This document shows, in pieces, positions 1-43,504 of a stretch of DNA of 43,504 nt. The DNA is from Chitinophaga pinensis (GTDB lineage Bacteria; Bacteroidota; Bacteroidia; UBA4408). The stretch spans positions 1 to 43,504 of the forward strand of contig CAMBZU010000022.1 in the NCBI GenBank assembly GCA_945872355.1. The letters are read 5' to 3'. Within the stretch, counting starts at the first letter, position 1; each line of letters starts with the position of its first letter. Both the position numbers and the translations under genes were made by a program. Under the pieces are notes generated by a model. That model was not told the origin of the DNA. It did no database searches and saw nothing but the letters and a program-made list of their open reading frames with translations.

Positions 1-1
1 T

Positions 2-1390
2 GCAAATTGTGGGAGCGACCTGGTTACTGATACACCTACCCAACAAACATCAAATTATGGATGTCCAACATTTCCAAAAGTTACATGCAGCAATGGACCT
101 AATGGTGATATGTTTATGAATTACATGGATTATGTTGATGATGCTTGCATGTATATGTTAACTACAGGTCAAAAGGCAAGAGCTCAAGCTTTATTCGCTG
201 TAGGTGGTGCCCGTGCAAGTTTGTTAACTAGCGGTGGTTGTGGAGCGGCTACACCAACATGTGGAACTCCTTTGAGCTTAACTGCTGGAAGTATTACAAA
301 TACAACTGCTACACTCTCTTGGGCTGCAGTGAGCGGGGCTACAAGTTATAATGTTCGTTACAAGCTAACCTCAGGAACCACATGGACTACAACAAGTTCA
401 ACTACAACTAGCATTGCTATTTCGGGCCTCACTTTAGGATCAGTATACGAATTTCAAGTGCAAGCGGTATGTAGTGTAATTGGTACTTATTCTTCATCTG
501 TTAATTTTACTACAACAGGTGGAACCGCAGGAATCAGCAATGCTGTTACAATAGGTACAGGTACATCAACCACCGGAAATATGCCTTATGGAACCTATTT
601 TATGGATCATAGAAGCCAAATTATAATTACAAGAGCTGAGCTTATAGCAGCTGGATATAACAGTGCAAATAATAAAATTAAAGATTTAGCATTTTTTACA
701 GGAACAGCAAGCACTCAAACAATGACAAGTTTTACTATTAAAATTTCTCATACAACATCTTCAAGTTTTAGCTCTACAAGTTTCCTTACAGGAAGTGGAA
801 CAGTTACTGTATTTAGTGGTAATGTAGCAGCCTTATCGAACCAATGGAACACACACACATTTAACACAGCGTTTACATACAACGGAGTTAATAATTTATT
901 AATTGATATTTGCTTTGATAACAGTTCTTATACCACTGATACGCCTGTTAGATTTACAACAACATCATCGAATACAGCATTGTACAAAAGACAAGATGTA
1001 GCTGCTGGAGGCATTTGTACCACAACAACTGGTACTCGATCTAAGTCTAGACCTAATGTTCGTTTAACATTTGGTAATACAGCTCGTTTTGCCCAAGAGC
1101 TAACATCAGAGGTAATGCCAGTTTTTGAAGTTTATCCAAACCCTGCTACAGCATTTTTAAATGTAAAATATGCCGTTAGTAATGATAATACACCTGTTAG
1201 AATTACAATTTTAAATATAACAGGTCAAGTGGTTGCTAATATTTCTAAAGGCACAATGCCACAAGGTGAATATCTTGAAACTATTGAGTTGAATAATGAT
1301 GCAGCTATTCAAATGCCTGCAGGTATTTATATTTGTACAATTGAGCAAGGTGATCAAATGCAATACAAAAAGTTTATTTTAAATAAATAA
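2..1390 (+). CDS. Secreted M43-family zinc metallopeptidase, C-terminal part, with T9SS sorting domain
   Basis: The gene enters from the left edge; the frame is open from base 2, giving 462 residues. The first part carries the end of a pappalysin/M43 catalytic domain: an [10 protein letters not shown] segment, paired cysteines, and the Met-turn [14 protein letters not shown] with the following TxGQ. The HExxH zinc motif must lie upstream, outside the window. A fibronectin type III domain follows ([20 protein letters not shown] to about VNFTTTGG). Next comes a roughly 180-residue beta-rich domain common in Bacteroidota exoproteins. The end is a T9SS type A sorting domain with FEVYPNPA, an NITGQVV segment and terminal KKFILNK. 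By inference it is exported through the type IX system and digests extracellular protein. The internal ATG at base 110 is not the start. A strong terminator follows the stop. Confidence 0.87.
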
Positions 1391-1410
1391 TTAATCATAA
1401 TTACGATTTT

Positions 1411-1442
1411 AAAAAAGCCGGACTATTTAGTTCGGCTTTTTT
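1411..1442 (+). terminator. Rho-independent terminator after the M43 peptidase
   Basis: A 13-bp stem (A-run plus GCCGGAC paired with GTTCGGC plus T-run, one G-T wobble) closes a 6-base loop TATTTA and ends in a run of six T. It lies 20 bases after the stop codon. The A-run on the other side would also let it work for transcripts arriving from the minus strand. Confidence 0.85.
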
Positions 1443-1475
1443 AATTTAACCTATTCTTAGTATTAAACAGCTGCC

Positions 1476-1578
1476 TAATAGCGATGTGAAATAAGTAATG
1501 GCCCAAATTTGTTTCGATCGGCATTTACCAATGTAAGATTAAAATTATTGGCATAATTTATAAATCACATTGGTATAA
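1476..1578. repeat. Modular MITE-like element, copy 1
   Basis: One end reads TAATAGCGAT and the other ATTGGTATAA (reverse complement TTATACCAAT), so the ends are inverted repeats of the pattern TWATACCRAT. The interior has two modules. The first (about 1481-1515) matches the reverse complement of the block ending at 33186 and 37310. The second (about 1518-1578) is an imperfect palindrome that recurs, reversed, at 19545-19590. No coding capacity is seen. Confidence 0.7.
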
Positions 1579-1596
1579 TAAGTTTGGGTTTAAATA

Positions 1597-1746
1597 ATAA
1601 AAGCAGCAATTAAAAAGATTCCACCTGAAAGACAGTATAAGAAACATAAATGTAATAGAAAAACAAGGCCACCGCAATAAGGATTGAAGCTATCCCGCCA
1701 TGCGGGAGCGGAAAGCCTGGCCGCACCAAAGGTGAGGATTGCCCAA
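1597..1746 (-). repeat. Hairpin repeat family A, copy 1
   Basis: About 135-150 bp nearly identical to 6811-6943. Read on the minus strand it starts GGGCAATCCTCACC, 18 bases after the paaC stop, and contains small hairpins (CACC-AAA-GGTG; TCCCGC-CAT-GCGGGA) separated by the conserved blocks GGCTTTCCGC and AGCTTCAATCC. It resembles hairpin-rich intergenic repeats remembered from other Bacteroidota genomes; that link was not checked. It could act as a 3' end or transcript-stabilising structure. Confidence 0.75.
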
Positions 1747-1764
1747 GTAGTTTTAATTATTTTT

Positions 1765-2523
1765 TTACCAAATTGCCCCTGGATGTGCTCTTTGCAGGTA
1801 TTGCATTTCGCACAGCAAATGGCCTAAATGCTCGGTGTGATTGCCTTTATAGCCGCCTTTGTACATGTGTTGATTGTGAATGACTGATAAATTTGCTGCG
1901 TTTAATATTTCGTTAACACTCAATAACCATGAGGTATGCAAGCTATTTAAATCAACTGCTATGCCTAATGAAATTAAAGCTTGGTCTGTGTCATTCATTT
2001 CAAACAAATCGGCTGTGTAGGGCCAAATTTCGTTCAGTGCAAATTGACTCCGATGTTGGCTCTCTTCGGTGCCATTGCCAAAGCGGATGATACATTCGCT
2101 GCTGTGACGGAAATGGTATTTTATTTCTTTAATGCCTTTTGTTGCAAGGGCGGCCAAGCGTTCATCCTGACTATGGGTTAACGCTCCTAACAATAGTTTT
2201 GCAAAAGCACTGTACAAAAATATTTTCATCATGCTTTGGGCAAAGTCGCCATTGGGTTGTTCCAGCAATAGGCAATTGAAGTACTGTCGCTCGCTGCGTG
2301 TAAAAGCAATTTCATCGCCACTGCGATTTTTTCCTTCCAATTCAGCGGCATAATTGTAATGGAATTCGGCTTGCCCCAGATAATCTAGAGCAAAATTTGT
2401 CATTGCTAAATCTTCTTCTAAAATAGGCCCATTGCTGCACCATTCAGCCAGGCGCTGTCCGGCAATGAGGTTATTGTCGGCAAGGCGCAAACAATAGTTA
2501 TATAAAGCTTTTTTTGTATTCAT
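1765..2523 (-). CDS. paaC: 1,2-phenylacetyl-CoA epoxidase subunit PaaC
   Basis: A 252-residue structural subunit of the phenylacetyl-CoA epoxidase (PaaABCE). It has the ferritin-like all-helical fold of PaaA but lacks a full set of diiron ligands, and it forms the heterodimer core with PaaA. Recognised from the N-terminal LADNNLIAGQRLAEWCSNGP, the DYLGQAEFHYNYAAEL helix and the C-terminal EMQYLQRAHPGAIW, which is diagnostic of PaaC. Length is normal for the family. It is the last gene of the minus-strand run, 12 bases after paaB. The usual downstream paaD and paaE do not follow: repeats and a convergent gene come next. Confidence 0.93.
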   Translation of the reverse strand: MNTKKALYNYCLRLADNNLIAGQRLAEWCSNGPILEEDLAMTNFALDYLGQAEFHYNYAAELEGKNRSGDEIAFTRSERQYFNCLLLEQPNGDFAQSMMKIFLYSAFAKLLLGALTHSQDERLAALATKGIKEIKYHFRHSSECIIRFGNGTEESQHRSQFALNEIWPYTADLFEMNDTDQALISLGIAVDLNSLHTSWLLSVNEILNAANLSVIHNQHMYKGGYKGNHTEHLGHLLCEMQYLQRAHPGAIW

Positions 2524-2535
2524 TTTGTTTAAATA

Positions 2536-2829
2536 TTACATGTTTTTAACGCCATCCGGAACTTTGTAAAAGCTAGGATGACGGTATACTTTATCATCGG
2601 CAGGGTCAAAAAATTCTGCTTCATCTTCGGTTTTGCTAGCTGCTATTTGATCAGATAAAACCACCCAAATGTTACGTCCTTCGCCTCTTCTTGTGTAAAT
2701 GTCGCGTGCGTTTTCAAGCGCCATATTTTTGTCGGATGCATGAATGCTGCCTGCGTGTTTGTGTGGAGTGCCACTTTTACTTTGTATAAATACTTCCCAT
2801 AGTGGAAGTTGATTATCTGTTGTGCTCAT
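2536..2829 (-). CDS. paaB: 1,2-phenylacetyl-CoA epoxidase subunit PaaB
   Basis: A 97-residue small subunit of phenylacetyl-CoA epoxidase. PLWEVFIQSKSGTPHKHAGS near the N-terminus, NARDIYTRRGEG in the middle and the C-terminal RHPSFYKVPDGVKNM are typical of PaaB. The protein is thought to bridge PaaAC units. It lies 10 bases after paaA and 12 before paaC, so the three are surely cotranscribed. Confidence 0.94.
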   Translation of the reverse strand: MSTTDNQLPLWEVFIQSKSGTPHKHAGSIHASDKNMALENARDIYTRRGEGRNIWVVLSDQIAASKTEDEAEFFDPADDKVYRHPSFYKVPDGVKNM

Positions 2830-2839
2830 GGTTTAATTA

Positions 2840-3793
2840 TTAATTGGTGAATAATGTTGCCTTATTTTTTTGTTGATTTTTAGAAAAGGCCAGAGCTGCT
2901 TCGCGCACCCATTTGCCTTGCTTGTGTACTTTGATGTGATGCGATAAACGTTTGTGATTGCAAGGCCCATTTCCACTGATCACTTGTTTAAATTCTTCCC
3001 AATCAATAGGACTTATTTCATATTGTTGGGTACTTTCGTTAAACTTCATATTTTTATCAGGCACTGTAAGGCCTATGAAATGCGCCTGATCAACTGTTTT
3101 GTCGATAAAGCGTTGACGCAACACATCGTTGCTTTCGCGTTTTATTTTCCATTGCATAGATTGTTTGGTGTGTGCCGATTCGTTATCGGGTGGTCCGAAC
3201 ATCATCAGAGAAGGCCACCACCAGCGGTTCATGGCATCTTGCGCCATTTCTTTTTGCTCTGCGGTTCCATTCATCATGGTCGTCATAATTTCATAGCCCT
3301 GGCGTTGATGAAATGATTCTTCTTTACAAATACGCACCATGGCTCTTGAGTAAGGACCATAGGAAGTTCTTTGCAAAGAAATTTGATTAACAATAGCTGC
3401 GCCATCAACTAACCAACCAATAGCTCCTATATCGGCCCAAGTGAGCGCAGGATAATTAAAAATACTGGAGTACTTTGCTTTGCCACTGTGCAGTTGTTCA
3501 ATCATTTCATCGCGGCTGATGCCAAGGGTTTCGGCAGCACTATAAAGATAAAGGCCATGCCCACCTTCGTCTTGAATTTTGGCCAGCAATATTTTTTTTG
3601 CGCGCAGGGAAGGAGCACGCAATACCCAATTTCCTTCGGGCTGCATGCCAATTACTTCGGAGTGTGCATGTTGTGAAAGTTGGCGTATCATTGTTTTGCG
3701 ATACTCATCGGGCATCCAATCTTTAGGCTCTATTTTTACTTCACTTTCAATGCAGGCATTAAAGTGATTTAATCTTTCTTCAGGTGTTTTCAT
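2840..3793 (-). CDS. paaA: 1,2-phenylacetyl-CoA epoxidase catalytic subunit PaaA
   Basis: A 317-residue catalytic diiron subunit that epoxidises the ring of phenylacetyl-CoA with O2. The ligand pairs are visible: DEGGH (E76, H79) and KEESFH (E159, H162), with E46 as a likely further ligand. [19 protein letters not shown] is strongly conserved in PaaA. Length is normal. It starts 98 bases after hppD on the same strand; whether it shares that transcript or has its own promoter cannot be decided. The reductase PaaE and maturation factor PaaD needed for activity are not in the window. Confidence 0.95.
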
Positions 3794-3891
3794 TTTGGTG
3801 TTTATTATGTTTACTTAGGGCTTTAAAAGGAGGTTTTAATTGCTTAAAGAAATTGAAGAAAAATGAAATTGATTTTTCTAACTGATTAAAT

Positions 3892-5046
3892 TTATAAGGT
3901 CCCTCTTCTGGCCTGCTCAGCTTCAATAGATTCAAATAAAGCTTGGAAGTTTCCTTTGCCGAATGATTTAGCGCCTTTGCGTTGAATGATTTCAAAGAAA
4001 AGTGTTGGACGGTCTTCAACAGGTTTTGTAAATATTTGCAGGAGATAACCTTCTTCATCTCTATCGACCATGATGCCCCATTTTTTGAGCACTTCTAAAT
4101 CTTCTTTGATGTTTCCTACACGTGCACCAACAGTATCATAATATGAACCTGGAACGTAAAGAAAATCAACACCTCTTTTTTTCATTTCTGAAACTGTAAA
4201 CACAATATCATCGGTAGCAACGGCAATATGCTGGCAACCTGCACCTTTATAAAAATCAAGGTATTCTTCTACTTGTGATTTCTTTTTACCAATAGCTGGT
4301 TCGTTTATCGGGAACTTGATATAACCATTTCCGTTGGTCATCACTTTACTCATCAAAGCTGTATATTCTGTAGAGATATCTTTATCATCGAAGGTTACTA
4401 AATTAGCAAAGCCCATCACATCAGCATAAAAACTAGCCCATTTATTCATCGCACCTAATTCAACATTGCCCACCATATGGTCAACATATTTTAAGCCACA
4501 AGTGCCCGGATTATATCCTGTATCAAGCTTTTGATAACCTGGTATAAAAACGCCATTGTAGTTTTTTCTTTCTATAAAATGATGCACTGTATCGCCATAG
4601 GTGTGAATACCGCTCATCACAATAGTACCATTTTCATCTTTCAATTCTTTTGGCTGCATAAATGGTTTGGCGCCTCTTTTAACGGTTTGTTCAAAAGCAT
4701 CGCGCGCATCATTCACCCATAAGGCAATTACTTTTACCCCATCGCCATGTTTTCTGAGGTGGTCTGCCATTTCACTCTCTGGATTAAAAGGTGTGGTAAG
4801 TACCAATCTGATTTTTCCTTGTTGCAATACGTAAGATGTACAATCTCTGGAACCTGTTTCTAATCCAGCGTAAGCTAAATCACTAAAGCCAAGAGCTGTT
4901 TTATAAAAATGTGCTGCTTGTTTGGCATTGCCTACATATAGCTCTACATAATCAGTACCTAAAATGGGTAAAAAGTCATCGGCAGCGTTGAATAATTTTT
5001 GAGTTTCGGAGTAGTTGAAATTCTCAACATTAACTAAGTCTTTCAT
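3892..5046 (-). CDS. hppD: 4-hydroxyphenylpyruvate dioxygenase
   Basis: A 384-residue Fe(II) dioxygenase converting 4-hydroxyphenylpyruvate to homogentisate in tyrosine breakdown. It has two vicinal-oxygen-chelate domains. The N-terminal domain starts around TDYVELYVGNAKQAAHFYKT. The C-terminal catalytic domain has iron ligands H190 (KYVDHMV), H273 (GCQHIAV) and E352 (LFFEIIQRKGA). The tail ends AEQARRGTL as usual. It lies 34 bases downstream of hmgA, which uses its product, so the two form an operon. A 92-codon reading frame at 3780-4058 overlapping its 3' end is out of frame and not a gene. Confidence 0.96.
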   Translation of the reverse strand: MKDLVNVENFNYSETQKLFNAADDFLPILGTDYVELYVGNAKQAAHFYKTALGFSDLAYAGLETGSRDCTSYVLQQGKIRLVLTTPFNPESEMADHLRKHGDGVKVIALWVNDARDAFEQTVKRGAKPFMQPKELKDENGTIVMSGIHTYGDTVHHFIERKNYNGVFIPGYQKLDTGYNPGTCGLKYVDHMVGNVELGAMNKWASFYADVMGFANLVTFDDKDISTEYTALMSKVMTNGNGYIKFPINEPAIGKKKSQVEEYLDFYKGAGCQHIAVATDDIVFTVSEMKKRGVDFLYVPGSYYDTVGARVGNIKEDLEVLKKWGIMVDRDEEGYLLQIFTKPVEDRPTLFFEIIQRKGAKSFGKGNFQALFESIEAEQARRGTL

Positions 5047-5080
5047 TGTTTTTTATTTTTATGATTTAATTTAAATAGGC

Positions 5081-6235
5081 TTATTCAAGCCATGATTTAT
5101 AATAGTCTTTTACTTCAATATTTAAAGCTTCTTCGGTTACCATTACTGGATTAAAAGGATCAATCATTACTGCTAATTCCTTTGTTTCTTTTTGCCCAAT
5201 ACTTCTTTCAATAGCACCTGGATGTGGGCCGTGTGGAATACCTGCAGGATGTAAGGTAATTTGTCCGGATTGAATGTTGTTGCGGCTCATAAAATCACCA
5301 TCTACATAATACAACAACTCATCACTATCGATATTACTATGATGATAAGGTGCAGGAATAGCATCGGGATGATAATCATACATGCGCGGCACAAAAGAAC
5401 AAATCACAAAATTTCTACATTCAAAAGTTTGATGAATAGGAGGGGGCATGTGAATGCGCCCTGTGATAGGCTCAAAGTTAAAAATAGAAAATGTGTATGG
5501 ATAATGATAGCCATCCCAACCAACGACATCAAAAGGATGATTGTCGTAAACGTATGGAAAAATAAAGCCTTTCTTTTTGATATTGATATCGAATTCACCT
5601 TTTAAATCGTAAGTTTTAAGGTTAGTTGGTTTGATGATATCGCGTTCGCAGAAGGGAGAATGTTCTAGCAATTGACCAAATTCATTGCGATATCTTTTAG
5701 GTGTATAAATAGGTTCAAAAGATTCAATTAAAAGCAATAAATTTTCACTTGTTTTGAATTCAATTTTATAAACGGTGCCTCTTGGGATCATAATGTAATC
5801 GCCATATTTAAAGAAGAGCTCACCATACATTGTTTCTAAACGACCTTCCCCTTTGTGCACAAAAATGAGCTCATCGGCATCGGCATTTTTAAAGAAGTAA
5901 TCGGGCGAGTATTGCGGTGCTGCCAAACCTATTTGCATAAAACTATTTACAAATAATATTTTACGACTTTTGATGTAATCGGCTTCAGGCTTAATGTTGA
6001 AGCCTTTAAAGCTCATTGCATCTAAACCATTTTCAACAGCAATTTTTGGTGCTATGGCGTATGCTTTGTTTTTTTGCTTTACACGTGTTGGTGGATAAAG
6101 ATGATAAACCAACGACGACATGCCGCCAAAACCTTGGGTGCCTACAAGTTCTTCTTGCAATAGATCTCCGTTTGTATGGCGCACAACTACGTGTCTTTTT
6201 GGTGGAACAGTTCCTTGTGAATGATAGATAGGCAT
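5081..6235 (-). CDS. hmgA: Homogentisate 1,2-dioxygenase
   Basis: A 384-residue cupin-fold Fe(II) ring-cleavage dioxygenase that opens homogentisate to maleylacetoacetate. Seen: ADADELIFVHKGEGRLE in the N-terminal cupin, GWDGYHYPYTFSIFNFEP, and the metal-site region PYHHSNIDSDELLYYVDGDF followed by LHPAGIPHGPHPG. It is shorter than the human enzyme and matches the compact bacterial type. It is the first gene of the hmgA-hppD(-paaABC) run; two palindromes lie 47-82 bases upstream. Maleylacetoacetate isomerase and fumarylacetoacetase are not in the window. Confidence 0.95.
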   Translation of the reverse strand: MPIYHSQGTVPPKRHVVVRHTNGDLLQEELVGTQGFGGMSSLVYHLYPPTRVKQKNKAYAIAPKIAVENGLDAMSFKGFNIKPEADYIKSRKILFVNSFMQIGLAAPQYSPDYFFKNADADELIFVHKGEGRLETMYGELFFKYGDYIMIPRGTVYKIEFKTSENLLLLIESFEPIYTPKRYRNEFGQLLEHSPFCERDIIKPTNLKTYDLKGEFDINIKKKGFIFPYVYDNHPFDVVGWDGYHYPYTFSIFNFEPITGRIHMPPPIHQTFECRNFVICSFVPRMYDYHPDAIPAPYHHSNIDSDELLYYVDGDFMSRNNIQSGQITLHPAGIPHGPHPGAIERSIGQKETKELAVMIDPFNPVMVTEEALNIEVKDYYKSWLE

Positions 6236-6281
6236 AATATTAATTTTTCCTCAAAATTCAGTGATCTGTCAAAATCAAAAC

Positions 6282-6317
6282 ATGATATTTATCATTTCTA
6301 AAAATGACTTTTATCAT
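6282..6317 (-). promoter_or_regulatory. Twin palindromic operator candidate upstream of hmgA
   Basis: Two 14-bp inverted repeats, ATGATATTTATCAT (6282-6295, perfect 6-bp arms) and ATGACTTTTATCAT (6304-6317, one mismatch per arm), have centres exactly 22 bp apart, two helical turns. They lie 47-82 bases before the hmgA start, where a regulator would bind. No regulator gene is adjacent, and no clear TAnnTTTG box is seen here. Function is inferred from geometry only. Confidence 0.5.
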
Positions 6318-6488
6318 TCAAAGTGAAGCGGGTTTTGAGATGGATATTTAGATTTAAAAATAGCTATAAGGCCTGTATTAAAAAGCTTTTTAAAGGTTTT
6401 GATGGTATGCAATAAGAAACATATTTTCTAATTTAAAATGGGTTTAAATTGAGGTGGGAAATTTGATGTTTTTTATGGGAAATCGATT

Positions 6489-6662
6489 TTATACCGATTA
6501 CACTTTCAATTTAGTGCAATTGCGGCCAAGCCTTATTGTACTAGTACCGATAATACAAAATAAATAGTCCAATTTTATTGAACTATATTTTGTTATGTCG
6601 GCATTAACCATTGTAAATTTATTAAACAGCTTTGGGCTATTTAATAAATACAATTGGTATAA
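6489..6662 (-). repeat. Modular MITE-like element, copy 2 (longest)
   Basis: 174 bp between TTATACCGAT and ATTGGTATAA. Read on the minus strand it has three modules: a palindrome around TTTATTAAATAGCCCAAAGC, a palindrome around GTTCAATAAAATTGGACTAT, and a third block ending AAAGTGTAATCGGTAT. The same order recurs at 18187-18332 with the first module halved. No ORF of note. Confidence 0.75.
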
Positions 6663-6670
6663 TTTCAAGT

Positions 6671-6735
6671 TGTATCGGCATTAACCATTGCATATTTATT
6701 TTTTTTTGGCCTAAAAAATAAATGCAATTGTATAA
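6671..6735 (-). repeat. Modular MITE-like element, copy 3 (short)
   Basis: About 65 bp adjoining copy 2, from TGTATCGGCATTAACCATTG to AATGCAATTGTATAAT. It is a single palindrome whose arms (CATATTTATT and AATAAATGCA) repeat the ends of the first module of copy 2 with a different loop. Confidence 0.6.
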
Positions 6736-6810
6736 TTGAAAATCAACAGGGAGTATCTTAATAATGCAAAAATAGCAGTATCAAATTTTAAACTATGAAA
6801 GCAACCACAT

Positions 6811-6943
6811 AAAAAGATTCCACCTCTATGAGAGTGTAAGAAATATAAATTTAATAGAAAAACAAGGCCCGCAATAAGGATTGAAGCTATCCCGCCATTC
6901 GGGAGCGGAAAGCCTGGCCGCACCAAAGGTGAGGATTGCCCAA
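6811..6943 (-). repeat. Hairpin repeat family A, copy 2
   Basis: Nearly identical to the copy at 1597-1746 over the GATTCCACCT to GATTGCCCAA stretch; it differs mainly in an 8-base segment after CCACCT, a 2-base deletion and one hairpin-loop base. On the minus strand it starts 4 bases after the alkB stop codon, the same orientation relative to the upstream gene as copy 1 has to paaC. Confidence 0.78.
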
Positions 6944-6947
6944 AAAA

Positions 6948-7550
6948 TTAAACCTTCATTTTTCTAAAAGTTAAATTAATACGTGCTGCTTCCACTTTAG
7001 CCATGGCTGGTAATTGATGTTGCCAATGTTGTTGGATAGTGCCTTGCATGAGCAATAAACTGCCATGCGCCAAGTTTAGGCTGATGGTTGTTTTGCTTTT
7101 ATTATGCCTAAATATAAATTTTCTTTCGGCTCCAAAGCTCATAGAGGCTATGCAAGCTTTGTCTTCGAGCTCGCTTTCATTGTCGCTGTGCCAGCCCATA
7201 CTTTCCTTACCATGATGGTATAAATTGAGCAAACAGGTATTAAAATTTTGTTCACTTTTTTCTTCCACGATTTGCTTTAGCTCCAGCAATTCGGGTGTCC
7301 AAATAAGCGCGTGCTTGGTTTGTTTTGAATAGGTGTATGTAAAAGCCTGATTAGCATACAAAGCAACTTTTCTGTTGGTAACAATTTTTTTTCCAAACAT
7401 TATTACTTCATCATTTTTCCAGTCGATTTTTTGGGTGAGTAATTGCTGCCAATGGTTTGCATCTGCGCTAGAGAATATAGGTCCAAAATAGTATAGCTCA
7501 CCATCAAAGGGCAATAGATTTTGTGTTGGATCAGCTGGAAATAAGGACAT
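6948..7550 (-). CDS. alkB: AlkB-family 2-oxoglutarate/Fe(II) dioxygenase
   Basis: A 200-residue member of the AlkB group, which removes alkyl groups from nucleic acid bases by oxidation. Metal ligands H121 and D123 (GWHSDNESE) and H178 (QHWQHQLP), and the 2-oxoglutarate-binding RINLTFR (R190, R196), are all present. The N-terminus LLPFDGELYYFGPIF fits the usual family start, so the ATG at 7550 is right. That ATG directly abuts the 406-bp heptanucleotide array, leaving no ordinary Shine-Dalgarno sequence. Whether the substrate is DNA, RNA or something else cannot be told. Confidence 0.92.
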   Translation of the reverse strand: MSLFPADPTQNLLPFDGELYYFGPIFSSADANHWQQLLTQKIDWKNDEVIMFGKKIVTNRKVALYANQAFTYTYSKQTKHALIWTPELLELKQIVEEKSEQNFNTCLLNLYHHGKESMGWHSDNESELEDKACIASMSFGAERKFIFRHNKSKTTISLNLAHGSLLLMQGTIQQHWQHQLPAMAKVEAARINLTFRKMKV

Positions 7551-7956
7551 GAATTATGAATTGTGAATTATGAATTGTGAATTTTGAATTGTGAATTATG
7601 AATTTTGAATTGTGAATTATGAATTATGAGTTGTGAATTATGAATTGTGAATTATGGATTTTGAATTATGAATTGTGAATTTTGAATTTTGAATTATGAA
7701 TTTTGAATTATGGATTTTGAATTATGAATTGTGAATTATGAATTATGAGTTTTGAATTGTGAATTATGAATTTTGAGTTGTGAATTATGAGTTGTGAATT
7801 ATGAGTTTTGAATTATGAATTTTGAGTTGTGAATTATGAATTATGAATTATGAATTGTGAATTTTGAGTTGTGAGTTGTGAATTATGAATTATGAGTTGT
7901 GAATTATGAATTGTGAATTATGAATTGTGAATTTTGAGTTGTCAATTATGAATTGT
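7551..7956. repeat. Heptanucleotide tandem array, 58 units
   Basis: 406 bp made of exactly 58 consecutive 7-mers with no insertion or deletion. The unit is GAATTNT, where N is A, G or T and never C. Variants are GAGTTNT and two GGATTTT; one unit near the end begins with C. On the minus strand the units read ATAATTC, ACAATTC and AAAATTC and run straight into the alkB start codon. Every frame holds stops, so it is not coding. It fills the whole 5' region of alkB and leaves 76 bases to the ctlX stop. Confidence 0.97.
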
Positions 7957-8032
7957 TTTTGAATTATTGATAAATGCAAACCAACTTTTTTTCATCCGTT
8001 TTGTAACATTATAAAAGGCCATTTTTAATTGC

Positions 8033-8920
8033 TTAAAACAATTCTGCCATCATACAGCGCACGCTGCCGCCACCAATTTTTTCGATGCTTGGTATTGCTA
8101 TAGTTATAATTTGATGATGTTTTTTTAGGGCATTTAATTGTACCACATTAAGCGCATCAAATGCTGTAAATGACATTACCAGTGCATTGTTATTTTGGCT
8201 GTTTTTTAAACACAGCATGTTGCCTGCAAATTTTTCAAGTTGTTGTATACTAATTTCAATCACTTCTTTTTTGCTTTGCGCGAAGGATTGCAACAGTTTT
8301 TCTTGATCTGCTTTTGGAATAACATCTAAACAAATGATAAGGTTTTTAGGCGTTATAGCCATCACCACATTGGTATGATAAATGGGCTGCTGCGCTCTGT
8401 CCAAAGCATGAAAAGGAATTACTTTAAGTCCTGTTTTTTCTTCAAAAATAGTTAAGGCGGCTAGGCATGTTCTCGGTGATATTGTAGCATAGGCAATGTT
8501 AAAGTCATGATCAATGACCAAACTTCCCGTGCCTTCTAAATATAAATTTTGGGTTTCTAAATAACTTAAGTCAATTAACTTTTTTGAATTGTTACACACC
8601 TGCTCAATAATGTCGTTACGCCTTTCTATACGTCTGTTATGGTGCAACATGGGGTACAAAATACATGTGCCATTTGTATGCGTGCTGAACCAATTATTGG
8701 GAAAAATAGCATCAGGTTTTTTGGGTGAAAAGGTGTCATCAATAACCAACACATCAATACCATGTTGTTGTAATTTTTGCACCATATTATCAAATTCAAC
8801 CAAGGCATTTTGTGCTTCGCCATTTGTTTCATAATGCTGAAAGCTATTTGTTAGCGCTGTTTCGGCATTGTAACCAAATGCTGCCGGTTTTATCATTAAT
8901 ATTTTGTTGCTAGGCCACAT
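8033..8920 (-). CDS. ctlX: CtlX-type amidinotransferase-fold hydrolase
   Basis: A 295-residue member of the guanidine-modifying enzyme superfamily, related to dimethylargininase and arginine deiminase. Family features seen: ILMIKPAAFGYNAETALTNS at the start, DAIFPNNWFSTH (substrate-binding acid and N), YHTNVVM (catalytic His) and SVRCMMAE (catalytic Cys near the C-terminus). In the CtlX group the role assigned is use of citrulline; the exact substrate is uncertain. Its ATG overlaps the maf stop by one base (TAATG), so translation is probably coupled. Confidence 0.88.
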   Translation of the reverse strand: MWPSNKILMIKPAAFGYNAETALTNSFQHYETNGEAQNALVEFDNMVQKLQQHGIDVLVIDDTFSPKKPDAIFPNNWFSTHTNGTCILYPMLHHNRRIERRNDIIEQVCNNSKKLIDLSYLETQNLYLEGTGSLVIDHDFNIAYATISPRTCLAALTIFEEKTGLKVIPFHALDRAQQPIYHTNVVMAITPKNLIICLDVIPKADQEKLLQSFAQSKKEVIEISIQQLEKFAGNMLCLKNSQNNNALVMSFTAFDALNVVQLNALKKHHQIITIAIPSIEKIGGGSVRCMMAELF

Positions 8921-9498
8921 TAAAAATCTTTTAAGTGTTCGTATAATTCTTTTACGGGTAAACCCATCACATTAAAATAACTTCCTTCGAAACGTTCCAC
9001 TGCAATTAATCCAATCCAATCTTGCGCGCCATAAGCACCTGCTTTGTCGTATGGTTTATAATTGGTTACATAATATTCAATTTCCTCTTGTGTTAATGTT
9101 TTAAAATAAACGACTGTTTTTACAAAAAAGGACACTTGTTTTTTATGAGATGTGATACTTACGCCTGTATAAACTTCATGCTTATTTCCCGAGAGTTCAG
9201 TTAACATGCTGCAAGCTTCTTGAAAATCTTTTGGCTTATTAAGTGCTTTATTATTGAGCCAAACAATGGTATCTGCTGTAATTAATATTTGCTTAAGCCC
9301 TATTTGTTTTAATAAGTGGCCTGCTTTTAATTGCGATAAAAATAAAGGTATTTCTTGAGCTTTTAATTCATCTGAAAAATGTTCTTCAATATCGGCTGTT
9401 ACTGTATCAAATTGAAATCCTACTTCTTTTAACAAGGCCTGTCGGCGAGGTGAGGCAGATCCTAAAACTAAATTTGTAATGACAATATTTGGGAGCAT
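8920..9498 (-). CDS. maf: Maf-like nucleoside triphosphate pyrophosphatase
   Basis: A 192-residue house-cleaning pyrophosphatase, probably of the dTTP/UTP (YhdE) type. Motifs: LVLGSASPRRQALL at the N-terminus, ITADTIVW with the catalytic Asp, YDKAGAYGAQ and FEGSYFNVMGLPV. The frame is open further upstream to 9543, but those 15 codons overlap ubiA and precede the conserved start; ATG at 9498, one base after the ubiA stop, fits. It sits between ubiA and ctlX with almost no spacing. Confidence 0.92.
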   Translation of the reverse strand: MLPNIVITNLVLGSASPRRQALLKEVGFQFDTVTADIEEHFSDELKAQEIPLFLSQLKAGHLLKQIGLKQILITADTIVWLNNKALNKPKDFQEACSMLTELSGNKHEVYTGVSITSHKKQVSFFVKTVVYFKTLTQEEIEYYVTNYKPYDKAGAYGAQDWIGLIAVERFEGSYFNVMGLPVKELYEHLKDF

Positions 9499-9499
9499 A

Positions 9500-10459
9500 T
9501 TAATAAAGTAATAAGTAATAATATAAGGCACTATATACAACACCTAAAAGCATAATCACTTTTAAAGTACGGCTGGCTTTATGGTAATCACTGGGATTAT
9601 CGGCTTTTTTAATTTGATATAATAAGATGCTAAAACTTGTTTGAAAGCATATGCCAAAATATATAACCGAGGTTAAATCTAATGAAGCTAACTGTTTTAT
9701 TTGAACCAATAAGAGCAACAACATTTCAACCACCACCAAGGCATAAACAATTTTTTTTGTAGGGCTAATTCCTAAAACAATTGGAATGGTTTTGCACCCA
9801 AATTGTCTATCACCAAAATGATCTTCCATGTCTTTTACAATTTCTCTAATTAAACTTGTTAAGAATGCAAAGCCAGCATATGTAGTAACAAACAGTAAAA
9901 TATGATTGAAGTTTAAACCACTATAAAGCATTATTGTTTTATACTTAGAAACCAACACAGGCAACTCATACAACACAACAATCATAGGCACCATGGCTGT
10001 GAGGAAGGCAATAACAATATTGCCAATCAACAGTTGCTTTTTAAAATCTGTTGAGTAAAACCACAATAAGCCTGTGCTTAATAAATGTATAAATCCCAGT
10101 TTAATTAATCCTACACGGTAGCCTACATAAAAACCTAATGCAACGCCAATAATATTGATTACAGTATGCAGTAACATGGCTTGCCTTCTGCTGATTGATT
10201 TACCAACCACCACTTTGTTTGGTTTGTTAAAGGTATCTATTCTGGTATCAAAGTAATCGTTAATAATATAGCCTGCCGAGGCAATACATAAGGTAGAAAA
10301 ACTAAGTAAGAAAAAATTAAAGTTACTCAGCTGAAGTATGATGCCTAAATTCATAAACTTAAGCATTCCATTAATTAGAAGGTACCTAATACAGTATTGT
10401 GTAAAAGCAATAATCAGTATGTTTTTCCAACGTATTAACCTTAATATTCCAGCTATCAT
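9500..10459 (-). CDS. UbiA-family prenyltransferase (geranylgeranylglycerol-phosphate geranylgeranyltransferase-like)
   Basis: A 319-residue integral membrane protein with about eight to nine hydrophobic helices. Both aspartate-rich motifs of the UbiA family are visible: NDYFDTRIDTFNKPN in the first half and IREIVKDMEDHFGD in the second. These bind Mg-diphosphate of the prenyl donor. Bacteroidota proteins of this type next to maf are usually named geranylgeranylglycerol-phosphate geranylgeranyltransferase; the acceptor is not provable from sequence. It is first in the ubiA-maf-ctlX run. Confidence 0.85.
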   Translation of the reverse strand: MIAGILRLIRWKNILIIAFTQYCIRYLLINGMLKFMNLGIILQLSNFNFFLLSFSTLCIASAGYIINDYFDTRIDTFNKPNKVVVGKSISRRQAMLLHTVINIIGVALGFYVGYRVGLIKLGFIHLLSTGLLWFYSTDFKKQLLIGNIVIAFLTAMVPMIVVLYELPVLVSKYKTIMLYSGLNFNHILLFVTTYAGFAFLTSLIREIVKDMEDHFGDRQFGCKTIPIVLGISPTKKIVYALVVVEMLLLLLVQIKQLASLDLTSVIYFGICFQTSFSILLYQIKKADNPSDYHKASRTLKVIMLLGVVYSALYYYLLLY

Positions 10460-10874
10460 ATCGTTAATTTTATGAATTAAAAGTAGGATAAATATTTTTA
10501 GTAAGTTGTTAAATTAATGAAAGTTTTGCTGCTGCATAGCGATTGCCATTAAAAAGTATAAAACTTACCCAAGTGCATAAATGAATATAAAGCACATGGC
10601 AATTGTAATCGAAATCATTCAACCTTAGCGTTGCTATTTTGGAAAGCCAATTTCTTGTGATTACTTTTTGAACTATGCATAGTGTTTGAAGGCTTTTCAG
10701 CTTGCGGCATACAACAAATTTAGTTGATACAACTTTTATGCTGGCTGTTTTTTTTGATACTTTTTAAACATATTTTATTGCTTTACATAACGTTATTAAA
10801 TTGTTAACTATGGGTATTAAATTATCTTCAATTCATTTTGTATTTATCATTGTAGTTGTTAAACCAATAAGAAA
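10460..10874. other. Intergenic region between divergent ubiA and PycTM genes
   Basis: 415 bp without a convincing ORF. It must hold promoters for both divergent genes. A TATCATTG about 25 bases before the plus-strand ATG is a 7/8 match to TAnnTTTG but has no -33 partner. No RNA gene or repeat family of this window is recognised. Confidence 0.5.
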
Positions 10875-11456
10875 ATGCCCAGACATTCAAATTACGAAGT
10901 TGTTTCAAAAAATAAATTACAGGAATTCCACGACACGGGCATTAGTTCTTTTTTTCGTGTGATGTCTAATAACCTCAACCAACAAAATATGTTAGCAGAT
11001 AACAAGGCCAACATCATGATTTCCATTAACACTGTGGTTCTTTCATTGGTAATAGGTTCATCTGCCAGGAATATTGACTATTGGCAAAATTTGTTCGTTC
11101 CAATTTTAATGTTCGTAATGACTTCACTCTTAACTACTGTTTTTGCCGTTTTAGCCACGCGTCCTAATTTTATTAAGGGCAGTGTAACACAAGAAGATTT
11201 GGACAATAAAAAATCTACCCTCTTCTTTTTTGGAAATTTTACAAGTCTTTCAAAACTAGATTTTGAAGATGCTATGTTAACCATCCTAAAAGATGATGAA
11301 TACTTATATCGCAGTATTTTGGCAGATTTCTATGGACAAGGAAATGTGCTAAAAAGAAAATACCGTTTGCTTACCTATTCATATAACATCTTTTTAACGG
11401 GCTTGGTTTTATCTGTAATTGTTTTTGTGTTTTTTCAGTATTTTATTATAAGATAG
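10875..11456 (+). CDS. Orphan DUF5706 (PycTM-type) membrane effector protein
   Basis: A 193-residue protein with the features of the Pycsar effector membrane domain (DUF5706/PycTM). Seen: MLADNKANIMISINTVVLSL at about residues 39-58 leading into the first membrane helix, a second helix around 72-92 ending VLATRPN, a cytosolic helical part with TLFFFGNFTSL and DDEYLYRSILADFYGQG, then LKRKYRLL and a third helix at the C-terminus. In Pycsar phage defence such proteins damage the membrane when a uridylate or cytidylate cyclase signals. No cyclase and no HD domain are found here, so it is a stand-alone copy. Confidence 0.8.
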   Translation: MPRHSNYEVVSKNKLQEFHDTGISSFFRVMSNNLNQQNMLADNKANIMISINTVVLSLVIGSSARNIDYWQNLFVPILMFVMTSLLTTVFAVLATRPNFIKGSVTQEDLDNKKSTLFFFGNFTSLSKLDFEDAMLTILKDDEYLYRSILADFYGQGNVLKRKYRLLTYSYNIFLTGLVLSVIVFVFFQYFIIR

Positions 11457-11701
11457 CCAAGTAAGCAGTTATTGTTCCTTTATACTAAATCAAGGTTAAA
11501 TATTACAAAGCAGGTTGCCACTTTTTAGGTGTTAAATGATAAATAATACAGATTTTATTTAAGTTATTAGGTGTAGTTTTTTATTTAAAAGAACTTTAAA
11601 AAAGGCATTGTAACAAGTTTTAAAATCTTTGCCTATTGTTGATTAGCGCTTATTAACTGTTATTGATAGGAAACAGAAAACCTATAATATGACTGTAATT
11701 A

Positions 11702-12067
11702 TTAAATTATTTTAATGTTGTCCATATTATCATCGTTTGGTTTTATAATTAATCGCGTTACTAACATTTTTGAATCACATTTTGGGCAGTTTGCAGTTTG
11801 AATATCCCATAGCTCATTATTAGCTTCGTTACATAAGGAACAAATAGGTGTTATCGGATTAAAAAATAATAGAGTATCAACATTGTCTATTAACTCCTCA
11901 GTTTTTGTATCAATTAGAATTTTACAGTTATTACACGAAATAGTTTCAAAGGTCCCGTAAATATCAGTATGAGCAAATCCTACCACATCTGCCTTGTATG
12001 CGCAATTGCAACATTCAAAAGTCCTGTATTCGGGGTATTGTATTTTTTCTAGTTCAATTATCCTCAT
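11702..12067 (-). CDS. Small protein with two predicted zinc ribbons
   Basis: 121 residues; function not recognised. Four CxxC pairs are visible: C19-C22 (ECCNC), C45-C48 (CNNC), C76-C79 (CSLC) and C94-C97 (CPKC), enough for two zinc-ribbon knuckles. The start MRIIELEKIQYPEYRTF is the only sensible ATG. It stands alone, with about 245 and 305 bp of gene-free AT-rich DNA on its sides. Confidence 0.7.
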   Translation of the reverse strand: MRIIELEKIQYPEYRTFECCNCAYKADVVGFAHTDIYGTFETISCNNCKILIDTKTEELIDNVDTLLFFNPITPICSLCNEANNELWDIQTANCPKCDSKMLVTRLIIKPNDDNMDNIKII

Positions 12068-12372
12068 ATTAATTTTTATTTGTTTTTTGCATTAATCAAT
12101 TTTTAAAGTTAGGTGAAATATTTCAACAATATGAAATTTTAATGTGAAAAAAATCAGCAAATTTTAAAATGGTTTATCCTATATTAGATTCGCACTTTTT
12201 ATTATTAAAACTATGATTAGGAGCTATTTTAATTAATTTAATAGGTATAAGTATTATAGGCATAAAAACGCTAAAAGTGCATTTTGAAACATTAACTAAG
12301 CTATGTAGATTTACATAAATACGTTTCTTTTTTTTACGACATATTTTTTATTTATATGCTATGCAGCTTAGG
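12068..12372. other. Gene-free AT-rich spacer
   Basis: 305 bp between two minus-strand genes. No ORF, repeat family member, hairpin terminator or RNA gene could be recognised. Confidence 0.5.
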
Positions 12373-13371
12373 TTAATTGTTGTTCAGTAGCGTTTTAAAG
12401 TTAATCGCACTTGTTTCTTTCATCTCCAATGTCAATGTTTCATTTTCTTTAATTGTAATATCAGAACTATAAATAAATATTTTGTTATCTTTCAATGTAT
12501 AAGCTATTAGTCGAAGATTTGCGTCCTTCGGAATATTTTTAAAAATACTATTGTGCTCCTTGCCATTTTCATTGATATGATAGGTTTGCATGATGCTATT
12601 AATATCCTTAAAAATCAAAAAAATGTTGGCTGTGCTAATTTTAGTAGAAGGAGCGAAGTTTACATTCAGGTTAGTTTTGTTTTTAATTTCCAAAAACCTG
12701 TCGCAATTAATCCAACCAAGATTACTCAATTCAATTTCATCGTAAAGTTTTTCCACAAGATCAGCCTCTTCCTTTGTCAACTTTTTATGGTTTCCATTAC
12801 ACCAATAATTGTATTTTTCTTTGCTGCAAAAATAATATAGATTCTTATTTTTTTTATTTTTAAATATTTTAGGATCAGCCTCCCAATTTAATTGTCCTAA
12901 ACGGTCTCGTTTTCCATAGAACAATGTCATTTTATTTTTAACAAGTTTAGGGAATTCAACTTTTAAGGTTTTCTGTGGTTTTAATTTAACTTGTTGTCCT
13001 TGTGATTTTATATTTATAAAATATGCACCACCCGATACCAAAATTTTTCCATTTGAAACCGTTTGCGTATTGCTTAGAAACATTTGATGCTGGTTGCATA
13101 GTTCTTTAAGCTCAACTTCAATAATATTACTAATTTGCTTTCCATTTTCAGTCATCAAATCAACTGGATTTATAGTTATAACAGTTCCCTTTTTTCCAAT
13201 AACTTTCACCACACTGTCGGAGGTGAATTTATAAAATTGCGAAGGCGCGTCATATTTTGCGAGCAGGCCATTGAGTTGCTCAATTTCAGCTTTTATTTCA
13301 ATAGCTGTTTTTTGCTTACAACTAATAATTGCCAAAGTTGCAATGGTTAAAAGTGTAATAATTTTGTTCAT
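12373..13371 (-). CDS. Predicted lipoprotein of unknown function
   Basis: 332 residues. The N-terminus MNKIITLLTIATLAIISC is a lipoprotein signal peptide with lipobox AIISC (Cys18), so the protein should be anchored in a cell-envelope membrane. The stretch GKKGTVITINPVDLMTENGK followed by EVELKELCNQ is a pattern known from uncharacterised Bacteroidota lipoproteins. A Cys/Trp-rich part lies mid-protein. No enzymatic motif is seen. It is 75 bases downstream of the TPR/retropepsin gene on the same strand, possibly cotranscribed with it. Confidence 0.75.
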   Translation of the reverse strand: MNKIITLLTIATLAIISCKQKTAIEIKAEIEQLNGLLAKYDAPSQFYKFTSDSVVKVIGKKGTVITINPVDLMTENGKQISNIIEVELKELCNQHQMFLSNTQTVSNGKILVSGGAYFINIKSQGQQVKLKPQKTLKVEFPKLVKNKMTLFYGKRDRLGQLNWEADPKIFKNKKNKNLYYFCSKEKYNYWCNGNHKKLTKEEADLVEKLYDEIELSNLGWINCDRFLEIKNKTNLNVNFAPSTKISTANIFLIFKDINSIMQTYHINENGKEHNSIFKNIPKDANLRLIAYTLKDNKIFIYSSDITIKENETLTLEMKETSAINFKTLLNNN

Positions 13372-13446
13372 TGCTGTGGTTGTTTATATTGAAATAGGTA
13401 TACACTTTTTATTTGTTGAAATTAAATAAAGTGCTATTGTCTTTTT

Positions 13447-15501
13447 TTAATTTGTACTTCTTGTTGTTATTTTAATTATTTTATTTTCATTGTCAATAGT
13501 TATTTTTCCATATTTACTCAATGCACTTTGCCCAAAAAGAAGCGGGGCATTTTTATTTTCGATTACTGTTGCCTTTACATTTTTTAAAATAAGGCCACCA
13601 AAATCCACTTTTCTAAAAATAACTGTTGTGCCAATTTCAATATCACCATTTGCGATAACATAACTTGAGGTACCTGTAATATCATTTTTACTTAAATAAT
13701 CATTCTTAAACATAAACTCAGCTTCTGTTTTGGAAATTGTTATGTCACTTGCTACAGTATCAAAAACTAAATTTAATTTTAGTTCATTTATTTTACAAGG
13801 AATTTCGTATGTGCCACCACCACTTAACTTCATTGGAATAGATACCGTTTGTTCTTCAGCTTCTGGCTCCTCTTTTTTTGCTACTAAATCTTTTTTTAGA
13901 GATTCTTCAAAAACATTTTTCCATTCGGTGACTAAATTGTTGAACTCGGGCAGCTTGCGAATATTATCTAAATCATCATCATCTGCAAGGTGAATAAAGT
14001 CTCTGTGCCCATTCTGAAATGCTAGTTTCAATTTATCTAAGGATTCTATTGGTTTATTCATTAATGAGTATAAGCAAGATGCATCATAATAATTACCTCC
14101 TGTTGGATATTGCTCAATTATTTTATTTATCCACTTTATTGATTCTTCTATTTGTCCTAAATGAAAAAGAGCATATTGACGACAATTACCAGCTTCATGA
14201 ACTATTGTGTCAAGTGAAAGTATTTTAGCGTAATCTTCTTTCGCCTTTACAGGATTGTTTAATTTCACTTCGAAAAACCGGCCCCTTTGTAAATAAGTGT
14301 ATGCATATTCTTTGTTTATTGATATAGCTTCATTATAATCATTTAAACCCGCTTCATTGTTTTTTAAAAATTCCTCTTCAATCCAACCTCTCCGGTAATA
14401 AAACCATGCTTGTCTCGGTTCAACTGCAATAGCTCTTGAGAAGTCTTCTTTAGCTCCCTTATAATTACCCATTAAGCGTTTAACATCGCCCCGATTCCCA
14501 TAATAGTAAGCATCAGTGGAGTCAATAGAAATAGCTTCTGTATAATCAGCTATCGACTGCTCATACATTCCAGCATGTGAATAGCATTTGGCTCTATATG
14601 ACAATAGATTAGATTTATAACCTATTTCGGTTAACTCCATTAATTTGGTATAATCTGAAATTGCAGCTATGTAATTATATTTGCCTTCAAATAGTTGGGC
14701 TCTTACAAAATACCATAGATCTTTTTCAGGATGATTAGCGATTTGCGCATTAACTTTAGAAAAAGATAATGGGTAGTTCTTTTCTGAATATGTGATAAAT
14801 AAATTTCTTAAACCTTTATCATTTTCGGCTAAAACAAAGGCGTAGAATATATCATCGATTGCTTCATCATATTTATTTTGCTCATAATAAACCTGAGCTC
14901 TAAATTTAAAACCCTCAGTATACTCTGGCGAAAGAATAATTACCTTATTAAGTACTTTTTCTGCATCAGAATACCTTTTCTCTGTTTTGTAATTTCTTCC
15001 CAAGCCAGCATATGGTACAACTAATGATTCGTCTATTTTTAATGCTGATTTGTAATCTGCTTCTGCTTTTGAATATTGTTTCAAGTCAAAATAAATTTGT
15101 GCCCGGTCAATATAAATTTCAGGGTCGGAAGGTGAAATTTTAAGTGCTATTGAATAATCTTCAAAAGTCTTTTCGTAATTCTCAATTTTGTAATAAATGT
15201 CTCCTCGCAGCCTGTGGGCTCCAGCTAACACTTTTTTCTCTGACGAAGGAAAATATTTAATTGCACTATTTATATCTCTTAGAGCATAAGCATTCTGTTC
15301 TTGATAATTATAGATTATTGCTCTATAATACAAGGCTAAGGCAGCCTTGGGGTCATCATTGATTTCCCTACCAAAATAGTCCAGTGCCTTTTCTAAATCG
15401 TTTTCATTGTATGCCTTAACTCCCTGTTCGAAATTATAGCTTTGCGCATTACAAAATAATATTGTGAATAACGCTATTATAAGAAGCAGTCCTTTTTTCA
15501 T
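13447..15501 (-). CDS. Exported TPR protein with C-terminal retropepsin-like domain
   Basis: 684 residues: signal peptide (MKKGLLLIIALFTILFCNAQ), then about a dozen tetratricopeptide repeats to about residue 525 (for example DYSIALKISPSDPEIYIDRA and DYTEAISIDSTDAYYYGNRG), a short charged linker, and a C-terminal clan-AA aspartic-protease-like domain. In that domain the flap and hydrophobic elements are recognisable (VSIPMKLSGGGTYEIPCKIN, PLLFGQSALSKYGKITID). The active-site loop reads FDTVAS at 580-585, with Val where the family has Gly. By inference it is a periplasmic scaffold with a changed or inactive protease domain. Confidence 0.82.
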   Translation of the reverse strand: MKKGLLLIIALFTILFCNAQSYNFEQGVKAYNENDLEKALDYFGREINDDPKAALALYYRAIIYNYQEQNAYALRDINSAIKYFPSSEKKVLAGAHRLRGDIYYKIENYEKTFEDYSIALKISPSDPEIYIDRAQIYFDLKQYSKAEADYKSALKIDESLVVPYAGLGRNYKTEKRYSDAEKVLNKVIILSPEYTEGFKFRAQVYYEQNKYDEAIDDIFYAFVLAENDKGLRNLFITYSEKNYPLSFSKVNAQIANHPEKDLWYFVRAQLFEGKYNYIAAISDYTKLMELTEIGYKSNLLSYRAKCYSHAGMYEQSIADYTEAISIDSTDAYYYGNRGDVKRLMGNYKGAKEDFSRAIAVEPRQAWFYYRRGWIEEEFLKNNEAGLNDYNEAISINKEYAYTYLQRGRFFEVKLNNPVKAKEDYAKILSLDTIVHEAGNCRQYALFHLGQIEESIKWINKIIEQYPTGGNYYDASCLYSLMNKPIESLDKLKLAFQNGHRDFIHLADDDDLDNIRKLPEFNNLVTEWKNVFEESLKKDLVAKKEEPEAEEQTVSIPMKLSGGGTYEIPCKINELKLNLVFDTVASDITISKTEAEFMFKNDYLSKNDITGTSSYVIANGDIEIGTTVIFRKVDFGGLILKNVKATVIENKNAPLLFGQSALSKYGKITIDNENKIIKITTRSTN

Positions 15502-15732
15502 ATTTATTTTTTTTTATTTTTTATGATTACTTTCTTTTTTAATACTAACTCAATACCAATGGAATTGGAATTATGGTTTAGTTTTCACTCTGAATAGCTG
15601 CCAATTTTTTTCAGATTTTTCAGCTGGCAGGCTCATTAGCACTAATATTTATTGGAAGCACTCTAATTTAGGTGAACAAAAAGATGTACTTAGAGAACTT
15701 AGTTACAGCTGTCGCAATCATCCACCTAGCAC

Positions 15733-16542
15733 CTATTTTTCTTCTCCTTCTGCTAATGTTCCTTTCAATTTTTCCCAAGTTGCTGCTGTTAATACTCCTG
15801 TATATTTTGTTTCCTTGTCCTTGCTATAGGCAATAATATATTCAGCTCTTTCTTTGGAGTCGGGATGTGTGCTTATCCAAGTTAAGTATTTACTTGTTTC
15901 ATTTTCCTTGTTTGATAGTTTGAAAAGAAAATCAGCAAATGGCGCTGGATTTATTTTTGCTTTTACAAGATAATCAACTGCTTTTATGTCGGCTTCTTTT
16001 TCTAAACTTCTATCAAATGCTGATGATGAAAGCATTTTAGCTGTCTCTCTAATAATTTCAGAACCTCCGTTTACTGTTGTCATTGAAATCAACACCGAAA
16101 GGCCAATTTCTTTGACTAACTTTTTCATCACATGATTTAAATTAATATGCGCAATTTCATGACATATAACGCCACTTAATTCTTCCTGATTATCGGAGTT
16201 TATAATTAAACCACTATAAACGATTAAGTGTCCATTTGGCAATGCAAAAGCATTAATGTCGGCTTTGTTAAGGAGGTGAACTTTTATAAATGCTCTATCA
16301 ATATTATTTGCTGTGCAAATTTGAGTAACAATACTGTCAATAGCATTTACTACTAATGGATTTTTGTTTTCTTTTTCGCTTTGTTGAAACATTTCCCAAA
16401 AAAGGTCACCCAATTTTTCTTCGGTTTTATCTGTTACTTTCTGAACTTTAAAAACCTTAATCCAATCTATTTTTGTAAGCAGAAACCAAGTTCCAAAAAA
16501 TAATAATATTGAAATGGCTCCTTGAATAATTGTCTTTTTCAT
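15733..16542 (-). CDS. M48-family metallopeptidase, membrane-anchored
   Basis: 269 residues. One N-terminal membrane segment (TIIQGAISILLFFGTWFLL) and an M48 domain: NAFALPNGHLIVYSGLI, the zinc motif HEIAH at about 128-132 (GVICHEIAHINLNH), and the third-ligand helix SLEKEADIKAVDYL. STHPDSKERAEYI near the end is also typical. Families of this type degrade damaged membrane or periplasmic proteins. The open frame reaches 16590, but the ATG at 16542 overlaps the previous gene's stop as ATGA and is the likely start. It is last in a four-gene operon. Confidence 0.88.
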   Translation of the reverse strand: MKKTIIQGAISILLFFGTWFLLTKIDWIKVFKVQKVTDKTEEKLGDLFWEMFQQSEKENKNPLVVNAIDSIVTQICTANNIDRAFIKVHLLNKADINAFALPNGHLIVYSGLIINSDNQEELSGVICHEIAHINLNHVMKKLVKEIGLSVLISMTTVNGGSEIIRETAKMLSSSAFDRSLEKEADIKAVDYLVKAKINPAPFADFLFKLSNKENETSKYLTWISTHPDSKERAEYIIAYSKDKETKYTGVLTAATWEKLKGTLAEGEEK

Positions 16543-16976
16543 ATGCCCGATTTGCAAATTAGTGTTGTCAAGTTTCCATAAAACCACCATTCAACATGGA
16601 TGCCCTTTCTTGTTTTAATTGCAGTATAAATAGTAACAATAAATTCTGTAATGTTGAAAATTAGTGCTGCAATTATATAGGCAATATAATTACTTGAAAT
16701 GCTTTCATCTGTGAAAATTATCGAAATACTCCACCAAAAACCAAAGCTATTGATGAAAAGCATCGACAATTGTGACAACAAAGCTTGCGTGCAATGCCAA
16801 CGAACAAAATAAGTTCCTTTGCGATTGCCTAAATAAAATAGTAAAGTAGCAAACAGATTAATAATAGGCAATGGCAATCCAACTATTATTGCAATTAATG
16901 ACATCAAGTAACTATTCGAAGCTGTTTCTGCTTCGTGTTCACTTGGTTCATAATTAAATTGTTTTACATTGATCAT
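16539..16976 (-). CDS. DUF4870/Tic20-like small membrane protein
   Basis: 145 residues, starting at ATG 16976, which overlaps the upstream stop by 4 bases. About four hydrophobic segments; the stretch SYLMSLIAIIVGLPLPIINL followed by FYLGNRKGTYFVRWHCTQAL is characteristic of DUF4870-type proteins in Bacteroidota. Function unknown; a membrane role is likely. The longer frame to 17123 lies inside the upstream gene and is not believed. Its stop overlaps the M48 start by 4 bases. Confidence 0.78.
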   Translation of the reverse strand: MINVKQFNYEPSEHEAETASNSYLMSLIAIIVGLPLPIINLFATLLFYLGNRKGTYFVRWHCTQALLSQLSMLFINSFGFWWSISIIFTDESISSNYIAYIIAALIFNITEFIVTIYTAIKTRKGIHVEWWFYGNLTTLICKSGI

Positions 16977-17383
16977 AGTCCTTTTGTTATGTTCCAAATC
17001 CAATTGATAATCACAATTATTACCAATGGAATTGCAAGTTGTGGTCTTTTTAAATAAGTTTCTGTTTTTTGATAAAAGGCAAATAATGTATTTTTTTTTG
17101 CTGCAATGTCCACTATAATCCAAAGTGGGGCTAACAACATAATAAATGCAATTAAAAAACCCATAGGGTTTATACTAAAAGCTTCGGTTAAATTACCTTT
17201 TGTTAAAGTTAAAATTGAACGTGTTGCACCGCAAGAAGGGCAGGGTATATTTGTAAAATGTTTTACTAAACATACTTCTGTTGGTTTGTAAATTGCCTGT
17301 TCAGATGATACACAAAAATATAGCCAAGTATATCCTGCAAAACAGGCAATCAACAATATTGAATATAACTTATTCCTGCTCAA
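16973..17383 (-). CDS. DUF2752 membrane protein
   Basis: The DUF2752 signature is clear: HFTNIPCPSCGATRSILTLT followed by GNLTEAFSINPMGF, with membrane segments before and after. Function is unknown. The start is uncertain. The only ATG (17455) would overlap the TM2 gene by 67 bases and add a non-family N-terminus, so the TTG at 17383, 5 bases after the TM2 stop and just before the first membrane segment, is preferred (136 residues). The end overlaps the DUF4870-like start by 4 bases. Confidence 0.8.
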   Translation of the reverse strand: MSRNKLYSILLIACFAGYTWLYFCVSSEQAIYKPTEVCLVKHFTNIPCPSCGATRSILTLTKGNLTEAFSINPMGFLIAFIMLLAPLWIIVDIAAKKNTLFAFYQKTETYLKRPQLAIPLVIIVIINWIWNITKGL

Positions 17384-17388
17384 CGCTA

Positions 17389-17727
17389 CTAGTACAAAAA
17401 TAGCTGTATTTTTTGCAAATTCTTTTCTCTGGTAACTTTTTGAATTTGAAACCAATCAACAATAGTCCATATACCAAAGCCGCCACAAGTTAAAAGTTTT
17501 CCAATTCCAAGTCCTGTGTCACCAAGCATAAACCTGTCAATACCCAGTGAACCAGCTAAAATTGAAACTATTAAACTTGTTGTTGGGTCTTTAAATTGAA
17601 TGGTTGAAATCATTGCCCATTTCGAATCATCTAATGCCACTAATCGCTCTCTAATTACATTTACTTGATGACTTTCGAAGAATTTTGCGTTGGTGATGAT
17701 GAACATATCAACTTTCTGTGCTTCCAT
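17389..17727 (-). CDS. TM2-domain membrane protein
   Basis: 112 residues. The C-terminal half is a TM2 domain, two helices joined by a short turn: VSILAGSLGIDRFMLGDTGL, then GKLLTCGGFGIWTIVDWF. The conserved G-x-DRF-x-LG and G-x-W-x-x-x-D residues are present. The first half is soluble and polar. First gene of the TM2-DUF2752-DUF4870-M48 run. Function of the operon is unknown. Confidence 0.83.
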   Translation of the reverse strand: MEAQKVDMFIITNAKFFESHQVNVIRERLVALDDSKWAMISTIQFKDPTTSLIVSILAGSLGIDRFMLGDTGLGIGKLLTCGGFGIWTIVDWFQIQKVTREKNLQKIQLFLY

Positions 17728-17935
17728 TTTTTTGTTTTTGTTTATATAATATACTACTCATTTGGCTTTTCGTTTTCGCCCTGTTTTTTTTAATGGTAGC
17801 TCGTCTCCATTATGTTACTCTTACAAACCCAAAAATAATTCTGAATTTGCAAATTAGTACTTAAAAAGTAGTTAGCACAAACAGCTTTTTAGCAGGCATG
17901 GGTTACTATTTTGTTCTTTTTAGTTATACTTCTTG

Positions 17936-17943
17936 CAAAGATA
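17936..17943 (-). promoter_or_regulatory. Candidate -7 box of the TM2 operon
   Basis: On the minus strand the bases read TATCTTTG, a full match to the Bacteroidota -7 element TAnnTTTG. A TTTG -33 box at the right distance is not seen, and the leader to the TM2 gene would be about 200 bases, so this is only moderately supported. Confidence 0.35.
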
Positions 17944-17989
17944 TAAAAATATGTACAACACGCTTTACAATTATTTTTTTTGGATTTTT

Positions 17990-18017
17990 ACTAACGTTTT
18001 TCATGTTTGCGTTGGGC
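17990..18017 (-). repeat. Half of an attC-like inverted site
   Basis: The 28 bases from ACTAACGTTTTTCAT to GTTGGGC match 21525-21552 at 23 positions. At 21523-21656 this is one end of a full inverted site. Here the homology stops at GGGC, exactly next to the 154-bp repeat starting at 18019, as if the site had been split by an insertion. Confidence 0.5.
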
Positions 18018-18018
18018 A

Positions 18019-18172
18019 ATTAAACCCAAATTAATCAATAGGAGATTTAAAAAATCGAACTACTTGATTTAGTTGGGTTAATCCCGATTTAGAAAATGTT
18101 GTCAGATTTGTAAAAATCTGATCTACAATTTCTAAATCGTTTAAGCATTTCTAATGCGTAAGCTGGGTTAAA
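18019..18172 (+). repeat. 154-bp direct repeat, left copy
   Basis: Identical to 19769-19922 except for 4 substitutions. It starts ATTAAACCCAAATTAATC and ends GCTGGGTTAA, giving short inverted ends (TTAAACCCA/TGGGTTAA), and holds an inner hairpin CAGATTTGTAAAAATCTG. No ORF. It could be a MITE or the remnant end of an insertion sequence. Confidence 0.88.
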
Positions 18173-18186
18173 AGCAGTTGTATGTA

Positions 18187-18332
18187 TTATACCAATTACA
18201 TTTATTAAATAGCCCAATGCCGATATAACAACATATAGTTCAATAAAATTGTACTATTTATTTTGTATCACCAATATTAGTAAAATAAGGTAATGCCGCA
18301 ATTGGACTAAATTGAAAGTGTAATCGGTATTA
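18187..18332 (+). repeat. Modular MITE-like element, copy 4
   Basis: 146 bp from TTATACCAAT to ATCGGTATTA. Same module order as the reverse complement of 6489-6662, but the second half of the first palindrome is missing (it passes from TTATTAAATAGCCCA straight to ATGCCGATAT). Begins 14 bases after the 154-bp repeat. Confidence 0.72.
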
Positions 18333-18351
18333 CTCCTTAATTTCAAAATTT

Positions 18352-18439
18352 GGGCAATGCTTTTTATGGCAATGGCTATCGCCATAAAAAGCCCGGGTCT
18401 TCCGCGCTACGAGGTAGCTTGCTTCAGCCCCTATTGCAA
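18352..18439 (+). repeat. Hairpin repeat family A, divergent copy 3
   Basis: Starts GGGCAATGC and ends CCCTATTGC, keeping the block order of family A (GGGCAAT, hairpin, TCTTCCGC, hairpin, AGCTT, TATTGC) with different hairpin sequences. The first hairpin has a perfect 12-bp stem GCTTTTTATGGC with a 10-base loop; the second is GCTAC-GAG-GTAGC. It follows modular element copy 4 by 19 bases. Further downstream, CACTCG/CGAGTG arms make another small hairpin. Confidence 0.6.
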
Positions 18440-18527
18440 TTTATTAGCATTATGCACTCGCTTGTGTTCCTCGAGTGAGCTTATAAGTAAAAGCAATGCC
18501 TTTCAGTTCTGGCATACCAACTTTTAA

Positions 18528-18833
18528 TTATTTTTTCAAGTTTAACTTCTTAATATCTAAATATTGTTTAAGGGTTTCTACATAATCCTCAAATGCAAGA
18601 ATTCCTTTTTTAGTTATCCTACATCTAGTAACGGGATACTTATTTTTAAAGTCCTTTTGAATAGTAATATATTCATTTTCTTTTAGCTTGTCCAATTGCA
18701 AACTTAAATTACCTGCTGATACTTTTGTAATTTCTTTTAATGCAGTAAACTCTGCTTCTTCTACACCCATTAATGTTGATATAATGGCAAGTCGAGTTTG
18801 CGAATGTAAAATTGAATCTAAATCATTAAACAT
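18528..18833 (-). CDS. Winged-helix transcriptional regulator
   Basis: 101 residues, the size and pattern of the compact MarR/ArsR-like winged-helix regulators common in Bacteroidota: LHSQTRLAIISTLMGVEEAE (first helix), FTALKEITKVSAGNLSLQLD (helix-turn-helix) and RCRITKKGILAFEDYVETL (wing and last helix). The start overlaps the end of the upstream membrane protein gene by 8 bases. Such regulators usually control their partner operon; a palindrome in the promoter of that operon fits autoregulation (inference). Confidence 0.85.
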   Translation of the reverse strand: MFNDLDSILHSQTRLAIISTLMGVEEAEFTALKEITKVSAGNLSLQLDKLKENEYITIQKDFKNKYPVTRCRITKKGILAFEDYVETLKQYLDIKKLNLKK

Positions 18834-19419
18834 TGGCTCGGGTGTATTTCATCATCAAACCTGGTATTAAACAATTAAGTAATACGCCAATTGCAGTGAT
18901 TAGAAATTTGTAATCAATACTACTTAATGGTATTAATATAATTAGAAGCATAGATAAAAAACCACCAATTATAAGAGGTTTAAAATTAGTAACTCCTCCA
19001 ATAATAAAATTGATTAAACCAAAAATGAGTAAAATGATTATGCAAAATAACTCAATAAAATTACTCGAATAACCTTCACTAATGCACATCACTCCTATAC
19101 CTATACTGGCTCCAATCCAGGCGTATTTGTAAACTTTTTCATTTAAAGGAACTATAGTTTCATTTTTATCATCTTTTCTTGATTGCAAGAAAGAAAGTAA
19201 GCCTCCTAATGCATAAAATGATAGGCTAATATCAGCAAGTAATGCAGTAAAATCAGTTCTGAAATGAACATGTAAAAATTGAACTAAAAAAGATGCCGGC
19301 AGGATAGACCCCCAAATAATATAGTAATTACTAGCGCCTGTCTTTTGTTTTGAACTGTGTTTTAAAGAACTTTCAATAATTGAAATTTGTTCTTCTGAAG
19401 TTAAAGTTTGATTTTCCAT
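18826..19419 (-). CDS. Six-helix membrane protein paired with winged-helix regulator
   Basis: 197 residues. After a soluble N-terminus (LTSEEQISIIESSLKHSS) there are about six hydrophobic segments, beginning near YYIIWGSILPASFLVQF and ending near FLITAIGVLLNCLIPGLMM. No enzymatic motif. It overlaps the regulator gene by 8 bases and shares its promoter. Membrane-protein/winged-helix pairs of this layout are frequent in Bacteroidota, but their job is unknown. The pair is enclosed by 154-bp direct repeats. Confidence 0.78.
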   Translation of the reverse strand: MENQTLTSEEQISIIESSLKHSSKQKTGASNYYIIWGSILPASFLVQFLHVHFRTDFTALLADISLSFYALGGLLSFLQSRKDDKNETIVPLNEKVYKYAWIGASIGIGVMCISEGYSSNFIELFCIIILLIFGLINFIIGGVTNFKPLIIGGFLSMLLIILIPLSSIDYKFLITAIGVLLNCLIPGLMMKYTRANV

Positions 19420-19446
19420 TTGTGTGTTTTTTAAATGTTTAGATCA

Positions 19447-19478
19447 CAAATGTAAACTAGTTAAAATTATTAACCAAA
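19447..19478 (-). promoter_or_regulatory. Consensus Bacteroidota promoter with overlapping palindrome
   Basis: On the minus strand: TTTG (19478-19475), a 20-base spacer, then TACATTTG (19454-19447). This matches TTTG-N19/21-TAnnTTTG. Transcription would begin near 19440, about 20 bases before the ATG at 19419. The spacer contains GTTAA-AATTA-TTAAC (19460-19474), an inverted repeat placed to block RNA polymerase if bound. Confidence 0.72.
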
Positions 19479-19544
19479 TTAAATTTAATTATTTTGAAAC
19501 TTTTAGCATTTAGTTAGATTTTAATTTTACAAATAGTTTGGTTC

Positions 19545-19708
19545 TTATACCAATGTGATTTATAAATTATGCCAATAATTTAAAATCTTATACCATTTGT
19601 TTTTATTAAATAGCCCAAAGCAATTTAATAAATTTACAATAGCTAATGCCGATATAACAACATATAGTTCAATAAAATTGGACTATTTTTTTTGTATCAC
19701 CGGTATTA
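19545..19708 (+). repeat. Modular MITE-like element, copy 5 (nested or fused)
   Basis: Left end TTATACCAAT, a module shared with copy 1, then a second left end TTATACCATT at 19588, the two palindromes shared with copy 2, and a right end ACCGGTATTA. Two left ends suggest insertion of one element into another, or deletion between neighbours. Confidence 0.7.
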
Positions 19709-19768
19709 CACATTAGGAATTGTAACACAACAAAATTATGCAATATACTTCTCGTTTCAGTCCTTCAT

Positions 19769-19922
19769 ATTAAACCCAAATTAATCAATAGGAGATTTAA
19801 AAAATCGAACTACTTGATTTAGTTGGGTTAATCCCGATTTAGAAAATGTTGTCAGATTTGTAAAAATCTGATCTGCAATTTCTTTATCGTTTAAGCATTT
19901 CTAATGCGTAATCTGGGTTAAA
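19769..19922 (+). repeat. 154-bp direct repeat, right copy
   Basis: Same orientation as 18019-18172, 1750 bases away, with 4 mismatches in 154 bases. The two copies and the DNA between them hold only the regulator/membrane pair and repeat elements. Just beyond this copy the sequence GCACAAAACTTT resembles the middle of the attC-like site at 21523-21656. Confidence 0.88.
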
Positions 19923-19989
19923 GAGCGAAGCACAAAACTTTCTAACAGCGCTAAACTGCTATTTTCTTGCAGTAGCTGTATGAGAAGTA

Positions 19990-20562
19990 TCATTCTGCAT
20001 TTTCGCCCGCCCTTTCATTTTTTTTTAATAAGTCTGCAATGATAATTGCAGGGAATTCTTGTTCTATAATAAGTCTTTGAAATGCAGAATAAATATCTTT
20101 TGCCGTATAAAAATGGCTTTCTATTTGAGAGTGCGTTTCATCAATGTATAAAAGTGGTATTAACAAATCTCTATTTAGATGATACGCTATACTGCTATCT
20201 TTAACATTTACTCTTACAAGCCCATTATTTAGCAAGTTATTGAAATGTGCCGCAAGGATGAATAAGTCAGTAGTTAATTCAATTGGATAATCCTCTAAAA
20301 TTTTTACTGAACAATGAAAGCGCGAATCCTCAACGTAGTAATAGAATCTCCCTGCTTTTCCATCATTAATTTCTAAAATTGTTTCAATGTATTTATCTTT
20401 TTCGTAAACATAATGCTTCCACTGAGCAAGCTCATGAAGTTTTTTTAAATCGCTCCAAACTATTTCTTCCTGCTTTTGCAAGTTAAATGATAATCGATAA
20501 ATTCTATTGAGGTATAATTTCAGTTTATTCATAGTTTTTTTAATTCTCATAATGATTTGCAT
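19990..20562 (-). CDS. Hypothetical protein
   Basis: 190 residues, or 180 if the start is the ATG at 20532 (MNKLKLYLNRIYRL), which looks more natural. Not recognised. The layout is alternating amphipathic strands and helices (LHELAQWKHYVYEKDKYIE, then RFYYYVEDSRFHCSVKIL, then IELTTDLFILAAHFNNLLNN), resembling the YbjN/secretion-chaperone-like alpha/beta fold; that is only an impression. No signal peptide. It follows the DUF1287 gene by 26 bases on the same strand. The C-terminal ERAGENAE is encoded by a GC-richer patch that may belong to a repeat. Confidence 0.6.
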   Translation of the reverse strand: MQIIMRIKKTMNKLKLYLNRIYRLSFNLQKQEEIVWSDLKKLHELAQWKHYVYEKDKYIETILEINDGKAGRFYYYVEDSRFHCSVKILEDYPIELTTDLFILAAHFNNLLNNGLVRVNVKDSSIAYHLNRDLLIPLLYIDETHSQIESHFYTAKDIYSAFQRLIIEQEFPAIIIADLLKKNERAGENAE

Positions 20563-20588
20563 GTAGGCGATAAGCGCGATGACGAAGT

Positions 20589-21173
20589 TTACTTTTCATA
20601 CCTGTAATGTCCTATTATTTTAAAGTTAAACAAACAGTCTTCTAATACCTGTCCACCGCCAATATTGTGAACTATTAAATTCCTTTTACCATCAGAAGAT
20701 TTCTTTTTTACTACAATTCCTATATGTGTTACAGCGCCACCAAGATTCCAACATACAATGTCACCCGGTAAAAAGTCTTTTGGATTAGTTGTAATTGGTT
20801 TTGTAATTCCATGTCTAGTAAAAAATATCATTAAGTTAGGAACTCTCCTGTGGTCAATATTTTTGTCTGGTTGAGATAGCCCCCAATTTTTAGGATATTT
20901 TGAAAAATTAGATTTCATGTCCTCATGAACCAATCTTTGCAAGTCAATCCCAAGTTTTCTGTATGCTCTAATGATTACGTCTGTGCATACACCTTTGCCA
21001 GATGGAACATCTCCATTGGGGTAAACAAGTTTAAAATAGGTCGGGTCGTAGCGCACAATTTGTTTGGTCAAGGTCAAAGTTGAATCAGCAAGTCTATTAT
21101 AAAAACTCGATTGCCCAACCGAAATTGTTATTGTAGAAATGAATACCAATATGTTAAGCAGTGTCTTTGTCAT
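20589..21173 (-). CDS. DUF1287 exported protein (NlpC/P60-like fold)
   Basis: 194 residues with an N-terminal signal peptide (MTKTLLNILVFISTITISVG). The DUF1287 core is unmistakable: VRYDPTYFKLVYPNGDVPSG, GVCTDVIIRAYRKLGIDLQ with the candidate catalytic Cys, LVHEDM, NIDHRRVPNLMIFFTRHG, PGDIVCWNLGG and THIGIVV with a candidate His. The fold is related to NlpC/P60 cysteine peptidases and amidases; the substrate is unknown, presumably in the envelope. Possible operon with the gene at 19990-20562. Confidence 0.88.
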   Translation of the reverse strand: MTKTLLNILVFISTITISVGQSSFYNRLADSTLTLTKQIVRYDPTYFKLVYPNGDVPSGKGVCTDVIIRAYRKLGIDLQRLVHEDMKSNFSKYPKNWGLSQPDKNIDHRRVPNLMIFFTRHGITKPITTNPKDFLPGDIVCWNLGGAVTHIGIVVKKKSSDGKRNLIVHNIGGGQVLEDCLFNFKIIGHYRYEK

Positions 21174-21522
21174 ATCATTTTAATTCAATACATTTTACTA
21201 TGAATTCTCTAAACGGTCTATCATCATTATTACTAACATGCTTTTATGCATAGTGCCCATCCTTTATTTACATCTACCCAAAATAAAATGGTTTTGTCCT
21301 CTGCTAATTGTTTTTTTACCTTCTTTTATCAATTACAAAAGCATGGCTGCTTCAAACTTGTTGGCTTGCACCATAAATGTACACTTGAACAAATTCTCAA
21401 AAAAAACACCAAAAATTTACATAACTCCAGCATATTTACCCTTTCATAGTCGTCAGTTATCGAGGTCAGTCTGTGAGCCATAGAGCTTATTTTTGATTCA
21501 TGTGTTATCTTTCAAGCTTTTA
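21174..21522. other. Gene-poor stretch upstream of DUF1287
   Basis: About 350 bp with no believable gene; the open frame at 21238-21483 on the plus strand has no family features and odd composition. It holds a 31-base segment (21340-21370) matching 22859-22889, inside the DUF2520 gene, at 29 positions. Confidence 0.5.
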
Positions 21523-21656
21523 CCACTAATGTTTTTCATATTGGCGATGGGCGGGCTTTTCAGCACAGAAGTTTGTTCGGAGAACTGAAAGTTCAGCTAT
21601 CACAAAACTAGCATGCGAATACGAAACCCCGCCTATTCCCATGGTGCTATTAGCGG
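21523..21656 (-). repeat. attC-like inverted site
   Basis: 134 bp with outer arms CCGCTAAT/ATTAGTGG (one mismatch) and inner arms GGCGGGGTTT/AAAAGCCCGCC, plus a central hairpin GAACT-TTC-AGTTC. One end overlaps the stop codon of the small gene at 21650-21958, as attC sites of integron cassettes do. The boxes resemble but do not meet the integron consensus RYYYAAC/GTTRRRY. Confidence 0.5.
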
Positions 21657-21958
21657 CTGTTTTTTTTTCTGCCTATAATTAAATGAATAAAAGTAAATAT
21701 TGAACTAATTAGCAGTGCATCCATAATAATAGCAAATTGTATAATAATCTTGGAGAATATAATACTATTTCTGAAAAGGTTATTCCCTATGTACCTCCCT
21801 GTATAAGTAATATAACCAATTATTTCATGTTTAGCCTGAGCAGAACTTGTAGTTAAAGTTCCCTCGTCATAGCCATATGCCTCAAGAATGCAAACCAAAA
21901 ATGTTATGCTTAAAATTAGGACTGATAGAAAAAAATAAACTAAAAATATTTTTCTCAT
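21650..21958 (-). CDS. Small membrane protein, possible cassette gene
   Basis: 102 residues with three hydrophobic segments: FLVYFFLSVLILSITFLVCI at the N-terminus, then a polar loop, IIFSKIIIQFAIIMDALLIS and FTFIHLIIG before a basic tail RKKNSR. Not recognised. The gene lies between a GTTAGCGG box abutting the kdsC stop and the attC-like site that overlaps its own stop, so it looks like a single-gene cassette. Confidence 0.6.
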   Translation of the reverse strand: MRKIFLVYFFLSVLILSITFLVCILEAYGYDEGTLTTSSAQAKHEIIGYITYTGRYIGNNLFRNSIIFSKIIIQFAIIMDALLISSIFTFIHLIIGRKKNSR

Positions 21959-22132
21959 TGATTATTTATTTTATCATAATGTGCAATTTTATCTAAAATG
22001 TCATTATTATTCATTGTTTCCAATATGTTTATGTTTTGCATTTTATACAAAATATTTTGAGCTTATTAATAATTGTTTGATTATGCTTTTTTAATTTAGT
22101 TAGTTATTTAGGTCTGCAGAAATTTCCGCTAA

Positions 22133-22660
22133 CTACCAAGTATGCGCATCCTTATCTAACCATTTATGCTGCGCCTTTAACACTTGCTCAATAACATCTC
22201 TAACACAACCTTTTCCACCAACTAGTTGAGATACATATAAACAAATTGGTTTAATGTCATTCGCCGCATCAGCCGGGCATGTAGAAGCTGCAATATGTTT
22301 CAAACATTCCATATCAGGAATATCATCGCCCATATATAATGTTTCTTCTAATGAAATTTTGTGTTCAATTAAAAACTCTTGTAAGATGGGCAATTTGTGA
22401 TGTACACCCATAAATATTTCTGTTACGCCCAATAAATTCAAGCGTTTAACCACTGCTTCTGATCTTCCACCACTGATAATTAAAATACGAATTCCTTTTT
22501 TTATAGCTAATTGCAAAGCATAGCCATCTTTAATATTCATTACACGCAATTGTTCTCCGTCATTAAAGCAATGCACCGAACCATCGGTAAGCACTCCATC
22601 CACATCAAACACCATTAATTTTATGTGTGGTAATAAGGTTTTAAAATTTTTTATTGGCAT
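22133..22660 (-). CDS. kdsC: KdsC-type 3-deoxy-D-manno-octulosonate 8-phosphate phosphatase
   Basis: A 175-residue HAD-family (type C0, no cap) phosphatase that makes Kdo for lipopolysaccharide. Motif I FDVDGVLTDG near residue 18, the Thr/Ser motif II in LIISGGRS, lysine in VHHKLPIL, and motif III YMGDDIPDM are all visible. Length matches KdsC. It follows the DUF2520 gene by 11 bases and ends the ccm operon run. The stop is directly joined to a GTTAGCGG box that starts the cassette island. Confidence 0.92.
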   Translation of the reverse strand: MPIKNFKTLLPHIKLMVFDVDGVLTDGSVHCFNDGEQLRVMNIKDGYALQLAIKKGIRILIISGGRSEAVVKRLNLLGVTEIFMGVHHKLPILQEFLIEHKISLEETLYMGDDIPDMECLKHIAASTCPADAANDIKPICLYVSQLVGGKGCVRDVIEQVLKAQHKWLDKDAHTW

Positions 22661-22671
22661 ATGCGCTGTGT

Positions 22672-23442
22672 TTAGCTGTTTGATGATTGAATGTGCTTGG
22701 TAATTTGCTCATAAATTAATTTCAATGAATCATCATTATGTAGCATTTCAAGATGTTTTTCTATTGTAGTTTCATCATTTCTTATGGCCGGCCCCGTTTG
22801 GGCTTTAGCAGGTGCAATGTAGTTAAGCTTGTTGATGCCTTCCTTTATTAATGGCAATAGCATGGCTGCTTCAAACTTGTTATCTTGCATTAAATCATAA
22901 GCAATTTTAATACAATGATTAGAAAAATTTGCGGCAAAAACAGCTGCTAAATGTATTGCTGTTCTTTGACTGCTATTTAAAAAATGAACACTATTGCCTA
23001 AAGATATAGCGAGTGATGCTAAATAAATTTCATCAGCTTTTTCATTGCACTCAATGAATATTGGAAAATCTTCATTTACCATTTTAATGCCTTTGGTAAA
23101 AGTTTGCAAAGGATAAAAAACAGCTGCTCTTTTATGTTTGTTTAGGACCTCTATTTTTACAGCTCCTGAGCTGTGCATTACAATGCCCGAATTACTTGGT
23201 ATTTGATTGGCAATAGCTTCAATAGCACTGTCTTTTACTGCAATAAAATAAATGGCTGCGTTGCTGCTTATTTGATTTAAATCATCAAAGGCTGTGGCCG
23301 AAAAAGCTTGCGAAAATGCCGCTGCTTTGCTTAACTCAGGATGATAAACTTGTGTAATCGTATAATTGAGCAACTTAAATCTTTCTGCAAAATAGCTAGC
23401 TACATTGCCACATCCAATCATCACTATTTTTTTATTTTCCAT
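22672..23442 (-). CDS. DUF2520 Rossmann-fold protein
   Basis: 256 residues: an N-terminal NAD(P)-binding Rossmann domain (VMIGCGNVASYFAERF, with the GxGNVA loop) and a C-terminal helical DUF2520 domain (SQRTAIHLAAVFAANFSNHC, then PAKAQTGPAIRNDETTIEKH). It is related to pyrroline-5-carboxylate and F420-dependent reductases; substrate unknown. It sits between ccmF and kdsC, spaced 51 and 11 bases. Confidence 0.88.
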   Translation of the reverse strand: MENKKIVMIGCGNVASYFAERFKLLNYTITQVYHPELSKAAAFSQAFSATAFDDLNQISSNAAIYFIAVKDSAIEAIANQIPSNSGIVMHSSGAVKIEVLNKHKRAAVFYPLQTFTKGIKMVNEDFPIFIECNEKADEIYLASLAISLGNSVHFLNSSQRTAIHLAAVFAANFSNHCIKIAYDLMQDNKFEAAMLLPLIKEGINKLNYIAPAKAQTGPAIRNDETTIEKHLEMLHNDDSLKLIYEQITKHIQSSNS

Positions 23443-23493
23443 ACTTTAATAAGCTTTAGCAAATAGCTGTGAAAGAAAGTTTAACAAGTGGAA

Positions 23494-25938
23494 TTATGCA
23501 ATATTAAATTTAGTTTTTTTTAATCGCGCGCTGATGGCAAGCACAGTGCCTATTATCATTATAATACACCCTAACCAAAGTATATTTATAAACGGAAATA
23601 CAATGGCTTTTAAAATAATAAACTCTTGACTACCAGTATCTTTTTCCGATAAATCGATATCAATTTTACCATTGTCTGGATGAATATTTTTAAATGATAA
23701 CTTCACACCTATGTTTTCTACTTCTGCATCTATAGGGCTCGCCGTATTTCCTTTGATAAGATAAATAGGTTTTGCAATTGTTGTTTTATTATGAATGTCA
23801 ATAATTTTAAAGGTGGCACCTACAGCAATATCATTGGCTCCAAAGTGATATTTTAAAGAATCTGCTTCTTTAAAAATATTCTCTAAAACAATTAAACTTT
23901 TGCTCCCAAAAATAGTGTCTCCAATGGCCATTGTTGCCGAAGCATAATTTTTATATCCATCTTCATCATTGTGCTTATGCCCAGCTTCTTCTGCTGGCTC
24001 CATTTCGGCATAGGTAATGTGTGTGTAAACATCTTTATACCAATAATGCTTTGTATCGGGCTCTGCTGAGTTACCCATGCGCGGATTGGTTTGAACTATT
24101 GGACTCAAGGTAAAAGCTAAGTCATACTTTCCTTTTTCGTTTCTTTGAAAATAATCAATATCAAAATAATGATTTACACCTTCAATCCTGCGTCCTCTAT
24201 AACTTAAAAAATACTCACCCATTTGCAAAGTATCATGCTTAGCCAACATGATATTTTCCATATTGTTAAATTCTTTGCCAAGCTTGGTAATATCAATACC
24301 AGAAGTATTTTGAGAAATAATACGACTTTTACCCGTTGCAATTAAAGCGCCTAATAAAATCATCCCAAATCCAATATGAGCTATAGAAGCACCTGCTTTT
24401 TTTACTTCTCCATTCAATACTTTAAATATGTAATCAATATTAGAGGTAATAGCTAAAAAGGAAGTGAAAAATAAGGCGATTAAAAAACCATTGTAAAGTT
24501 CTAATGCAAAAATAGCGAGCAGTGTAATAACAGCTGCTATAATAATTGAAGCTAAAAGTTTGCGGAAGGCAGTTTTTAAATCGGTTTGCTTGTATTTAAA
24601 GTATTGAGTAATGGCCATTAATAGCGCCACAATGATTGAAAATGGAATTTGCCAAGAATTATAATGCTCCACAGGTTTAGTAGGCGGCGCTAGGTTTGTG
24701 CCAAATAATTTATTGATAACAGGAATTGATGTAGTAAATGTAATTTGAAAGGCCGCTACTAAAAGCACTAAAGCTGCAATAAACATCCAAAATTCTCTAG
24801 AGGTGCTATTGTCTTCAACGCTATCAATATTAATTGCTTTGTAATTTTTGATGAGTAAAAAAGCAGCTATTAATACATAAAACAATAAATAAACCAACAA
24901 TTGCCCGCTCATCCCTAAATCGGTAAAGGCATGTACAGATGTATTTCCCAGTATGCCCGAGCGTGTTAAGAAAGTTGAATACAAAATCAAAATAAAAGTC
25001 AAAATCAACAGCACATAAGCAGTAAACAATGATTGCTTCCTATTTTTGTAAATTAACATTACATGTGCTCCTCCAACCATCACCAGCCATGGAACGAGCG
25101 ATGCATTTTCAACTGGATCCCAAGCCCAAAAACCACCAAAACTTAAAGATTCATAAGCCCAAGCACCGCCCATTAAAATTCCTGTTCCTAAAATCATAAC
25201 ACCAAAATAGGTCCAAGGCAGGGCAGGGGCAACCCATTCATTGTGTTTCTTTCTCCATAAACCTGCCATAGCATAGGCAAAAGGAACAAGTGTAGATGCA
25301 AATCCTAAAAACAAAATTGGTGGGTGTATGGTCATCCAATAATTTTGTAACAAAGGATTTAATCCTCTTCCGTCTAAATTGGTAAGGTACTCGGGTACTT
25401 TTACAAATGGCAATTCCATATACTCTGGGTGCTCCCTTAAAAGTATGAATGGATTGCTACCTAAATGATAATCGAAAATATAAATACCTAAAAGCATAGA
25501 GGCTAAAAATACCTGCACTGTGCTAAATATAGTCATCACAGGAGCTTCAAAATTTTTAGCTTTTTTAATTAAAATAAAACCCAATACCACATGCCAAATT
25601 GACCAAAGTAAAAAACTACCTTCTTGGCCTTCCCAAAAACACGACATCATATAGCGCACAGGCAACGATTTTGATGAATGTTGCCAAACGTATTGGTACT
25701 CAAAGTAATGATTAAAAATAAGATAAAATAAGGTAACCATTACACCTATTACAGAAAATCCATGCATGTAAAAAGCAATTCTACCTAGCTTTATCCATTG
25801 CTGGTTTTCTAAATCATTTTGTGTTGAAGCAAAATAATAGGCAATACTTGAAAGTAATGCAGCAGTAAAAGAAAGTACGATAAAAAAATTACCTAAGTTG
25901 CCAGGTAAAAGGTGTTCTCCAATGTATTGAATGTCCAT
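23494..25938 (-). CDS. ccmF: Cytochrome c maturation heme lyase CcmF/CcsA
   Basis: An 814-residue polytopic protein. Seen: FWEGQEGSFLLW (about 101-112), TIHPPILFLGF (about 203-213), and the WWD-type heme-handling motif GGFWAWDPVENASLVPWL (about 268-285) facing the periplasm. A large periplasmic domain occupies roughly residues 535-770, before a final helix. It joins heme delivered by CcmE to apocytochromes c. Starts 9 bases after ccmE. Confidence 0.93.
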   Translation of the reverse strand: MDIQYIGEHLLPGNLGNFFIVLSFTAALLSSIAYYFASTQNDLENQQWIKLGRIAFYMHGFSVIGVMVTLFYLIFNHYFEYQYVWQHSSKSLPVRYMMSCFWEGQEGSFLLWSIWHVVLGFILIKKAKNFEAPVMTIFSTVQVFLASMLLGIYIFDYHLGSNPFILLREHPEYMELPFVKVPEYLTNLDGRGLNPLLQNYWMTIHPPILFLGFASTLVPFAYAMAGLWRKKHNEWVAPALPWTYFGVMILGTGILMGGAWAYESLSFGGFWAWDPVENASLVPWLVMVGGAHVMLIYKNRKQSLFTAYVLLILTFILILYSTFLTRSGILGNTSVHAFTDLGMSGQLLVYLLFYVLIAAFLLIKNYKAINIDSVEDNSTSREFWMFIAALVLLVAAFQITFTTSIPVINKLFGTNLAPPTKPVEHYNSWQIPFSIIVALLMAITQYFKYKQTDLKTAFRKLLASIIIAAVITLLAIFALELYNGFLIALFFTSFLAITSNIDYIFKVLNGEVKKAGASIAHIGFGMILLGALIATGKSRIISQNTSGIDITKLGKEFNNMENIMLAKHDTLQMGEYFLSYRGRRIEGVNHYFDIDYFQRNEKGKYDLAFTLSPIVQTNPRMGNSAEPDTKHYWYKDVYTHITYAEMEPAEEAGHKHNDEDGYKNYASATMAIGDTIFGSKSLIVLENIFKEADSLKYHFGANDIAVGATFKIIDIHNKTTIAKPIYLIKGNTASPIDAEVENIGVKLSFKNIHPDNGKIDIDLSEKDTGSQEFIILKAIVFPFINILWLGCIIMIIGTVLAISARLKKTKFNIA

Positions 25939-25947
25939 TAAATGCGA

Positions 25948-26355
25948 TTAAGAAGCTGAAGTATTTGTTGTTTTTGATGGATCACTAGTATTGTTATATT
26001 TTGAAGGACATTTCATTAATATCTTATCTGCAATAAAAACACCAGCTGTTGCTTTACCTGTAACTACAATTTGTTCACTCATTTCAAAATCTTGTGGTTT
26101 TGCGCCATTGTATATTACTTTAAATTCCTTGTTTTCATTATCTTTCAAATAAAAAACACATCTGTTTGCGTTTTGTTGTGGATTGTATTCAATGCCTTTA
26201 TCCTTAACATATTTGCCTACCACATGGTATTCATCACCTTCGTTGGCAGCAGCCACTTTAAACGAAGCATAAGTGCTGCTATCGGCCACAGTGCCCATTA
26301 TAGCAGCTATGGAAAGTGCAATCACAAGCAGTATAATAATGTGAATTTTTTTCAT
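25948..26355 (-). CDS. ccmE: Heme chaperone CcmE, CxxxY type
   Basis: 135 residues: one N-terminal membrane anchor (IHIIILLVIALSIAAIMGTV) and an OB-fold periplasmic domain (VVGKYVKDKGIEYNP, FKVIYNGAKPQDF, IVVTGKATAGVF). The heme-attachment loop reads KCPSKY, with Cys116 and Tyr120 instead of the His of the enterobacterial HxxxY motif. This CxxxY variant is known from some bacteria and archaea. Its length and operon position support function. Confidence 0.92.
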   Translation of the reverse strand: MKKIHIIILLVIALSIAAIMGTVADSSTYASFKVAAANEGDEYHVVGKYVKDKGIEYNPQQNANRCVFYLKDNENKEFKVIYNGAKPQDFEMSEQIVVTGKATAGVFIADKILMKCPSKYNNTSDPSKTTNTSAS

Positions 26356-26374
26356 GATTGATATAAATGTAAAT

Positions 26375-26596
26375 TTATTTTTTTAACTGCTCAATTTCCT
26401 TTTTAAGTTTTGTCAACTTGTTATCGAGATTCATTAAGTATGAAACAATGCCAATAAAAATAATGCATAAAACACCAACTACAACATAAATTTTACCTGA
26501 GCTTCTTAAGCCATCTGCCATCTCTACATTTTGTGCCATGGTACTGTTAGCCAATAGGCTAAAGGCAAAAAGTAAAATAAATATTAATCTTTTCAT
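26375..26596 (-). CDS. ccmD: CcmD-family small membrane protein
   Basis: 73 residues with a signal-like first helix (LIFILLFAFSLLANSTMA), a second helix (GKIYVVVGVLCIIFIGIVSY) and a charged helical tail (NKLTKLKKEIEQLKK). The size, position between ccmC and ccmE, and tail match CcmD-like proteins of Bacteroidota, which help release heme-loaded CcmE. It starts 1 base after the ccmC stop. Confidence 0.8.
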   Translation of the reverse strand: MKRLIFILLFAFSLLANSTMAQNVEMADGLRSSGKIYVVVGVLCIIFIGIVSYLMNLDNKLTKLKKEIEQLKK

Positions 26597-26597
26597 G

Positions 26598-27263
26598 TTA
26601 ATTATTTTGAATTTTTTCTAATAACACTTTGTATCCAACGCGAAGGTTTAATATCCAAACTGCCAGCAAGGACCAACCAATAATTGCAGGATAAAATATA
26701 AGTTTCATGGTGCCATCTAAATCATATCCTCCAAAGCCAGGGTTTCCTCCGTTTCCGGGATGTAAGGAGTCTGTCATGCGCGGCAATACACCAATAAATA
26801 CCAACATCATTGTAAAAGCAAAAATATTATAAATGGCACTTACGCGTGCTCTTTTATCTTCATCAGGCAAGGCACTGCGCAAAATTAAATAGGCAAAATA
26901 AAAGAGTAAACTTATGGCAGCGCCATTTAATTTAGCATCGTTTACCCACCAAGCACCCCAGGTATTATTTGCCCAAAGTGAACCTGTAGTAGTGCCCATT
27001 AAACCTAGTAATATGCCAACCTTGGCTGCTTCTGATGAAACAATATCATGATACTGCTTGCCGCCACTTAAATATTTTATGCCATACACAAGTGAAACCA
27101 ACAATATAATAATCATAGCAAACCACATGGTTACATGAAAATATAAGTTTCTTATTGACTCGTGAAGTATAGGGAGCTTTGGCACAGGCATGAGCAAACC
27201 TGCAATGATGGCATATAGAACCAATACTATTGCTGCAATTTTCCACCACTTTAAATTTGCCAT
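26598..27263 (-). CDS. ccmC: Heme exporter protein CcmC
   Basis: 221 residues, six membrane helices. The tryptophan-rich motif WANNTWGAWWVNDAKL (about 97-112) and histidines on either side (YFHVTMWF near 43, DSLHPGN near 167) are the heme-handling elements of CcmC, which attaches heme to CcmE. It follows ccmB by 38 bases. Confidence 0.92.
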   Translation of the reverse strand: MANLKWWKIAAIVLVLYAIIAGLLMPVPKLPILHESIRNLYFHVTMWFAMIIILLVSLVYGIKYLSGGKQYHDIVSSEAAKVGILLGLMGTTTGSLWANNTWGAWWVNDAKLNGAAISLLFYFAYLILRSALPDEDKRARVSAIYNIFAFTMMLVFIGVLPRMTDSLHPGNGGNPGFGGYDLDGTMKLIFYPAIIGWSLLAVWILNLRVGYKVLLEKIQNN

Positions 27264-27301
27264 TTTTTAAGTATAAATTTCGACTTTAAATGAATATAAA
27301 A

Positions 27302-27949
27302 TTAGTCTTGCCAAAGGTAAGGAAATAATATGTAGGATAAACCTACCACTATAATATTTATCAATAATAAAACCAACAAATAGGGATAGCAAACTGAGTT
27401 ATCAATACCATCAACTGCTAGCTTTGAAACCTTGATTAAGGTAATTAAAAAAGGAATGAGCATTGGAAAACTTAAAATGGCCATCATGCTAAAATTGCCA
27501 TTTGTTTTAGCCGCTATTGCTGAAACCATGGTTAATATGCTCGAAAATCCTATACTGCCCATCAATAATACCAATAAAAACATGGCTAGGTTTTGCACCA
27601 AATAATTGATAAAAACTGAATAAAATACAAAACAAAGTAAACTCATGAAAGTCATTAAAATAGCATTGTACACCATTTTTGAGAGAATAACAGTTTGTGG
27701 TTTAAGCATGGTGTAATAATACAATTGCCTGCCATTGCTATCTTGTACAAAGCTTTTTGAAATGGCATTGATACTCGCAAACAATAAAATAATCCAAAAA
27801 AGCGCGTTCCATGTGGCTGGGTGAATAATATTTTTAAAGGAAAGATAAGAGGTATAAACTGTGGCAATAACGTAGAGGAATATTCCGCCTAAAGCGTATT
27901 TATTGCGCAGCTCTAACTTAATTTCTTTATTTATGAGGTATAAAAGCAA
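27302..27949 (-). CDS. ccmB: Heme ABC transporter permease CcmB
   Basis: 215 residues, six hydrophobic segments, with the CcmB pattern: LLYLINKEIKLELRNKYALG at the N-terminus, ISKSFVQDSNGRQLYYYTML, and a central LLVLLMGSIGFSSILTMVSA. CcmB is the membrane part of the CcmAB complex that frees holo-CcmE from CcmC. First gene of the run; the partner ATPase CcmA is not in the window. The start is 19 bases downstream of a terminator hairpin. Confidence 0.9.
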   Translation of the reverse strand: MLLYLINKEIKLELRNKYALGGIFLYVIATVYTSYLSFKNIIHPATWNALFWIILLFASINAISKSFVQDSNGRQLYYYTMLKPQTVILSKMVYNAILMTFMSLLCFVFYSVFINYLVQNLAMFLLVLLMGSIGFSSILTMVSAIAAKTNGNFSMMAILSFPMLIPFLITLIKVSKLAVDGIDNSVCYPYLLVLLLINIIVVGLSYILFPYLWQD

Positions 27950-27967
27950 ACTTTTAGCATTAAAATG

Positions 27968-27995
27968 AAAAGGCTTCCAAATTGGAAGCCTTTAT
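27968..27995 (-). terminator. Terminator hairpin between tRNA-His and ccmB
   Basis: An 11-bp perfect stem AAAGGCTTCCA/TGGAAGCCTTT with a 3-base loop. Read on the minus strand it comes directly after the tRNA 3' end and is followed by a T-rich stretch, so it should end the tRNA transcript before ccmB. Confidence 0.8.
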
Positions 27996-27996
27996 T

Positions 27997-28074
27997 TGGG
28001 GTAAGTAATGGGGCTCGAACCCACGACCCTCAGAATCACAATCTGATGCTCTAACCGACTGAGCTATACCTACC
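27997..28074 (-). tRNA. tRNA-His (GTG)
   Basis: The minus strand folds into a full cloverleaf. The acceptor stem is 8 bp (GGTAGGTA with TACTTACC, one G-T), including the extra G-1:C73 pair that marks tRNA-His. The D-arm is GCTC/GAGC, the anticodon stem TCAGA/TCTGA with loop TTGTGAT giving anticodon GTG, and the T-arm GTGGG-TTCGAGC-CCCAT. CCA is encoded (27997-27999). Confidence 0.97.
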
Positions 28075-28125
28075 ATAGTTTCTAACAATACATAAAGTGT
28101 TGCTAAATTCGGAGTGCAAAGATAA

Positions 28126-29406
28126 CTATTTTTGAAATCCATCAAATTTATTTTTCAATAAGTTTAGCTGTGGTAAAATTTGTTGAAAGGCCATGAACGC
28201 AAAAATAATCATAAATGGTTCAGCATAATAGCGCCATCTGGCCCCCATAAAAAATACTAATGTGAGCGCAATGGACCCTAAAATAGGAATAAGTATAATT
28301 GTTTTTTCTATAGTCCAAAATTTATTTCTACTACCAAAACTCATCATCGCGCAAGCCAAAAAGCCTATATAAAAAATAAAATTAATAGGATTAGGCAGTT
28401 GATTCAATGGGAGAAATTCAAAATTGCGAGGGAGGAAATAAAGCAACATTTTTCTGAAACTTAGTTTAATTTCATCAAAAGGATTTTCTTTGATCCACCT
28501 AAAAGCCACCTTTTTTCTTGCTAAACCTTCGCTATATTGGTTAAGCGTTTCTATATCAGGGATTTTTTTGTGACTGTATTGATATAATGCTGAACTTGGT
28601 AAAAGCCAGTCACCCATCCAAGAGCCTTTAGCATTTGGGTTGTGACCTTGCAATATTTCATAACCCATTTGGGTGCTAAGGATATAGCTACCAAACAATT
28701 GTTGGTTTTTTTTCAAACTTGGGAAGTGTGATGCAAATCCAATAATGGCAACAAAAGCATACATCAAACTTTTTTTATATTGTTTTTGGTAGGCCAATAA
28801 TAAAATTAAAAAAATAAGCAATGGCACAAAAATAGCGATGGTTTGTATTCTTAACAAGCTGCTTAAAGTAACACAAATTAGTAGGCTAAATATTTCATAA
28901 AAAGCTAACGTTTCTTTAATAGATTTGATTGCAAAATAGAGGGCAATAATCATCAAAGAAAGTACTATTTGTTCATACCAAAATAAAGAACCAACATAAT
29001 AAAGTACCGATGGAAAAATGCAATAGGAGAGGGTGCAATAATAGGCCCATTTTTGCTCAATAAATAACAAACTAAGTTGATAAAAATAATAAATAGAAAT
29101 GGCCAATAACAGGCCAGAGATAATGTTGCAAAATCCTACCCAATAACGTTTATGAATGTGATTTTTTAGCACTAAATTTTCATACGCAAAAATGGTAAAG
29201 CTGGCATGAAAAGCGGTGGGTAAGTAGGCATTTTTTTGTTCATCAAAATAGGTATAACCTCTTCCTTTGTAATGATTAGTAGCCACTTCATAATTGCTTT
29301 CCTCATCAATATTCATAATAAGGTTAGGGTTGTTGTAAAATAACAACAATAGTCGAACAAGGCCAAAAATTAGCGCTAGGTAAACAATGCTGCGTTTGTT
29401 ATTCAT
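28126..29406 (-). CDS. GT-C-fold membrane glycosyltransferase (GT39/ArnT-like)
   Basis: 426 residues with about ten membrane helices. The first periplasmic loop carries acidic residues after helix 1 (NIDEESNYEVATNHYKGRG), where GT-C enzymes bind the lipid-phosphate sugar donor. FRWIKENPFDEIKLSFRKML near residue 305 and GARWRYYAEPFMIIFAFMAF at the end are typical of this class. It probably transfers a sugar from a polyprenyl-phosphate carrier to a lipid or glycan; the substrate is unknown. It stands alone between the tRNA and a divergent porin gene. Confidence 0.75.
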   Translation of the reverse strand: MNNKRSIVYLALIFGLVRLLLLFYNNPNLIMNIDEESNYEVATNHYKGRGYTYFDEQKNAYLPTAFHASFTIFAYENLVLKNHIHKRYWVGFCNIISGLLLAISIYYFYQLSLLFIEQKWAYYCTLSYCIFPSVLYYVGSLFWYEQIVLSLMIIALYFAIKSIKETLAFYEIFSLLICVTLSSLLRIQTIAIFVPLLIFLILLLAYQKQYKKSLMYAFVAIIGFASHFPSLKKNQQLFGSYILSTQMGYEILQGHNPNAKGSWMGDWLLPSSALYQYSHKKIPDIETLNQYSEGLARKKVAFRWIKENPFDEIKLSFRKMLLYFLPRNFEFLPLNQLPNPINFIFYIGFLACAMMSFGSRNKFWTIEKTIILIPILGSIALTLVFFMGARWRYYAEPFMIIFAFMAFQQILPQLNLLKNKFDGFQK

Positions 29407-29553
29407 GCTTGTATAATTTATTAGCTGATAGTTTACAAATTAACTTAATTTATTCTGAACTCCACAGGAAATTATTATTGATGTTTGAACCTCTTTTTTG
29501 ATGCAATCTTTTTTAAAATTTCAATTGTTGCTCACTTTTTTACAATAATAACT

Positions 29554-29561
29554 TAGTTTTG
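29554..29561 (+). promoter_or_regulatory. Candidate -7 box of the porin gene
   Basis: TAGTTTTG matches TAnnTTTG. A weak ATTG/GTTG lies about 23-26 bases upstream. The start point would fall at or just before the ATG at 29567, implying a very short or absent leader. Confidence 0.35.
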
Positions 29562-29566
29562 TGATC

Positions 29567-30670
29567 ATGTTTACAAAAAATTACACACAGCAAATAGTTC
29601 GGTATTTTTTACTTTTTTTAATGCTTGTTTCATTTGAAACAAAAGCACAATTAGATAGTATTGGTGATTTCAAAATTGCACTAAACGGCTATCTTGAAAC
29701 CTATTATTTATACGATTTTGCCAATCCTAGCAATCATTTACGCCCTGGTTTTTATGTTAGTCATCACCGGCATAATGAGTTTAATTTAAATATGGGAATC
29801 ATGCGTTTTTCGGCCGAAAATAAAAAAGTAAAAACTGCTTTTGCACTTATGACAGGCACTTATGTAAACACAAATTTGGCGCTGGAAACTGGTGTGCTAA
29901 AAAATATTTATGAAGCCAATGTTTCCTTAAAATTGCATTCAAAGCGCCACTTGTGGCTGCAAATGGGTATTTTTAATTCGCATATAGGTTTTGAAAGTGC
30001 CATTGGAGCAGATTGTTTTACGCTTACTAGAAGTATTGCAGGCGATAATTCTCCTTATTATGAAAGTGGCGCTCGTTTAAATTATAAATCAAAAAATACA
30101 AAATGGGATTGGAGTTTTCTACTGCTTAATGGTTGGCAACGCATACAAAGACTTAATTACAATACTATGCCTTCTTTAGGAACCCAAATTACTTATACTG
30201 CAACCACACTTACTTTTAACAGCAGTAATTATTTTGGAAATGAAGGAACAGATGCCTTCCCCATTTGGCGTTACTTTCATAATTTATACATGATAAAAAA
30301 AATAGGTGCCAAAAATACCTTGATAGTGGGTTTAGATGCTGGCTTTCAAAATAATCCTATTAAATCAACTTCAATCTATTGGTATACGCCTCAGCTGGTT
30401 TATCGCTACAATTTATCAAAAAAGTTTGATATTGCTGCACGACTGGAACATTATTATGATAAGGATGCAGCCATAATTACACCACTAATAAAAGCTGAAT
30501 TTAAAATGATAGGCGCATCTATTAATTTAGATTACAAAATAATGGACAATGTGCTTTTTAGATTGGAGTTTAAACAACTCAATAATAGTGATCCAATTTT
30601 TACCAGCCAACAAGCCAAGCTTACAAGATATAACTCAAGTATAGCTAGCGCTTTTACAGTTAAATTTTAA
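29567..30670 (+). CDS. BBP2-type outer-membrane beta-barrel porin
   Basis: 367 residues from the ATG at 29567 (an in-frame GTG 6 bases upstream is less likely). Signal peptide up to about SFETKAQ, then many alternating amphipathic strands ending in Phe (AFTVKF), the C-terminal signature of outer-membrane barrels. FKIALNGYLETYYLYDFANP and HHRHNEFNLNMGIMRFSAEN are typical of the OmpL-like BBP2 family. Likely a nonspecific or solute channel. Its stop overlaps the convergent glycosyltransferase stop by 4 bases. Confidence 0.85.
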   Translation: MFTKNYTQQIVRYFLLFLMLVSFETKAQLDSIGDFKIALNGYLETYYLYDFANPSNHLRPGFYVSHHRHNEFNLNMGIMRFSAENKKVKTAFALMTGTYVNTNLALETGVLKNIYEANVSLKLHSKRHLWLQMGIFNSHIGFESAIGADCFTLTRSIAGDNSPYYESGARLNYKSKNTKWDWSFLLLNGWQRIQRLNYNTMPSLGTQITYTATTLTFNSSNYFGNEGTDAFPIWRYFHNLYMIKKIGAKNTLIVGLDAGFQNNPIKSTSIYWYTPQLVYRYNLSKKFDIAARLEHYYDKDAAIITPLIKAEFKMIGASINLDYKIMDNVLFRLEFKQLNNSDPIFTSQQAKLTRYNSSIASAFTVKF

Positions 30671-31794
30671 TTGGCTTGCTGTAGAAATTCTATCAACAAT
30701 TTAGCATTGTAATTATTAGCGAAAGTATTTTCCAAAAGGTGCTTTCTTTGCGCTACCATCGCTTTTAAAACTGGAAATTCCTTAAGTATTTCAATTTCCT
30801 TAGCCATCTCTGATGCCTTATCTTTAACTACACATAAATCCTCGAGCCCTGTATTGGCAACCATTGGGTTATTAACCAGGCAATGACGTCCAGAAAACAA
30901 GGCTGCCAAAAGCTTTAATTTAATACCAGTGGCCTGAAATGTAGGAAGCACATTAATATGGGCATTTGTGATTAGTGCATTTATTTCAATGGTGCTAATA
31001 TCTCCCTTAAGGGTAATATGAGCATGTTTTTTTACAGCATCCAATAATTCATTGGAAGGCCCGCTGCCTGCAATAATTAATGGAAAATTTGTTTTATCAA
31101 ATACCTCGTTCACCAAAAAAAGCGCCCCTAAATTATTTTCAGCAACAGCTAAATTGCCATGATATAGTGCATAAGTACCAACACCTTCTTTAATTTCAAC
31201 CTTGTTATAGGGATGAAAAGCCGAAACAGTAAAAACAGATTTAAAGTTGCGCTTAAAATGATAGGAATCATTGGCAGATATGGCTGCAATTAAATTGGCA
31301 TGATGCAAAGTATGCTCAAAGGCTTTCAGTTTTGCAGACTCTTGTTTAAAATATAATTTCTTTAATATTTTTTTTTCGCTTTGCGCTAAATTTGAGTAAT
31401 AGTCGTGCTCAATGTTGTGTGTGCGCACAATTTTGAACCTTTTACTTAGTCTTTCATCATTTAAAAAGTAACATGAATGCAGGCCTTCAAATAAAATTGG
31501 CGAATGGTCGGCCAGCAAATTATTGATTAAGGATACACTGTTTCGAGTATTAACAATATAAGGAAGTTTACTAAACATCTTAATTAAACTCATATTCCGC
31601 TTGTAGTAATGCACCTTCGAACAGTATTTTTCTAGTTCAATTTGCTTTCCTCGACCATAATCGAAACAATGCAAGGTAATTTCGCAACCTAGTTCATGCA
31701 AAGCCTTAATTTTATAAAAAACGTCAATTACACCTCCATAGTTAGGAGGATAAGGAACATCAAAAGAAATAATATGTAATTTTTTAGACGGCAA
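30667..31794 (-). CDS. Glycosyltransferase, GT4-like (GT-B fold)
   Basis: 375 residues. N-terminal Rossmann-like domain with FDVPYPPNYGGVIDVFYKIK, which includes the nucleotide-sugar glycine loop, and a C-terminal domain with YALYHGNLAVAENNLGALF, PLIIAGSGP, and VLPTFQATGIKLKLLAALFS, the degenerate EX7E region with a GIKLK acceptor-donor site. Probably adds a sugar in surface-glycan synthesis. Divergent from the glycosyltransferase at 31899, sharing a 104-bp intergenic region. The first 78 codons are duplicated as a pseudogene at 37356-37589. Confidence 0.83.
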   Translation of the reverse strand: MPSKKLHIISFDVPYPPNYGGVIDVFYKIKALHELGCEITLHCFDYGRGKQIELEKYCSKVHYYKRNMSLIKMFSKLPYIVNTRNSVSLINNLLADHSPILFEGLHSCYFLNDERLSKRFKIVRTHNIEHDYYSNLAQSEKKILKKLYFKQESAKLKAFEHTLHHANLIAAISANDSYHFKRNFKSVFTVSAFHPYNKVEIKEGVGTYALYHGNLAVAENNLGALFLVNEVFDKTNFPLIIAGSGPSNELLDAVKKHAHITLKGDISTIEINALITNAHINVLPTFQATGIKLKLLAALFSGRHCLVNNPMVANTGLEDLCVVKDKASEMAKEIEILKEFPVLKAMVAQRKHLLENTFANNYNAKLLIEFLQQAN

Positions 31795-31854
31795 AATTTT
31801 ATGTTGGGCTGCAAAAGTAATATCTAACGTAAATAATCGAAATAAAAATTCAAT

Positions 31855-31888
31855 ATTGACATAATAAAAAGCTAAATAACTATACTTG
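31855..31888 (+). promoter_or_regulatory. Candidate promoter of the plus-strand glycosyltransferase
   Basis: ATTG (31855-31858), a 22-base spacer and TATACTTG (31881-31888): 7/8 to TAnnTTTG and 3/4 to TTTG, with the spacer one base over the usual range. The ATG follows 10 bases later. Confidence 0.4.
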
Positions 31889-31898
31889 CACTCTGTTT

Positions 31899-33029
31899 AT
31901 GAATATTTTACACGTAATACCATCCTTATCTAAAGGCGGTGCCGAGCGCATTACCATTGATATTTGTAATACTTTGGTAGTGCAAGGGCATAAAGTAATG
32001 CTCGTGAGTATGAGTGAGGTAAATGCTTATAGTTTTATTCAATTTCAGTTTGAATTTAGGCAAACCTATTCAAAGTTAGTACCTTCCATTACTGGTAAAT
32101 CAATTGTTGAAACCGAAGATTACGAACAAATTATTGACGAATTTAAACCTGAAGTAATTCATTCGCATCTTTTTTTAGCCGAAATGCTAACACGCTATAA
32201 TCCCCGAAAAGGGATAAAGTATTTTACACATTTGCATGATAATATGCCGCAATTTGAGGCTTTTACTTTCAATAAATTAAATAAACAAAAGCTTACCAAT
32301 TACTTCGAAAAGCAAATGATGCTAAAGCGCTATGAGCTATGTAATAACAGGTTTGTGGCTATTTCAAAAGATGCATTCGATTATTTTTATGTTAACTTAA
32401 ATTCCAAGTTAAAAGAGCGCATTCATTTGTTGCACAATGCCATCGATTATCAAAGGTTTTATAGAGGAGAAAGAACTTTTAGTACTAATGAAAATAGTAA
32501 TTTCCGGCTTGTAAGTGTAGGCAGTTTAGTTGATAAAAAAAACCAACAATTTCTCATTGATATATTAATTGAATTAATACCTCTAATTCCTAATTGCCAT
32601 ATAGATGTGCTTGGTGATGGACCTAATCATGGCAGGATCATTGAAAAAATAAAAAAATACAATTTACAAGATAAGATTACACTGCATGGCAATGTAAATA
32701 ATGTTGAGGAGTTTTTGCATGCTTCGCATTTATACATTCATCCAGCCACCTACGAGCCTTTTGGTTTGGTATTAATTGAAGCTATGGCCGCAGGTTTGCC
32801 ATGTATTTGTTTAGATGGCCGTGGAAATAGAGATGTTATTGAACATGATAAAAATGGCTATATCTTTCAAGAACAAAATCCAAAACAATTCGCTCAAAGC
32901 ATTTGTCAGCTGCTCAATAATTCAAGTAAATTGCAGGAAATGAGCCATTATGCTATCAATTATTCTTCCAATTTCGATTTGCCTTTGTACATTAATAGGC
33001 TGCTAGATTTATACAAATTGGAAAATTAA
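31899..33029 (+). CDS. Glycosyltransferase family 4 protein
   Basis: 376 residues, GT-B fold. The N-terminus MNILHVIPSLSKGGAERIT has the GGAER loop. The C-terminal domain begins with FRLVSVGSLVDKKNQQFLID, then DVLGDGPNHGRI and LHGNVNNVEEFLHASHLYIH, and carries the EX7E motif EPFGLVLIEAMAAG. A retaining transferase using a nucleotide sugar, probably in exopolysaccharide or O-antigen synthesis together with its divergent neighbour. A shortened pseudogene copy lies at 37691-37846. The gene is followed by modular element copy 6. Confidence 0.9.
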   Translation: MNILHVIPSLSKGGAERITIDICNTLVVQGHKVMLVSMSEVNAYSFIQFQFEFRQTYSKLVPSITGKSIVETEDYEQIIDEFKPEVIHSHLFLAEMLTRYNPRKGIKYFTHLHDNMPQFEAFTFNKLNKQKLTNYFEKQMMLKRYELCNNRFVAISKDAFDYFYVNLNSKLKERIHLLHNAIDYQRFYRGERTFSTNENSNFRLVSVGSLVDKKNQQFLIDILIELIPLIPNCHIDVLGDGPNHGRIIEKIKKYNLQDKITLHGNVNNVEEFLHASHLYIHPATYEPFGLVLIEAMAAGLPCICLDGRGNRDVIEHDKNGYIFQEQNPKQFAQSICQLLNNSSKLQEMSHYAINYSSNFDLPLYINRLLDLYKLEN

Positions 33030-33052
33030 AATTATAGAATTTATATTAGTAA

Positions 33053-33186
33053 ATATTACTATTTGTATTTATTATATAGCCTAAAGCTATTTAATAAATT
33101 TACAATGGATAATGCCTGTCAGAGAAAAGTTTGGGACAAAGGCCGTGAAACAAATTTGGGCCATTACTTATTTCACATCGGTATTA
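33053..33186 (+). repeat. Modular MITE-like element, copy 6, providing a gene's stop codon
   Basis: First palindrome module (33055-33115, around TATAGCCTAAAGCTATTTAA), then the block AGTTTGGGAC...TTATTTCACATCGGTATTA that recurs at 37240-37310 and, reversed, at 1481-1515. The right end ATCGGTATTA closes at 33186. Its last three bases are the stop codon (TAA on the minus strand) of the large surface-protein gene. Confidence 0.7.
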
Positions 33187-36100
33187 TTTCACTATTTTCT
33201 TGGTAATGCTTTCTTTACCATTGTTCAAAATAATCATATAAATACCATTAGCAAATTGATCTAATGATATTTTAACTTTACCGCTTTTTCCTTCAAATTG
33301 TTGTAATGCAGCTACTTCTTGCCCTGCTGTGTTAGTTAAACGAATGGTGGCAGCAGTATTTTCGGCAAAGTTAAATACTGCGTAATACACTCCATGCTGT
33401 TGTTCAACATCCATACTGCTTTCAGTGCCTGCACCATTTACAACCTTTAGTACCATTGTTTCAGCAGCAGTGCATTCACCCTTTTGATTGGTCAAGGTAA
33501 CATTATAAGTGCCTATCTCCTTATATTGATGATGAACCGTTGTTACTTCAGTTAAAGTTGTGCCATCTCCAAAATCCCACTTAATATTATTGCTTTTTGA
33601 AAGATTGGTTTTAAATGTAACTACTGCATTTGTTTCAATTTCTTTGGCACTTGCATCAAATTGAGCATTTACTACATTAGTTGCTGATATGTTTATCATT
33701 TGATTCATACTTCCGCAAAGTGTTGCATTTGGGTAGCTCAATTGATATGCGCCTGTGGCCAGTTTATCAAAAGTGTAGGTATTGTTAATGCTTGCTTCTT
33801 TTATTAAGTTACCATTTACATCTTTTAATTGTACCATACATGCTATGCCTGATGGGTTGTTTATAGTTATACTTCCATCTTGTTTGTTGCTACAGCTGGC
33901 CTCAATTACTATTTTGGGCAGTGGTGTGCTAATATGGATAATAAAACGAGGTGCTTTAAATCCAACTGTGGTATTAAAATAATACAAGCCATCTTTTTCT
34001 AATGTGGTTTTATTGCCATTGTCTAAATCTTCTATTACAAAACAACTGCCCTCTGTAAATCCTTCCACGCCAGTCCAACTTAAGTTGTACATTCCATTGC
34101 TGCCCACTGTTACTCTAACAGGAATGCTCATGCTTGTACCGTTAATTGGCAAGCAGTTAATTGATAAATCTTTGTTGTTGTTTATGCTGCTGATAGATGG
34201 GTTGCTCGGATCGTTGCTAAAGATTTTCTTTGCGTCATAACTTCCATCAAAATTTTCAGTTGCACTTTCATTTAAATGAATCACCATTTCATCAGTTACA
34301 TTATCGCCATTCACTTTTAAGCGTAAAACATTCGCTGGGTCTTCTTCTTTTATCAATACAGGATTGGAGTTTGTTTTTGCAGTTTCTTGTATGTTTAATA
34401 CAGGGCTTGAGCCATTGGTTTGTATGAAAAATCCTTGCGAAGATGCAATAAATCTTGAACCACCATTGGTTGAGATGCCACCTACAAAACTTGCATACTG
34501 GCCATTATCGGCCTGATACATGTATATTGCATTGTTGACGTTGGTTTTGGTCCAATTTGGAGATAGCCAATCGATTGCACTTGGGTAGGGGTTGGCTAAC
34601 ATATTAAAACCATCATCGGCTGGATTACCACTATTGGTATAGCTTGGATTAAAGCTAAAGTTTCCTAATGTTGGTTGACCCGTTACATCTACTGTAATAT
34701 TTGCGGTGTTTACGGTGGCTGTGCCCAAATAAACCCAAAGGCCTTTGCCTACTGTTATGCTATTGGATACATTTGTGGCTGGTACATAGGAACCTGTAGC
34801 ATCAAATAAACCTGGGGCTGGTTCATTGTATGTATATACTGAAATAAAACCACCTGCATTACCTGTAGCGCCCGTATAACCTGAGGTTGCAAAATTATCT
34901 TGCCATTGGGCTAAGGTACTACCTTGCACTGGACTGCCTAATTGTGCCCAACCTGTTTTTGGCCCGGGAGCAAAACGCTGCATGGTAATATTACCTATAT
35001 AGTTTGCTGTGGCTGGCACAGATGCAATGCGCGCTGTACCTGTTGCTGTTGATAAAAATGTAAATACACTGCTTGGATTGTTAAAAGTTCCATTACTTAA
35101 GGTGAGTGAGCCTGTTATTTTGGCATTGGCCATTAAGCGAAGTCCTGCTAAATCATTTAAACCAATATTAAAGAACGTGCTTATCCTTCCATTTGTACTT
35201 GTAATTTGGTGCGATTGCGCTGTACTTCCGCTACAACTTAAAAATTGAACTTTACCAGTGCCCGCATTAAATGTTCCGTTATTAGTAAATTTTCCATATA
35301 CGTTGAGTTGATTTACTGCGTTTATGGTTAAACTTGCTCCTGCTTGTATTTCAACATTGTAACATTCTACAATATCGTTGATTTGTGGATTATTTGGTGT
35401 GCCAGAAGGAATAATGGCTGTTACATTACTTGATGGGTATCCATTGCTCCAATTGATTGGTGAGCCTACGCTCCAATCGCTGGTAAACCCTAACCAAGTA
35501 GTTGTTGCACCTGTTAAGTTTACGGTGATGCTATTGGATGTTGATAACGCAGGACTGGCGCAAGTAGCATTTGATGTTAAGAGGCAAGTAATAACATCGC
35601 CATTCAATAAATTGGTTGCATTATAAGTAGCGCTATTTGCACCCAAAATATTACTACCATTACGTTTCCATTGGTAAGAAGGACTGGAGCCACCATTGCT
35701 TATCGAACTGGTAAAAAGTAATCCACTTGTACATAAATTGATTTGTGTACTGCTGATACTAACGGTTGTTGTAGGAATAGGATTTATAGTCATAGTAATT
35801 CCTGTACTTGTTGCAGTTAAAGGTGCAGCACAATTAGCATTACTTGTTAAAATAACATCTACTATAGCACCATTTACCAAGCTGGTTGTGGTATAGGTGT
35901 TGGATGAAGAGTTTTGCACTGATATGCCGTTTATTCTAAAGCTATAATTTGGAGCAGTGCCACCATTGGTTGCTGTAGCGGTAAATGTTGCTGAACTACC
36001 ATTGCAAGCTGGGTTTGTTCCAGTTGTTAGTGCAATAGCCACTGCGGGTGTAACACTTGCGTTGATAGATAAATTGCTCCCATTGTTGGTACCTGTAATG

Positions 36101-36852
36101 CTTGGCGTACTGCTAATTACTCTAATTCTATAGTCCGAACCTGTAGAAGTAACTCCTGGAATTATAGCTGAAATTGTTCCACTTGAGGTAGATGTTAAAG
36201 TGCCAATATTTGTTGGACTGGCAAAACTGCCACTTGCATTGCTTAATTGAGCTGTAAATACATTGCCACCGGTAAAAGTTCCTGTTGCAGTGAAGGGAAC
36301 ACTTATAGCAGCACCTGCGCATAATGGTGAACCTGATATTATCCCTGTGCTTAAGGTATTTATAGCCGCTGTACAACTAACAGTGGTGGCGATAATTCCG
36401 GGCCCATAAATTGAAATATCGGTGCTGTTGCAATTCAAGCTGAGCGGGGTTGCAGAGGCACAATCGGTGTTTGAATTATATGGATTTGTTGTAGTGGTTA
36501 ATGTTCCTGTGTACGTATTGGTGGAGGGAATTCCAACTGTGGGTGCAGGCACATTTATTGTATAATAACCGTTGTTTTGACTATTGCAAAATATTTGTGG
36601 TTGAATACCAATAGTCCCATTCCAACAATTGTTGGATCCTGAAACAGTAATAGAATAATTGAAAGTAACGTTGTAGTTATACCCCCAAGGACATGTCATT
36701 GAACTTGTTACTATTGTAGTTGGCGTTATGGATACTTGTACGGTGTATCCACTACATCCAGCACTTGGAATTGTGCATTGAGCAGAGGCAAAATATTGAC
36801 CCATTAAGAGTACAAAACTGAGTAATAGTCTAAATAAATTTACTTTCATCAT
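33184..36852 (-). CDS. Large T9SS-exported surface protein with Ig-like and PKD domains
   Basis: 1222 residues from the first of two adjacent ATG codons (36852, 36849); the frame is open to 36882 but those codons precede the signal peptide. Signal peptide NLFRLLLSFVLLMGQYFASA, then Cys-rich Ig-like repeats (LTTGTNPACNGSSATFTATA; NGGSSPSYQWKRNGSNILGA), a beta-helix-like part (NNPQINDIVECYNVEIQAGA and following), a domain with LANPYPSAIDW, a PKD domain (KWDFGDGTTLTEVTTVHHQY) and a T9SS sorting domain (TAGQEVAALQQFEG ... NGIYMIILNNG, ending KKIVK). By inference an adhesin or matrix protein. Its stop codon is contributed by repeat element copy 6. Confidence 0.87.
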   Translation of the reverse strand: MMKVNLFRLLLSFVLLMGQYFASAQCTIPSAGCSGYTVQVSITPTTIVTSSMTCPWGYNYNVTFNYSITVSGSNNCWNGTIGIQPQIFCNSQNNGYYTINVPAPTVGIPSTNTYTGTLTTTTNPYNSNTDCASATPLSLNCNSTDISIYGPGIIATTVSCTAAINTLSTGIISGSPLCAGAAISVPFTATGTFTGGNVFTAQLSNASGSFASPTNIGTLTSTSSGTISAIIPGVTSTGSDYRIRVISSTPSITGTNNGSNLSINASVTPAVAIALTTGTNPACNGSSATFTATATNGGTAPNYSFRINGISVQNSSSNTYTTTSLVNGAIVDVILTSNANCAAPLTATSTGITMTINPIPTTTVSISSTQINLCTSGLLFTSSISNGGSSPSYQWKRNGSNILGANSATYNATNLLNGDVITCLLTSNATCASPALSTSNSITVNLTGATTTWLGFTSDWSVGSPINWSNGYPSSNVTAIIPSGTPNNPQINDIVECYNVEIQAGASLTINAVNQLNVYGKFTNNGTFNAGTGKVQFLSCSGSTAQSHQITSTNGRISTFFNIGLNDLAGLRLMANAKITGSLTLSNGTFNNPSSVFTFLSTATGTARIASVPATANYIGNITMQRFAPGPKTGWAQLGSPVQGSTLAQWQDNFATSGYTGATGNAGGFISVYTYNEPAPGLFDATGSYVPATNVSNSITVGKGLWVYLGTATVNTANITVDVTGQPTLGNFSFNPSYTNSGNPADDGFNMLANPYPSAIDWLSPNWTKTNVNNAIYMYQADNGQYASFVGGISTNGGSRFIASSQGFFIQTNGSSPVLNIQETAKTNSNPVLIKEEDPANVLRLKVNGDNVTDEMVIHLNESATENFDGSYDAKKIFSNDPSNPSISSINNNKDLSINCLPINGTSMSIPVRVTVGSNGMYNLSWTGVEGFTEGSCFVIEDLDNGNKTTLEKDGLYYFNTTVGFKAPRFIIHISTPLPKIVIEASCSNKQDGSITINNPSGIACMVQLKDVNGNLIKEASINNTYTFDKLATGAYQLSYPNATLCGSMNQMINISATNVVNAQFDASAKEIETNAVVTFKTNLSKSNNIKWDFGDGTTLTEVTTVHHQYKEIGTYNVTLTNQKGECTAAETMVLKVVNGAGTESSMDVEQQHGVYYAVFNFAENTAATIRLTNTAGQEVAALQQFEGKSGKVKISLDQFANGIYMIILNNGKESITKKIVK

Positions 36853-37169
36853 TTTTATTTTTTTTTTCAAAAGTAAAAACAAAGGTTAAATTATATTGTT
36901 TTTAAAGTTTATATTTTTAAACATTTTTTTCTGATTAATATTGCCATTAGGGTGGATTATTAATTTGTTTGATAAATATTTTTTTTAGCTTTTAGGGGTT
37001 AATAGTCATTTGTGGTGTTAAAAGTATCTGTAAGCCTTATTATTATTAGCTTTGAGGCATACCAAAGGCCATGAGTAAAAACGGCTAAATTGAAATAATA
37101 ATTGTGCTCAATCTTGTGTTATTATCATTTAAATCCTGTTTTTTAATCGAGCATCAGTTAAATAATGTA
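36853..37169. other. Upstream region of the T9SS surface-protein gene
   Basis: About 315 bp. On the minus strand TACTTTTG (36875-36868) fully matches TAnnTTTG and lies about 16 bases before the ATG; no TTTG at -33 is seen. The rest is AT-rich without gene, hairpin or known repeat. Confidence 0.45.
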
Positions 37170-37181
37170 TATGAATGTAAA

Positions 37182-37310
37182 CCATCAAATAAAATTGGAC
37201 TATTTGTTTTGTATAATCGGTATTGCATTTGGTATGTGCCGATCAGAAAAAAGTTTGGGACGAATGCCGTGAAACAAATTTGGGTCATTACTTATTTCAC
37301 ATCGGTATAA
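37182..37310 (+). repeat. Modular MITE-like element, copy 7
   Basis: A truncated second-type palindrome (ATAAAATTGGACTATTTG to ATCGGTATTG at 37225), followed by the block GTGCCGATCAG...AGTTTGGGAC...TTATTTCACATCGGTATAA. The block is nearly the same as at 33117-33186, but here it is joined to a different first module. Confidence 0.68.
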
Positions 37311-37355
37311 CAAATTGTCTATTAATTTATCACTACTTCTTATGTTTAAAATTTA

Positions 37356-37589
37356 GGGAAGCGAACTCAGCATTTTAATTAAGCTTAGGTTGCCTCTATA
37401 ATAATGCCCTTTTTTACAATGTTCATCAAGCTCAGGTTGTTCACACAAGCCATAATCAAAACAATATAAAGTGTTTTCACATCCTAAGGCATGCAGTGAT
37501 TTTAGTTTTTAGAAAACATCAATAAAGCCAGAGCAATTAGGCAGAATCGGAGCATCAAAGGAATTAATATGTAAATTAGTAAATTGTAA
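37356..37589 (-). pseudogene. Relic of the minus-strand glycosyltransferase, N-terminal 78 codons
   Basis: The minus strand translates in one frame as a diverged copy of residues 1-78 of the enzyme at 30667-31794. Compare LHINSFDAPILPNCSGFIDV here with LHIISFDVPYPPNYGGVIDV there, and ending LSLIKMLSSLP versus MSLIKMFSKLP. The start codon is TTA and codon 27 (Tyr in the parent) is TAA. Homology continues upstream into the intergenic region (AAAAGTAATAT). It then stops abruptly at 37356. Confidence 0.88.
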
Positions 37590-37690
37590 AATATTAATTA
37601 ACGGCCGTAAAAGTAATATGTATCACTAATTTAGAGATAAAAGTGCAATTTTTCAAAATAAGAGGTAAATGGTTAAACTTATAAATTTGT

Positions 37691-37846
37691 ATTAACATAT
37701 TAGATGTAATACAATCAGTATCAAAAGGAGGAGATGAAAGAATTACAATGGATATTTGGAATACTTTGGCTTGCAGGACTACTTGCCGCGCAATTGCATC
37801 TAAAATGCAAGAAATGAGTAATTATGCTATAAAATATGCGGCATAA
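37691..37846 (+). pseudogene. Relic of the plus-strand glycosyltransferase with large internal deletion
   Basis: 52 codons: the first 28 match the start of the gene at 31899 (INILDVIQSVSKGGDERIT against MNILHVIPSLSKGGAERIT, with ATG changed to ATT; then MDIWNTL against IDICNTL). The last 14 or so match its C-terminal SKLQEMSHYAINYSS (here SKMQEMSNYAIKYAA) before a TAA. About 320 codons between are missing. Confidence 0.85.
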
Positions 37847-37980
37847 TTACTCATCTTTATCTATTTCAAGATTGATAGCACTATATTATTTGCCTAAGAA
37901 GGATCTCCTTCAGCATTAATCAATAAATTAGGGCAATCACAAATAAAGGCTGTTTGCATCAACAATGCAAGGGCAAACAA

Positions 37981-38427
37981 CTATCTCCACATAAGAAATT
38001 TCGAATTTTCGATGTATTTGTCTCCACTGCTATCCATCAATAACAAAATACCATCCACTAAAAGTAGAAAACCACATCCGCTTATGGTAACACAATACAA
38101 CGCAATTATTTTTGCCGCTTGGTTATCTGTACCAAGTATTAAACGATGAATTGGAACTAAAACACCAACTCCTGTAATAAAAGAAGCCAAAGCAACTATT
38201 CCTGCAATCATTTGCGTGTTTTCTCCTTTTACTTTCTGATCAGAAGTTGATGAAAAACCTAAAACTGCTTGGCTAAATGTTACATCATCTGAGGTCTCAA
38301 ACATTTGTTCAACAGCAGAATCATCTAATTTGTAATTGTTTAAACCGCTTATTTCTGCAGATAAAGCCGCTTTGGTTGTAAAAATAACAAATGCAAGCAT
38401 CAAGATAAAAGATAATTTATTTTTCAT
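37981..38427 (-). CDS. Signal-peptide protein with TM2-like membrane hairpin
   Basis: 148 residues. Signal peptide KLSFILMLAFVIFTTKAALS, a polar stretch of about 50 residues, then membrane helices: QMIAGIVALASFITGVGVLV and, after PIHRLILGTDNQA, IIALYCVTISGCGFLLLVDG. The HRLxLG turn and G-C-G-F...D pattern resemble TM2 proteins with exported N-termini in Bacteroidota. Function unknown. It stands alone on the minus strand next to the glycosyltransferase relics. Confidence 0.72.
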   Translation of the reverse strand: MKNKLSFILMLAFVIFTTKAALSAEISGLNNYKLDDSAVEQMFETSDDVTFSQAVLGFSSTSDQKVKGENTQMIAGIVALASFITGVGVLVPIHRLILGTDNQAAKIIALYCVTISGCGFLLLVDGILLLMDSSGDKYIENSKFLMWR

Positions 38428-39177
38428 ATTTATTTATTTAATTGTTTATAGAATTATTTTGTTTGTTCTGGTTTTTAAAATAGGAGCAAATTCATTTTAT
38501 AAAGGCGCCAAATTAACATTTAATTGCATTCAATAGCTACTAATTGAATAAATCTTTTTTGATCAAAAATCTCAGTTTCGTAAATTAAAATCACATCTTT
38601 TCTTCTCCGAAATTATAAACCGATCCCGCTAATGCCTCTGTAAATCTGCTAACAATTGTGCAAATTTAATTTTTTTTTACCAAATACAACTATTTTGCAC
38701 ATAATAATAAACGCTTTGTCCAAGGTTGGCGTCCCCGCCACCCTTGCATTTGTCCAAGGTTGGCATCCTCGCCACCCTTTCATTTAGTTTACATTGTTGT
38801 GCTTGGTAACTTTTTTTGGAACGCTGCCAGTGTGTTTGAGCCTACAAAAACCATGTTTGGCGATGATACCAATCAATTACAAAAACTATATTTGCTTTTG
38901 GTAATATATGGGCTAAAGGATTTTTCATTTTTTTGTCTAGATAGTAGGTTTTTTCAGCGCGAAGGCTAATTATAAACTCCAATTTACGCCAATAGTATTC
39001 GGCTGTTAAAACAGACTTATCCTTTTCTCTTTATTTTTTAATCACACAGAACCGTTAATAAAGTCAAAAATTGATAGCCTAGTTAAAATATGTGTCTATA
39101 AAATAGTTTAATTAAAAGATTTAATATCTGTATTTATCGATATTTATTTGATTTGTATACTTTTAAAATTATTTTTT
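38428..39177. other. 750-bp gene-free region
   Basis: No supportable gene. The 69-codon plus-strand frame at 38760-38969 starts inside the tandem repeat and has no family features. The notable content is the pair of tandem hairpins at 38715-38782. Confidence 0.5.
38715..38782. repeat. Two tandem 34-bp hairpin repeats
   Basis: Copies 38715-38748 and 38749-38782 both read TTTGTCCAAGGTTGGC...CGCCACCCTT and differ at 4-5 positions. Each can fold as AAGGTTGGCG/CGCCACCCTT around a 4-base loop (one mismatch). They are GC-rich compared with the surroundings, so they stand out as an inserted or structured element. Confidence 0.8.
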
Positions 39178-39208
39178 TTTGGGGTTTGTTAAAATTGTGT
39201 TAAGTTTG
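39178..39208 (+). promoter_or_regulatory. Consensus promoter of the 39.2-43.5 kb operon
   Basis: TTTG (39178-39181), 19-base spacer, TAAGTTTG (39201-39208), an exact match to TTTG-N19/21-TAnnTTTG. Transcription should begin near 39215, about 32 bases before the GTG start at 39247. Confidence 0.75.
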
Positions 39209-39246
39209 AAACAATAAATTAATTCAAAATTAGAATAATAACTCCT

Positions 39247-39822
39247 GTGCTGCAAAAAATTATTAGCATCTTTTTTATTTTTAATCTTTATCTATTAATA
39301 ATTGGTCATACAAATACATTAATTGCTCAAGTTGATGCTAGGAAAGCAAAATATCAGATGAGTGGCGGTAAAGTTGATACCTTAGGAAAGTCGAAACAGC
39401 ATAAAAATAATGTAGATCCCAACAACATAAAAGTTAATGAAAGATCTTTTTCTGGTTTTTCAGAGCAAAATACACTTCAAGCCCCACAAATTAAAAACAG
39501 GGTAGCAAATAAAAATTTGGCCAGCAATGGAAAAGTTAATTTCGAACTACATTTAAATGACAATTTTAAAAGTCAAACCAATACCTATACCAGCGCTCTA
39601 AACGAATTCATAAGAATAGAAAATTTTCGTTTGGTAAATCAAAGAAGAACAATAGCATTTGAAAACGGTGCAGGAACTGTTGAATTATATGCTGCCAATG
39701 AATTAATGCAGTTATATGGCAGGAGAATTCGACCTCAAAATATTAAGGATGGGCAAAAGCAAATTCCTGTTGAATTCGTAATCAGTGAAAATGGTGTGAT
39801 TAAAGAAAAATTGATCAAATAA
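39247..39822 (+). CDS. Exported protein of unknown function preceding the adhesin
   Basis: 191 residues from a GTG start. Signal peptide (LQKIISIFFIFNLYLLIIG up to about TLIAQ), then a low-complexity Lys/Asn/Ser part to about residue 90, and a conserved-looking beta-rich end (NEFIRIENFRLVNQRRTIAF, GTVELYAANELMQLYGRRI, IPVEFVISENG). Not recognised. It lies 5 bases before the adhesin gene under a consensus promoter, so the two are an operon; a helper or co-exported role is possible. Confidence 0.68.
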   Translation: MLQKIISIFFIFNLYLLIIGHTNTLIAQVDARKAKYQMSGGKVDTLGKSKQHKNNVDPNNIKVNERSFSGFSEQNTLQAPQIKNRVANKNLASNGKVNFELHLNDNFKSQTNTYTSALNEFIRIENFRLVNQRRTIAFENGAGTVELYAANELMQLYGRRIRPQNIKDGQKQIPVEFVISENGVIKEKLIK

Positions 39823-39827
39823 ATAAG

Positions 39828-42800
39828 TTGAAAAAAATAGTATTCATATTAGTATTAGAGATATTTTGCTTGCAACAAATTGCAAGTGCTCAAAATATTA
39901 ATATGGGCAATTTAGGAACAGTTACAACAGCTTGTGGGGGTAATTTTTATGATAGTGGAGGGCCTGCGGGAAATTATGGAAATAATCAATTTTTTACTGC
40001 CGCATTTTGCGCTCCTCCTGGGCAATACATTTCATTCAATTTTACATCGTTTAACACTGAATTTTTATTTGATAATTTAGATGTGTATAATGGTCCAAAT
40101 ACAGCAGCGCCTTTAATTGGAAGTTATTCAGGAACAACGGGGCCAGGAACAATTATTAGCTCATTAGGTGGGTGTATTACTTTTGTATTTGAATCTGATA
40201 ATTCTGTTTTCTTATCAGGTTGGGCTGCCACAATCACGTGTTCATCGGCTCCTCCTTCTACAGGAAATGATTGCGGAACTGCTTCGCCCTTTTGCACGGG
40301 TACTTCATATGTTTTTCCAAATAATACAGATCAACCAGATTTGGGTCCAATAGATTGTTTATTTTCATCTCCAAATCCTGTGTGGTATTATATGCAAATC
40401 GCCAATCCTGGGAACTTAAATATTAATATTTCTCAATCTGATGCCTTTGGTTTTGGCATTGATGTGGATTTTGATTTGTGGGGACCTTTCACCACTTTAA
40501 ATAATGGCTGTTTGGCATTAGCAAATGGAACAGCACCGAGTATTGATTGCAGTTATTCTCCTGCTTTTACAGAGCAGGCTAACATTGTAGGCGCAACTGC
40601 GGGCCAGTTTTATATTTTGTTGTTAACTAATTTCTCAAATCAGCCTGGTACAATATCATTTAGTAGCGGTGGAGGTTCAACAGCAACAACCAACTGTGGT
40701 CTTTTATGTAATATTACTGATATTACGGCCACGCCCACTGCCTGCGTTCCTGCTACAGGTACATATACCCTCACTGGTCAAGTTGTTGTGGCAAATCCTC
40801 CAACCTCCGGAACAATGCAGGTTACAACAAGTTGTGGTGGAAGTGTTACCCTAAATGCTCCATTTGTTTCCCCTATTAATTACAGCATACCCGGAATTGT
40901 TGCCACTGGAGGTAATTGCAATGTTACCGCAACATTTTCTGCTGATCCGTCTTGTGCATTTACACAATCCTATAATGCACCTGCTTCCTGTGCATCAGGG
41001 GGTTTAAACTGTCCGGGATATTCCTCCACATCTACAAGTCCCAATAATGCCTGTGCAGGTCAGGTGTATTATTTTGATGTGGCTAATACATCCTGTAATG
41101 GTACGATTAGCTTTAATGTGGTTGGGAACTTTGGGTCACCTTTCGGAGATGAAATAACGTGGAATGTAGTTAGTAATTTAACTAATACTATTGTGGCAGC
41201 TGGTGGGCCTGGTATCTTTGGAGTCAATACACCAATAAATTTTAGTGTTGGTCCATTGAACCCTGCAACTTATGGAACTATTTTTACCTTGAATGTTTTT
41301 GATATTTATGGTGATGGTTTTGATCCGAATGGAACTATAAGTATTGTTCAAAATGGTGTTACAATTGGTGGTCCAATTTCAGGGCCAGGAAATTGGTTTA
41401 ATAGTAGCACTATTTTTGGAGCTAATATTGCCATATCTCCTGCTACCATTACCATCAATACCCCAACTGGTCCGGTATCTTCAACAGTAACCGGATGTAA
41501 TAATTTTCATGTGCCATTAACACTTCAAAATGCAAATTTTTGCAACACCATCAATATCAATCTTCCATTTACCATCACCTGCCAATCAACAGGAGCAATT
41601 ATTTCATCGGGTACAAAAAATGTAACTGTGTATCCTAGTATTCCAACATCAGCAGCTGACCTAGTGAGTATTGACTTCAACCCTACGACTTGTACTTGGT
41701 CAATGACTCCTCAAAATGATTGTGTGGCCGCTAATATTGGAAGTATTTTTACAGTTTCACCCAACCCCGCAACATTATCTGCACCAGCATGCACTGGTGG
41801 AAATGAAACATTCACTGTAGCCTATAATGGTATTTTAGGCGGACCTAATTGTTGCTCAACAGGGGGGCCGCAGGTCCCAATAGTTTATAATCAAAGTTTT
41901 GCTCAAACAAATGTGATTGCAGCTAGCTCTCCCTTTGGGGGAATAAACAACGCTGCCCTTTTAACCATTCCTCCAAATGCTGTAGGTGGCAATGCAACTT
42001 CCTTAAATTTTACGCTCAACATCAATAATTATTGCTACCAAAATGCAAACCTTAATAGTTATTGGGTTACTATAATTGTTGATGGGTCAATTGTTTCTGA
42101 TGTTTGGTATAACCCAGCCCTCGTAAACAACACCATAAACTTAAATTTAGCCGCTATACCAAATGGATACAATCAAAATAGTACAATTCAAGTTTATATT
42201 TACCCAAATGCTTTCTCGGCCACAGTGCCACCACCATTTACAACTTTTTTACCAAATGGAATTTGCGGTTCATTAGCCAATTTTAGATGGACAGCCCAAA
42301 TTTCATCAACCATAAATGCTTCTTTTGCTGATCAAGCGCCAACACCAGCAATTTGCACCTTCAGTCCTTTTTTGCCATTCAGCTGCTGTTCGTCTAATTT
42401 GGTGCCGGATGGGGCTACAACTATTTGCAGTGGGGCCGCTTTAACGCCACTTATAACTTGGCAGAGCGCTGTGGCAGCCGGCAATACTTCTTGCATTGTT
42501 TATTCAAGCGTAATGCCTGTGGCAGGTACAGTATTGCCAAACAATACATTGCCTAATGGCATTAATTTAACTGCATCGCCAATTACTCAAACTGTTAGCG
42601 CATATACCTATTGCGATGCCGATGGCAGTGCAACAATTAATGTTGGAGACACCTACACACTTGTTAGTACTTTTGCTTTAACCATAAATCCTTTGCCCAC
42701 CGCATCAATAGCAGGCACTGCATCAATTTGTGGCGGAACGGGAACAACAATAACTTTTACAGGTACGCCAAATGCAACAATAACTTACACTATCAATGGC

Positions 42801-43504
42801 GGTGCTAACCAAACCATATTGCTTAATGGTGCAGGAAGCGCAACATTGGCAACTGGCAATCTCGCAATTAATACTACATATGCTTTAGTTAGCGTTTCAT
42901 TACCAGGCCCGCCTATTTGCAGTCAATCAGCAATAGGCAATGCTGTTGTTACAATTTTAACACCTCCAATTGCAACATTTACCTATCCAACTCCAATATG
43001 TAATAATGGAACTAACCCCTTTCCAACCTTCACTGGCGGTGGTGTGGCAGGTGTATTTTCATCAACCCCAGTTGGTTTGAATTTTGTGAATACTAGTACA
43101 GGAGAGATTAATTTAGCTACAACTCCTGCAGGTCCCTACACAATTACTAATACAATTGCCGCTGCTGGTGGATGCCCGCAGGTTACTGCTACTTTTAGTA
43201 TTGTTATAAATGCAGCGCCTAATGCAGGAAGCGATGTAAACATCACTTTATGTTCAACTGGCGCAGCTGTAAATTTATTTGCATCACTCTTAGGAGCTCC
43301 ACAATCCACAGGCACATGGAGCGGTCCATCCGTTTTAGGCGGCGGTAACTTAGGCACTTTCATTCCAGGAACCAGCGCTGCAGGTGTTTATACATATACT
43401 GTCACCGGCGTAGCACCTTGTGTAAATGCAACTGCGACTGTAACCGTAACCGTTAATCCAGCAGCTAATGCAGGAAGCAACGGAATTATCACTTTATGTT
43501 CAAC
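39828..43504 (+). CDS. Giant secreted adhesin with CUB domain and repeats (partial)
   Basis: The frame is open from TTG 39828 to the right edge, at least 1225 residues. The TTG follows ATAAG and opens a signal peptide (KKIVFILVLEIFCLQQIASA). A CUB-like domain follows (YISFNFTSFNTEFLFDNLDV, YNGPNTAAPLIGSYSG, CITFVFESDN). Next is a domain with NDCGTASPFCTGTSYVF and PVWYYMQIANPG. Many Cys- and Thr-rich Ig-like domains come after, and finally an 82-residue repeat (NAGSDVNITLCSTGAAVNLF, GTWSGPSVLGGG) whose second copy starts at 43467. Family relatives end in gliding-motility or T9SS sorting domains; that end is outside the window. No single ATG-started frame covers it. Confidence 0.87.
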   Translation, partial: MKKIVFILVLEIFCLQQIASAQNINMGNLGTVTTACGGNFYDSGGPAGNYGNNQFFTAAFCAPPGQYISFNFTSFNTEFLFDNLDVYNGPNTAAPLIGSYSGTTGPGTIISSLGGCITFVFESDNSVFLSGWAATITCSSAPPSTGNDCGTASPFCTGTSYVFPNNTDQPDLGPIDCLFSSPNPVWYYMQIANPGNLNINISQSDAFGFGIDVDFDLWGPFTTLNNGCLALANGTAPSIDCSYSPAFTEQANIVGATAGQFYILLLTNFSNQPGTISFSSGGGSTATTNCGLLCNITDITATPTACVPATGTYTLTGQVVVANPPTSGTMQVTTSCGGSVTLNAPFVSPINYSIPGIVATGGNCNVTATFSADPSCAFTQSYNAPASCASGGLNCPGYSSTSTSPNNACAGQVYYFDVANTSCNGTISFNVVGNFGSPFGDEITWNVVSNLTNTIVAAGGPGIFGVNTPINFSVGPLNPATYGTIFTLNVFDIYGDGFDPNGTISIVQNGVTIGGPISGPGNWFNSSTIFGANIAISPATITINTPTGPVSSTVTGCNNFHVPLTLQNANFCNTININLPFTITCQSTGAIISSGTKNVTVYPSIPTSAADLVSIDFNPTTCTWSMTPQNDCVAANIGSIFTVSPNPATLSAPACTGGNETFTVAYNGILGGPNCCSTGGPQVPIVYNQSFAQTNVIAASSPFGGINNAALLTIPPNAVGGNATSLNFTLNINNYCYQNANLNSYWVTIIVDGSIVSDVWYNPALVNNTINLNLAAIPNGYNQNSTIQVYIYPNAFSATVPPPFTTFLPNGICGSLANFRWTAQISSTINASFADQAPTPAICTFSPFLPFSCCSSNLVPDGATTICSGAALTPLITWQSAVAAGNTSCIVYSSVMPVAGTVLPNNTLPNGINLTASPITQTVSAYTYCDADGSATINVGDTYTLVSTFALTINPLPTASIAGTASICGGTGTTITFTGTPNATITYTINGGANQTILLNGAGSATLATGNLAINTTYALVSVSLPGPPICSQSAIGNAVVTILTPPIATFTYPTPICNNGTNPFPTFTGGGVAGVFSSTPVGLNFVNTSTGEINLATTPAGPYTITNTIAAAGGCPQVTATFSIVINAAPNAGSDVNITLCSTGAAVNLFASLLGAPQSTGTWSGPSVLGGGNLGTFIPGTSAAGVYTYTVTGVAPCVNATATVTVTVNPAANAGSNGIITLCS

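Follow-up and report, generated by a model that had tools for sequence, protein, structure and literature searches.

A 58-unit heptanucleotide array at the start codon of an alkB-like gene, and the placement of its relatives at gene edges in Bacteroidota

Our analysis of a 43,504-nt stretch of DNA (the window) describes an array of heptanucleotides that directly adjoins the start codon of an alkB-like gene. We consider it probable that this array is a lineage-specific satellite, a member of a widespread intergenic family with the unit GARTTDT that turns over through slippage or unequal exchange, within limits set by coding sequence. In kind it represents a known type of bacterial repeat in a long, AT-rich form; the interesting part is its polar placement, as in most of the places where such arrays are found the GARTTNT strand points outward from the closest gene edge.

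The array and the DDAH-alkB junction

The array occupies positions 7551-7956 of the window, with the consensus GAATTNT on the plus strand and ANAATTC on the alkB-sense strand. Unit-by-unit division fills this interval with 58 exact heptamers and zero internal indels, as the initial annotation had claimed: 24 GAATTAT, 12 GAATTGT, 9 GAATTTT, 8 GAGTTGT, 2 GGATTTT, 2 GAGTTTT and 1 CAATTAT. Positions 4, 5 and 7 are invariant across the 58 units, and position 6 is A in 25, G in 20, T in 13 and C in none. The same annotation had limited variation to positions 2 or 3 and position 6, the latter never C; the second part of this description stands for the array, but unit 57 (CAATTAT, 7943-7949, plus strand) is changed at position 1, the sole unit to be so. 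Likewise, the claimed freedom from frame slips applies inside 7551-7956 and not beyond, where TTTT is followed by another GAATTAT (7961-7967) that is 4 nt out of phase. The strict phase of the array holds within the chosen limits only, and hinges on how its edge is defined. TRF gives the array a score of 555, with a best period of 14, then 21, against 121 for the next tandem repeat in the window; TRF also reports a 34-bp unit with a C-rich consensus at 38715-38785 (2.1 copies, 91% alike). Read on the alkB-sense strand, the array contains 187 A, 129 T, 89 C and a single G; ATG and GTG are absent and TTG occurs once. The units on the other strand (GAATTNT, GAGTTNT and GGATTTT) are without any run of three G.

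The gene to the left encodes an alkB-like 2OG-Fe(II) oxygenase of 200 aa (6948-7550, minus strand; PF13532, E=5.6e-35), and the complement of its ATG at 7548-7550 touches the first unit of the array. This contact, which had also been claimed, is real: the start at 7550 is fixed because the first 17 residues align, gap-free and each from its own ATG, with those of AlkB from the congener G001 (MSVHKSIRTNNIIPFEG against MSLFPADPTQNLLPFDG). Upstream of alkB lie a DDAH-type gene (dimethylarginine dimethylaminohydrolase family; 8033-8920, minus strand; PF19420, E=3.7e-95) and, upstream of this, maf (8920-9543, minus strand; PF02545). The array accounts for 406 of the 482 nt in the alkB-DDAH spacer and lies 0 nt from alkB as opposed to 76 nt from the DDAH-type gene; the remaining spacer (7957-8032) begins with the TTTT and the out-of-phase unit and continues as unrelated sequence. 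A search of the spacer for Rfam families gave zero matches. Further along the minus strand, genes at 1765-6235 resemble, as judged by eye from their translations, a phenylacetate/tyrosine degradation cluster (PaaA/B/C-like, 4-hydroxyphenylpyruvate and homogentisate dioxygenase-like).

The DDAH-type gene and alkB are neighbours in G001 as well (identity 60% for DDAH and 53% for AlkB), with only 2 nt between stop and start (TAA-CT-ATG). Because of this 2-nt gap, we place the array within what would be a tight operon junction. Either the junction was invaded in the lineage of the window or it was cleared in that of G001, two histories that this one comparison, between AlkB proteins 53% identical, does not tell apart; the ancestral operon junction is more likely to have been the compact one.

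Related arrays in the genome and phylum, and their orientation

A BLAST-type search is unsuitable for so simple an array, and exact patterns were therefore used. Within the 3.4-Mb draft genome (133 contigs), where arrays were counted by pattern search plus a 400-kb sample, three-unit matches occur at 10 loci including the window, and the reversed pattern gives none. The search for other GAATTNT arrays that the initial annotation had proposed thus yielded nine further loci, all beside other genes. The ten loci are unlinked and, as far as genes are called, all intergenic; with their head-to-tail 7-nt units at many unlinked intergenic sites they have the features of heptameric SSRs/STRRs. The sister arrays range from 3 to about 20 units, and several of them bear indels or related units (GAATGCT, GTAAATT, TGAATTATT). 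A 400-kb sample of the source genome, taken without selection, contained no period-7 array.

Among 395 Bacteroidota genomes, 30 contain at least five exact GARTTDT units, and these span 20 of 171 genera; a reversed control pattern of the same composition gave about 7. When position 6 was left open in a class-level sample, C-bearing units (GAATTCT) appeared at two loci only, and C fills this position in 4 of the 452 units of other arrays, so that the absence of C is a strong bias and no rule, and a special constraint is rejected. On the G strand the unit reads as ATG, GTG or TTG together with TGA, but a translational reason for the bias was dropped, since about half of the arrays have the G strand antisense. 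In stretches sampled from two genomes chosen as carriers of GARTTDT arrays (G276 and G355), enrichment is confined to period 7 and twice that length, represented by many different units, with 8 and 14 period-7 clusters against 0-1.

The placement of these arrays with respect to genes is asymmetric. With genes taken from a longest-ORF caller, the gene 5' of the GARTTNT strand is the nearer one in 46 of 55 arrays when ATG starts are considered (p=4e-7) and in 49 of 54 when ATG, GTG and TTG are admitted (p=4e-10), p-values that are optimistic because arrays of one genome or of related genomes are non-independent; a codon-model caller, which missed alkB, gave a weaker asymmetry (36/51, p=0.005). 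Convergent neighbours are found around 18-19 arrays and divergent ones around 2, and roughly one array in two lies behind a stop codon. In convergent pairs the 5' gene is nearer in 16 of 19 cases (ATG starts; medians 12 vs 95 nt), or 17 of 18 with all starts, and this asymmetry does not arise from uncertain starts, because two stop codons flank such arrays. Genes co-directional with the G strand follow the same pattern throughout (11/11 with ATG starts, medians -2 vs 182; 12/12 with all starts). For genes opposite to the G strand the counts are 18/23 (medians 13 vs 60, ATG starts) and 18/22 (all starts), and this class is the weakest evidence of polarity, because a start codon forms its 5' edge and a longest-ORF caller is biased towards short distances. 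The initial annotation had held that a scatter of identical arrays unrelated to genes would refute a regulatory role; the arrays are indeed scattered, but they hug gene edges, and in one orientation. Other heptamers, in small samples, have the 5' gene nearer in 5 of 7 arrays (TTGADTA) and 2 of 8 (GGTDCTT), and polarity as a rule for all heptamers is unsupported.

A second period-7 array is present in 22 of 49 right flanks; 18 of these have the inverted base bias (C>G) and 2 have the same bias (G>C). Two intergenic spacers of G276 (L206:13724-13885 and L204:16285-16380) are heptamer-phased imperfect palindromes, the former spanning gene end to gene end. At L198 and L175 (G276:C1:about 390154) a palindromic element (CCGTGGTTGAAACCACGG) separates a GARTTDT array from an inverted one; L201 contains pieces like GGTTGAAACC and L184 a related one, and the element may be a small mobile one targeted to spacers of this kind. 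At several loci (L168, L171, L180, L187, L237 and L241-L244) the adjacent gene ends with a stop codon inside, or at, the array's first unit, for the most part the TGA of a repeat, as if gene 3' ends had been eroded by the arrays.

Comparison with known heptamer repeats

Dispersed repeats with the units GGGAATC and GGGGA(C/T)T, described in Xanthomonas and Nostoc, share the period of 7 and a mostly intergenic position, and comprise 2-26 units with degenerate positions (PMC4692102). The window array belongs to another phylum and, with 58 units, exceeds the reported 26. For GGGAATC in Xanthomonas the 5' ORF lies at a mean of 28 nt and the downstream ORF at 160 nt, 70 inverted pairs were recorded against 186 repeats in one strain, and convergent locations (16%) outnumber divergent ones (8%) (PMC4692102). 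GARTTDT arrays are alike in all three respects, with a nearer 5' neighbour, frequent inverted pairs and more convergent than divergent surroundings. At the level of the single locus, the window array shares the nearer ORF on the 5' side of its G strand; the inverted partner, a feature of the family (18 inverted among 49 flanks), is missing from its 76-nt right flank. The two kinds differ in the G-runs of their units: GGGAATC and GGGGA(C/T)T units form G-quadruplexes and have been discussed in these terms (PMC4692102), whereas GARTTDT units have at most two adjacent G, and the window array has no quadruplex-capable G-tracts. The placement common to both kinds cannot, therefore, depend on quadruplexes.

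The TAACTGA repeats are also intergenic with a period of 7, and in Beggiatoaceae are commonest immediately upstream of start codons; they are mostly of 2-6 units, and reach 43 copies in certain Bacteroidetes and cyanobacteria (PMC4679880). The window array shows this type of placement, in that it adjoins the alkB ATG with a G-poor, C-bearing sense strand towards the start and its G strand outward. The outward-reading unit of the TAACTGA repeats, TCAGTTA, resembles GAGTTAT, although neither TAACTGA nor TCAGTTA is among the 58 units. Sites past stop codons are a minority for TAACTGA and about half for GARTTNT. According to the account in PMC4692102 of Mrazek (2007) and of reports on Calothrix, period 7 is in excess among longer bacterial repeats, for which polymerase slippage was proposed. 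The AT-rich GARTTNT family and its polar placement were not found in the literature open to search.

This comparison bears on why a 7-nt unit should be favoured and why it should take one orientation at gene edges, for which quadruplexes are the obvious suspect in the G-rich kinds. Arrays free of G-runs, with the same placement in another phylum, remove quadruplexes as a general cause; what remains is growth in a polar manner, or selection acting on the sequence that runs into a start codon. Locally, the window array illustrates that an array can sit between two genes of an operon, destroying neither.

Turnover, alternative readings and a model of array growth

The order of units within the array points to copying in two-unit steps. 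GAATTAT occupies 17 of 29 odd but 7 of 29 even positions, and an even-minus-odd lag identity of 0.091 (permutation p=0.004) gives a dimer period of 14 nt; a higher-order period of 14 nt is seen too in L169, L171 and L175. This alternation supports the suggestion in the initial annotation of rapid turnover by unit exchange, a turnover that we read from the unit pattern alone. Adjacent identical units are not in excess (lag-1 identity z=-2.5), and a recent block duplication was rejected, since repeated longer unit words are not in excess and no recent large duplication is evident. Many of the 46 letters by which the array departs from GAATTAT are probably copies of one change. The initial annotation had taken the absence of indels as a sign of constraint; this is weak evidence, as sister arrays in the genome do have indels. 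In bacteria, substitutions generally outnumber indels several-fold. Moreover, substitution-rich arrays are the ones seen, because a draft assembly crosses long arrays only if their units differ. A pure array of such length would break a short-read assembly, and that of the window can be resolved because its longest internal exact repeat is 47 nt.

This last property makes it extremely unlikely that the array is an assembly artefact or that its units were miscounted: although the draft consists of 133 contigs and some arrays lie near contig ends (C80), words longer than 47 nt place the units unambiguously, and like arrays are present on very long contigs elsewhere (for example in G355 and G451). 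It is also very unlikely that the arrays form intergenic hairpins of a terminator-like or cruciform type, a G-type array making one arm and a C-type array the other. The inverted partners in 18 of 49 right flanks, the whole-spacer palindrome of L206, the array hairpin of L204 and the inverted pairs of Xanthomonas (PMC4692102) would fit such a role; however, most partners differ in unit, giving poor complementarity, and the window array stands without a partner in its right flank. Its RNA fold has z=+3.1 and is less structured than 100 of 100 shuffles, and RNA or DNA structure in the array was rejected, as neither strand folds better than shuffles. The curvature from AATT tracts that had been proposed finds no support either, the 7-bp spacing being out of helical phase (coherence 0.04 at 10.5 bp).

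That the array serves as a cis-regulatory element of alkB, through binding sites spaced by 7 bp or as a length-dependent rheostat of expression, we regard as quite improbable, despite its exact contact with the start codon and a precedent in Helicobacter pylori, where repeat length can tune a neighbouring gene, that of a sialic acid binding adhesin (PMC4081817). None of some 90 relatives of alkB, drawn from 60 related genomes and GTDB contigs, is preceded by a 7-nt array (at L069 an array of GAGTTAT lies about 1.6 kb downstream of the gene), the G001 junction measures 2 nt, and the same arrays adjoin unrelated genes, nine loci in this genome among them, often past stop codons. These observations led us to reject an alkB-linked element and leave unsupported the maintained function for alkB that the initial annotation had envisaged. 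An array of promoters was likewise rejected: the 40 sigma-70-like matches, where 16 are expected, arise from one consensus match repeated, and the Bacteroidota-type pattern TTTG-N-TANNTTTG is unmatched in the spacer. The primary sigma factor of Bacteroidota uses a consensus other than the sigma-70-like one. A genome-wide post-transcriptional system, in which a protein would bind heptamers in the leaders and 3' ends of many mRNAs, is improbable on our reading, though such protein-bound mRNA heptamers were proposed for the TAACTGA repeats of Beggiatoaceae (PMC4679880). In its favour, the arrays lie close to start codons in a single orientation, like the majority of TAACTGA repeats, and the reverse complement of TAACTGA (TCAGTTA, rotated CAGTTAT) is one base off GAGTTAT; however, with about half of the arrays following stops, where the opposite strand is in the mRNA, one protein would have to read both strands, and the arrays come without a conserved gene set or known binder.

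We therefore return to the reading of the array as a satellite held in check by coding sequence, for which our data suggest the following model. The array would lengthen and turn over by one or two units (7 or 14 nt) at a time via slippage or unequal exchange, and its left edge would halt at the alkB ATG, where coding sequence cannot be overwritten. Its orientation may persist upstream of alkB because, if flipped, the array would present a start codon (ATG, GTG or TTG) at every seventh base ahead of the true start. The resulting long leader, nearly G-free, with almost no start codons and unstructured, would be tolerated, and alkB would be expected to be uncoupled from the DDAH gene; length-dependent expression of alkB is possible but not indicated.

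Selection against intrusion into genes accounts for the sharp edge of the arrays but not for the choice of the 5' edge of the G strand, and the avoidance of start codons is inapplicable to arrays past stop codons, which are also G-outward. We tentatively raise a further possibility, which we think rather unlikely: that growth in Bacteroidota, as in Xanthomonas, is directional, new 7-nt units joining the array at the 5' terminus of its G strand (the 3' terminus of the complement) until they meet coding sequence, in a process driven by period and strand asymmetry and not by G-quadruplexes. A homogeneity gradient along the arrays, used as a test of polar growth, gave no signal (left half purer in 6, right half in 5, tie in 22). 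If true, directional growth would explain why unlike arrays in different phyla hug the gene on their 5' side, and would cover pre-start and post-stop arrays alike.

Two other layouts were noted among the repeats of these genomes. In one genome, 8-9-mers like TGATTAGC / TGATGGGG (in the other orientation CTAATCAGC) make up composite arrays at L153:18807-19069 (G000:C2:85307-85569) and L155:3299-3362 (G000:C3). At L208:11589-12339 (G355), several arrays of TTCATAA/TTCATAC heptamers lie inside longer direct repeats about 170-280 nt apart, a layout suggesting nested duplication.
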